Shown in pieces: positions 1-38,417 of a stretch of 38,417 nt of DNA (positions are counted from its first letter, which is position 1; every line of letters starts with the position of its first letter). Both the position numbers and the translations under genes were made by a program. Source of the stretch: Spirochaetaceae bacterium (GTDB lineage Bacteria > Spirochaetota > Spirochaetia > DSM-27196 > SLAA01); the NCBI GenBank assembly GCA_003552985.1, contig PUPD01000100.1, forward strand, positions 1 through 38,417, given 5' to 3'. Below the pieces are notes generated by a model that had not been told where the DNA came from, searched no databases, and was given only the letters and a program-made list of their open reading frames with translations.

Positions 1-426
1 ATACTGAACTCATACACCGGACTGATCCTCCCATTGGCGGTCTCAGCTACCGCGACGTTCCTGTTCAAGCAGTATTTCATGACGATACCCGACCAGCTGA
101 TCGAGTCTGCCAAGATCGACGGGGCGAGCGCGATGCGCTTTTTCCGATCGATTTTGGTGCCGATGTCGCGCACTCCGATGGCCTCGCTGGTTGTTATTCA
201 GTTCGTCTACGGGTGGAATCAGTACCTCTGGCCGTTGTTGGTCACCACGCAGCGGCGGTTCTACACGCTGATGATCGGTATTGCGCGCATGCTTGCTACC
301 GGCGACCACCAGGCCGACTGGCACGTAGTTATGGCGATGACGATCCTTTCGATGGTCCCGACGATCATCATCGTGATCGGAATGCAGAAGGCGTTCGTAC
401 GCGGGCTGACCGAGGCCGATAAGTGA
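1..426 (+). CDS. ugpE: ABC transporter permease, UgpE-like (5' end outside window)
   Basis: The reading frame is open from base 1, so the gene begins upstream; 141 C-terminal residues are visible. It is an inner-membrane permease of the MalG/UgpE class for sugars or glycerol phosphate. The EAA loop that contacts the ATPase is clear (ESAKIDGAS near visible residues 35-43, then FFRSILVP). It is followed by the membrane segment with YGWNQYLWPLL and the C-terminal FVRGL, both very close to the E. coli UgpE ending as remembered. The usual partners (UgpA, UgpB, UgpC) are not in the window and should lie upstream. Family is secure; glycerol-3-phosphate or diester as substrate is inferred from similarity only. 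Confidence 0.85.
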   Translation: MLNSYTGLILPLAVSATATFLFKQYFMTIPDQLIESAKIDGASAMRFFRSILVPMSRTPMASLVVIQFVYGWNQYLWPLLVTTQRRFYTLMIGIARMLATGDHQADWHVVMAMTILSMVPTIIIVIGMQKAFVRGLTEADK

Positions 427-503
427 GGCCGACCGATAGCGTGACCTGCGCGCGACGGAATGTTGATGAGCGCCGCGGAGTTTGTAGGTGAACAGAGAGG
501 CCG

Positions 504-878
504 ATGCAGGACCCGGAGCATACGCTTGAGATAACCGAGAACGAGACGCTACTGTTCAGCTCGAGAGCGGGGTGGTTGAAGCCGCTCTACGAGCTCGAAC
601 AGTGGCTCCACAACTCAGGTTATCGGCTCGAAGATCTCGCGGTGGAGGACAAGGTGGTCGGCCGGGCGGCGGCGCTGCTGCTGTGTCGCCTGGGGTTGAG
701 GCGTCTGAGGACCGCGGTGCTCAGCCGGCGAGCGGTGCCGGTGCTGGCGGCGGCCGGCGTGCGTTATCACGCCGAGCTCGAGGTTGCCGAGATCGGATGC
801 GAGACCGAGCAGGTACTCGCCGATTGCGACGATCACGAGGCCGCGTATCGTGAGATCATGCGGCGTTTGGGAAAGTAG
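504..878 (+). CDS. DUF1893 family protein
   Basis: A 124-residue soluble protein with no signal peptide or membrane segment. The core 'VEDKVVGRAAALLL' (about residues 48-61), followed by a segment with Leu/Arg and 'AVPVLAAAGV', matches the DUF1893 family, small alpha/beta proteins related to the cytidine deaminase-like fold and of unknown function. The family usually carries a Cys near the C-terminus; here the only Cys after the core is in 'EIGCETEQ' (near residue 98). It starts 77 bases after the ugpE-like gene and could be in the same transcript. A purine-rich stretch (gagagg) lies just before the ATG. No specific role can be assigned. Confidence 0.7.
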   Translation: MQDPEHTLEITENETLLFSSRAGWLKPLYELEQWLHNSGYRLEDLAVEDKVVGRAAALLLCRLGLRRLRTAVLSRRAVPVLAAAGVRYHAELEVAEIGCETEQVLADCDDHEAAYREIMRRLGK

Positions 879-890
879 TGGTGGCCGCCG

Positions 891-909
891 GTGAGCAAAA
901 CCGGCTCAC
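891..909. terminator. hairpin between convergent genes
   Basis: GTGAGC (891-896) pairs perfectly with GCTCAC (904-909) around a 7-base A-rich loop. It sits at the convergent junction of the DUF1893 gene and the CZB chemoreceptor gene and overlaps the receptor's stop codon. There is no clear T tract, so terminator function is only suggested by position. Confidence 0.25.
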
Positions 910-2660
910 GACGGTTCCGCTTGCACTCCTCGTATGATCTCGTTGATCGTTTCACGGTACTCAATCAGCTGCTTCCAGATCGTATCTAGGGCCTGGTACT
1001 CCTGTTCACGGAGCTCGCGGTTCTGGTCGTGATACGCATCGATCAGACGATTATAGGTCTCGTGGAAGCGATCGTGGAGCTCCGTGAGCGCGGCGAGGGA
1101 GCCGTCATCGGCGCGCTCCTTGGCCATCACCATGATCAGATTACCGAGTGGACAGTCGCTTCCGCGGTTCTTCTCGGGCAGGTTGGCAACCGGCACGCGT
1201 CCGTCAAGCAACAGCCGGGCACCCATCAGCCGTTTCTTGTGGTCGAGAATGACGTGCCGCAGTACCGAGACATAGGTCTCGTGGCTCGTGCCGTCGCCGG
1301 CTTCAAGCCGAAAGTACTTCAACTCTGTCGCCAGCTGCGCCATGTGGCGGTTGCTCGCGGTGCTCATCTCGGCGATGCGCTGCTGGGACGAGCGAATCTC
1401 ATGCGCCGCCGAGCTGAATGCCTCTATGTGCGAAACTGTCTGGTGTGAGACTTCGCGAATCGTGCTCAACGCCTCGTTGACATTCTGAACACCGCGCGTC
1501 ATCTCTTCGGAGCCTGCGCTGATCTCCTGCGATATCCGTCGCAGCGAGCCGACCGCTTGAAGCATCTGATCGGTCCCTGTTGCTACTTCGTCGGTGCTTG
1601 CAGCGATCTCGCCGAATGCGGATACGAAGGTTTCCACCTCGGACTTGATCTGGGTGAATACGCCCCCGGTCTGTACCCCGGCCTCGTGTGCCTGCCGAAT
1701 CCGCTCAACGAATTCCTTGAGCGACTTTGTGATCTGCTGGGTATGGGCGGTTGTGGACTCCGACAGGCTACGGATCTCCTCGGCGACAACAGCAAACCCG
1801 CGGCCGTACTCTCCGGCGTGAGCGGCCTCAATCGCTGCGTTCATCGCCAGCAGATTGGTCTGCGCCGCCACATTGTTGATCACCGAAATCATAGTGAAGA
1901 GCTCGTTCAAACCGGAGGAAACCTCTTCCATGACCGCGGTCATGGCGCGAACGTGCTCACCTCCACGCTCGGTGGTGGTCATCAGAGTTCCGGTCGCTTC
2001 ACGTCGTTCAGTGGCAATCCGGGCTACGCTTGAGATTGAGGCCGACATCTCTTCGACCGCGCTCGAGGTCTGGTCCACAGCCGCCGCATGGGTCGCGATC
2101 TGGTCGCCGAGGTTGGAGATGCCGGCAGTCAGCTGTTCGATCCCGGACGAGCTCTCTTCGATCTGTGTATTCAGCCTGCTCATCTGTTCATCGGTCTGGG
2201 TGGCCCGGTTGCTGATCGTGGCTGTCTGCTGAAGCGAACGGTCGGTCTCTCGGCGGAACTGTTCACTGATCTCCAGGGTTGCGTCGATCAGCTCTTTCAT
2301 CCCCAGCAGAGTGATCTGCATTCCGGCAACCAACCCTTGGTCGAATTGATGTGCCAAGTGAGCGAGCTCCGGCAGGGTCGAGCGTAAACCGGCGCGGGTG
2401 GTAAGGTCTCCGTCGGCGACTGCGTCAATCGTGCGGGCGAGTCGGCGCACCGGGAGTGTCACAGTGCGGGTGAGAAGGAACCGGGTTGCGAGTATCAGCA
2501 CGATGAGCGCCACCGTTCCAACCGCTGCAAACAGAACGCCTGCCTCCTGCGGCAGGTGATAATCGTCGGACAGTCCGAGCAGCATCCCCGCCGCCGCAGC
2601 GGCGACCAGTATAGCCACAAGCGTGACCCGATTCCCGAGCGAAAGCTTTGCGATAGCCAT
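906..2660 (-). CDS. methyl-accepting chemotaxis protein with C-terminal CZB zinc-binding domain
   Basis: A 584-residue chemoreceptor. Two membrane helices (about 12-30 and 40-63) are separated by only about ten residues, so there is essentially no periplasmic ligand domain. A HAMP domain (about 64-115) and the methyl-accepting coiled coil follow; the conserved hairpin tip [22 protein letters not shown] lies at about 262-283. Residues about 467-540 form a chemoreceptor zinc-binding (CZB) domain with the expected ligands His474, Cys503 (in CPLG), His529 and His533 (HDRFH). Sensing is therefore probably cytoplasmic, by zinc or zinc-thiolate redox (inference from the CZB family). GGAG lies about 14 bases before the ATG. 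The gene is divergent from the NikR-like/zinc transporter operon and shares its control region. Confidence 0.92.
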   Translation of the reverse strand: MAIAKLSLGNRVTLVAILVAAAAAGMLLGLSDDYHLPQEAGVLFAAVGTVALIVLILATRFLLTRTVTLPVRRLARTIDAVADGDLTTRAGLRSTLPELAHLAHQFDQGLVAGMQITLLGMKELIDATLEISEQFRRETDRSLQQTATISNRATQTDEQMSRLNTQIEESSSGIEQLTAGISNLGDQIATHAAAVDQTSSAVEEMSASISSVARIATERREATGTLMTTTERGGEHVRAMTAVMEEVSSGLNELFTMISVINNVAAQTNLLAMNAAIEAAHAGEYGRGFAVVAEEIRSLSESTTAHTQQITKSLKEFVERIRQAHEAGVQTGGVFTQIKSEVETFVSAFGEIAASTDEVATGTDQMLQAVGSLRRISQEISAGSEEMTRGVQNVNEALSTIREVSHQTVSHIEAFSSAAHEIRSSQQRIAEMSTASNRHMAQLATELKYFRLEAGDGTSHETYVSVLRHVILDHKKRLMGARLLLDGRVPVANLPEKNRGSDCPLGNLIMVMAKERADDGSLAALTELHDRFHETYNRLIDAYHDQNRELREQEYQALDTIWKQLIEYRETINEIIRGVQAEPS

Positions 2661-2701
2661 TCTGTTTATTGCTCCAATCGAAGGTTTGGTTGTATTCGGG
2701 T

Positions 2702-2713
2702 GGTATCATACCA
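2702..2713 (-). promoter_or_regulatory. extended -10 promoter of the CZB chemoreceptor gene, inside a small palindrome
   Basis: On the minus strand TGG-TATGAT (2713-2705) is an extended -10 element (TGn plus 5 of 6 TATAAT bases). It gives a leader of about 35 bases that carries the GGAG ribosome site. The same bases form an 11-bp perfect palindrome GGTATCATACC (2702-2712). There is no good -35, which fits an extended -10 promoter. Not tested experimentally. Confidence 0.45.
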
Positions 2714-2721
2714 TTATCCCG

Positions 2722-2749
2722 GTAGCATGAGATATTAAATTCGTGCTAC
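2722..2749. promoter_or_regulatory. candidate operator of the NikR-like repressor: GTAGCA-N16-TGCTAC
   Basis: GTAGCA (2722-2727) and TGCTAC (2744-2749) are perfect inverted repeats separated by exactly 16 bases; two of the next three inner positions also pair. The classical E. coli NikR operator is GTATGA-N16-TCATAC, so spacing and general shape match while the half-site differs. The right arm overlaps an extended -10 element for the plus strand (TGC-TACTAT, 2744-2752), and the left arm lies just upstream of the divergent chemoreceptor promoter. A bound repressor would cover the operon promoter and could affect both genes. Confidence 0.6.
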
Positions 2750-2752
2750 TAT
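2744..2752 (+). promoter_or_regulatory. extended -10 promoter of the nikR-like/znu operon
   Basis: TGC-TACTAT fits the extended -10 pattern (4 of 6 bases of TATAAT) and would start transcription near 2759, about 29 bases before the ATG at 2788. It overlaps the right half-site of the inverted repeat at 2722-2749, as expected for repression by steric block. Confidence 0.4.
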
Positions 2753-2787
2753 GCCGCAGGGTGCCCCTATAGGCGCAGGTGAACCAT

Positions 2788-3216
2788 ATGAGTGAGATAG
2801 TACGTTTCGGGGTTTCGATGGAAAAACCGCTGGTCGAGATGCTGGACCGTCTGACAGTCGCCGAGGGCTACAGCAACCGTTCCGAGACCATCCGCTCGCT
2901 TGTCCGTCAGGAGGTTATCCGCAGCGGTCGGGAGAAAGACAGGCAACAGGTTGCGGGGGTGGTTACTCTGGTCTACCGCTACGGGACCAGGCTTCGACGG
3001 GTCTCCACCACCGGATACCGATCGCTCCGCGTCGCCGCCAACATGCAGCTGCATTTGGATGACGAGATCTGTTTGAACCTCTTGATCCTCACCGGCGACG
3101 GCAGCGAGCTGCACGCCTGGGCGAGTAATCTCATCGGACAACGCGGGGTGGTCGGCAAACTGAGTATCACCGCAACGGAGGACCTGTACCGTGAGCTCTC
3201 CAGCGTTTCTCACTGA
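2788..3216 (+). CDS. NikR-family metal-responsive repressor with altered metal site
   Basis: A 142-residue regulator: N-terminal ribbon-helix-helix (about 1-45, with GYSNRSETIRSLVR) and a C-terminal ACT-like metal-binding domain (about 55-140, with GQRGVVGKLSI). The ATG at 2788 is chosen because AGGTGA lies five bases before it; a GTG nine bases upstream is possible. Aligned with E. coli NikR ligands His76, His87, His89 and Cys95, this protein has Gly, Gln, His and Cys, and the poly-His loop is lost. Square-planar nickel binding as in NikR is therefore unlikely. The gene overlaps the start of the zinc-type ABC ATPase by 26 bases, so it probably represses a zinc or manganese uptake operon (inference from context). 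Confidence 0.85.
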   Translation: MSEIVRFGVSMEKPLVEMLDRLTVAEGYSNRSETIRSLVRQEVIRSGREKDRQQVAGVVTLVYRYGTRLRRVSTTGYRSLRVAANMQLHLDDEICLNLLILTGDGSELHAWASNLIGQRGVVGKLSITATEDLYRELSSVSH

Positions 3217-3904
3217 TCTGACGGTCACTCCGCACAACGAGGACGCCGTCACGCTGGATGGGGTAAGCGCCGGTTATGGTGAAGGGCCGGTGCTGACCGA
3301 TCTCTCGCTGCGCATACACTGCGGCAAGCTGGTGGGCTTGCTTGGGCCTAACGGCGCGGGCAAGACAACCGTGCTGCGGATCGCGATGGGATTGCTGGTG
3401 CCGACAGCGGGTCAAGTTGCGGTGCTCGGACGACGGCTCGATAGCGCGACCGACCGCAGTTGGGTGAGGTTGCGCATCGGGTACGTTCCGCAAGTGCAAG
3501 CTCCGCCGGCATTGCCGATCACGGTGGCCGATTCGGTGCTGCTCGGTCGCTGGGGATGTTCGTTCCGGTTCCTGCGGCGGCCATCGCGCGAAGACCGCGC
3601 GCTGGTACGCGAGACGCTCGGACTGGTTGGGATGGGCGAGCTGGCCGCGCGTGACCTCGCTGCATTGTCCGGTGGACAGCGCCAGCGCGCGGCACTTGCC
3701 CGGGCGTTGGCGCGCCGACCGCGGCTGCTGCTGATGGACGAGCCCACGACATATCTGGATCAGGAGGCCCAGCGCGATTTGGTGCAGCTGATCGAGCGCC
3801 TGCATGCCCAGCTGAACATAACTACCGTGGTGGTGACGCATGGCCGCGAAGCGGGCTGGAGGTTCGACCGAGAGATACACCTCACCAACGGCGGTGCCGC
3901 ATGA
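3191..3904 (+). CDS. znuC: metal ABC transporter ATPase, ZnuC-like
   Basis: A 237-residue ATP-binding subunit of a zinc/manganese-type importer. Visible motifs are Walker A GPNGAGKT (about 52-59), signature LSGGQRQR, Walker B LLLMDEP and the switch-loop His in VVVTHGR. The GTG start is supported by GGAGGA seven bases upstream, although it lies inside the end of the repressor gene in another frame. Its stop overlaps the start of the permease gene by four bases (ATGA), so it is translationally coupled. The substrate is inferred from the neighbouring permease and cluster A-I binding protein. Confidence 0.85.
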   Translation: MSSPAFLTDLTVTPHNEDAVTLDGVSAGYGEGPVLTDLSLRIHCGKLVGLLGPNGAGKTTVLRIAMGLLVPTAGQVAVLGRRLDSATDRSWVRLRIGYVPQVQAPPALPITVADSVLLGRWGCSFRFLRRPSREDRALVRETLGLVGMGELAARDLAALSGGQRQRAALARALARRPRLLLMDEPTTYLDQEAQRDLVQLIERLHAQLNITTVVVTHGREAGWRFDREIHLTNGGAA

Positions 3905-4710
3905 GCGCGTTGATCGATATGCTCGCGATTCCGGTCATCCGCAACGCGTTCATCGGAATGCTGGTAGCCGGCGCCACGCTATCCACCCTGGGCGTAGTGA
4001 TCGTGTCGCTCCATCTCATGGCACTGCGGTTCACGTTGATGCACGTGGGGCTCCTGGGAGCGGCGGCCGGCATGAGTCTGGGGTTTTCGGCGACCGCCGG
4101 CGCTTTTGTGCTGGTGCCGGTAGCTTCGGTGATGATGGGAATGCTCGGCCAGCGGTTTCGGATCTCGGCGAGCTCTATGACGGGGTTCTTTATGACCGGG
4201 TCGCTTGCCGGCGCGTTTCTGCTGTTGGCGCGAGCCGGGGTGCCGGCGATGGACGTGTTCGGGATCTTCGCCGGAAACATCCTGATGCTGCGCCGGCTCG
4301 ACGTCGTTCTGGTCGTGGTGCTGGGGCTTGCAGTGGTGCTCGCGTTCGTAATTGGGTACCGCGAGATTCAGGCGGTGCTGCTTGACCGTGACCTGGCGCT
4401 GTCACTGGGTGTGCCGGTGCAGGCGGTCGTTGCAGGCCTGTTTCTCTTGCTGGGAGCGGCCGTTGCGCTGGCGCTCCGTTTGGTCGGTGCCCTGCTCGTG
4501 GATGCGATCATCCTGCTCCCCGGCATGGCGGCGCTGCGATTTGCGCGCGGCTTCGGCTCGGCGCTGGTACTCTCGTCGGTGTTCGGCGTGATCGCCTGCG
4601 CCGGCGGGTTTTTGGTCGCCGTGCGTTTCAATCTGCCGATCGGCGCGAGCTCGGCGGCCGTCTCGAGCGCCATTCTCGGCCTCTCGGCCGTGGTGACGCG
4701 CGGGAGATGA
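3901..4710 (+). CDS. znuB: metal ABC transporter permease, ZnuB-like
   Basis: A 269-residue hydrophobic protein with about eight membrane segments, typical in length for the ZnuB/TroC family of zinc, manganese or iron permeases. The family region 'GALLVDAIILLPGMAALRFARGF' (about 197-219) is the familiar 'vGaLLv.A.LilPaatA' stretch. It lies between the ATPase and binding-protein genes, overlapping the former by four bases. Metal specificity cannot be read from the permease. Confidence 0.85.
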   Translation: MSALIDMLAIPVIRNAFIGMLVAGATLSTLGVVIVSLHLMALRFTLMHVGLLGAAAGMSLGFSATAGAFVLVPVASVMMGMLGQRFRISASSMTGFFMTGSLAGAFLLLARAGVPAMDVFGIFAGNILMLRRLDVVLVVVLGLAVVLAFVIGYREIQAVLLDRDLALSLGVPVQAVVAGLFLLLGAAVALALRLVGALLVDAIILLPGMAALRFARGFGSALVLSSVFGVIACAGGFLVAVRFNLPIGASSAAVSSAILGLSAVVTRGR

Positions 4711-4742
4711 TCCGATCTTTCAGCGAAGTGAGGAGGAGAGGT

Positions 4743-5558
4743 ATGACGACGAGTAACGGTCTCACATCGGGTTATGATACCGGGTGTTCCGGAGTCCGGA
4801 GGCGGTACGGCCGATATTTGCTGGCGACACTGATGGTTGTGCTCCTGGGCATGGGGCTCGCGACAGAGGAAGCGGCCGCCGGCGAGAACACCCGAGTTGT
4901 CGCGGCCACCGCATGGGTAGGTGCGATGGCGGAAGCAGCCGGTGTCGAGGAAGTGCGCGTGTTGGCACCGGCGGAGTTGCGCCATCCTCCGGAGTATGAC
5001 TTTGCGCCCCGTGACGTCGGGTTTGCGGCTGAGGCCGATCTGCTGATCTGGGCCGGATACGAGGGTTTCATGGAGAACCTCTTCGAGGCGGCCAACATTT
5101 CCGAGGACCGTATTCTTCGCATCAGGACAAGCAATGTGCCGCCGCTTATGGCCGAAGCGGTAGAAACGATCGCCGCGGAGCTGGGTACCGAAGATCAGTT
5201 TCTGCAATGGAAGCGCAAGCTCGATCAGCTTGCCGAGGAGCTTCTGAGCGCGGCCGACGCCGCCGGCGTTGCGGATACTCCGGTCGCGGCTCACTTCCAC
5301 CAACGCGGGTTCGCCGAATGGCTCGGTTTCGAGGTGGTGGCCGAGTTCGGCCCTGCCGAGATGACACCAGGGGAGCTGGCTTCGATTCTGGCTGCGGAGC
5401 CGGAGTTGATCATAGACAACTGGCACATTCCGCACGGACAGCCGCTGCGTGGTGATGGGCGCCGGTACACGATGCTGATCAACTTTCCGGGCAGCCACGG
5501 CACCTCGAGCCTCTTCGACGTCTTACGCTACAACGCTGAGCAGCTCGAGCTGTTCTGA
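4743..5558 (+). CDS. metal-binding periplasmic protein of the zinc ABC transporter, reduced ZnuA-like
   Basis: A 271-residue cluster A-I solute-binding protein. An in-frame ATG at 4707 overlaps the permease stop, but the ATG at 4743 follows a strong ribosome site (GGAGGAGAGGT) and is preferred. Signal peptide: RRR around 19-21, hydrophobic stretch about 25-41, likely cut near AAA-GEN. Candidate metal ligands are His81 (in RHPPEYD, at the usual DPHTYE position), His184 or His186 (AHFHQRGF), and the His/Asp residues in 'DNWHIPHG'. The second canonical His motif (DPHxW) is missing and that region is shortened, so the metal site differs from ZnuA/TroA. Last gene of the operon. Confidence 0.75.
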   Translation: MTTSNGLTSGYDTGCSGVRRRYGRYLLATLMVVLLGMGLATEEAAAGENTRVVAATAWVGAMAEAAGVEEVRVLAPAELRHPPEYDFAPRDVGFAAEADLLIWAGYEGFMENLFEAANISEDRILRIRTSNVPPLMAEAVETIAAELGTEDQFLQWKRKLDQLAEELLSAADAAGVADTPVAAHFHQRGFAEWLGFEVVAEFGPAEMTPGELASILAAEPELIIDNWHIPHGQPLRGDGRRYTMLINFPGSHGTSSLFDVLRYNAEQLELF

Positions 5559-5566
5559 ACGGCTTA

Positions 5567-6772
5567 CTAGATCTGGAGGTCAATCAGCTCCACGCTGATG
5601 ATCTCATCCTCGCGCTCGCGCATGCGGGCGAGCATCTCCTCGGTTGGCTTATCGTCGAGCTGTATGATGCAGCACGCAGTCTTGCGTCCGTCGAAGATTA
5701 CGTTCTCGATTTCCTCGGCGTTGATTGAACCGTCCTTGATGATCGTCATCACGTTGGCGAGAACCCCCGGCCGGTCGTAATGGCGTACGATCAGCTGCCA
5801 GCGAGCCTCGGTGAAGAGACAGCGGTTGACCCAGTTGCTTACGCGGCCCGAGCGCTTGTACTCGAGGACGATCTCGACCGTTTCGTCGGCCACCGCATTC
5901 TGCGCCTGCTGAGTAGAGGCTCCGATGTGGTGGGTGATATAAGCGTCGGCCATCGAGCTCCACTGTGTTTCCACCGTGCCGGCTTTGCCTTCAGGCTCCT
6001 CCCGGAACACGTCAAGCCCTACGCGCAGTTTTCCGTCCTGGACCGCTTTGAGCAACGCGTCCTCGTCCACGACCTCGGCCCGCGCCGTATTGATCAGAAT
6101 CGTTCCGGGGCGCATGCGGTCGATCAGATCGGCCGAAATCAGACCGCGGGTATCGTCGTTGAGGGCCAGATGGATTGAAAGGATGTCGCAGCGCTCAACT
6201 AGGTCTTCCAGCGCGTCACAGTAGCGCACCCCAAGCTCGGAAGCGCGCTCGGCGCTGAGTGAGCGTGACCAGGCTTCAACCTGCAGGCCGCAGGCCTGCG
6301 CCCGCTTGATCAGCTCGATCCCAATTTGGCCCACCCCCACAACGCCGAGGCGCTTGCCGTAGACCCCCTCCGCTTTGGAGTACTCGGCCTTGTTCCAGGC
6401 CCCGGCGCGCAGATCGATTACGTTGTCGGCGATTCGCCGGTCAAGGGCGAGGATCAAACCAAGCGCCAACTCGGCAACCGCGATCGAGTTCTTACCGGGG
6501 CAGTTAGCGACGTACACACCGCGCTCGCTCGCAGTTCTGACGTCGATGGTGTTGACTCCGGCGCCGGCTCGAATGACCAGGCTCAAAGCGGTGCCTGCGG
6601 TAATACAGGCGGAGGTCACCCGCGTGGAGCGGACTATCAGCACGCTGGAGTCGCCGACTGCGCTCGGCAGCTGATCGGCGGTAAGTTTCGGCTCGTAACG
6701 CACCTCTGTGGCGATACTGCGCAGCCGCTCGACGGCGTGTTCGGGAAAACTATCGGCTATTAGGACTCTCAT
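5567..6772 (-). CDS. serA: D-3-phosphoglycerate dehydrogenase with C-terminal ACT domain
   Basis: A 401-residue NAD-dependent 2-hydroxyacid dehydrogenase that would oxidise 3-phosphoglycerate to 3-phosphohydroxypyruvate, the first step of serine synthesis. The NAD-binding glycines are in GVGQIG (about 146-151). The catalytic Arg231 (NTARAE), Glu259 (FREEP) and His282 (HHIGAST) are all present. An ACT domain at about 330-401 suggests feedback control by an amino acid, usually serine. The length fits short-form SerA, without the extra ASB domain. The ATG is preceded by GGAGGTGAT and by a strong promoter. It is convergent with the metal-binding protein gene. Confidence 0.9.
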   Translation of the reverse strand: MRVLIADSFPEHAVERLRSIATEVRYEPKLTADQLPSAVGDSSVLIVRSTRVTSACITAGTALSLVIRAGAGVNTIDVRTASERGVYVANCPGKNSIAVAELALGLILALDRRIADNVIDLRAGAWNKAEYSKAEGVYGKRLGVVGVGQIGIELIKRAQACGLQVEAWSRSLSAERASELGVRYCDALEDLVERCDILSIHLALNDDTRGLISADLIDRMRPGTILINTARAEVVDEDALLKAVQDGKLRVGLDVFREEPEGKAGTVETQWSSMADAYITHHIGASTQQAQNAVADETVEIVLEYKRSGRVSNWVNRCLFTEARWQLIVRHYDRPGVLANVMTIIKDGSINAEEIENVIFDGRKTACCIIQLDDKPTEEMLARMREREDEIISVELIDLQI

Positions 6773-6802
6773 CCGATCACCTCCGGCTTGTACTGTGCTG
6801 TC

Positions 6803-6830
6803 AGTATAGAACGCATCTGCCGCCTGTCAA
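6803..6830 (-). promoter_or_regulatory. sigma-70-type promoter of serA
   Basis: On the minus strand TTGACA (6830-6825) is a perfect -35, followed by a 16-base spacer and TATACT (6808-6803), 5 of 6 for the -10. Predicted start near 6796, giving a leader of about 24 bases with a strong Shine-Dalgarno sequence. Confidence 0.7.
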
Positions 6831-7032
6831 GCTCCTGAGGATGCGGGTCGCCGGTTTCGCTTCGCTGGGAAAAGGGGCGAACGGGTGACGGGATTATGGC
6901 CGTGCAGGCCCGCTTGATATAGTCCGAGGTGTCAATGGGCTGCCCTCGCGCAGCACAATGCCGGCTGTCTCGCCTCCGGCATACGGCTCGCTCACGCAGA
7001 CGCTGCGGTGGAAAGGTAATCATCGAAAGCTA

Positions 7033-7915
7033 ATGAATGCGCTTTCGCTGGTAGCGTACACCGCAGCCTTGGTCTTCTCGGGGCTGGGTGTCTATGCCCT
7101 CATCCAGAGTCTATACTCGGTTCAAAACCGGCTTTTCGCAGGAGTCTGTTTTCTGCTCGCGCTCTATCTGTTACGATTCGCCGAGCGCGATGACCTGACC
7201 CGACGAATCGGTGTTCAGCTCGCGTTGTGGCTCCCGACCGCGGTCTTCCTGCTCCTGCAGCTCGTCCTTGGAATTCGAACACTGTACGTCGCGTTCGTGC
7301 CCTCGCCCTACGGTTGGAGCCGAGTGCATAGTAATAGCCCGGCTTCGTATGCGTACATGGCGTTTGCGTTGGCTTTGATGCTGATCCCGGCGTTCATCCT
7401 CAGCCGATCGACTCAGCACCGCAATCGAACCGGGACTCGGTGTATGCACACCTGGTGTAGGCAATGCTGCTGCTGGCGGCTTTGGCGGCCGCGATACGGG
7501 AGCATGTAGCTCTGGCCGTCCCGCCCATGTTCCCGGTGGCGCTCTCACCGGCCGCCGTCGCAATCTAGATCGGGGTTATAAGACACAGGCTTCTGCGTCT
7601 TTCGTCGCAGACGGCTGCCGAAGAGCCTGCGTTGGTTGAGTTTCGACTGATGCGCGCCGATCTATGTTTTCCGGTGCTGGCATCATCGGCGACCCTGCAG
7701 TCCGTCGGTGGTGACACCATCGGATATCTGTGTCTGTTCTCCGACGTCAGTGAACGCCGTGCTATGGAGATGCGTCTCCAGAGCGCGCTGCGCGTGCAGC
7801 CACCGAAGCCGCGCTGGCGGCCGGTGCCGCCGAGTATCTCGCCAAGCCGGTCACCGCAGCGACGCTCGAGCAGCTGCTGACCCGCTGGGCGGCTCCGTAT
7901 GACACCCGAACTTAG
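7033..7915 (+). pseudogene. decayed hybrid histidine kinase (7TM - PAS - [kinase core lost] - receiver)
   Basis: Three frames carry parts of one protein. From the ATG at 7033, frame one encodes the N-terminal membrane region of a 7TM-type histidine kinase (five hydrophobic segments, YGWSRVHS loop). Around 7425 the homology moves to another frame: last helices (AAIREHVALAV, MFPVALSPAAVAI, then IGVIRHRLL) interrupted by TAG at 7458 and 7566, then a PAS end (LCLFSDVSERRAMEMRLQSA). Near 7795 it shifts again, into the end of a response-regulator receiver (AALAAGAAEYLAKPV, LEQLLTRWA) stopping at 7915. The HisKA and HATPase domains that should lie between PAS and receiver are absent. Two frameshifts, two stops and a core deletion make it non-functional, unless there are assembly errors. 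Confidence 0.8.
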
Positions 7916-8508
7916 TTCATCGAGGGCATATAGCCGGTATCGGCAACAATGCGGTAAAACGCTCCCTTCTCGCCGAGAGCATCCTTCCACCCTGCCTCAG
8001 GGTTAGGGTGAAAGACGATGCCCGCGCTGGCAGGGTGTACGAACCAAGCCTCCTGCTGCAGCTCGTTCTCCAGCTGGCCCGGTCCCCAGCCGGAGTACCC
8101 GGCGTAGACGCGCAACGGCGGTCGTTGAGCCGCTGGAAGACCGGCCCAGTCGGTGGTGAGGTAGCTCACCAGCGGTTCGGTTGCCGGTTCGAACACTACC
8201 CCTTCGGCCGGGTAGGTGGCGTGCTCGGAGATCTCATAGCCCGGGAACGCACCGTGCAGGACGAACAGGTACTCTTGCTGCAACGGACCCCCGATCTGCA
8301 CCAGAACGTCCTGTGCGGCCGTGTCCTCAAGCTCCGCGAGCAGATTGCCGAGCCGAACATCAGACTGTCTGTTTACGACCAGGCCGAAAGCGCCGTCCTC
8401 GTTGTGCTCGACAATCAGAACCACAGTGCGGTAGAAGTTGGGGTCGCTCAGATCGGTGCTGGAGATCAGGAAGTAGCCGGTTAGGTTCTTGGGGAAGGGC
8501 TGCCCCAT
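7912..8508 (-). CDS. AlgH/UPF0301 (YqgE) family protein
   Basis: A cytosolic protein of about 198 residues; an in-frame ATG at 8541 would make it 209. The ATG at 8508 is preferred because AGGA precedes it by about seven bases, whereas the -10 of the promoter lies nearly next to 8541. Family signatures: LTGYFLIS at the start, 'VVLIVEHNEDGAFGLVVNR', 'QIGGPLQQEYLFVLH' and 'YAGYSGWGPGQLENEL'. The family is widespread, its structure is known, and its biochemical role is unclear (once linked to alginate regulation). The gene ends four bases inside the decayed kinase remnant on the other strand. Confidence 0.88.
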   Translation of the reverse strand: MGQPFPKNLTGYFLISSTDLSDPNFYRTVVLIVEHNEDGAFGLVVNRQSDVRLGNLLAELEDTAAQDVLVQIGGPLQQEYLFVLHGAFPGYEISEHATYPAEGVVFEPATEPLVSYLTTDWAGLPAAQRPPLRVYAGYSGWGPGQLENELQQEAWFVHPASAGIVFHPNPEAGWKDALGEKGAFYRIVADTGYMPSMN

Positions 8509-8549
8509 CGAGTGTCCTGTGCTGCGGTCATCCGCGCTCATACAACCAC

Positions 8550-8579
8550 AGTATACGCCGACCGGACGGGCGTGTTCAA
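8550..8579 (-). promoter_or_regulatory. sigma-70-type promoter of the algH-like gene
   Basis: On the minus strand TTGAAC (8579-8574), an 18-base spacer and TATACT (8555-8550). Transcription would begin near 8543, two bases before the upstream ATG at 8541. That ATG could only be used as a leaderless start, while the ATG at 8508 would have a leader of about 35 bases. Confidence 0.6.
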
Positions 8580-8653
8580 GATGCCGGCACAGCTTCGCTG
8601 TGGGTTACGGCAGGCCGCAGGGCAGGCGTCAGGCAAGGTGGCTTGCCAAGCCC

Positions 8654-9760
8654 TCAGCCGTGGGTGAGGAGCATCTCTGCGATCTCGGGAGCGGCATAGG
8701 TGATGATGAGATCCGCTCCCGCACGCCTGATAGCGGTCAACACCTCCCACTGCGCAGCCGCGGCATCCAGGTAGCCGGCATCGCCGGCGGCACGCAGCAT
8801 GCTGAACTCCCCGCTGACATTGTAGGCCACCAGCGGCAGCTCGGGAATCTCCGTCTTGATCCTATAGAGCACGTCGAGATAAGCAAGCGCCGGCTTCACC
8901 ATCAGGAAATCCGCGCCCTCGCGGCGGTCGAGCTCGGCTTCGCGCACCGCCTCACGTGCATTGCCGGGGTCCATCTGATGCGTGCGGCGGTCACCGAAGC
9001 GCGGCGCACCGTCCGCAGCTTCTCGAAACGGACCGTAAAACGCCGAGGCGTACTTAATCGCATACGACATGATACTGCATTCGGTGAATCCGTGTTGATC
9101 GAGCGTGCTCCGGATGGCCCCGACCATCCCGTCGATCATCCCCGACGGTGCCACGATCTCGGCACCCGCACCGGCGTGAGAGAGCGCAATCTGCTGAAGA
9201 ACCGCAAGCGTCTCGTCGTTCAGCAGATAATCGTTCGGAAGCGAGGCGTTCGGATGCGGCTCACGATCCCTGTTGAGCACGCCGCAGTGCCCATGGTCGC
9301 TGTACTCACACAGGCAAACGTCGGTTATTACCACGATCTCGGGCACACGCTCCTTGATGGAACGCACCGCCTGCTGCACAACGCCGTCGGCCGCAAAACT
9401 CTCGCTTCCACGCGCATCCTTGTGCTCCGGAATACCGAACAGCAGCACCGACGGGATACCAAGCTCGTGAGCGTGGGCGGCTTTTTCGGCCGCGATCGCA
9501 GGGGAGAGTCGGGACACTCCCGGCATTGAGTCGATCGGGCGAGCCTCGCTGATCCCCTCCTCTACGAACAAGGGGTAGATGAGATGCTCGACTGTCAACT
9601 GCGTCTCCCGTACCATACGGCGAATACCCGCGGTGCGACGCAAGCGCCGGGGCCGGTGGGAGCTGAAGGCGGGGCCTGGGAGCGACTGGGATGCTCGCTG
9701 CTCGGTCTTCCGGGCGGCCTGACTGCGCGGATCTGATTGAGACTCTCGGCTACTAGGCAT
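8654..9760 (-). CDS. hemB: porphobilinogen synthase (delta-aminolevulinic acid dehydratase)
   Basis: A 368-residue enzyme joining two 5-aminolevulinate molecules into porphobilinogen in tetrapyrrole synthesis. The zinc-binding Cys149, Cys151 and Cys159 (DVCLCEYSDHGHCG), the Schiff-base lysines Lys236 (AIKYAS) and Lys289 (LMVKPAL), and FYGPFREA mark a zinc-dependent HemB. It carries about 35 extra Ser/Arg-rich residues at the N-terminus before the usual RPRRLRR start. The ATG is supported by GGAGG about nine bases upstream. No other heme genes are nearby. Confidence 0.95.
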   Translation of the reverse strand: MPSSRESQSDPRSQAARKTEQRASQSLPGPAFSSHRPRRLRRTAGIRRMVRETQLTVEHLIYPLFVEEGISEARPIDSMPGVSRLSPAIAAEKAAHAHELGIPSVLLFGIPEHKDARGSESFAADGVVQQAVRSIKERVPEIVVITDVCLCEYSDHGHCGVLNRDREPHPNASLPNDYLLNDETLAVLQQIALSHAGAGAEIVAPSGMIDGMVGAIRSTLDQHGFTECSIMSYAIKYASAFYGPFREAADGAPRFGDRRTHQMDPGNAREAVREAELDRREGADFLMVKPALAYLDVLYRIKTEIPELPLVAYNVSGEFSMLRAAGDAGYLDAAAAQWEVLTAIRRAGADLIITYAAPEIAEMLLTHG

Positions 9761-9904
9761 AATCGCGAACCTCCTCGATATTGTGGATCTTCCGCGCGTA
9801 TAAGCAGAGTCGGCGCATTGTTGCGGTATCCTTGTAGCATGGATATGCGCGCTTTCGGAAGGGCCATGACGAAGGGCGAAAACTGTGCCATAGTACCAGC
9901 GACG

Positions 9905-10414
9905 ATGAAGCTGATTATCGGCACGGCGCTCGTGCTGCTGGGTGCCGGGTGCATTGCGGTCACGCCGGAGCTCAACGACGCAAGCGCCGGCGAGAACGCC
10001 GGCGATGAGATCCCCTTGGGACGAGAGATGGAGTTCGAGACGATCGAACGCGGTAGCAACTCAGGCTATACCGTCGCGGAGTGCGCGGCAGTCTCCGACG
10101 AAGAGGAGTTTAGGGGCCTGTGGCGCCGGCTGCACAGCCCGCGGAGCACTATCCCCGATCCACCTGAGCTGCGGTTCGACCGGGGGCTCGTGCTGGCCGT
10201 TTTCATGGGGCAGCAACCTACCGGCGGTTACGCGGTAACGATACGCTCGGTACGCCGGGCGGCGGACGAGTTAGTTGTGGAGATAGATCGACGTGAGCCC
10301 GGAGCGGACGAAATGGTTACGCAGGCTCTAACCTCTCCGTACCATCTCGTTTGGGTAGGGCTCGAAGACACCGGGATACCGGTGCGCTTCCTCAACTGCC
10401 CGGCTGAACAGTGA
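9905..10414 (+). CDS. lipoprotein with PrcB C-terminal domain
   Basis: From the ATG at 9905 the protein has 169 residues, beginning with a short lipoprotein signal ending in the lipobox LGAGC. An ATG at 9866, after GGAAGG, and others further upstream are in frame, so the exact start is uncertain. The C-terminal half has the PrcB_C pattern: 'EEFRGLWRRLHS', 'LRFDRGLVLAVFMGQQPTGG' and a final beta-rich stretch. The family is named after PrcB of Treponema denticola, a lipoprotein needed for the dentilisin protease complex; related single-domain proteins have no fixed role. No prtP-like protease is adjacent, so function is unknown. It is divergent from hemB. Confidence 0.7.
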   Translation: MKLIIGTALVLLGAGCIAVTPELNDASAGENAGDEIPLGREMEFETIERGSNSGYTVAECAAVSDEEEFRGLWRRLHSPRSTIPDPPELRFDRGLVLAVFMGQQPTGGYAVTIRSVRRAADELVVEIDRREPGADEMVTQALTSPYHLVWVGLEDTGIPVRFLNCPAEQ

Positions 10415-10444
10415 CGATTACCGCGACCATGGCAGTGCAGAGGC

Positions 10445-11449
10445 ATGATGGATTCGAGCACTGATCCCACCAATCGCACCAGTTGCACCGATCAGGAGCC
10501 ATACCGTGAGCAGGTGACTCGCTACTACGCCGCGCTAGCCCGCTCGCGAGACCCTGCGTGCGATCCGATTGCAGCTCAGTTCATGCCGCAGGCTCTCGAA
10601 CGGCACTGCACGCCTGAGGAGACTGAGGATCCGCTGCACGATCAGGCGCATCAGCCCACCGAGCGACTTATACACCGCTATCTCGATCGGGTTCTCCTGT
10701 TGGTGACCGATCGCTGTGCCACCTACTGCCGCCACTGCTTCAGGCGCCATTTCACCGCGCGCGGTACCGGCGAGCTTAGTCCGGCTCAGTTGCAGGCGAC
10801 GCTCGCCTATCTGGCTCGGCACCCGGAGGTTAGGGAGGTTCTGCTCTCGGGGGGCGATCCGTTGACTCTCGAGGATTCCGCTATCGAAGAGTTGATTGCA
10901 AAGCTGTACGCTGTAAACTCCGATTATGTCGTCCGGGTCTGCACGCGAATACCGGTCGTGATGCCGAACCGGATTACGGAGCCGCTTGCGCATATCCTCG
11001 GTGGCTATAGCGGCCTGTGGTTGGTAACGCAGGTAAACCATCCGCGTGAGCTGACCGCGGAGTTTCGGGCGGCGACGGCTCTCCTGCAGCGCTGCGGCGT
11101 GCCGGTCTTGAACCAAAGTGTGCTGCTTCGAGGGGTGAACGACGAGCTCGAAACACTGATCGAGCTGTTTCGGGGTCTGGCACGTGCCCGGATAAAACCG
11201 TACTACCTTTTCCAGACCGACCTCGCAGCCGGCACTTCGCATTTCCGCGTACCCATCGAGCGCGGTTTGGCGCTGATGCGCGAGCTGAGGCGGTGCATCT
11301 CAGGGCTCTCACTACCGGTTTATGCGCTCGACCTACCCGGCGCAGCTTCAAAGCTCAATCTTGAAACGGCAGTGCAGGCAGTCGAAGCCGGCTACTACGT
11401 GCTGCGAGATCCGGACGGCAGGCTGTACCGCTACCCACGTGAGTGTTAA
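10445..11449 (+). CDS. KamA-family radical SAM aminomutase (lysine 2,3-aminomutase / EpmB-like)
   Basis: A 334-residue radical SAM enzyme. The 4Fe-4S cysteines are Cys91, Cys95 and Cys98 (CATYCRHCFR), followed by 'VLLSGGDPL', a SAM/PLP-region motif of the family. Lys303 in 'DLPGAASK' is at the position of the PLP-binding lysine. The length is that of the short forms (EpmB, which makes beta-lysine for elongation factor P); clostridial lysine 2,3-aminomutase is about 80 residues longer. EpmA and EF-P are not adjacent, so the choice between free lysine and EF-P modification stays open. Overlapping ATGs occur at 10445 and 10448; AGAGG lies just before them. Convergent with msrA. Confidence 0.85.
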   Translation: MMDSSTDPTNRTSCTDQEPYREQVTRYYAALARSRDPACDPIAAQFMPQALERHCTPEETEDPLHDQAHQPTERLIHRYLDRVLLLVTDRCATYCRHCFRRHFTARGTGELSPAQLQATLAYLARHPEVREVLLSGGDPLTLEDSAIEELIAKLYAVNSDYVVRVCTRIPVVMPNRITEPLAHILGGYSGLWLVTQVNHPRELTAEFRAATALLQRCGVPVLNQSVLLRGVNDELETLIELFRGLARARIKPYYLFQTDLAAGTSHFRVPIERGLALMRELRRCISGLSLPVYALDLPGAASKLNLETAVQAVEAGYYVLRDPDGRLYRYPREC

Positions 11450-11459
11450 TCGCTTCCGC

Positions 11460-11497
11460 GGCACGGCGCGCATGGAGACGTAAAACCGCCGCGTGCC
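11460..11497. terminator. hairpin between kamA-like gene and msrA
   Basis: GGCACG (11460-11465) pairs with CGTGCC (11492-11497), with a further GCG/CGC pairing after a small bulge, in the convergent gap. No T tract follows on either strand, so this is weak evidence for termination. Confidence 0.25.
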
Positions 11498-11512
11498 CCG
11501 CCGAGCGCCGCG

Positions 11513-12238
11513 TCAGTCATCCCAGAGCTGGGACAAACGGGCGTCTCGGCCGCATTGGGTGCGATAGAAATTGTACCGCACGGGGTTCTTGCGGGCATAC
11601 CCCTGATGCTGTTTCTCAGCCGGATAGAACGCCTCGTACTCGCGTATCTCGGTGACGATGGCGTCCTCGAAGCGGTCCTCCAGAGCGGCTTTGGACGCCT
11701 GGGCGGCGCTGCGCTGCTCGTCGTTGTGGTAGAAGATCGCGCTCTGGTACATCTCGCCCCGGTCGCAGAACTGACCGCCGTCGTCGAGTGGATCGATATT
11801 GACCCAGAAGATATCGAGGATCTCATCGTAGCTGATGAGCTCGGGGTCGTAAATCACCTGCACTACTTCGAGGTGCCCGGTGCCTCCCCCCACTACCTGC
11901 CGATAGCGGGGGTGCTCGAGATGACCGCCGCTAAAGCCGACCGTGACCTCGATCACGCCCTCGAGATCGGTGTACGGGGGTTCCATGCACCAGAAGCAGC
12001 CCCCGGCAAGCGTCGCCGCCTGATACCCTTGCGCGTCTGCTTCCTCCGCAGTGAGGTAGTCTATCTCAAGCGGCACCTGACCGGAATGTACGGTGAAGCC
12101 GCGCTCGTTGTCCTGTTGGTTTGCATCGTCGCTATCCTCGCCGCTGCCTCGCGCAAGCAGAGATGCCGCCGGAGCCAGTGCGATTGCCAGGATCAGCGAC
12201 CATAGCGCCACCCGGCGCATGTTGTTGGAGTATCGCAT
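11513..12238 (-). CDS. msrA: peptide methionine sulfoxide reductase A, exported
   Basis: A 241-residue MsrA that reduces the S form of methionine sulfoxide in proteins. The catalytic motif GCFWCME is present (Cys81) and C-terminal Cys are available for resolution (RTQCGRD, near 230). Unlike cytosolic MsrA it begins with a signal peptide (RR, then a hydrophobic stretch at about 10-28) and an acidic linker, so it probably acts in the periplasm on exported proteins. The start is supported by GGAGGA eight bases before the ATG. No msrB is fused or adjacent. Confidence 0.92.
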   Translation of the reverse strand: MRYSNNMRRVALWSLILAIALAPAASLLARGSGEDSDDANQQDNERGFTVHSGQVPLEIDYLTAEEADAQGYQAATLAGGCFWCMEPPYTDLEGVIEVTVGFSGGHLEHPRYRQVVGGGTGHLEVVQVIYDPELISYDEILDIFWVNIDPLDDGGQFCDRGEMYQSAIFYHNDEQRSAAQASKAALEDRFEDAIVTEIREYEAFYPAEKQHQGYARKNPVRYNFYRTQCGRDARLSQLWDD

Positions 12239-12332
12239 CTTGATCTTCCTCCTTGTGACAAGATACTTGTTTCGCCGTCGGTCGTGTGCGTGCGCTGGAT
12301 AAACATGATCGAAAAATTTAGGATAACGGGTA

Positions 12333-13115
12333 ATGCAGTTCTACGATCTGCTTGCTGAGTACTATGACCTCCTGTTTCCACCCGAGCCGGCCGTTTGCGC
12401 CTTCCTGCGCGACCGTTTCCAGAACTCTTCCCACCTGGTAGACGTCGGCGGCGGCACCGGAAGCTACGCGCTTGCACTCGGCCGAGACGGGTTCCGCGTT
12501 ACCGTGCTGGAGCCGAGCGCTGCCATGGCAGAGCGCGCTCAGCGCAAGATCGCTGCCCTGGCGGACCAGGAGCGGCGGCGTCTCCGTATACTGACGGCCG
12601 GTTTCGAGCAGATCAACGCGCTGTGCAGCTCGCCGGTTCAAGGGGTGTACTGTATCGGCAACACCTTAGCCCACCTTACCGAATCCAACGCCATCCGGGT
12701 GGCGATCCGGGAGACCGCCTCGCTCCTCCCGCCGGGCGGCGTTGTCCTGATTCAGGTTCTCAACTTCGACCGCATACCGTATGCGGAGCATTTTGAGCTC
12801 CCTACGCTCACCGGCACGGGCGGTCAGGTTTCGGCGACCATGCGACGGCGTTATCTGCCGGCGTCCGACCCGGCATTCGTGCGCTTCGCGGTGGAGCTCG
12901 AGATACGCTCATCGGCTGCAGAAGTTGCGGGAGAGGACGGACGCTTGCTCGAACGCGAGTGGCACGAAACACTGCTGCGGCGCATCCCGTCCGCGGCTCT
13001 GCGCACAACGCTCGAGGAGGAGGGTTTCAATCTCAGCGCGTGCTATGGCGGTTTTGAGCGCGCGGCGTTTGATCCCGAACGCTCGTTCGTATTGATCGTC
13101 GACGCAGTGCGCTAA
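12333..13115 (+). CDS. class I SAM-dependent methyltransferase
   Basis: A 260-residue protein with N-terminal YDLLAEYYDLLFP, typical of the Methyltransf_11/25 group, and SAM-binding motif I VDVGGGTGSYA (about 36-46). These are followed by VLEPSAAM (motif II acidic residue) and 'GVYCIGNTLAHL' (post-I region). The C-terminal half is a beta-rich extension seen in small-molecule methyltransferases. AGGA precedes the ATG by about nine bases. The gene is divergent from msrA and ends three bases before the esterase gene on the other strand. The substrate is unknown. Confidence 0.8.
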   Translation: MQFYDLLAEYYDLLFPPEPAVCAFLRDRFQNSSHLVDVGGGTGSYALALGRDGFRVTVLEPSAAMAERAQRKIAALADQERRRLRILTAGFEQINALCSSPVQGVYCIGNTLAHLTESNAIRVAIRETASLLPPGGVVLIQVLNFDRIPYAEHFELPTLTGTGGQVSATMRRRYLPASDPAFVRFAVELEIRSSAAEVAGEDGRLLEREWHETLLRRIPSAALRTTLEEEGFNLSACYGGFERAAFDPERSFVLIVDAVR

Positions 13116-13118
13116 ACC

Positions 13119-14747
13119 TTAGAAGCTGTACTCCAGCGTCAGCCGCCATGCGGGGCGATACTCAAACTGTGCGCCGTCTACCGGTCGCTCAGCGGTTCCA
13201 CGGTGACTTACCCGCCAGAGAAACGGCGCCGGAGCGCGAAATCCGAAGCCAAGCTCCCATTCCAGACGGTGATCGAGAGCGTCGGCAAGCTCCCGGGTGC
13301 CCGAGATCGAGCGGTTCTGCACAGCATAGCTTCCCACCCCGGCGTCGACCACCACTAGCTCGCCCAGCCTCAGCAGATACTGGGCCCGCAGGTTAAGAAC
13401 CTGCGCGGCTACATACTCATGGGTGATGCCACGCGGGACGATGTAGCGCAGCGTCAACAGCGAATCAACGCGCTCATCCCCGTGCCAGCGGCTCGGGATC
13501 CAGCCCAGGTTACGGTCTCCACGCACGAATAGGAGCTCGAGCTGCCGTAGCGCCGCATCGTCGTCGTCAAATGTGCGCAACCAGTCCCATCCGATTCCGG
13601 CGCCGAAAAAGCCGTTTGTGTCGGGCGAGCCGCTTTCGGAGCCGATGCCGAACACAAGATCCTGACTGATCCGCCGGTGGCGCAGGCCGGTGGACACCCG
13701 GCTTCCGGTATAGCCGGCTACGCTTCGCAGATAGTAACGCGACCACGGCCACTCGATCCGCAGTTGCAGCTCGTTGTCACGCGCGGACTGCCAGCCGTCG
13801 CCGCCGACCTCCGCCGGAAGCCCGACGCGGAGTCCTACGCGATCGCTGCTGGGTCGCGTGAGATGGTGCACCAGGATTTCGCTTGGTATCGGCTGCGGTT
13901 CGCGCCCCGGCCTGGGACGATCCGGTCTGCGTTCGGCGGCAGGCCTCCCAGCCGCGACCGGCGCGGTTTCGCTCGGCAGATTCTCGACCTCGGTGACGTA
14001 CGCAATCTTGGTCCGGATCCGGTCGGTGGGCGGCATGACGTGGCCGCCGGAATACTCGCCGTAGTGCGTCTCAACGCCGGCGCGCTGTAGGCGCGAATGC
14101 ACGTAGTTGATGCCGTCGTAACGGGCGCGGGCCTCACGGTCGCCGATCAAGAACGCCGCCCGGAACCCGCTCTCGCGCATCTTATCGAGAGCCGTTTGGT
14201 TTATGGGGTATGAAGTGCGGGTCCCGGCCATCACCGCACCCGCGAACCGATCCGGGTTGCGTGCCGACAGCGCCCAGCTCAGATCGCCTCCGAGCGAGTA
14301 TCCTCCCAGATACACCTCGGAGGGATTGGCGCTGTAGGTATCGAAGACTCGATCCAGATCGGCGAAAAGCCGCTCTTCATACCATTCGACGAACCGCACG
14401 AAATCAGGCAGATACTCGCTTCGTAACGGTCGGCCGGGCGGGAAGACGAGAATGAACTCGCGTTGGCGTTCCGGGTCGAGTCCCATGCGCCGCGCCATCT
14501 GCGAAGCCCGTGACCCGGTGGGAGGCAACACCACAAAGACAGGGTAGCTCAGCCCCGATTCGTAGCCGACCGGCAACATCACCTCCGCGGGGTGATCCAG
14601 ATAAACCGGGCGTGCCTGGCCGGCGACGGCCGGGCGCGCAGCCGGCAAGACGAGGAGCGCGAACACCGCAAGAACGAGCGGCATGGTTCTGTGCCGGTGC
14701 AGGACAGGCATCTGTGAGCTTAGCACAACGTTCCTAATGTAGCGCAT
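13119..14747 (-). CDS. exported alpha/beta-hydrolase (esterase) fused to a probable outer-membrane beta-barrel
   Basis: A 542-residue two-part protein. After a signal peptide (hydrophobic about 23-42, ending AVAGQA) comes an esterase-like alpha/beta hydrolase (about 45-255) with nucleophile Ser151 in GGYSLGG, likely Asp203 (IGDREA) and His236 (GGHVMPP). A Pro/Arg-rich linker (about 262-295) leads to about 245 residues of alternating polar and hydrophobic strands ending in a terminal Phe (LTLEYSF), the usual mark of outer-membrane barrels. This suggests an esterase displayed at the outer membrane, on either face. The start is uncertain: ATGs at 14747, 14711 and 14684 all precede or begin the signal peptide. 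Confidence 0.7.
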   Translation of the reverse strand: MRYIRNVVLSSQMPVLHRHRTMPLVLAVFALLVLPAARPAVAGQARPVYLDHPAEVMLPVGYESGLSYPVFVVLPPTGSRASQMARRMGLDPERQREFILVFPPGRPLRSEYLPDFVRFVEWYEERLFADLDRVFDTYSANPSEVYLGGYSLGGDLSWALSARNPDRFAGAVMAGTRTSYPINQTALDKMRESGFRAAFLIGDREARARYDGINYVHSRLQRAGVETHYGEYSGGHVMPPTDRIRTKIAYVTEVENLPSETAPVAAGRPAAERRPDRPRPGREPQPIPSEILVHHLTRPSSDRVGLRVGLPAEVGGDGWQSARDNELQLRIEWPWSRYYLRSVAGYTGSRVSTGLRHRRISQDLVFGIGSESGSPDTNGFFGAGIGWDWLRTFDDDDAALRQLELLFVRGDRNLGWIPSRWHGDERVDSLLTLRYIVPRGITHEYVAAQVLNLRAQYLLRLGELVVVDAGVGSYAVQNRSISGTRELADALDHRLEWELGFGFRAPAPFLWRVSHRGTAERPVDGAQFEYRPAWRLTLEYSF

Positions 14748-14804
14748 AACCCTTTACCGGCACCAGATGCATGTGTGCGGGTCCCGGTCGACCGGGTGTT
14801 GTTC

Positions 14805-14833
14805 TTGCAAAGTTGGCCCGGTGGCATTATTCT
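14805..14833 (+). promoter_or_regulatory. candidate promoter of the flavodiiron protein gene
   Basis: TTGCAA (14805-14810), a 17-base spacer and TATTCT (14828-14833), 4 of 6 matches in each hexamer, 23 bases before the ATG at 14857. Confidence 0.4.
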
Positions 14834-14856
14834 CAACCCCAAGTGAGGAAACCGCT

Positions 14857-16101
14857 ATGAAAACTACACAAGTTACCGACGGCGTGTACCGACTGTCGGC
14901 CAACGTGCATGACATCTTATTCGAGGGCTTTTGGCCGATCCCGAACGGGGTCGCGCTGAACTCTTATGTCGTAAAAGGCGAGAAGTGTGCCATTATCGAC
15001 GGGGTCTGCAACTGGGACGGCGTCCCGGAGACTCTCTTTGCGCAGCTGGATCAGATGCAGGTCAGGCTCGAGGACATCGACTACGTCGTAATCAATCACA
15101 TGGAACCCGACCATTCCGGCTGGCTTGAGGCCTTCCGTACGCTACGACCGCAGTTCACCGTATATTGCAGCGAACGCGCGAAGCCGTTGCTCGAGGCGTT
15201 CTACGGTATTGTGGACAACGTGCAGACGGTCAAATCGGGCGATACGCTCGATCTCGGCAATGGCCGGGTTTTGGCGTTCGAGGATATCCCGAACGTGCAT
15301 TGGCCGGAGACGATGGCAACCTACGACACCAAGAGTAAGACGCTCTTCCCCTGCGACGCATTCGGTTCGTTCGGCGCCGTGTCGGACGATGCTCCGTACG
15401 ACGACACGCTTCAGGAAGAGCATATCGAGTTTTTTGAGCGCGAAATGGAGCGCTACTACGCCAACATCGTAACCGCCTATTCGGCCCCAACTAAAAAGGC
15501 AATAGAAAAGGTCGATGCCCTGGATGTGCGCATCATTGCTCCGGGGCACGGCATTGTCTGGCGGCGGGATCCCCACCGCGTCATCCGCGACTACAAACGG
15601 TTGTCAAGCTACGCTGAAGGGCCGGCCAGACCGGAAGTCGCCGTGATCTGGGGTAGCATGTACGGCATGACCGAGCAGATGGTCAGACCGGTGGTCGACG
15701 CCATTGAGGCCGAGGGCGTCCCAACCCACGTGCATCGGGTGCCGGAGAGCGGTCTGAGTTTTGTGCTCGAGTCCGTGCTGAAGAGCTCGGGAGTGGTGCT
15801 CGGTACGCCCACCTACGAGTACAAGATGTTTCCTCCCATGGCGGCCGTGGTCGACGAGCTCGGCAAGAAGAGGATACAGAATCGTATCTGTCTTCGCTTC
15901 GGGTCGTACGGCTGGTCCGGTGGTGCACAGCGCGAGCTGGATGAGATCAATGGGCGGCTCAAGATGAACTGGCGGTTTATCGAGCCGGTGGAGTTCAAAG
16001 GACGTCCGCGCGAGACAGATATCGAGCTGGCGAAGGAGCGGGCGCGTGAGCTTGCCCGCGCGGTAAAACAGTGGGTCTTGGCCGAATCTAGGGTACACTG
16101 A
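14857..16101 (+). CDS. fprA: flavodiiron protein (A-type flavoprotein, oxygen/NO reductase)
   Basis: A 414-residue soluble enzyme that reduces oxygen to water, or nitric oxide to nitrous oxide. The metallo-beta-lactamase-like half (1-250) keeps the diiron ligands His81, Glu83, Asp85 (HMEPDH), His148 (VHWPE), Asp167 (FPCDAFG) and His231 (APGHG). The flavodoxin half (about 258-405) begins VAVIWGSMYGMTEQM, the FMN phosphate loop. The ATG at 14857 follows GAGGAAA; longer in-frame starts upstream are unlikely. There is no fused rubredoxin or NADH oxidase domain, so electrons must come from a separate partner. The gene stops five bases before truC and faces the hemerythrin chemoreceptor gene. Confidence 0.93.
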   Translation: MKTTQVTDGVYRLSANVHDILFEGFWPIPNGVALNSYVVKGEKCAIIDGVCNWDGVPETLFAQLDQMQVRLEDIDYVVINHMEPDHSGWLEAFRTLRPQFTVYCSERAKPLLEAFYGIVDNVQTVKSGDTLDLGNGRVLAFEDIPNVHWPETMATYDTKSKTLFPCDAFGSFGAVSDDAPYDDTLQEEHIEFFEREMERYYANIVTAYSAPTKKAIEKVDALDVRIIAPGHGIVWRRDPHRVIRDYKRLSSYAEGPARPEVAVIWGSMYGMTEQMVRPVVDAIEAEGVPTHVHRVPESGLSFVLESVLKSSGVVLGTPTYEYKMFPPMAAVVDELGKKRIQNRICLRFGSYGWSGGAQRELDEINGRLKMNWRFIEPVEFKGRPRETDIELAKERARELARAVKQWVLAESRVH

Positions 16102-16105
16102 GACC

Positions 16106-16831
16106 GTGACTGCCGAACTAGAGCACGGTCTGCGCGTTGTGTTCGAGGACGAGTATCTCGTCGTCCTCGATAAACCGGCGGAGCTCATGGTTCATCAGAA
16201 CGAGTTCGAGCGCCACGAGCCGACTTGTGTGGGGATTCTTCAGAAGACCTACCACCAGCGTTTCTTCACGGTGCATCGGCTCGATCGCAAGACCTCCGGA
16301 CTCATCGCGTTTGCACGCGACGCGGTAGTGGCGGGACAGCTCTCGCGGTTGTTTCGCTCGCGGGAGGTGGACAAACGTTACATGGCGTTGGTGCATGGCA
16401 GGCCCGATGAGGACGCCGGTGAGATCGATCATCCGCTTCAGAAGCGTCAGGGCCGCAGAGGGACTACCGACGCGCTCACCCGCTATCGCGTACTCGACAG
16501 CGGTCGCCTGCACCTGGAGTCGCTTTCGGAACAGGACGCGATCGTAAGCCTGCTCGAGCTGGAGCTGGTGACCGGCCGCCAACACCAGGCCCGCCGGCAT
16601 ACCCGCAAGCTCGGTACGCCGATCATCGGCGACCGTCGTTACGGGCACCGCCGCTTCAACCACGTAATCGAGGATCACCTCGGCACGCGCGAGTTGTTTC
16701 TGCGGTCGGCTGTGCTGCGCTTCGCGCACCCTGTGAGCGATGAGGAGGTGAAGGTGGCGATCGGGCCTCCTGCGGGGTGGTTGCGATTGATCGAGTCGGC
16801 GGGAATGCTCCCGCCGACCGGTCAACCGTGA
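16106..16831 (+). CDS. truC: tRNA pseudouridine synthase, TruC-like
   Basis: A 241-residue RluA-family pseudouridine synthase. The catalytic Asp60 lies in HRLDRKTSG. TruC, which modifies U65 of tRNA, is favoured over RluA/RluD by 'TGRQHQARRHTRKLGTPIIG' and by the following 'GHRRFNHVIEDHLG', which resembles the TruC loop; there is no S4 domain. The GTG start is four bases after the flavodiiron stop, so co-transcription is very likely. The gene is convergent with the hemerythrin chemoreceptor. Confidence 0.82.
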   Translation: MTAELEHGLRVVFEDEYLVVLDKPAELMVHQNEFERHEPTCVGILQKTYHQRFFTVHRLDRKTSGLIAFARDAVVAGQLSRLFRSREVDKRYMALVHGRPDEDAGEIDHPLQKRQGRRGTTDALTRYRVLDSGRLHLESLSEQDAIVSLLELELVTGRQHQARRHTRKLGTPIIGDRRYGHRRFNHVIEDHLGTRELFLRSAVLRFAHPVSDEEVKVAIGPPAGWLRLIESAGMLPPTGQP

Positions 16832-16844
16832 CGCGGCATTGCCT

Positions 16845-16876
16845 GCTGCGCTATCTGTTTGCTGCGCTATCTGTTT
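16845..16876. repeat. perfect 16-bp tandem duplication at the 3' end of the hemerythrin chemoreceptor gene
   Basis: The unit GCTGCGCTATCTGTTT occurs twice head to tail (16845-16860 and 16861-16876). The coding strand of the chemoreceptor reads through the first-met copy as KQTDSA and enters the second in another frame. That frame produces the stop codon (TAG at 16853-16851). Confidence 0.9.
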
Positions 16877-18737
16877 GCTTTGCTTCCTGCGACCCGGTCC
16901 CGGCTTTGCTTGTGGTGTCGGTCTTCTCAAAGAACTCATCCACCGGCTTGTTCGCAAAGAAGCTTCGATAGCGCTTGTCGCACTGCTTGATGTGCTCGAG
17001 GAGCCAGCTACGCAGCAGTTGCAGGGTGTCGAGCACCACGGTGGTACTGCCGTGCTCATACTCCTCGCGGAGCTTGCCGACACGCTGCACGAGCTCGGCG
17101 TGTTGCTCTTTGTGGTGCTCGCATTCCGGGTAGCCGAAATGCTCGAATGCCCGTTCCTCGCACCCGAAATGATAGCCGGCATACTCGGTCAGGCGATCGA
17201 GAATAGGCCCCACCGTAAGCCGGCCGCGTTCGTTCTTTACCGCATCGTAGAGCTCGTTGAGCATCCTGATGATGTTCTGGTGATGCGTGTTGAAGGTACG
17301 CACCGATACCGACAGATCGTCGGTCCAGGAAACGACTTTGTTCTCGTGTGACCACTGCTCATGGGCCTGGAGCTTATCCACGGTCTTGGAAAGCTGATGG
17401 ATCTGCTCTTCGTTGTGCATCGCCAAACCGGCGGCGCGCTCGAGCGCGGTTCGCAAGGTCTCAGCGGCTGCGCTAATGCCTGTCGACTTCTCTTCGATCT
17501 CGGCGGTGAATCGCTGTAAACCGGCAAACCCTTCACGCGTTTGTGATGCCTCGCGGTCGATCGCGTCCGAGCGCCCTTGGATTTCCTGTATCGAGTTGTT
17601 GAGCACTTCGAGCGCCGAGAGTGTCTGTGAGCTACCCTCACGTTGCTCTACCATAGCGTTCTTAATGTGGCACTGCAGGTCGTTGGCCGAATGGATGCCG
17701 CTCAGGACCCGCTCGAACGCCTTCTCGGTGCGGTCAAACGAGCGTACCATTTCGTCGATGCGATTCTTAATCTCTTTGAGCTCGCGCGCAGTCTGTCCGG
17801 CCTGACCCGAAGAGCGTTGCGCCAACTCGCGGATCTCGTCGGCGACTACCGCAAACCCCGCCCCGGCTGACCCGGCGTGCGCTGCCTCAATCGCAGCGTT
17901 CATCGCCAGCAAGTTGGTCTGCGCAGCGATATGCAGGATCACCGAGTTTGCCTCGAGCAGGGTTTTCGACTGTTCGGCGATCTGTTTGATCTCGCCTGTC
18001 ACCGTTGCAAGCTCCTGCTTGCCTTGTTCCGCGGTGGAGACAAGCCCGTTGAACTCCTGTCCGAGATGCTCGGTGTGGTCGGTGACCGAGGCGATACTCT
18101 GAATCATCTGCTCGACCGCGGCGGACGACTCGCTCGTGGCCGAGGTTTGCTCGGAAATCTCGTGATTGAGATTGCCGATGTTGGTACTGATCCTTGCGAG
18201 TGCTTCGCCCGAGTCGTCGAGGCCGCTGCGCTGGCTGCGGATGTTATCTTCGGTGTCTCGGATACTGCTCGCAATCCGGTTCAACTCTCCGGTAGTCCTG
18301 AACAGTATTTCACGCAGCTCAGTCATGCCTGTGCGTGCGGCGGAGGTGCCGCCCTTTACGCGGCCGATAATCGTGCCGAGCTTCTCAACGAACTGGTCCA
18401 CCGCGGCGGCAACATCTCCGAGCGCCTGGTGATGCGAAGGGTCGAACACCGCTGCGAACTCGCGCTCTCCTTCCTCGATCGCCGTTACCGCGGAGGCCAG
18501 GCGGGCGAATGAGCGTCGACTGCCCCGAAGACGCAGATAGACTGCAAGAGTAGCCGCAATTGCAACGATTGCTCCGGCGAGCAGCGCCGCAGTGGCGAGC
18601 GGCAGCGCGTCCGCAGACGGGATGCCGGCAGCCGAGGCATAGGTGAACACAACCCCGCTGATCAAAACCGCACCGATAGCCAGAATTGCGAGGAGCGGAT
18701 ACACCGCGCGCTGTTGAAGATTACGTGTAGAGCTCAT
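16851..18737 (-). CDS. methyl-accepting chemotaxis protein with C-terminal bacteriohemerythrin domain
   Basis: About 628 residues from the ATG at 18737; an upstream TTG at 18815 is possible but has no support. Two membrane helices near the N-terminus (about 14-34 and 43-66) with a very short outside loop are followed by a HAMP-like region and the signalling coiled coil with tip [21 protein letters not shown]. Residues about 468-595 are a hemerythrin domain with the expected ligands: His486 (THHQN), His523 and Glu527 (HFGCE), His542 and His546 (HKEQH), His582 and Asp587 (HIKQCD). Like DcrH of Desulfovibrio it should bind oxygen, or NO, at a diiron site and drive aerotaxis. It faces fprA-truC. 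Confidence 0.93.
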
Positions 18738-19018
18738 GACGAGCAATCTTAGCACGGACTGCCGGGATTCGTCGCGGGCTGTGTGGCGGGAAATCGGTAT
18801 CAGAGAGTTCGTCAATGAGAAGACAGTCTGGGTCGGCCCAAAGTTGGCGCATGCTTGCGTGACGGTAGTAATCGTGCGATAATTATCGTACCGTGGCGCA
18901 AATAGGGGATGTCACGGGACCGGGCAGGCGTCCCATCCGGTCTGTACGGCAGAGGCACGTGTCGGCCGGATGCCAAGGATTGTGGTCAGCTTGCTGATAC
19001 TGGTTCACGGGGGTAGTA
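18738..19018. other. divergent intergenic region with inverted repeats
   Basis: A 281-base gap between the hemerythrin chemoreceptor (minus) and an unrecognised gene (plus). It holds the inverted repeat at 18855-18901 described separately. The part from 18738 to 18840 and the part from 18905 to 19000 show no gene or convincing promoter. Confidence 0.5.
18855..18901. promoter_or_regulatory. 47-bp imperfect inverted repeat around a GATAATTATC palindrome and candidate promoter
   Basis: Thirteen-base arms at 18855-18867 (TTGCGTGACGGTA) and 18889-18901 (TACCGTGGCGCAA) pair at 11 of 13 positions. The 21 bases between them contain most of the perfect 12-bp palindrome CGATAATTATCG (18877-18888). TTGCGT (18855) plus a 17-base spacer plus GATAAT (18878-18883) also makes a plausible plus-strand promoter for the gene at 19019. 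A protein binding the arms would cover that promoter. The binding protein is unknown. Confidence 0.5.
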
Positions 19019-19447
19019 ATGTATCGTGTTCTGAAGACAGACTATGTGCCGGTACCGGCGGACCTCGTATTGACGGTAGAGAACGCTGAAGAGCTGCGCC
19101 GGCTGCAGCCGAAGTTCGGCTCCGAGCTTCCTGAGATCGAGGAGCGCGACGACGGCATCTACACCAAGTGTGGGGTGGTATTGGCGTTTCGAATGGAAGA
19201 AACCCCGGTTACCGACAGCGAGAAGTATCGGCGTCTGCTGACTGTGGTGCACGACGCTGTCCAGACCTTCGAGCGCTGGTCGGACGAAGTGCATACGCCG
19301 CGCTACGCCACGGAGGAGGAGCGTGAGGCGTTCTCTCAGGCGCGCGAGCAGGCCTTCCGCCGCGCGGCCGATCACCTGCGAATAGAAACTCAGAAAGCGC
19401 TCGGTCGCTCGGTGTTCGGGCGGGAGCACCCCAACCGGGCGTCGTAG
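19019..19447 (+). CDS. hypothetical protein
   Basis: A 142-residue soluble, charged protein that I do not recognise. There is no signal peptide or membrane segment. The N-terminal half is beta-rich (DYVPVPADLVLTVEN, GIYTKCGVVLAFRMEE); the C-terminal half is a long, Glu/Arg-rich helix region (about 75-130). The single Cys is in TKCGV. A good ribosome site (GGGGG, five bases before the ATG), coding-type codon use and a hairpin after the stop support a real gene. It stands alone behind a 47-bp inverted repeat, divergent from the hemerythrin chemoreceptor. Confidence 0.65.
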   Translation: MYRVLKTDYVPVPADLVLTVENAEELRRLQPKFGSELPEIEERDDGIYTKCGVVLAFRMEETPVTDSEKYRRLLTVVHDAVQTFERWSDEVHTPRYATEEEREAFSQAREQAFRRAADHLRIETQKALGRSVFGREHPNRAS

Positions 19448-19466
19448 CCGCCAACCATGGCGATAG

Positions 19467-19484
19467 CCCGGCCTTTGGGCCGGG
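19467..19484. terminator. hairpin between hypothetical gene and tRNA gene
   Basis: CCCGGCC (19467-19473) pairs perfectly with GGCCGGG (19478-19484) around a TTTG loop. It follows the stop of the gene at 19019 and lies downstream of the tRNA on the other strand, so it could act for both. No T tract is seen. Confidence 0.4.
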
Positions 19485-19510
19485 AGTGCCCCAGGCCGAA
19501 AGATGAGGCT

Positions 19511-19584
<74 letters not shown>

Positions 19585-19604
19585 TTTATGACGATTGGGC
19601 TCTC

Positions 19605-19633
19605 ATGATGACCGAAAAAAACGGCACCGTCAA
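19605..19633 (-). promoter_or_regulatory. promoter of the CAT tRNA gene
   Basis: On the minus strand TTGACG (19633-19628), a 17-base spacer and CATCAT (19610-19605), starting transcription about 14 bases before the tRNA 5' end. Confidence 0.45.
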
Positions 19634-19729
19634 TCCATTTTGCGTCGCAGCCCGATTAGCTTGACGGAACCGGTATTATCGCGGCATGCTAGATAGCGAG
19701 CATTTAAGACACACGTGAGGAGGTACCGC

Positions 19730-20929
19730 ATGCCGCAGTTTTCGATTGCCGAGGCATTGGACGTGGTTGGACGCAGCACACAGGGCCCGTGTGTTTCGAT
19801 AGTCCTGCCGCTGGAGCACAGTACCAAGCGTGAAACTGAGAACACCATCAGCCTTAAGAATGCGGTCCGGGAGGTTGAAGAGATCCTCCAATCGCAGGGT
19901 TTCCGCGCTGCCGAGGTGCGTGAGCTCCTTGGTTCGCTGTACCATGACTTGGAGCGCCCGGCTCCGTGGCAGGGGGGCGCACGCGGATTCGCGGTCTATA
20001 TCAGTCCGGATCTGTATCAGACCTACAGCTTGCCGGCGCGTCCGATGCGCGTGTGTCGGGTCGGTGACCGATTCGCCCTGACTCCGCTGCTACAGTTGCA
20101 CCGGGCCGACGGTAGATTTGCCGTCTTGGCTTTGAACCTCAAGGAAGTGCGACTGTACGAAGCCAGCCGGTTTTCATTCGTCCCGGTTCGGCTCAACGGC
20201 GTGCCGAGGTCCTTGGATGATTACCTCAAGCCACTGGAGTATGAACGGAGCTTAAAGGCCCATACCTCGGGCACCGGCACGGGCAAAGCACCGGGAACCG
20301 CTGCTCATGGGCATTATACCGGAGAAGAACAAAACAAGAAGTATCAGCTGGAGTTTTTCGAGCAGATCGACAACGCGGTGCGTTCGCGGCTGGCTGAGTC
20401 GGGGCTGCGGTTGGTGCTGGCCGGTGTGGAGTATCTTGTAGGACTCTACCGCAAGCAGAGCGCCTATGCCCAGATCCACGAGCACTACGTGCAGGGAAGC
20501 CCGGAGCGTATGGATCCGCAGCAACTCCACGACCGTGCCTGGGAGGTTGTGTCGTCGCAGGTAACCGCGGAACTGGAACATGCGCTGGAGCGGTTCAACC
20601 GCGAACTCGGTCGTAATCAGGGGAGTGTCGACCTGCACGATATCGTGATTGCGGCGTTGCGCGGTCAGGTTGATGTGCTCTTTGCGGACCCGTCAAGACC
20701 GATTTGGGGAAGCCTGAATCGTGAGACCGAAACGGTCGAGATAGCGCACTATCTGGCTGAGAATGAGCTCGAGGCCCAGAAGAACGGTAAGGTGGACTTG
20801 CTCGACCTGGCGGTCGGGGAAACCTGGAAGCATCGTGGTGAGGTATTCTTCATCGATTCCGAACAGTTTCCTAACTATGCGCCTGTCAGCGCCGTTTTGC
20901 GTGCGGGTGCCGTTGTCGGGTCTCAGTGA
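19730..20929 (+). CDS. baeRF-family protein (bacterial archaeo-eukaryotic release factor-like)
   Basis: A 399-residue protein. The N-terminal 'GPCVSIVLPL' followed by ENTISLKNAVREVEEIL, the middle 'RFAVLALNLKEVRLYEASR', and the C-terminal 'VDVLFAD' with 'VDLLDLAVGETWKHRGEVFFID' fit the baeRF families. These are bacterial relatives of the eRF1/aRF1/Pelota fold, predicted from comparative genomics to act in ribosome rescue, translation control or nucleic-acid handling. The eRF1-type GGQ is not evident. The ATG at 19730 is chosen because GGAGG lies seven bases upstream; an in-frame start 15 bases earlier lacks this. It overlaps the MFS gene on the other strand by seven bases. Confidence 0.65.
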   Translation: MPQFSIAEALDVVGRSTQGPCVSIVLPLEHSTKRETENTISLKNAVREVEEILQSQGFRAAEVRELLGSLYHDLERPAPWQGGARGFAVYISPDLYQTYSLPARPMRVCRVGDRFALTPLLQLHRADGRFAVLALNLKEVRLYEASRFSFVPVRLNGVPRSLDDYLKPLEYERSLKAHTSGTGTGKAPGTAAHGHYTGEEQNKKYQLEFFEQIDNAVRSRLAESGLRLVLAGVEYLVGLYRKQSAYAQIHEHYVQGSPERMDPQQLHDRAWEVVSSQVTAELEHALERFNRELGRNQGSVDLHDIVIAALRGQVDVLFADPSRPIWGSLNRETETVEIAHYLAENELEAQKNGKVDLLDLAVGETWKHRGEVFFIDSEQFPNYAPVSAVLRAGAVVGSQ

Positions 20930-23151
20930 TCGCGTTCCAGGAGGTAGTACAGGAAGTAGAGCCCGGCGATAGTGTCGGACGCGTCGGTAAACGGTGGGTA
21001 CTCGGCAGCCAGCGCGGCACGTAGGCTGTGGCTACCATTCCGCGCCGGGTCTGCGAGTTCTGCAGGCCCGGCCTGAGCCCCAAGAGGAGGCGCGGAAAGC
21101 GCAGATACCATTTCGCGCAGTAGTTGCCTGCACTCCCGGTGGGCGGCGGTATGGTAGCGCTCTAACAAGGCGGCGGCCCGGCGGTCTATCAGCGAGAAGT
21201 GACGTGCTTCCTCGAGCAACTCTTCGAATCCCCGACCGAGCTCCTGGTTCTCCAGATAGAACAACTCCGGAAGAGCGGTGTCCGGTTCCAGAGTTCGGGC
21301 CGCGATCGAGTAGACGGCTTGCCGGTAGCGGGCACCCGGTCGGCGCGCGGCAATGTGAAAGACCTGCTCAAACCATTCACCCCCCACGTCCATAATCGAA
21401 ACAGCCACAACCAGGTCCAGCTCCGCCTCAACCGGGAGCGGCGGGCCGGCGAGAAGGCTGCGCACTGCATCGAGCTCCGCCCGCGATCCGGTACGAGCGA
21501 GCGACTTCAACGCCACTGCGCTGGTTTCGATTTCCGGCTCCGTGACGAGCTCGCGCAGGACAGATCGAGCTCGGGGGCCAGGATACGCTCCGAGGGCGAA
21601 GATCGCCGCTCGCTGGGTGTAGGAGTCTGCGTCACGCGCTTCGTCGATGATCTGGTCCAACAGCTCCGGGCGTGGGTAGCGATACAGCGCCCTGAGCGTA
21701 CGCTCACGGTCGGCGACACGCGGCGAGCGAAGGCGTTTGCCGAGCTCATCGGTCGCTACGAGGGTGCTGCTGCGTTCGAGGGACAGCAGGGTCGTCTCCC
21801 GTTTGACCGGGTCTTCGCTCGTCTCGAGTTGATGGACATCGAGAAAGGCCTTCAGGTTTCGGGCCGAGAGCAGAATCGCGGTGCTTTCTCGGAGGGAAAG
21901 GCTGCCGTGCCGGCGCATTACGACACCGAAGTAGAGATTCAACCCGGCAATCAGTACCAGCAGCAGATAGGTCAGACTGAACATATGCAGACCGGGCGGC
22001 CGAAAAGCTGCAATCAGATCCGCGAGCCCACCGCCGATCAGCCCCACGAGCAACGCGCCTACCGCCGTGAAGAACTGTGCCATCGCTGAGTAGCTGATTC
22101 GTTCGTGTTCCGGAACCGACTTCACGAAGACGCTGTTCTGCACGATCAGTAACAGCTTATAGAGGAAGAAGGTTGCGAACCCCATCGCATAGTAGAAATG
22201 GTAGGGCAGGTCGCCGGGCAGGACAGCCCAGACAACCGCAATTATGATGGTCGCGATGCTTGCGAGAACCACAACCGGGCGGTCTCCGAAGGTGTCTGCG
22301 AACGGTTTGAGCGCGACTCCGGAGAGAATTGACGCCACGCCGCCTACCAGCATGTAGAGAAACACCAGGTTGTCAGGCATTCCGACAACACGACGGAGAT
22401 ACGGTATATGGAAGCCGAACAAGACCACGATCGCCATGCTGAGCCAGTGAATCCAGAGCGCATGGGCGCGGCTGCGTTTCTGCATCGCCTCACGGAGCGT
22501 AGGCAGCACTCCCCGGCCTTTACGATACTCGACCGTCTCCCGGCTGGGAATCCGCCGGAGATATGAGGCGGCGATAGTGTTCATCGTAGCGCCGATGTAG
22601 GTGAGCCCTATCAAACCGAGCAAGCCGCTGAACGCCTGGATCGATAGCAGGAGGAAGCTGAGAAGCTGCGAGAGCATCTGGGTGATCGAGAGCCGAATAT
22701 TGATCCCGACCACAAGGCCCCCAGCCTCGCGGTCATGCATGATCGTACGTTGCACCGGGTGGACCATTGCGATGCCAACGGCGCGGGTAACTGCAAACGC
22801 CGTGAACACTACCATCACCATGACCACCGCCGCCTGTCCGTCGAGGAAAAAAAGCGCGCCGTAGGCAAAGCAGATTAGACCGCGGACGACCCAGGCCCAG
22901 AAATACACCTGGCCGACGTTGCGACCCGCAAGAAGTCGAGGGACGATCAGGGCGGCGAGACCGGCGATATGGAAGGCGGAGGTGATATAGCCGAGCTGCA
23001 GATTGCTCGCGCCGAAATGGATTGCAAGGAGCGACGCAATGGTGTGGTTCAACAGGTATACGCCGAGCCCGTTCCAGAGAATATGTCGCCGGTATGCCGT
23101 GAGTCCGCGGTCGCGTTCGATGCGTGAGAGTCGTTTGGTGCGATGTTCCAA
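20923..23151 (-). CDS. MFS transporter fused to a HEAT-repeat-like C-terminal domain
   Basis: A 742-residue protein. Residues about 20-430 form a 12-helix major facilitator permease (LNHTIASLLAIHFGASNLQLGYITSAF early; PVQRTIMHDREAGGLVVG mid). After the last helix (near 430) come about 300 residues of alpha-helical repeats with HEAT-like elements, e.g. RERTLRALYRYPRPELLDQIIDEARDADSYTQRAAIFALG. The start is a TTG three bases after the rlpA stop, so coupled translation is likely; no better ATG exists before the first helix. The cargo is unknown. The soluble repeat half would face the cytoplasm and could bind a partner protein. Confidence 0.75.
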   Translation of the reverse strand: MEHRTKRLSRIERDRGLTAYRRHILWNGLGVYLLNHTIASLLAIHFGASNLQLGYITSAFHIAGLAALIVPRLLAGRNVGQVYFWAWVVRGLICFAYGALFFLDGQAAVVMVMVVFTAFAVTRAVGIAMVHPVQRTIMHDREAGGLVVGINIRLSITQMLSQLLSFLLLSIQAFSGLLGLIGLTYIGATMNTIAASYLRRIPSRETVEYRKGRGVLPTLREAMQKRSRAHALWIHWLSMAIVVLFGFHIPYLRRVVGMPDNLVFLYMLVGGVASILSGVALKPFADTFGDRPVVVLASIATIIIAVVWAVLPGDLPYHFYYAMGFATFFLYKLLLIVQNSVFVKSVPEHERISYSAMAQFFTAVGALLVGLIGGGLADLIAAFRPPGLHMFSLTYLLLVLIAGLNLYFGVVMRRHGSLSLRESTAILLSARNLKAFLDVHQLETSEDPVKRETTLLSLERSSTLVATDELGKRLRSPRVADRERTLRALYRYPRPELLDQIIDEARDADSYTQRAAIFALGAYPGPRARSVLRELVTEPEIETSAVALKSLARTGSRAELDAVRSLLAGPPLPVEAELDLVVAVSIMDVGGEWFEQVFHIAARRPGARYRQAVYSIAARTLEPDTALPELFYLENQELGRGFEELLEEARHFSLIDRRAAALLERYHTAAHRECRQLLREMVSALSAPPLGAQAGPAELADPARNGSHSLRAALAAEYPPFTDASDTIAGLYFLYYLLERDH

Positions 23152-23153
23152 TG

Positions 23154-23930
23154 CTACGGTTCCCGGACCAGTATACCCGGAAACCCAAGCTCCTCAAGAC
23201 TGCGGCGATACGATTCGATCTCGGTTCGAGGGACCTCCGGCAGCAGTACGCGATGGTTTCCCGCCTCGGTGGTCTCGATTGCAGCCGAAAAACCTTCGGC
23301 GGCCAGGCGGCGCTTCAGCGCCTCGGCGTTGCCGCGGCTACCGAAGGAAGCGATCTGGATGATCTGGTAATCCTTGATCTCCGGGTACTCGATGATCTCA
23401 AGCACTACCGGCGCAACGCCGCGACCGGCGATGCCGATTGCCTCGGCCGCCGCTCTGGAGAGATCGATTATTCGACCTTCAATGAACGGTCCGCGATCGT
23501 TGATTCTGACGGTAACTGTTGCCTCGGTCTCGGGGTTTACGACGCGCACTACGGTATCAAACGGCAGTGTGCGGTGAGCAGCGGTGAAGTCGTTGGTATC
23601 GAAGATCTCTCCGTTCGCCGTCATCCGCCCTTGGAACTTGCCCCCGTACCAGGAAGCGAGCCCGCGCTCCACATCGCGCACATCGTCGTGAGTATCGTCG
23701 TGCGTATCATGCAAGCGGCTCGAATCGTTCACCGCACTCGAACCATCCGGAACACCGCCCGGCAATCGCGGTTCCGGAAGCCGAGGCGCGGCGAAGGCCG
23801 GAGCAGCGAGCGGAACAGCAAAGAACGATAGCACGAGCGCAAGCCGCAGGAGTGTCGTGAAGGTCATATAGGAAGTATCGGCGCAGTGATCCCGGAGGTA
23901 AACTCTGTTGCGTGCGTCGGTTCGTTGCAT
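23154..23930 (-). CDS. rlpA: RlpA-like septal protein (DPBB and SPOR domains)
   Basis: An exported envelope protein of the RlpA family, which binds or cleaves peptidoglycan stripped of peptides at septa. The signal peptide (TFTTLLRLALVLSFF, cut after AFA) is followed by a low-complexity Asp/His-rich linker. Next comes a double-psi beta-barrel with ASWYGGKFQGRMTANGE, AAHRTLPF and INDRGPF, and a C-terminal SPOR domain (YQIIQIASFGSRGNAEAL). Starts at 23966, 23930 and 23867 are in frame. The 23867 ATG begins right at the signal peptide but has no ribosome site; 23930 has GGAGAG upstream and is used here with doubt. Followed immediately by the MFS-HEAT gene. Confidence 0.82.
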   Translation of the reverse strand: MQRTDARNRVYLRDHCADTSYMTFTTLLRLALVLSFFAVPLAAPAFAAPRLPEPRLPGGVPDGSSAVNDSSRLHDTHDDTHDDVRDVERGLASWYGGKFQGRMTANGEIFDTNDFTAAHRTLPFDTVVRVVNPETEATVTVRINDRGPFIEGRIIDLSRAAAEAIGIAGRGVAPVVLEIIEYPEIKDYQIIQIASFGSRGNAEALKRRLAAEGFSAAIETTEAGNHRVLLPEVPRTEIESYRRSLEELGFPGILVREP

Positions 23931-23953
23931 CGCGAGAGGCTCTCCACTATAAT
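23925..23953 (+). promoter_or_regulatory. promoter of lysS with perfect -10
   Basis: TTGCAT (23925-23930), a 17-base spacer and a perfect TATAAT (23948-23953). Transcription would start near 23960, only about five bases before the lysS ATG at 23965, and no Shine-Dalgarno sequence is present. Confidence 0.6.
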
Positions 23954-23964
23954 GCGCAATCATC

Positions 23965-25602
23965 ATGAGCAGCTCTAAGAATCAGGCCGGATCGCACGCT
24001 CAGCCGGTGCATTGGGCGGATATTAACGCCGAGAAGATTGTGCGTGAAAAGGACGCTTCGGCCCGGCGGGGACGCGACCATTACACCTGCGCCTCGGGGA
24101 TCACGCCCTCGGGAACGGTACACATCGGAAACTTCCGCGAGATTATCTCGGTGGACCTGGTAGTTCGCGCGCTGCGCGCCCGCGGCCACCATGTCCGGTT
24201 CGTCTACTCCTGGGACGACTATGACGTGTTTCGCCGTGTTCCGAGCACCATGTCCGACCGCGAACGCTTTGAGCAGTATCTGCGTATGCCGATTACTCTG
24301 GTTCCGGATCCGACCGGCGGGGAGCAGAGCTTCGCCGCCGCAAATGAGCGCGAGCTGGAGGCTTTGCTCGATGTGGTCGGCATAGCGCCGGAGTACATCT
24401 ATCAGGAACAACGATATCGAAGCTCGGCTTATGCCGAAGGCATTCGTACCGCCTTGGAAAAACGCGAGAAGATTCGGGAAATCCTCAACCGCCATCGCAG
24501 CGAGCCGTTGCCCGCCGACTGGTGGCCGGTAGCAGTGTTCAGCGGCTTCACCAATAAGGATACCACTACGGTGCTTGATTGGGACGGCGAGTGGGAGCTA
24601 ACCTACCGCTGCGAGGAGACCGGTAATACCGAGACCATCGATCTACGCAGCACCGGACTCGCGAAGCTGCCTTGGCGGATAGACTGGCCGATGCGCTGGG
24701 CATATGAGTCGGTTGATTTTGAACCGGCCGGAAAGGACCATCATTCCGAAGGCGGGAGCTTTGATACGGCGCGGGAGATCGTGCGCGAGGTTTACGACTA
24801 CGAGCCGCCGGTGACGTTTCAATACGATTTTCTAAGCATCAAAGGTAGAGGCGGTAAGATCTCCTCGTCGACCGGGGAGGTCATCGGGCTGCGTGAAGTG
24901 CTGGAGGTGTACCAGCCGGAGCTGGTGCGTTATCTATTCGCCGGAACGCGTCCCAACACCGAGTTCGCGATTTCGTTCGATCTCGATGTCATCAAGATCT
25001 ATGAAGACTACGATAAATGCGAGCGCATATACTTCGGGCTCGAGCGGGTGAACGAGAAGCGCCGAGCAAAAGAGGCTCGTATCTACGAGTTATCGCAGGC
25101 GCACGAGGTTCCTGAGCGCATGCCTCCGCAGCTTGCCTTTCGCCACCTGTGCAATCAGGTACAGATAGCAGACGGTAATGCGGCGAAAGCGCTCGAGCTT
25201 GCGCTCGGCGTGGAGACTGTCGGGGAGCTTACGGCGGTGGAGCGCCGGCGCCTCGAACAGCGCGCTGCCTGCGCCCTGGCGTGGGTAAGGCGCTTCGCGC
25301 CGGACGAGTATCGGTTTCAGCTCGCCCGCGCCGACGGCGATCCAGTCGCGCTCCAGGAGCACGAGCGGCGCGCGGTTCTGGCTGTGCGTGAGCTGATCGA
25401 ACAACGCTTCGATGCGCTCGACGAGAAAGAGCTACAGCAGGAGCTATACGATGCGGCACGCACGGTCGGCATCGAGCCGAAGGAGCTCTTCCTGACAATG
25501 TACCGGGTTTTGGTCGGCAAGGAGCAGGGGCCTCGGTTGGCGGGGTTCCTGAAGACCATCGGGCGCGAGCGTTGCCTCGCGATCCTGGGACAATACCGAT
25601 AA
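23965..25602 (+). CDS. lysS: class I lysyl-tRNA synthetase
   Basis: A 545-residue synthetase with a Rossmann catalytic domain: HIGN at 53-56 (TVHIGNFRE) and KISSS at 298-302. Both motifs belong to class I enzymes; most bacteria use an unrelated class II LysRS. Spirochaetes, some alphaproteobacteria and archaea carry this form. The C-terminal helical anticodon-binding domain starts near 380. The protein begins with MSSSKNQ before the conserved VHWAD. The message appears leaderless or nearly so (perfect -10 twelve bases before the ATG). rpiA follows 23 bases downstream. Confidence 0.95.
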   Translation: MSSSKNQAGSHAQPVHWADINAEKIVREKDASARRGRDHYTCASGITPSGTVHIGNFREIISVDLVVRALRARGHHVRFVYSWDDYDVFRRVPSTMSDRERFEQYLRMPITLVPDPTGGEQSFAAANERELEALLDVVGIAPEYIYQEQRYRSSAYAEGIRTALEKREKIREILNRHRSEPLPADWWPVAVFSGFTNKDTTTVLDWDGEWELTYRCEETGNTETIDLRSTGLAKLPWRIDWPMRWAYESVDFEPAGKDHHSEGGSFDTAREIVREVYDYEPPVTFQYDFLSIKGRGGKISSSTGEVIGLREVLEVYQPELVRYLFAGTRPNTEFAISFDLDVIKIYEDYDKCERIYFGLERVNEKRRAKEARIYELSQAHEVPERMPPQLAFRHLCNQVQIADGNAAKALELALGVETVGELTAVERRRLEQRAACALAWVRRFAPDEYRFQLARADGDPVALQEHERRAVLAVRELIEQRFDALDEKELQQELYDAARTVGIEPKELFLTMYRVLVGKEQGPRLAGFLKTIGRERCLAILGQYR

Positions 25603-25625
25603 GAGAAAGAAGGACTCAACAGACG

Positions 25626-26327
25626 ATGGATGAACAGGAGCTGAAGCAGCAGCTCGGCAGACGCGCAGTCGATGACTTTGTGCGCAGCGGCATGCGGGTG
25701 GGCCTCGGTACCGGGTCTACGGCTATCCACGCGGTCAGGCGGCTAGCCGAGAAGCTGAACTCCGGAGAGCTCGACAACGTGGCTTGCGTGGCAACCAGCA
25801 GTCAGACCGAGATGGAGTGTGAGGATCTCGGATTGCCGATTTACAGTCTGAACCACGCCCACATCGGGGCAATGCTCGATGTGACGATCGACGGAGCGGA
25901 CGAGATCGAGCCCTCGGGCAGCCTCTGTAAAGGCGGGGGCGGGGCGCTCACCCTCGAGAAGATCGTGGCCTACAACTCAAAGCGGATGGTCATTGTCGCC
26001 GAAGAGCGCAAGTACGTCGCTGAGCTCGGAAAGACCTTCCCGATTTCGGTCGAGGTAGTGCGTGAAGCGCGCGTAACGGCGACGCGGGCGCTCGAGGCGA
26101 TGGGAGGCTCGGTGACTCTGCGCATGGCTCAACGGAAGATGGGCCCGGTGATCACCGACAACGGATGCATCATCCTCGACACCTTGTTCGCACATTCGTT
26201 CGACGCGGTAGCGCTCGAGCGCGAGCTGAACGCCGTGCCGGGGGTGCTGGAGAACGGGCTGTTCACCGGGAGGCAGTATACCGTCTATCTCGCTAAGCCG
26301 GACGGATCGCTACGGGTGTTGGAATGA
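25626..26327 (+). CDS. rpiA: ribose-5-phosphate isomerase A
   Basis: A 233-residue enzyme interconverting ribose 5-phosphate and ribulose 5-phosphate in the pentose phosphate pathway. The phosphate-binding GLGTGSTA (about 26-33), DGADEI (about 82-87) and CKGGGGALTLEK (catalytic acid/base region) are conserved. The ATG at 25626 is chosen; the upstream in-frame start at 25572 lies inside lysS. AAGGA lies about 11 bases before the ATG, longer than usual. The gene is convergent with era. Confidence 0.93.
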   Translation: MDEQELKQQLGRRAVDDFVRSGMRVGLGTGSTAIHAVRRLAEKLNSGELDNVACVATSSQTEMECEDLGLPIYSLNHAHIGAMLDVTIDGADEIEPSGSLCKGGGGALTLEKIVAYNSKRMVIVAEERKYVAELGKTFPISVEVVREARVTATRALEAMGGSVTLRMAQRKMGPVITDNGCIILDTLFAHSFDAVALERELNAVPGVLENGLFTGRQYTVYLAKPDGSLRVLE

Positions 26328-26397
26328 TCGCTCAGGCCGGGTGAGCGGCTCGGCGAGCACGCAGCACGGCGAGCAAGCGGCACGCAGCGCGGCCGGG

Positions 26398-27333
26398 TCA
26401 GCGCACGAGCCGCGTGAGCAGGTGTTCCTGCGTGCGCCATCCGGGATTGACCTTCACACGGAGGTCGAGGTGAATGCGGTATGGGAACACCCGCGCAATC
26501 TCACGTTGGGCTGTTTGCCGGATGACCTTGATGCGGCTGCCGCCTTTGCCGACGAGAATCCCTTTCTGGCTTTCACGTTCCACGATCAGAAACGCCCGAA
26601 TCCATAGCATCTGCTCTTCGGGGCCGTCCGATTCCGCCCGGCGTGCGCTGCCGGCATTGTCCAGCTCATGGATCTCCATATCGCTGATCTCGACGTACAG
26701 CCCGTGCGGAACCTCTTCACGCGTCTGCAGCACTGCCTGCTCCCGAATGAGCTCCGCCACCCGGAACTCGGGGTCTTGATCGGTATAGTACTCCTCCGGA
26801 TAGAGCGGCGCACCTTCGGGAAGCGCTCTGAACACAGAATCGCGGAGGTCGCTCAGTCCGTCACCGCGAACGGCCGACGTCTCTACCACCGCCGCGTTCG
26901 GCAGCGTCTGTGTGATCAGTGTACGGTGATCACGCCCTCCGGCCCGCGGCAGATCGAGCTTGTTCAAACACGCCACAATCGGCAGCTCTACGGCGGCCAG
27001 AAGCTCGGCGATGTACTCTTCCTCGCGACCCACGGCGCGGGACAGGTCGAGCACATACAGCACCGCTTCGACCTCCTCGAGACTGGCGGTGACCAGCTCG
27101 CGTAGGTGCCGGTTCAAACGCTTGCGCGAGTGATGGAGCCCCGGCGTGTCGAGGAACACCGCCTGTCCGAGCTCGCAGCTGAGTATCCCGCGGATGCGGT
27201 TGCGCGTGGTCTGGGGAACCGGAGATACAATCGAAACCTTGTGACCGCATAGCGCGTTTATCAGGCTTGATTTGCCGGCCGACGGACGTCCAACGACCGC
27301 GACGAATCCCGATTTCAACGGCAGTTCTTTCAT
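26398..27333 (-). CDS. era: GTPase Era
   Basis: A 311-residue GTPase that binds 16S rRNA and supports small-subunit assembly. G1 GRPSAGKSS (about 15-23), G2 region PQTTRNRIRG, G3 DTPG and G4 NKLD are intact. The C-terminal KH domain has ILVGKGGSRIKVIRQTAQREI. An Asn/Ala/Arg stretch in the KH region (about 220-235) looks like a small insertion. The ATG at 27333 is preferred to a GTG one codon upstream. It is divergent from clpP with overlapping -10 elements between them. Confidence 0.94.
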   Translation of the reverse strand: MKELPLKSGFVAVVGRPSAGKSSLINALCGHKVSIVSPVPQTTRNRIRGILSCELGQAVFLDTPGLHHSRKRLNRHLRELVTASLEEVEAVLYVLDLSRAVGREEEYIAELLAAVELPIVACLNKLDLPRAGGRDHRTLITQTLPNAAVVETSAVRGDGLSDLRDSVFRALPEGAPLYPEEYYTDQDPEFRVAELIREQAVLQTREEVPHGLYVEISDMEIHELDNAGSARRAESDGPEEQMLWIRAFLIVERESQKGILVGKGGSRIKVIRQTAQREIARVFPYRIHLDLRVKVNPGWRTQEHLLTRLVR

Positions 27334-27348
27334 CACATTGTAATTCCT

Positions 27349-27356
27349 AGTATATT
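27349..27356. promoter_or_regulatory. overlapping divergent -10 elements between era and clpP
   Basis: The palindrome-like CCTAGTATATTAGG (27346-27359) contains TATATT on the plus strand (27351-27356, 5 of 6) for clpP and TATACT on the minus strand (27354-27349, 5 of 6) for era. No good -35 is seen for either, so only one may be real. Both start sites would fit the gene positions. Confidence 0.3.
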
Positions 27357-27413
27357 AGGCGCTGTTACGAAATAGCCACGAGACACATTACCGCAACCAG
27401 GGAGCAGTCTACT

Positions 27414-28034
27414 ATGCAGAACCGAGTGAGGTCCATAAACGCAACCAACCAAACCGAAGACGATCAGCGCGACGATAACGAACGGGGGGCCGAGCTGCTG
27501 ATGCAGCGCATGCTCAAGACGCGTACCATACTGGTGTCGGGCGAGATCAACAAGAACCTCGCTGAACGCGTCGTGCGGCAGCTGTTCCTGCTGGAGGACG
27601 CCGGCGATGACCCGGTACGGGTCTTCATCGACTCTCCGGGCGGCGACGCCGATGCAGGCTATGCGATCTTCGATATGCTGCGGTTCATCAAACCGCCGGT
27701 ATATACGGTCGGAATGGGGCTGGTGGCAAGCGCCGGCGCGCTGATCCTCCTGGCGGCAGAGAAGCAATACCGTTTCGGGTTGCCGAACTCACACTATCTG
27801 ATTCATCAGCCGAGCTCGGTAATGCGCGGTGTTGCCACCGACATCGAGATACACGCGCGCGAAATCGAGCGTACGCGGGCGCGCATAAATAAGCTGATTG
27901 CCGAAGAAACCGGCCAGGAGCTCGTAAAGGTTGAGAAAGACACCGATCGCGATTTCTGGATGGGGGCCGAAGAAGCGCAGGACTACGGGCTTATAAGTCG
28001 GATCGTGGCAAAGAGAACCGAAGTTGAGCCATGA
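27414..28034 (+). CDS. clpP: ATP-dependent Clp protease proteolytic subunit, divergent paralogue
   Basis: A 206-residue ClpP. The catalytic Ser106 lies in GLVASAG and His131 in 'YLIHQPS'; the Asp lies in the DTDRDFWM segment (about 176-182) before AEEAQDYGLI. The sequence around Ser differs from the standard GMAASM, and there is an N-terminal extension rich in Asp/Asn instead of a usual propeptide. This resembles the second ClpP paralogue found in spirochaetes. No clpX or tig lies beside it; instead the start of purC overlaps its stop (ATGA), so the two are co-translated. Confidence 0.88.
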   Translation: MQNRVRSINATNQTEDDQRDDNERGAELLMQRMLKTRTILVSGEINKNLAERVVRQLFLLEDAGDDPVRVFIDSPGGDADAGYAIFDMLRFIKPPVYTVGMGLVASAGALILLAAEKQYRFGLPNSHYLIHQPSSVMRGVATDIEIHAREIERTRARINKLIAEETGQELVKVEKDTDRDFWMGAEEAQDYGLISRIVAKRTEVEP

Positions 28035-29005
28035 CCGAGCCGCATATGCCGCCGAACGACCCTGTCCCGTTTCCGGGGCTCGAGGCGCTGGACCTTCCCA
28101 GGTTCGTCCGCTACGAGCGAGGGAAGGTGAGGGACCTAATCGCTGTTGGTGATACGCTGATTATCACCTCCAGCGACCGGGTATCGGCGTTCGATCGGGT
28201 GCTTGATCTGGTTCCTGCGAAAGGTGAGATCCTGTCGCGGTTGTCGAGCTTCTGGTTTGCGAGCACGCAGCACATCATTGAGAACCATATACTCCGCGAA
28301 CTCACCGGGCGTACGGTGTTGGTGAGGCGTTGTGAGCCGTTGCCGGTTGAGGTGGTGATTCGGGGGTACCTGACCGGCTCGGCCTGGCGCGACTATCGTG
28401 CCGGAAGACCGGTATCCGGTGTGCGGCTGCCCGATGGGCTGCGCCGTAACGAGCGCCTTCCGGAGCCGATTTTAACACCGTCCACAAAGGAGCAGTTCGG
28501 GAAGCACGACCGCCCGATTGCGCGCGAAGAGTTGATCGAACGCGGGCTGGTCTCGGAATCCGTGTGGCGCCGGGTCGAAGAAGCGGCTCACCAGCTGTTT
28601 CAGTACGGATCGGCCTATGCCGCTGACCGCGGCCTGATTCTGGTCGATACGAAGTACGAGTTCGGCATGCTTGACGGAGCGCTGGTTCTGATCGACGAGC
28701 TTCATACGCCGGATTCTTCGCGGTTCTGGGAGGTCGACAGCTACGAAGCACTCCTGGAGAAAGGCGCGCAGCCGCAGATGCTCGACAAGGAGTACCTGCG
28801 GCTCTGGCTGATGGAGCGTGGTTTCCACGGCGAGGGCTCAGCGCCCCCGATCCCGCCTGAAGTGATCGGAGAGCTGGGAAACCGGTACCAGTCGCTGTTC
28901 AACCGCCTCACCGGCGAGAATTTCTCTCCGAAACACACCTCAAGCGAAGCGGAACGAGCCGCAATCCTGTCTCTATTGAGTGAGGAGGGAGAGACAACCT
29001 CATAA
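28031..29005 (+). CDS. purC: phosphoribosylaminoimidazole-succinocarboxamide synthase
   Basis: A 324-residue SAICAR synthetase of purine biosynthesis, of the longer eukaryote-like form (about 300 residues) rather than the 240-residue E. coli type. Signatures: GKVRDLI near 31-37, 'SDRVSAFD', 'EVVIRGYLTGSAW', 'LVDTKYEFG' and 'LIDELHTPDSSRFW'. It overlaps the clpP stop by four bases and is followed 33 bases later by an endonuclease-family lipoprotein gene. No other pur genes are in the window. Confidence 0.95.
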   Translation: MTEPHMPPNDPVPFPGLEALDLPRFVRYERGKVRDLIAVGDTLIITSSDRVSAFDRVLDLVPAKGEILSRLSSFWFASTQHIIENHILRELTGRTVLVRRCEPLPVEVVIRGYLTGSAWRDYRAGRPVSGVRLPDGLRRNERLPEPILTPSTKEQFGKHDRPIAREELIERGLVSESVWRRVEEAAHQLFQYGSAYAADRGLILVDTKYEFGMLDGALVLIDELHTPDSSRFWEVDSYEALLEKGAQPQMLDKEYLRLWLMERGFHGEGSAPPIPPEVIGELGNRYQSLFNRLTGENFSPKHTSSEAERAAILSLLSEEGETTS

Positions 29006-29038
29006 CCGCCCTCCTCGAGCATTTAGGGGAGGTGCGGT

Positions 29039-30100
29039 ATGCGTCTGATGCAGGTGAAGGCCGCGACGGCAGTGACGTTGGTGGCCCTGTCCATGGGCTG
29101 CGACCTGATCGAGGGTCGTGGCTCCGGCAGCGCCGTGATCACGGTGATGAGCTACAACGTCGAGAACTTGTTCGACGATGTCTCGGACGGGACCGAGTTC
29201 CACGGCTTCGACCCGGCGCGTGACGATTGGGACACACGCAGTTACCGGGCTAAGCTCGACAACGTCACCGCGGTGATAGAAGCGGCTGTTCCCGGCGGTC
29301 CTGATATCCTCGCTCTGCAGGAAGTGGAGAATCGACGCACCCTGACCACGCTCACCGAGGAGTATCTGGGCCGGATGGGCTACGTTGATGCGGTGATGGT
29401 GCCGGTGCCCGGAATCGCGTTCAACGTGGCGCTGCTGTCCCGGTTTCCGGTGCGGCGTGTCGCGTCTCATCGCCTGCGTCCTGACCCTCCGGCGCGGTTA
29501 CGCAACATTCTGGAGGTCGAGCTTGCGATCGAAGACCAGCGTCTGATCGTGTTCGTGAATCACTGGAAATCAAAGTTCGGTGGGGGCGCTGCGCTGACTG
29601 AGCCGCTGCGCGTGGCCGCGTCGGAGTTGCTGCGGCTGCGGCTGCATGAGCTCCTTTCCGAGGACTCCGGAACGCAGGTCATCGTCTTAGGTGATCTGAA
29701 CCTCAGTTACGACGAATACCGACGAATCGAAAAAGACTATCAGACCGCCCTGATACCGAAGAGCAGCAGCTACCCTGAGACCTTTCACGGGTCAAGCATC
29801 TTTCTGACCGACTCGGTGGACCGGGCCGGGCTTCGCGGTGAAAAGGTGGTGCTGTACACGCCGTGGAAGGGGAGCGACTATCGTGGCAGTTATGTGTACC
29901 AGGGCGAGTGGTACACCATCGACCACATGCTCTTCAGCCCGGCGTTGCTCACTCAGGAGGGGCTGCAACTAGAGAGGTTCACCGTTGTGAAGGACGAGTT
30001 CATGCTCAACCGTTTCGGGGAACCGCTGCGCTGGGATACCGCCACGCGCAGCGGCTTTTCGGATCATCTGCCGTTACTGGCGCGCCTGCGGCGTGAGTGA
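29039..30100 (+). CDS. endonuclease/exonuclease/phosphatase-family lipoprotein
   Basis: A 353-residue exported protein with a lipoprotein signal (hydrophobic 8-19, lipobox LSMGC, Cys near 21). The metal-dependent EEP fold is intact: MSYNVENLFD, LQEVEN (catalytic Glu), VFVNHWKSK, GDLN (Asp/Asn) and a final SDHLPL (catalytic His). Such proteins act on DNA, RNA, sphingolipids or phosphoinositides; lipid anchoring suggests an extracytoplasmic substrate and possibly nutrient scavenging. It resembles the 'NVENLFD' subgroup seen near extracellular nucleases. A strong ribosome site (GGGGAGGT) precedes the ATG. Confidence 0.88.
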   Translation: MRLMQVKAATAVTLVALSMGCDLIEGRGSGSAVITVMSYNVENLFDDVSDGTEFHGFDPARDDWDTRSYRAKLDNVTAVIEAAVPGGPDILALQEVENRRTLTTLTEEYLGRMGYVDAVMVPVPGIAFNVALLSRFPVRRVASHRLRPDPPARLRNILEVELAIEDQRLIVFVNHWKSKFGGGAALTEPLRVAASELLRLRLHELLSEDSGTQVIVLGDLNLSYDEYRRIEKDYQTALIPKSSSYPETFHGSSIFLTDSVDRAGLRGEKVVLYTPWKGSDYRGSYVYQGEWYTIDHMLFSPALLTQEGLQLERFTVVKDEFMLNRFGEPLRWDTATRSGFSDHLPLLARLRRE

Positions 30101-30119
30101 CGATCGGGCAATCGCCGGC

Positions 30120-31043
30120 TTACCACACCCCGAGCTCGCGCATCCTCGCCTCGAGCTCCGCTTTCCACCCTTGATTGGCGCGTGGGTTCGCCGGGCTGGG
30201 GTGCAGGATCTCGGCAACCTGCGGGCAAGACACCGGAAACGGCGGTTCCGCGGCTTCGTTGCCCGCGGCATCACGCCCGGCGGGTTGCGCCGCGGCCGCT
30301 CGCCCTGTCGCCTGGTCGGCTGCATGTCGCTCGACTACTCGCTCGAGCTGCCGGCAGGCGTAGCGCCCGACGCCGAGAACAATCCGCGGCTGCAGTATCC
30401 TAAGCACGGCCGCGGCGTGACGGTCGCAGGCGGCGGTGAGGGCGTCGCGTTCCGGGCGTGTGAGTTTGTCCGGGGTGCGGTTGCGTCCGCCGGACTCCAT
30501 GAACAGGAGGGGGCAGTAGTTCGCTACGAAGTGGCTTGCGAAGAACCGCTCCGCGGTGTGAAAGCGATCGCGAAACGCCCCCCATAGCCGGCGCCCGCTG
30601 ACCTCGCTGCGGCCGCAGGCGAGCCCCTCAACCGGGCGTTTGGGGTGCTGCTCGGCCGGAGCACCGATCGGCTCGTTGAGTCTCAGCCAGTCGCGCACTG
30701 CAGCCACCTCACCGAACGGCACCCCGGGTTGCGCCATGCCCCACGGACCCGGGTTCATACCGAAGAACACAACCTCCCTGGGCCCGCGAGCGAACGTGCG
30801 CAGGTAGGCGGCGTGCATCGCGAAGGCGTAGCTCAATGGATTGTACACATGCGTGACCGGCTCACCGAACGAAAGGGAGTCCACAGCGTCGCGGAGCTCG
30901 GTAGCGGCGGCGACGAGCGCTTCGGCTACGGCACTGTCACCGGCACTGGCACTGGGGCGGGCGCTGTGGCCGGTGCTGTAGGCGGCGCTATCACTGCGGT
31001 CGGCGTTGGCGGACCCGCAGGATGGTTGCGAAGATGCGCTCAT
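30120..31043 (-). CDS. single-strand-selective uracil-DNA glycosylase, SMUG1-like
   Basis: A 307-residue protein with SMUG1 hallmarks: FGMNPGPWGMAQPGVPFGEV (uracil pocket, about 93-112), 'HPKRPVEGLACGRSEVSGRRLWG' and the second active-site motif 'LHPSPANPRANQGW' near the C-terminus. It removes uracil and oxidised pyrimidines from DNA. The first about 40 residues are Ser/Ala-rich and unconserved, and an Ala/Arg-rich insert lies just before the HPSP motif. The start is uncertain since no ribosome site is seen before the ATG at 31043. SMUG1 is uncommon in bacteria, so its presence is notable. Convergent with the preceding gene, divergent from rsmE. Confidence 0.85.
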   Translation of the reverse strand: MSASSQPSCGSANADRSDSAAYSTGHSARPSASAGDSAVAEALVAAATELRDAVDSLSFGEPVTHVYNPLSYAFAMHAAYLRTFARGPREVVFFGMNPGPWGMAQPGVPFGEVAAVRDWLRLNEPIGAPAEQHPKRPVEGLACGRSEVSGRRLWGAFRDRFHTAERFFASHFVANYCPLLFMESGGRNRTPDKLTRPERDALTAACDRHAAAVLRILQPRIVLGVGRYACRQLERVVERHAADQATGRAAAAQPAGRDAAGNEAAEPPFPVSCPQVAEILHPSPANPRANQGWKAELEARMRELGVW

Positions 31044-31135
31044 GACGGCACTGTAGCACGCAGCGCGTCACGGGACAATTCGGCCTCACCGCGGCGCCGC
31101 GGCCGTCCGGCCTCCTCCGGCAACTGCTGCTCAGA

Positions 31136-31165
31136 TTGACAGCCGATGACGCCTAGCCGTATAGT
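31136..31165 (+). promoter_or_regulatory. strong promoter of rsmE
   Basis: A perfect TTGACA (31136-31141), an 18-base spacer and TATAGT (31160-31165). Transcription should start near 31172, about eight bases before the ATG at 31180, with no Shine-Dalgarno sequence in between. Confidence 0.7.
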
Positions 31166-31179
31166 AACCGTTCAAATTC

Positions 31180-31926
31180 ATGAATCTTGTGTTATTCGAC
31201 TCCCGTGAGTGCTCGGGTCGCCCCGAGGACGGAATCGTACTCCCGCTGACCGATAAACGCGCGCAGCATCTGCTGAGAGTCCTCAAGCTCGGTGAGAAAG
31301 GTCGTTTCCGCGCCGGCTTTATCAACGGACCGCGCGGTACCGCCGAGCTCATTCAACGCACCGAGGACGAGCTTCGGATCCGGTTTCAGGCCGAGGAGCA
31401 TCCACCGGAAAACGCGCCGCTATACCTGCTGCTAGGGCATCCGCGCCCAATACAGCTGCAGCGAGTGCTGCGCGAGCTGGCCGCAATCGGCATCGCCGAG
31501 GTGGTGGTGGGTCATACTGAGCTCGGCGAACGCTCGTACTTTCAGAGCTCCATCTGGCAGGGTGACACCGTCTCGAGATTGCTGATTGAGGGCTGCGCGC
31601 AAGGCGGCGGGACCTGTTTGCCCGGGGTGGTGCGCGAACACACGCTTAAACGCGCGCTCGCGCGTGTTGAGACACTTGATCCGGTCCCGGCAACACGGCT
31701 GTTCCTGCACCCGGCGGCCGGTGGAGTCCGTATCGGCGAGGTCGGCGTGCCGAGTCCGCCGGTTGTCCTTGCGGTGGGATCGGAACGTGGGTGGACCGAC
31801 TCCGAGGTAGCGCTGCTCGAGAACCACGCATACCGCCGGGTTCAGTTCGGTGATCGCGTGCTTCGCAGCGAGACCGCTGCGATTGTAGGTGCCGGAGTAT
31901 TGCTCGGCCGGCTCGGCCTGCTCTGA
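31180..31926 (+). CDS. rsmE: 16S rRNA (uracil1498-N3)-methyltransferase
   Basis: A 248-residue SPOUT methyltransferase that methylates U1498 of 16S rRNA. The N-terminal PUA-like part has KRAQHLLRVLKLGEKG. The knotted C-terminal domain has VGSERGWTDSEVALLE and 'GDRVLRSETAAIVG', which form the SAM site. The translation start lies about eight bases after the predicted transcription start. It precedes the decayed chemotaxis locus. Confidence 0.92.
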   Translation: MNLVLFDSRECSGRPEDGIVLPLTDKRAQHLLRVLKLGEKGRFRAGFINGPRGTAELIQRTEDELRIRFQAEEHPPENAPLYLLLGHPRPIQLQRVLRELAAIGIAEVVVGHTELGERSYFQSSIWQGDTVSRLLIEGCAQGGGTCLPGVVREHTLKRALARVETLDPVPATRLFLHPAAGGVRIGEVGVPSPPVVLAVGSERGWTDSEVALLENHAYRRVQFGDRVLRSETAAIVGAGVLLGRLGLL

Positions 31927-31978
31927 GCGACGTACACAATGTGCAAAACCACGAGCGGTATGCTACTCTGGGCCATAA

Positions 31979-32353
31979 TCCGAGGGCGATGAGTTCCTCA
32001 AGCGCATCCGTAACCTGGACAGCCATACGCCGCTTATCTTCCTTACCGTAAATACCGACATCAAGCTCGAGAATCAGCGGCTGGTGAACTGGCGCACCCC
32101 ATATGCGACCAAGGACATCGTCCGGACCGAACAGATGATTGATCTGCTCGACCGTACGATAAATCAGGCCGGCGGGTATCTTTGGCTGGACCTGTTGAAA
32201 GGCGATCTGGGGGATCTCGGCGCGTTCATGAAGCAGCTCGATGAGTAAATGCGCTCCGAGCTCGCCGCGATCACGAAGAAGGACCCGCACCAATATGTTG
32301 CGATGGTTCCCAAACAACGACCGGGCGGAGCAATTGCGATTTCCGAGCAGTGA
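31979..32353 (+). pseudogene. fragment of a response-regulator-like gene plus short trailing frame
   Basis: An open frame without a start codon (TAA at 31976) begins with 'EGDEFLKRIRN' and 'HTPLIFLT', which resembles the end of helix 3 and strand 4 of a receiver domain. It continues about 70 residues (DIVRTEQMIDLLDRTINQAGGYLWLDLL) to TAA at 32246. The next bases are an ATG opening a 34-residue frame (32249-32353, containing YVAMVPKQRPGGAIAIS). Neither resembles a complete protein, and I cannot place the second half. The position, right before cheY and cheA remnants, argues for a decayed chemotaxis operon. Confidence 0.5.
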
Positions 32354-32359
32354 TCTACG

Positions 32360-32634
32360 ATGGTAATTCGCGAACCGATTATCAACGCCGTTTAATACTC
32401 GAAGCCCGGCTCGGGCATCGTTGCCTCGTTCGACACCACAACCGGCGAGGGCTCCGATCTCTTCGAGGTGAAGGTGCGAAGCGTTCGGTGGCTGTTGCAG
32501 GCCAAGGACGCCCCAGGGAAGACAGGTTGTTGGTGTCCCCGTACGAGTACTCTGAGCTGGTGTTCGACCTGTTCTACACGATCGAGACCTTTACCAAGGT
32601 TACGGTGACAGTTCCGTATAAGCATAAGGAGTAG
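32360..32634 (+). pseudogene. broken small gene in the chemotaxis remnant
   Basis: From the ATG at 32360 the frame reads MVIREPIINAV and then meets TAA at 32393. The same frame continues with protein-like sequence (SGIVASFDTTTGEGSDLFEV, then RSVRWLLQAKDAPG) until about 32515. There coding character moves to a second frame (LLVSPYEYSELVFDLFYTIE, ending PYKHKE at 32634). This looks like one protein of about 90 residues broken by a stop and a frameshift. Its N-terminus is faintly like CheX, but this is not a firm match. Confidence 0.45.
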
Positions 32635-32641
32635 ATAGATT

Positions 32642-32863
32642 ATGAGCGATGCGGTTCTCATCGTGGATGCCTCGGTTTCCATGCGTTACATGATCTCGAT
32701 GATCCTGAAGGGCGATGGTTATCAGGCGATCGAAGCCGAGAACGGCGAGCAGGCACTGGAGCAGTTGACTGACGGGGTGAATGCGGTGATTACTGACCAC
32801 AACATGCCGGTGATGAACGGCGCCGAGTTGACCCGCTCAACTCGCGCCGGTAACGTGAGGTGA
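32642..32863 (+). pseudogene. cheY: truncated cheY
   Basis: Seventy-three residues match the first three fifths of CheY: VLIVDASVSMRYMISMIL, then ITDHNMPVMNGAEL with the phosphorylation Asp. The strand-4 Thr/Ser and strand-5 Lys region of the usual 120 residues is missing, because the frame stops after 'STRAGNVR'. The acidic pair of the metal pocket (normally VDD) is VDA here, so one Mg ligand is lost. The truncation runs directly into the cheA remnant (four-base overlap), as if a deletion joined the two genes. Not expected to be a functional phosphorelay protein. Confidence 0.75.
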
Positions 32864-33774
32864 CCACTGCGAACGCGGAAGGCGAGGGCGAGGCGGCGGA
32901 GCGTACCTACCGGATCGTGCTGCGGCCGCCGGAGGAAACGTTTCGCATCAGCGGGAGTCCGCTGCTGCTAATCAAGGAGCTTCAAGATCTCGGTCAGACG
33001 CCGGGCATAGGGTTTGCAGACGATATTCCTCCGCTTTCGGTAATAGACCCTGAAGCCTGCTACCTGCATTGTGATATTCTGCTAACCACAGGCGGGCCCG
33101 AGGATTCCGTACGCGATGTGTTTCTGTTTGTCGACGGCAAGGGCGATATCAGTGTGCTCGACGAGGGCGGGCTGTTGGATACCGACATCAGCTACAAGCG
33201 CCTCGGAGAGATCCTGGTCGCCCGCGGTGAAATCAAGCCTGAAGAGCTCGAACGGGTAGTCGGCTCCAAGGACAATCTCGGTGATGTCCTGGTGAAGACG
33301 GGTTATATCACTCGAGAACAGGTGCTGTCGGAGCTGAGCGAGCAGAGCTACGTAAGGAAAATGCGCGAGTCGTGCAGTCAGGCCGAAGGGAGCTTAGCTA
33401 TCAAGGTGCAGACCGCTAAGCTCGACGCACTTGTCAATTCGGTGGGCGAGTTCGTATCGCTGCACGCCAATATCCTGATGGTTGCCGACCAGAAAGGGGA
33501 CCAGGACTTCAAGGCTGCGGCTGAGCAGATGGAGGGTCTGATTCGGCAGGTGCGGGACCTCTCGATCGAGCTGCATATGGTGCCGATCGATCTGTTGTTC
33601 AGCGGGTTCCGTCGTCTGGTGCGAGACCCCCGAGGAACGGCGTGCCGCGGGATCGGGATGGATGTGGCAAAGCGCAATATCGAGAATCTCGGCGGCGCGG
33701 ACGGCGGCGACCGAATCAACGACGTTCGCGGCGAGATTGCGCCGTATCTGGATCTCCGGCTTCCGGCTGCCTAA
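32860..33774 (+). pseudogene. cheA: cheA remnant with internal deletions
   Basis: A 304-residue open frame pieced from CheA. It lacks the N-terminal HPt domain with the phosphorylated His. Present are a P2-like linker region (RTYRIVLRPPEETFRISGSP, LHCDILLTTGGPEDSVRDVFLF) and the dimerisation domain (TAKLDALVNSVGEFVSLHANI, then ELHMVPIDLLFSGFRRLVRD). The sequence then jumps to the G-box piece 'GIGMDVAKRNIENLGG', missing the N box, and again to 'VRGEIAPYLDLR', a CheW-domain piece, before stopping. Most of the ATPase domain is gone, so kinase activity is impossible. The frame stayed open across the joints, which may reflect chance or recent deletion. Confidence 0.8.
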
Positions 33775-33786
33775 GAGCGGCTGCGA

Positions 33787-33816
33787 TTGATCAAAGCTGA
33801 GGCTTTCGACTACCAT
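33787..33816 (+). promoter_or_regulatory. candidate promoter of murC
   Basis: TTGATC (33787-33792), an 18-base spacer and TACCAT (33811-33816). The predicted start falls on or next to the ATG at 33823, which would make the message leaderless. Confidence 0.4.
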
Positions 33817-33822
33817 GACGCT

Positions 33823-35310
33823 ATGTCAGTCCCAATCGCTGACCCATCCTCCCTGCTTGAGCGCTCAATCTATATGGTAGGCATCAAGGGCTCAGGGATG
33901 GCGGCGTTAGCCGATATGTTGACGCGGCTGGGTACTGCAGTCCGCGGCTCCGACACCGGCGAGCAGTTCTTCACCGACGAGCTCCTGCGGCGAGCGGGCA
34001 TCCCGGTGGCCGAAGGGTTCGCGGCCGAGAATGTCCCGGCGGGGGCGGAGCTCGTGATCTATTCGGCGGCCTATGATCCGGATACGCATCCGGAGCTCAC
34101 TGAAGCGCGCCGGCGCGGCCTTCCGCTGCTTACCTACACCGAGGCGCTCGGGGTGTTCTCGGCCGGGCGGCCTGCGGCTGCGATCGCGGGCGTCCACGGC
34201 AAGACCTCGACCGCGGCGCTTGCGGCGACGCTGGTGCGCGGGCTCGGGCTTCCGGGGTCGGCGCTGGTGGGAAGCGTTGTTCCGTCGCTGGACAACAGCG
34301 CGGTATACGTCGGAGGCGAGCGCTTCTTCATCGCCGAGACCTGCGAATACAAGCGCCACTTCCTATCGTTTCACCCGGACGTTCTGGTAGTTACGAACGT
34401 TGAGCCGGACCACCTCGACTATTTCACCGACTACGCGGATATTAGGGACGCATTCGTGGAGCTCGGATGTCGTCTGCCGGGCGACGGCGTGCTGGTGTAC
34501 TGCGCTGACAACATCGGCGCGGTGGATGTGGCGCGGCGCATTGTGGCCGAGCGCCCGGAGCTACGCGCGCTCGCGTACGGCGAGCGCGCGTCCGGGCCGT
34601 ACGCAGTGCGCGAGGTCGCGGTACACGACGGTGTGCTCGGGTTCCGAATTGGTGATCCGGCCGCCGCGCCGGTGTCAGCCGCGAACCAGCGCTACGAGCT
34701 GCGGGTACCCGGACGCCACAACGCGCTCAACACCGCCGCGGCTGTGGCCGCGGTTGCGACTCTGGCCGAGCAACTTGGAAGCGAGGCGCCGGCGGCGGTA
34801 CATGCCGGCGCTCCCGGGGCGTTGCGCGCCTTCCGCGGCAGTGCCCGGCGCAGCGAGCTCGTCGGCGAGGCCGGGGGGGTTACGATAATCGACGATTACG
34901 CGCACCATCCTACCGCGATCCGTCTGACGCTTGCCGGTTTGCGCGAGTTCTATCCCGGCCGTCGCATGGTCGTGGACTTCATGTCACACACCTACACGCG
35001 AACCGCGGCGCTGCTCGAGGAGTTTGCAGGGGCTTTCGGAGAGGCTGCGGTCGTTATCCTACACAAAATCTATGCATCGGCGCGCGAACGGTTCGACGGC
35101 AAGATCAGCGGCAGGGATCTATATCACAGGGTGCGCGCGGTCCATCCCGGTCGGGTCGAGTACCGTGACGACGTGCTGGAAGCGGTCCCGCTGGTGCTTT
35201 CGTTGCTCGAGCCGGGAGACATACTGGTTACCATGGGCGCCGGAGACAACTGGCGGCTGGGGCGCGCAGTGCTTCAGAAACTGACAACCGACCCGAGATC
35301 GGACACCTAA
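33823..35310 (+). CDS. murC: UDP-N-acetylmuramate--L-alanine ligase
   Basis: A 495-residue Mur ligase adding L-Ala to UDP-MurNAc in peptidoglycan synthesis. The N-terminal UDP-binding loop is GIKGSGM (about 21-27), the ATP loop is GVHGKTST (about 123-130), 'TNVEPDHLDYF' follows, the central-domain motif 'VPGRHNALNTAAA' is present, and 'DDYAHHPTAI' opens the C-terminal domain. The length and the N-terminal motif fit MurC rather than the recycling ligase Mpl. The ATG at 33823 is preferred; an upstream TTG at 33787 coincides with the putative -35. No Shine-Dalgarno is visible. Next comes yicC, 25 bases away. Confidence 0.9.
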   Translation: MSVPIADPSSLLERSIYMVGIKGSGMAALADMLTRLGTAVRGSDTGEQFFTDELLRRAGIPVAEGFAAENVPAGAELVIYSAAYDPDTHPELTEARRRGLPLLTYTEALGVFSAGRPAAAIAGVHGKTSTAALAATLVRGLGLPGSALVGSVVPSLDNSAVYVGGERFFIAETCEYKRHFLSFHPDVLVVTNVEPDHLDYFTDYADIRDAFVELGCRLPGDGVLVYCADNIGAVDVARRIVAERPELRALAYGERASGPYAVREVAVHDGVLGFRIGDPAAAPVSAANQRYELRVPGRHNALNTAAAVAAVATLAEQLGSEAPAAVHAGAPGALRAFRGSARRSELVGEAGGVTIIDDYAHHPTAIRLTLAGLREFYPGRRMVVDFMSHTYTRTAALLEEFAGAFGEAAVVILHKIYASARERFDGKISGRDLYHRVRAVHPGRVEYRDDVLEAVPLVLSLLEPGDILVTMGAGDNWRLGRAVLQKLTTDPRSDT

Positions 35311-35335
35311 CCGAGACCATACCGCGGGGGATAGC

Positions 35336-36202
35336 ATGAAGAGCATGACCGGCTATGCGGTCCGGGAACACCAGGATGAGACCATCGAGCTGATGGTCGA
35401 GCTGAAAGGCTACAACAACCGCTATCTGGATCTGCAGATTAATCTGCCTTCGTACCTCGGCTCTCTGGAACAGGAGCTGCGGGCGCTTGTCACAGAGTAT
35501 GTGTCACGCGGCCGTGTTGAGCTCACGGTACGATTACGTGATCCGGGTACCGACCTGGAGGTGAAGGTCGATCACGCAAACGCCGAACGATGTGCGGCGG
35601 CCTTGCGCTCGTTGGCGTCGGCGGCCGGGATTCTGCCGGAGTTCGGCCTGAATGAGCTCCTGCAGTTCGAGGGGCTGTTCCAGATTGAACGCGACCGAGA
35701 CCCGACCGCATATCTTGAGAAACTCAAACCCGTCTTGACCGAAGCGCTCGAGGAGTTCGATGCGGTACGAAGACGGGAAGGCGAGACAATGGAGGCGGAC
35801 CTTCGCCGCCAGATGGAGCGTATCGAACAGGCGGTACAGGGAATCGAGACCCAAGCGCCGCGCCTACAGGAGGAGATCCAATCTACGGTGCTGGCACGCT
35901 TTCGTGAGCTGCTGGGGGAAACGCTCGATGAGGGGCGCGCCTACAGCGAGGTGGCGGCCTTGCTCGTCCGCTACTCGATCAGCGAGGAGCTTGCGCGTCT
36001 GCGTAGCCACATATCCGCGTTTCTCCAGATTCTCGAATCCGGTGGAGTGCTCGGCAAGAAGCTCGATTTTATCTGTCAGGAGCTCAACCGGGAGGCTAAC
36101 ACGATCGCTTCAAAAGGCTATCTTACCGGCATCTCGCAACGGACGATCGAGATCAAAGACGCTATCGAGAACTTGCGCGAGCAGGCGCGGAACCTCGAGT
36201 GA
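35336..36202 (+). CDS. YicC/YloC family endoribonuclease
   Basis: A 288-residue protein of the YicC family, now known to include RNases that cleave small or structured RNAs. The N-terminal MKSMTGYA, 'ELKGYNNRYLDLQINLP' and the C-terminal 'GGVLGKKLDFICQELNREANTIASK' are diagnostic. The middle is a long charged coiled coil (about 135-190). A GGGGGAT ribosome site precedes the ATG. Its stop overlaps the start of the kinase-like gene by four bases. Confidence 0.9.
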   Translation: MKSMTGYAVREHQDETIELMVELKGYNNRYLDLQINLPSYLGSLEQELRALVTEYVSRGRVELTVRLRDPGTDLEVKVDHANAERCAAALRSLASAAGILPEFGLNELLQFEGLFQIERDRDPTAYLEKLKPVLTEALEEFDAVRRREGETMEADLRRQMERIEQAVQGIETQAPRLQEEIQSTVLARFRELLGETLDEGRAYSEVAALLVRYSISEELARLRSHISAFLQILESGGVLGKKLDFICQELNREANTIASKGYLTGISQRTIEIKDAIENLREQARNLE

Positions 36203-36741
36203 AAACGGAGCTGCATGTGCGGATCGCAATCTCGGGCAAGAGCGGGTGCGGAAACTCAACGGTAAGTCGCTTGGTGGCTGAAGAGCTGGGCTTACGACTT
36301 GTAAACTATCCCTTCCACACCATCGCCGAGGAACGCAACATCGATTTTACGGTCCTCTGCCGTATGGCCGAGGATGACCCCTCGTGGGACCGTTACCTTG
36401 ACCGCCGCCAGGTGGAACTCGCCCGTGAGGGGCCGTGCGTACTCGGTTCACGCCTGGCGGTGTGGTTGCTGGAGGACGCAGACCTCAAGGTGTACCTTAC
36501 CGCGCCGCTCGAGATCCGCGCGGCTCGGATTCACCGGCGTGAAGGCGGCCGGTACGAGGACGTCCTCGCCTACACCCGTGAACGCGACGAGCGCGACCGC
36601 GGACGCTATCTCAAGCTATACGGAATCGACAACAACGACTACGAGTTCGTCGACCTGGTGATCGATACCGAACCGTATACGCCCGAGGAGGTTGCCGCCC
36701 GGATTGTGTCTGCGGTGAATGAGCGGCAGCTCTCCTCGTAG
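36199..36741 (+). CDS. cytidylate kinase-like P-loop protein
   Basis: A 180-residue P-loop kinase of the cytidylate kinase-like family. The N-terminal loop 'ISGKSGCGNSTVSR' (about 11-24) has Asn where the classical Walker A has Lys, as in other members of this subgroup. 'EGPCVLGSRLAVWLL' and 'KVYLTAPLEIRAARI' are the CMP-binding and LID-proximal segments; RERDERDRGRY is the LID arginine cluster. The GTG start overlaps the yicC stop. It may phosphorylate CMP/dCMP or another small substrate. A canonical cmk elsewhere in the genome would suggest a different role. Confidence 0.75.
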   Translation: MKTELHVRIAISGKSGCGNSTVSRLVAEELGLRLVNYPFHTIAEERNIDFTVLCRMAEDDPSWDRYLDRRQVELAREGPCVLGSRLAVWLLEDADLKVYLTAPLEIRAARIHRREGGRYEDVLAYTRERDERDRGRYLKLYGIDNNDYEFVDLVIDTEPYTPEEVAARIVSAVNERQLSS

Positions 36742-36789
36742 CGACCTAGAACTCCTCGAATTGCAGGCGGCACCTTCCGGCGCGCAGGG

Positions 36790-37986
36790 TCATCCCAGAA
36801 TCGGAATCACAGTCAACAGGACCCCCGCCGCGACTGCCGATCCGATTACGCCGGCTACGTTCGGGCCCATCGCGTGCATCAACAGATGGTTGCCCGGATC
36901 CTCCTCGGCGCCCAGCCGGTGCGCGACGCGGGCGGCCATCGGTACCGCGGATACACCGGCCGCCCCGATCAAGGGGTTAACCTTGGTGCGCGACAGCCTA
37001 TTGAGGAGCTTCGCGAGCAACACGCCGGTAGCGGTTCCGATCGCGAACGCAACCAGACCGAGCAGGACGATCGCCAGTGTGTCGGGCCGCAGGAACTCCG
37101 CCGCAGCCAGTCTTGACCCGACTGCGAGCCCCAGGAGGATCGTGACGATATTGATCAGCTCGTTACCGGCGGCGGAAGCGAGGCGATCGGTGACGCCGCT
37201 TTCACGCAGCAGGTTGCCGAACATCAGCGCTCCGATCAGCGGGGTAGCACTCGGCAGCAAAATCAGACACAGTGTCAACGCCGCAACCGGGAACAGAATG
37301 CGCTCCAGCTTCGTAACTTCGCGCAGCTGGTGCATGCGAATGCGCCGTTCTTCCGGTGTGGTCAGCGCCTTGGCGATCGGCGGCTGGATGATCGGCACCA
37401 GCGCCATATACGAGTACGCCGCGACCGCAATAGCCCCGAGATAGTCCGGCGACAACTGCGATGCGACGAAGATTGCGGTAGGACCGTCGGCGCCTCCGAT
37501 GATCGCAATCGACCCGGCATCGGCAAGTGTGAACTCGAACCCCAGATAGGTTGTCATAAGAGCAGCGCCGATCAGCGTACCGAAGATTCCGACCTGGGCT
37601 GCGGCTCCGAGCAGCGCCGATTTCGGGTTGGCGATCAACGGTCCGAAGTCGGTCAGTGCGCCGATCCCGACGAAAATGAGCAACGGAAACAGGCCGTTGT
37701 CGATCCCGAAACCGTAGATCTGCCCTAGAAAGCCCCCGAAATCGGTGATCACCTCCAGGGTTTCGGGGCGCACGAAGGAGCGGCTCACCTCAGAGATCTC
37801 GGCCGCGGGAACGTTGGCGAGCAGGCCGCCGAACCCGATCGGCAGCAACAGCAAAGGCTCGAACTGCTTGCGGATCGCCAGATAGATAAGCAGAAACGAG
37901 ACAAAAATCATGACGATCTGGCCGGTCGTGACCGAGGCTACGCCAGTCTCATGCCAGAGCTCGACGAGAAAACGGTTCAACGGCAT
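36790..37986 (-). CDS. oadB: sodium ion-pumping decarboxylase beta subunit (OadB/GcdB type)
   Basis: A 398-residue integral membrane protein with about nine to eleven helices that couples decarboxylation of a biotin-bound carboxyl group to sodium export. Family motifs are the early '[29 protein letters not shown]' and '[15 protein letters not shown]', whose Asp is the sodium/proton-linked residue (Asp203 in Klebsiella OadB), and late '[18 protein letters not shown]'. Three bases separate it from the upstream biotinyl-domain gene. Whether the substrate is oxaloacetate, methylmalonyl-CoA or glutaconyl-CoA depends on the alpha subunit, outside the window. Confidence 0.92.
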
Positions 37987-37990
37987 TGGG

Positions 37991-38417
37991 CTATCCCTCG
38001 ATCCGCAGCAGAACGCGTCCGCTTTGGACGTTATCGCCGGTATTGACGAGGACTTCGCTCACCCGTCCGGTCACCGGAGCGGTTACGGGCGCCTCCATCT
38101 TCATCGCTTCCAGCACCAATAGCTGATCGCCGGCGGTGACTTCGTGTCCGACGGCGACGTTGAGGCGAAGCACAAGTCCGGCCATCGGCGCTTCCACCGC
38201 GACCGGTTCCGTGGCGGCCTTCTGGGGTGCGTTCCCGGACGCCGCCGCCGGCTGTGCAGTCGCCGGTTGTGCCGCGGCTTGCGGCGGCGCGGAGGGCGAA
38301 CCGTCGCCGGGCTCCACCGGCTGCACCGCGAGCTCGTAGTTGCGCCCGTTCACCCTGGCACGCCCCTGCGAGATCTCGACGGTGTAGGTGCGGTCGTTGA
38401 GCCGCACCTGGTACTGG
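37991..38417 (-). CDS. biotinyl (carboxyl carrier) domain protein, partial at window edge
   Basis: The frame is open to the edge ([15 protein letters not shown]...), so the start may lie outside; a GTG at 38407 is the only candidate inside. It shows an N-terminal OadA/PycB-like small domain, an Ala/Pro-rich flexible linker (about residues 45-75 from the GTG) and a C-terminal biotinyl domain with the biotinylated Lys in EAMKME. It is either a separate carrier (GcdC/MmdC type) or the end of an OadA alpha subunit; the linker fits both. It lies just upstream of oadB in the same operon. Confidence 0.85.

Follow-up and report, generated by a model that had tools for sequence, protein, structure and literature searches.

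Introduction

Regulatory links between metal homeostasis and chemotaxis have been described in other bacteria. In Vibrio cholerae, the regulon of a metal repressor includes a chemoreceptor that is made under metal starvation (Zur-VerA-AerB; PMC8248653), and in Pseudomonas putida a metal repressor coordinates metal homeostasis and chemotaxis (CsoR-CheA; PMC11978298). Chemoreceptors with a CZB domain sense zinc occupancy or redox (PMC8262984, PMC13370339); the domain carries the motif C-x-(L/F)-G-x-W-(Y/L), the cysteine of which is C52 in DgcZ (PMC8262984). The operators of the repressor NikR are 27-28 bp long, and the form GTAACAC-N13/14-GTGTTAC was predicted for D. psychrophila (PMC545781). 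Our limited search of the literature found no divergent operator common to an importer of the NikR type and a CZB receptor.

Here we analysed a locus of a Spirochaetaceae bacterium with a genome of 3.9 Mb, in which known parts occur in a new variant arrangement. We give about an even chance to the reading that it is an autoregulated NikR-type import operon, with a divergent CZB receptor as a possible second target in the host species. The window, that is, the whole stretch of DNA that was analysed, is 38 kb long, and the locus has the following features.

906-2660, minus strand: chemoreceptor (MCP) with two transmembrane helices, a HAMP domain, a signalling domain and a C-terminal CZB-type domain (Pfam, hydropathy, ligand alignment)
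2705-2713, minus strand: putative extended -10 box of the receptor, TGgTATGAT (intergenic alignment and scan)
2722-2749, no strand: probable NikR-type operator, the 28-bp palindrome GTAGCATGAGATATTAAATTCGTGCTAC (footprint of 34 nikR upstream regions, genome scans)
2744-2752, plus strand: putative extended -10 box of nikR, TGcTACTAT, into which the right half of the operator extends (sequence, upstream alignment)
2779-3216, plus strand: NikR-like repressor; its clade has Gln in place of E. coli His87 and lacks His76 (Pfam, NCBIfam and PDB searches, alignment, tree)
3191-3904, plus strand: ABC ATPase of the metal importer (Pfam ABC_tran; best NCBIfam match AztA, below cut-off)
3901-4710, plus strand: ABC-3 (ZnuB/TroC-type) permease (Pfam ABC-3, E=7.5e-32; best NCBIfam match AztB, below cut-off)
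4707-5558, plus strand: divergent metal-binding protein of the TroA/ZnuA fold (alignment of 20 relatives, borderline in Pfam, predicted fold)

Organization of the locus

The receptor gene (906-2660, minus strand) lies divergent from the genes for NikR, the ATPase, the permease and the binding protein (2779-5558, plus strand), and 118 bp separate the two units. Because the four genes on the plus strand overlap or abut, they are probably read as one transcript. An earlier note on this DNA had described the same arrangement and a single short control region, and both were recovered here, the control region being the 118 bp with one repressor site. Translation of nikR probably starts at the ATG at 2788, as in the orthologues. 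The promoter boxes at the locus are predictions, and a riboswitch scan of the window found none.

The chemoreceptor and its C-terminal domain

The receptor is 584 residues long and matches MCPsignal (E=7e-31) and HAMP (E=3e-8) in Pfam. Its hydrophobic stretches, at residues ~12-30 and ~39-60, are joined by a short loop, which leaves no room for a periplasmic sensor domain and agrees with what the earlier note had said of it. The four zinc ligands that had been proposed for the tail (His474, Cys503, His529 and His533) are at those positions in the core order H..C..HxxxH with three His and one Cys, and are invariant across eight receptor orthologues with 37-88% identity.

Assignment of the tail to the CZB family (PF13682) is below the Pfam cut-off of 29.4 bits, with 15.4 bits (E=0.024) for the full receptor and 20.2 bits (E=8e-4) when the tail was scanned alone. 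CZB was nevertheless the sole family matched by all eight orthologous tails scanned alone. A Pfam CZB search across the host genome gave nothing at E<=1e-3, which we regard as a matter of sensitivity because the eight tails match when taken alone. A PDB sequence search with the tail returned no CZB entry. The structure model of the tail is a confident helical bundle; in Foldseek it matched generic helical bundles only, and no CZB entry was among the first 50 hits, a result that is unspecific. The ligands are spaced by 29, 26 and 4 residues, similar to the 30, 27 and 4 residues of DgcZ. In the tail motif C-P-L-G-N-L-I, the Cys, Leu and Gly match the CZB motif and a Leu replaces the Trp. We regard the tail as a divergent CZB domain, with putative zinc binding.

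The NikR-like repressor

The identification of the repressor as NikR-like stood up to the searches: it matches NikR_C (E=5e-8) and RHH_1 (E=2e-5) in Pfam, and its PDB matches are all NikR, with E values down to 1e-17. The best NCBIfam NikR model scored 97.0 bits, below its cut-off of 105. In E. coli numbering, two of the four nickel ligands, His89 and Cys95, are kept, and the other two, His76 and His87, are absent. All 31 members of the clade have Gln at position 87 and retain His89; Cys95 is present in most and lost in the sister genus and in G267/G369. A tree separated this Gln-type clade of 31 members from twelve canonical NikRs (support 100/99), although some branches were long. Since His76 and His87 are not conserved and position 87 is Gln, the canonical nickel site is altered in this member of the NikR family.

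It could be argued that such a protein no longer senses metal itself and has become a local repressor for another cue, with the receptor as second target. The absence of His76 and His87 throughout the clade, the further loss of Cys95 in some members and a congener (G003) in which the importer is gone while nikR and the receptor remain would fit this explanation. However, linkage to metal importers has been kept, and the presence of His89 in all members, of Cys95 in most and of an invariant Gln87 suggests a remodelled rather than a dead metal site. We consider the loss of metal sensing very unlikely.

The probable operator

When the nikR upstream regions (up to 260 bp) of the order and of other families in the class were compared, the motif GTARCACG-N12-CGTGYTAC emerged. 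Of the 34 regions, 28 contain it with 14-16 of the 16 positions matching, and 0-3 of 200 randomised controls reached the motif score. An exact pattern, GTAGCA-N16-TGCTAC, was too specific and was replaced by this consensus. In the 38-kb window, the palindrome at 2722-2749, which the earlier note had not mentioned, is the sole site scoring at least 14/16, and the 3.9 Mb genome contains exactly one consensus match, compared to 0 for the reversed control. Because the background of the one-mismatch scan was as high as the signal, our conclusions rest on zero-mismatch matches of the consensus. Two matches in other genomes were set aside as likely chance, namely a consensus match in G001 (C308:9741) and a one-mismatch match in G024 (C29) between ribosomal-protein and ssb-like genes.

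The motif also precedes importers of other types in relatives. It was found before FecBCD-type importers (L124:1873, L167:5685 and L015:1747; the cases are G008, G400 and one beside the second nikR of G003) and before an ECF ATPase/CbiQ importer in G406 (L173:10255), where NikR has the complete set of four canonical ligands. G005 has a 15/16 site before the ATPase of an ABC importer, and the six nikR regions without the motif include genomes that carry it before another importer. The geometry of the site fits published NikR operators, and its orientation is that predicted for D. psychrophila (PMC545781). Its position before nikR or importers, together with this geometry, links the motif to the regulator and to metal import, and the site at 2722-2749 is probably a NikR operator.

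The importer and its metal

The earlier note had called the importer Znu/Tro-type. The ABC-3 permease, the ATPase and the ZnuA fold of the binding protein bear this out; the second His and the His-rich loop of that type are missing. The binding protein scored 28.5 bits against the Pfam ZnuA cut-off of 29 and was likewise borderline in all 20 relatives, and its predicted fold matches MtsA, PsaA and ZnuA (Foldseek, best E=7e-11). In the alignment of the 20, the candidate ligands His93, Asp237 and His240 are invariant and His196 is nearly so. At what we take to be the second ligand position of TroA/ZnuA there is Tyr-Glu and no His, and a His-rich loop is absent in the 20 aligned relatives. The genome encodes two canonical ZnuA-family proteins elsewhere, one of which contains a very long stretch rich in His and has an ATPase gene next to it. 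With canonical proteins encoded elsewhere and no second His here, the importer at the locus is not the obvious zinc importer.

These observations bear on the model of the earlier note, in which zinc is the signal for the NikR-like repressor, a Znu-type importer and the CZB receptor alike. CZB domains are zinc sites as a family, the binding protein has the ZnuA/TroA fold, and with two nickel ligands lost, the NikR clade could have changed its metal. The nearest NCBIfam names of the ATPase and the permease are those of the zinc proteins AztA and AztB, which count for zinc and against nickel or cobalt although both scores are below cut-off. For the importer and the repressor, the zinc label was nevertheless not sustained: besides the altered NikR site, the binding protein without second His or His-rich loop and the separate His-rich ZnuA, the FecBCD and ECF importers of relatives share the operator. 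We regard the zinc model as unlikely.

Nickel or cobalt is most likely the imported metal rather than zinc, as suggested by the same operator preceding FecBCD-type and ECF (CbiQ) importers in relatives. To our knowledge, neither importer type is known for zinc. NiFe hydrogenase genes were found in genomes of the sister genus, at a distance of 10-13 kb from nikR in two cases, and not in the host genus. Nickel stays a presumptive assignment because the host genus has no NiFe hydrogenase and the NikR clade is without His76 and His87.

Conservation of the pairing

The earlier note had proposed that the neighbourhood be compared across spirochaete genomes. In each of the five genomes of the genus, the receptor and nikR are back to back; the pairing is thus not unique to this genome, and the CZB receptor is fixed beside the operon in this genus. 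Four of the five genomes are MAGs (Spirochaetaceae or Spirochaetales) from sediment samples, presumably from soda lakes, as we read the isolate names. In the order, nikR and the binding protein of the importer were each found in 26 of 46 genomes, and about half of the genomes contain an operon of nikR and importer. Among the order loci examined, no pair of nikR and CZB receptor was found outside the genus. Among 393 genomes sampled from the phylum, no further case had the receptor tail and nikR in one locus.

This distribution would also be expected if the importer were NikR-controlled and the receptor, read from a promoter of its own, were no more than a neighbour in conserved synteny, sharing neither regulation nor metal. 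The pairing is limited to one genus, and the nearest relatives of the receptor (in G018, G021, G023, G362, G383 and G371) have no nikR beside them. The neighbouring serA, on the other side, is as conserved within the genus as the receptor, so adjacency alone is weak evidence and the synteny may be passive. Against this, G003 kept nikR and the receptor intact after an apparent loss of the importer. In this one MAG, a scar (L012:8776-9028) retains the N-terminal 52 residues of the ATPase and the C-terminal 33 of the binding protein, nothing homologous to the latter was found elsewhere, and the operator is degenerate (14/16). We find this case more telling than an adjacency like that of serA.

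The promoter region bears on the same question. The receptor box TGGTAYKAT is kept in four of the five congeners, and no consistent sigma-28 site for the receptor was found in the five species. The distance from operator to receptor start is 60-61 bp in the host species and its closest relative (G002), compared to 111-145 bp in G001, G004 and G003, where the operator lies 50-85 bp further away. Given the usual spacing, the putative -35 box of the receptor would fall inside the operator only in the former two species, which, like the fact that the operator is the only one in the genome, speaks against a purely passive neighbour. In the other three, the operator is not expected to occlude the receptor promoter from such a distance, and it tracks nikR and not the receptor. 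We give the passive neighbour somewhat less than an even chance; as far as the receptor is concerned, it is nearly as likely as the best reading.

Discussion

We suggest that the NikR-family repressor would autoregulate the TroA/ZnuA-type importer through the operator at 2722-2749, which covers the putative -10 box of nikR. As the footprint of about 30 relatives indicates, the repressor would bind the operator when intracellular metal is sufficient, and the operon would be off. The signal metal would most likely be nickel or cobalt, despite the remodelled nickel site of the clade. In the host species and its closest relative, where the operator covers the putative -35 box of the receptor, metal sufficiency might lower receptor synthesis as well. 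Metal scarcity would then lead to more uptake and to more of a receptor whose cytosolic tail may read zinc occupancy or redox.

Joint control of receptor and importer is plausible only in these two species, and functional coupling of the two is unproven. Because the operator is too far away for simple occlusion in three species, co-regulation is not conserved across the pairs of the genus. The claim that swimming and uptake answer to the same metal signal is likewise unproven, since the operator overlaps the putative receptor promoter in just two of five species. Even a co-expressed receptor need not sense the imported metal, because CZB receptors read zinc occupancy or redox. A stronger form of the proposal, in which the sole genomic operator lets the Gln-type NikR directly control importer and receptor, scarcity raises both, and the repressor of G003 serves the receptor, seems doubtful to us.

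The locus is a concrete site where metal homeostasis and chemotaxis might have one repressor in common. How the metal specificity of NikR shifts could be learned from this clade, whose metal site has changed and whose operator is conserved in many spirochaetes. Without this follow-up, the zinc reading would have entered annotation.

Comparison with known systems

The repressor shares with the NikR of E. coli, H. pylori and delta-proteobacteria the RHH and NikR_C domains, a 28-bp palindromic operator and importer operons as targets. It differs from canonical NikR in the absence of His76, the change of His87 to Gln, a shortened loop and the TroA/ZnuA-type importer as target. Like ZnuABC, AztABC and TroABC, the importer consists of an ABC-3 permease, an ATPase and a binding protein of the TroA/ZnuA fold; in contrast to them, its binding protein is borderline in Pfam and without the second His, and its control would be NikR-like and not by Zur, Fur or MntR. 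The receptor has the C-terminal site of three His and one Cys, the near-identical spacing and the C-x-L-G of the CZB chemoreceptors H. pylori TlpD and Salmonella McpA and of DgcZ (PMC8262984, PMC13370339), whereas it lacks the Trp of the motif, is anchored by two transmembrane helices and is below threshold in Pfam. In V. cholerae, the link from repressor to chemoreceptor is indirect through an activator, involves zinc and Zur, concerns oxygen/energy taxis and has no common divergent operator, while in P. putida it is made for copper by protein contact with CheA.

DUF1893/TM1506 gene

504-878, + strand: DUF1893/TM1506 gene

Many relatives have the DUF1893/TM1506 gene as part of the nikR operon, where it follows nikR and precedes the ATPase gene, and because of this position it may belong with the nikR-importer metal system. 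The window's copy is placed outside the operon, on the far side of the receptor gene.

Gene neighborhoods of nikR in relatives

L012:8776-9028 (G003): importer remnant, flanked by nikR and serA
L015:1793-5055 (G003): genes for a FecBCD-type importer and an uncharacterised conserved protein adjoining Gln-type nikR
L167:2177-6263 (G400): the same arrangement
G006:C16:15755-17014: NiFe hydrogenase large-subunit gene
G008:C24:14579-15838: NiFe hydrogenase large-subunit gene

In G003, a genome of the window's own genus, only this scar is left of the importer at the locus, while nikR and the receptor gene are both still intact. The conserved protein encoded next to Gln-type nikR (Gln in place of E. 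coli His87) had no Pfam match at either FecBCD-type locus, in G003 or in the relative G400. In the sister-genus genomes G006 and G008, nikR is 10-13 kb from the hydrogenase gene.

Other chemotaxis genes in the window

32860-33774, + strand: CheA-like ORF (Pfam H-kinase_dim)
16851-18815, - strand: second chemoreceptor, with a hemerythrin domain at its C-terminus (Pfam Hemerythrin, E=3e-12)
14767-16101: flavodiiron-type protein gene

The CheA-like ORF stops shortly past the dimerisation domain and is possibly truncated or frameshifted. Two chemoreceptors in the window carry metal-site tails, one CZB-type (906-2660) and the other hemerythrin, the latter encoded near the flavodiiron-type gene.
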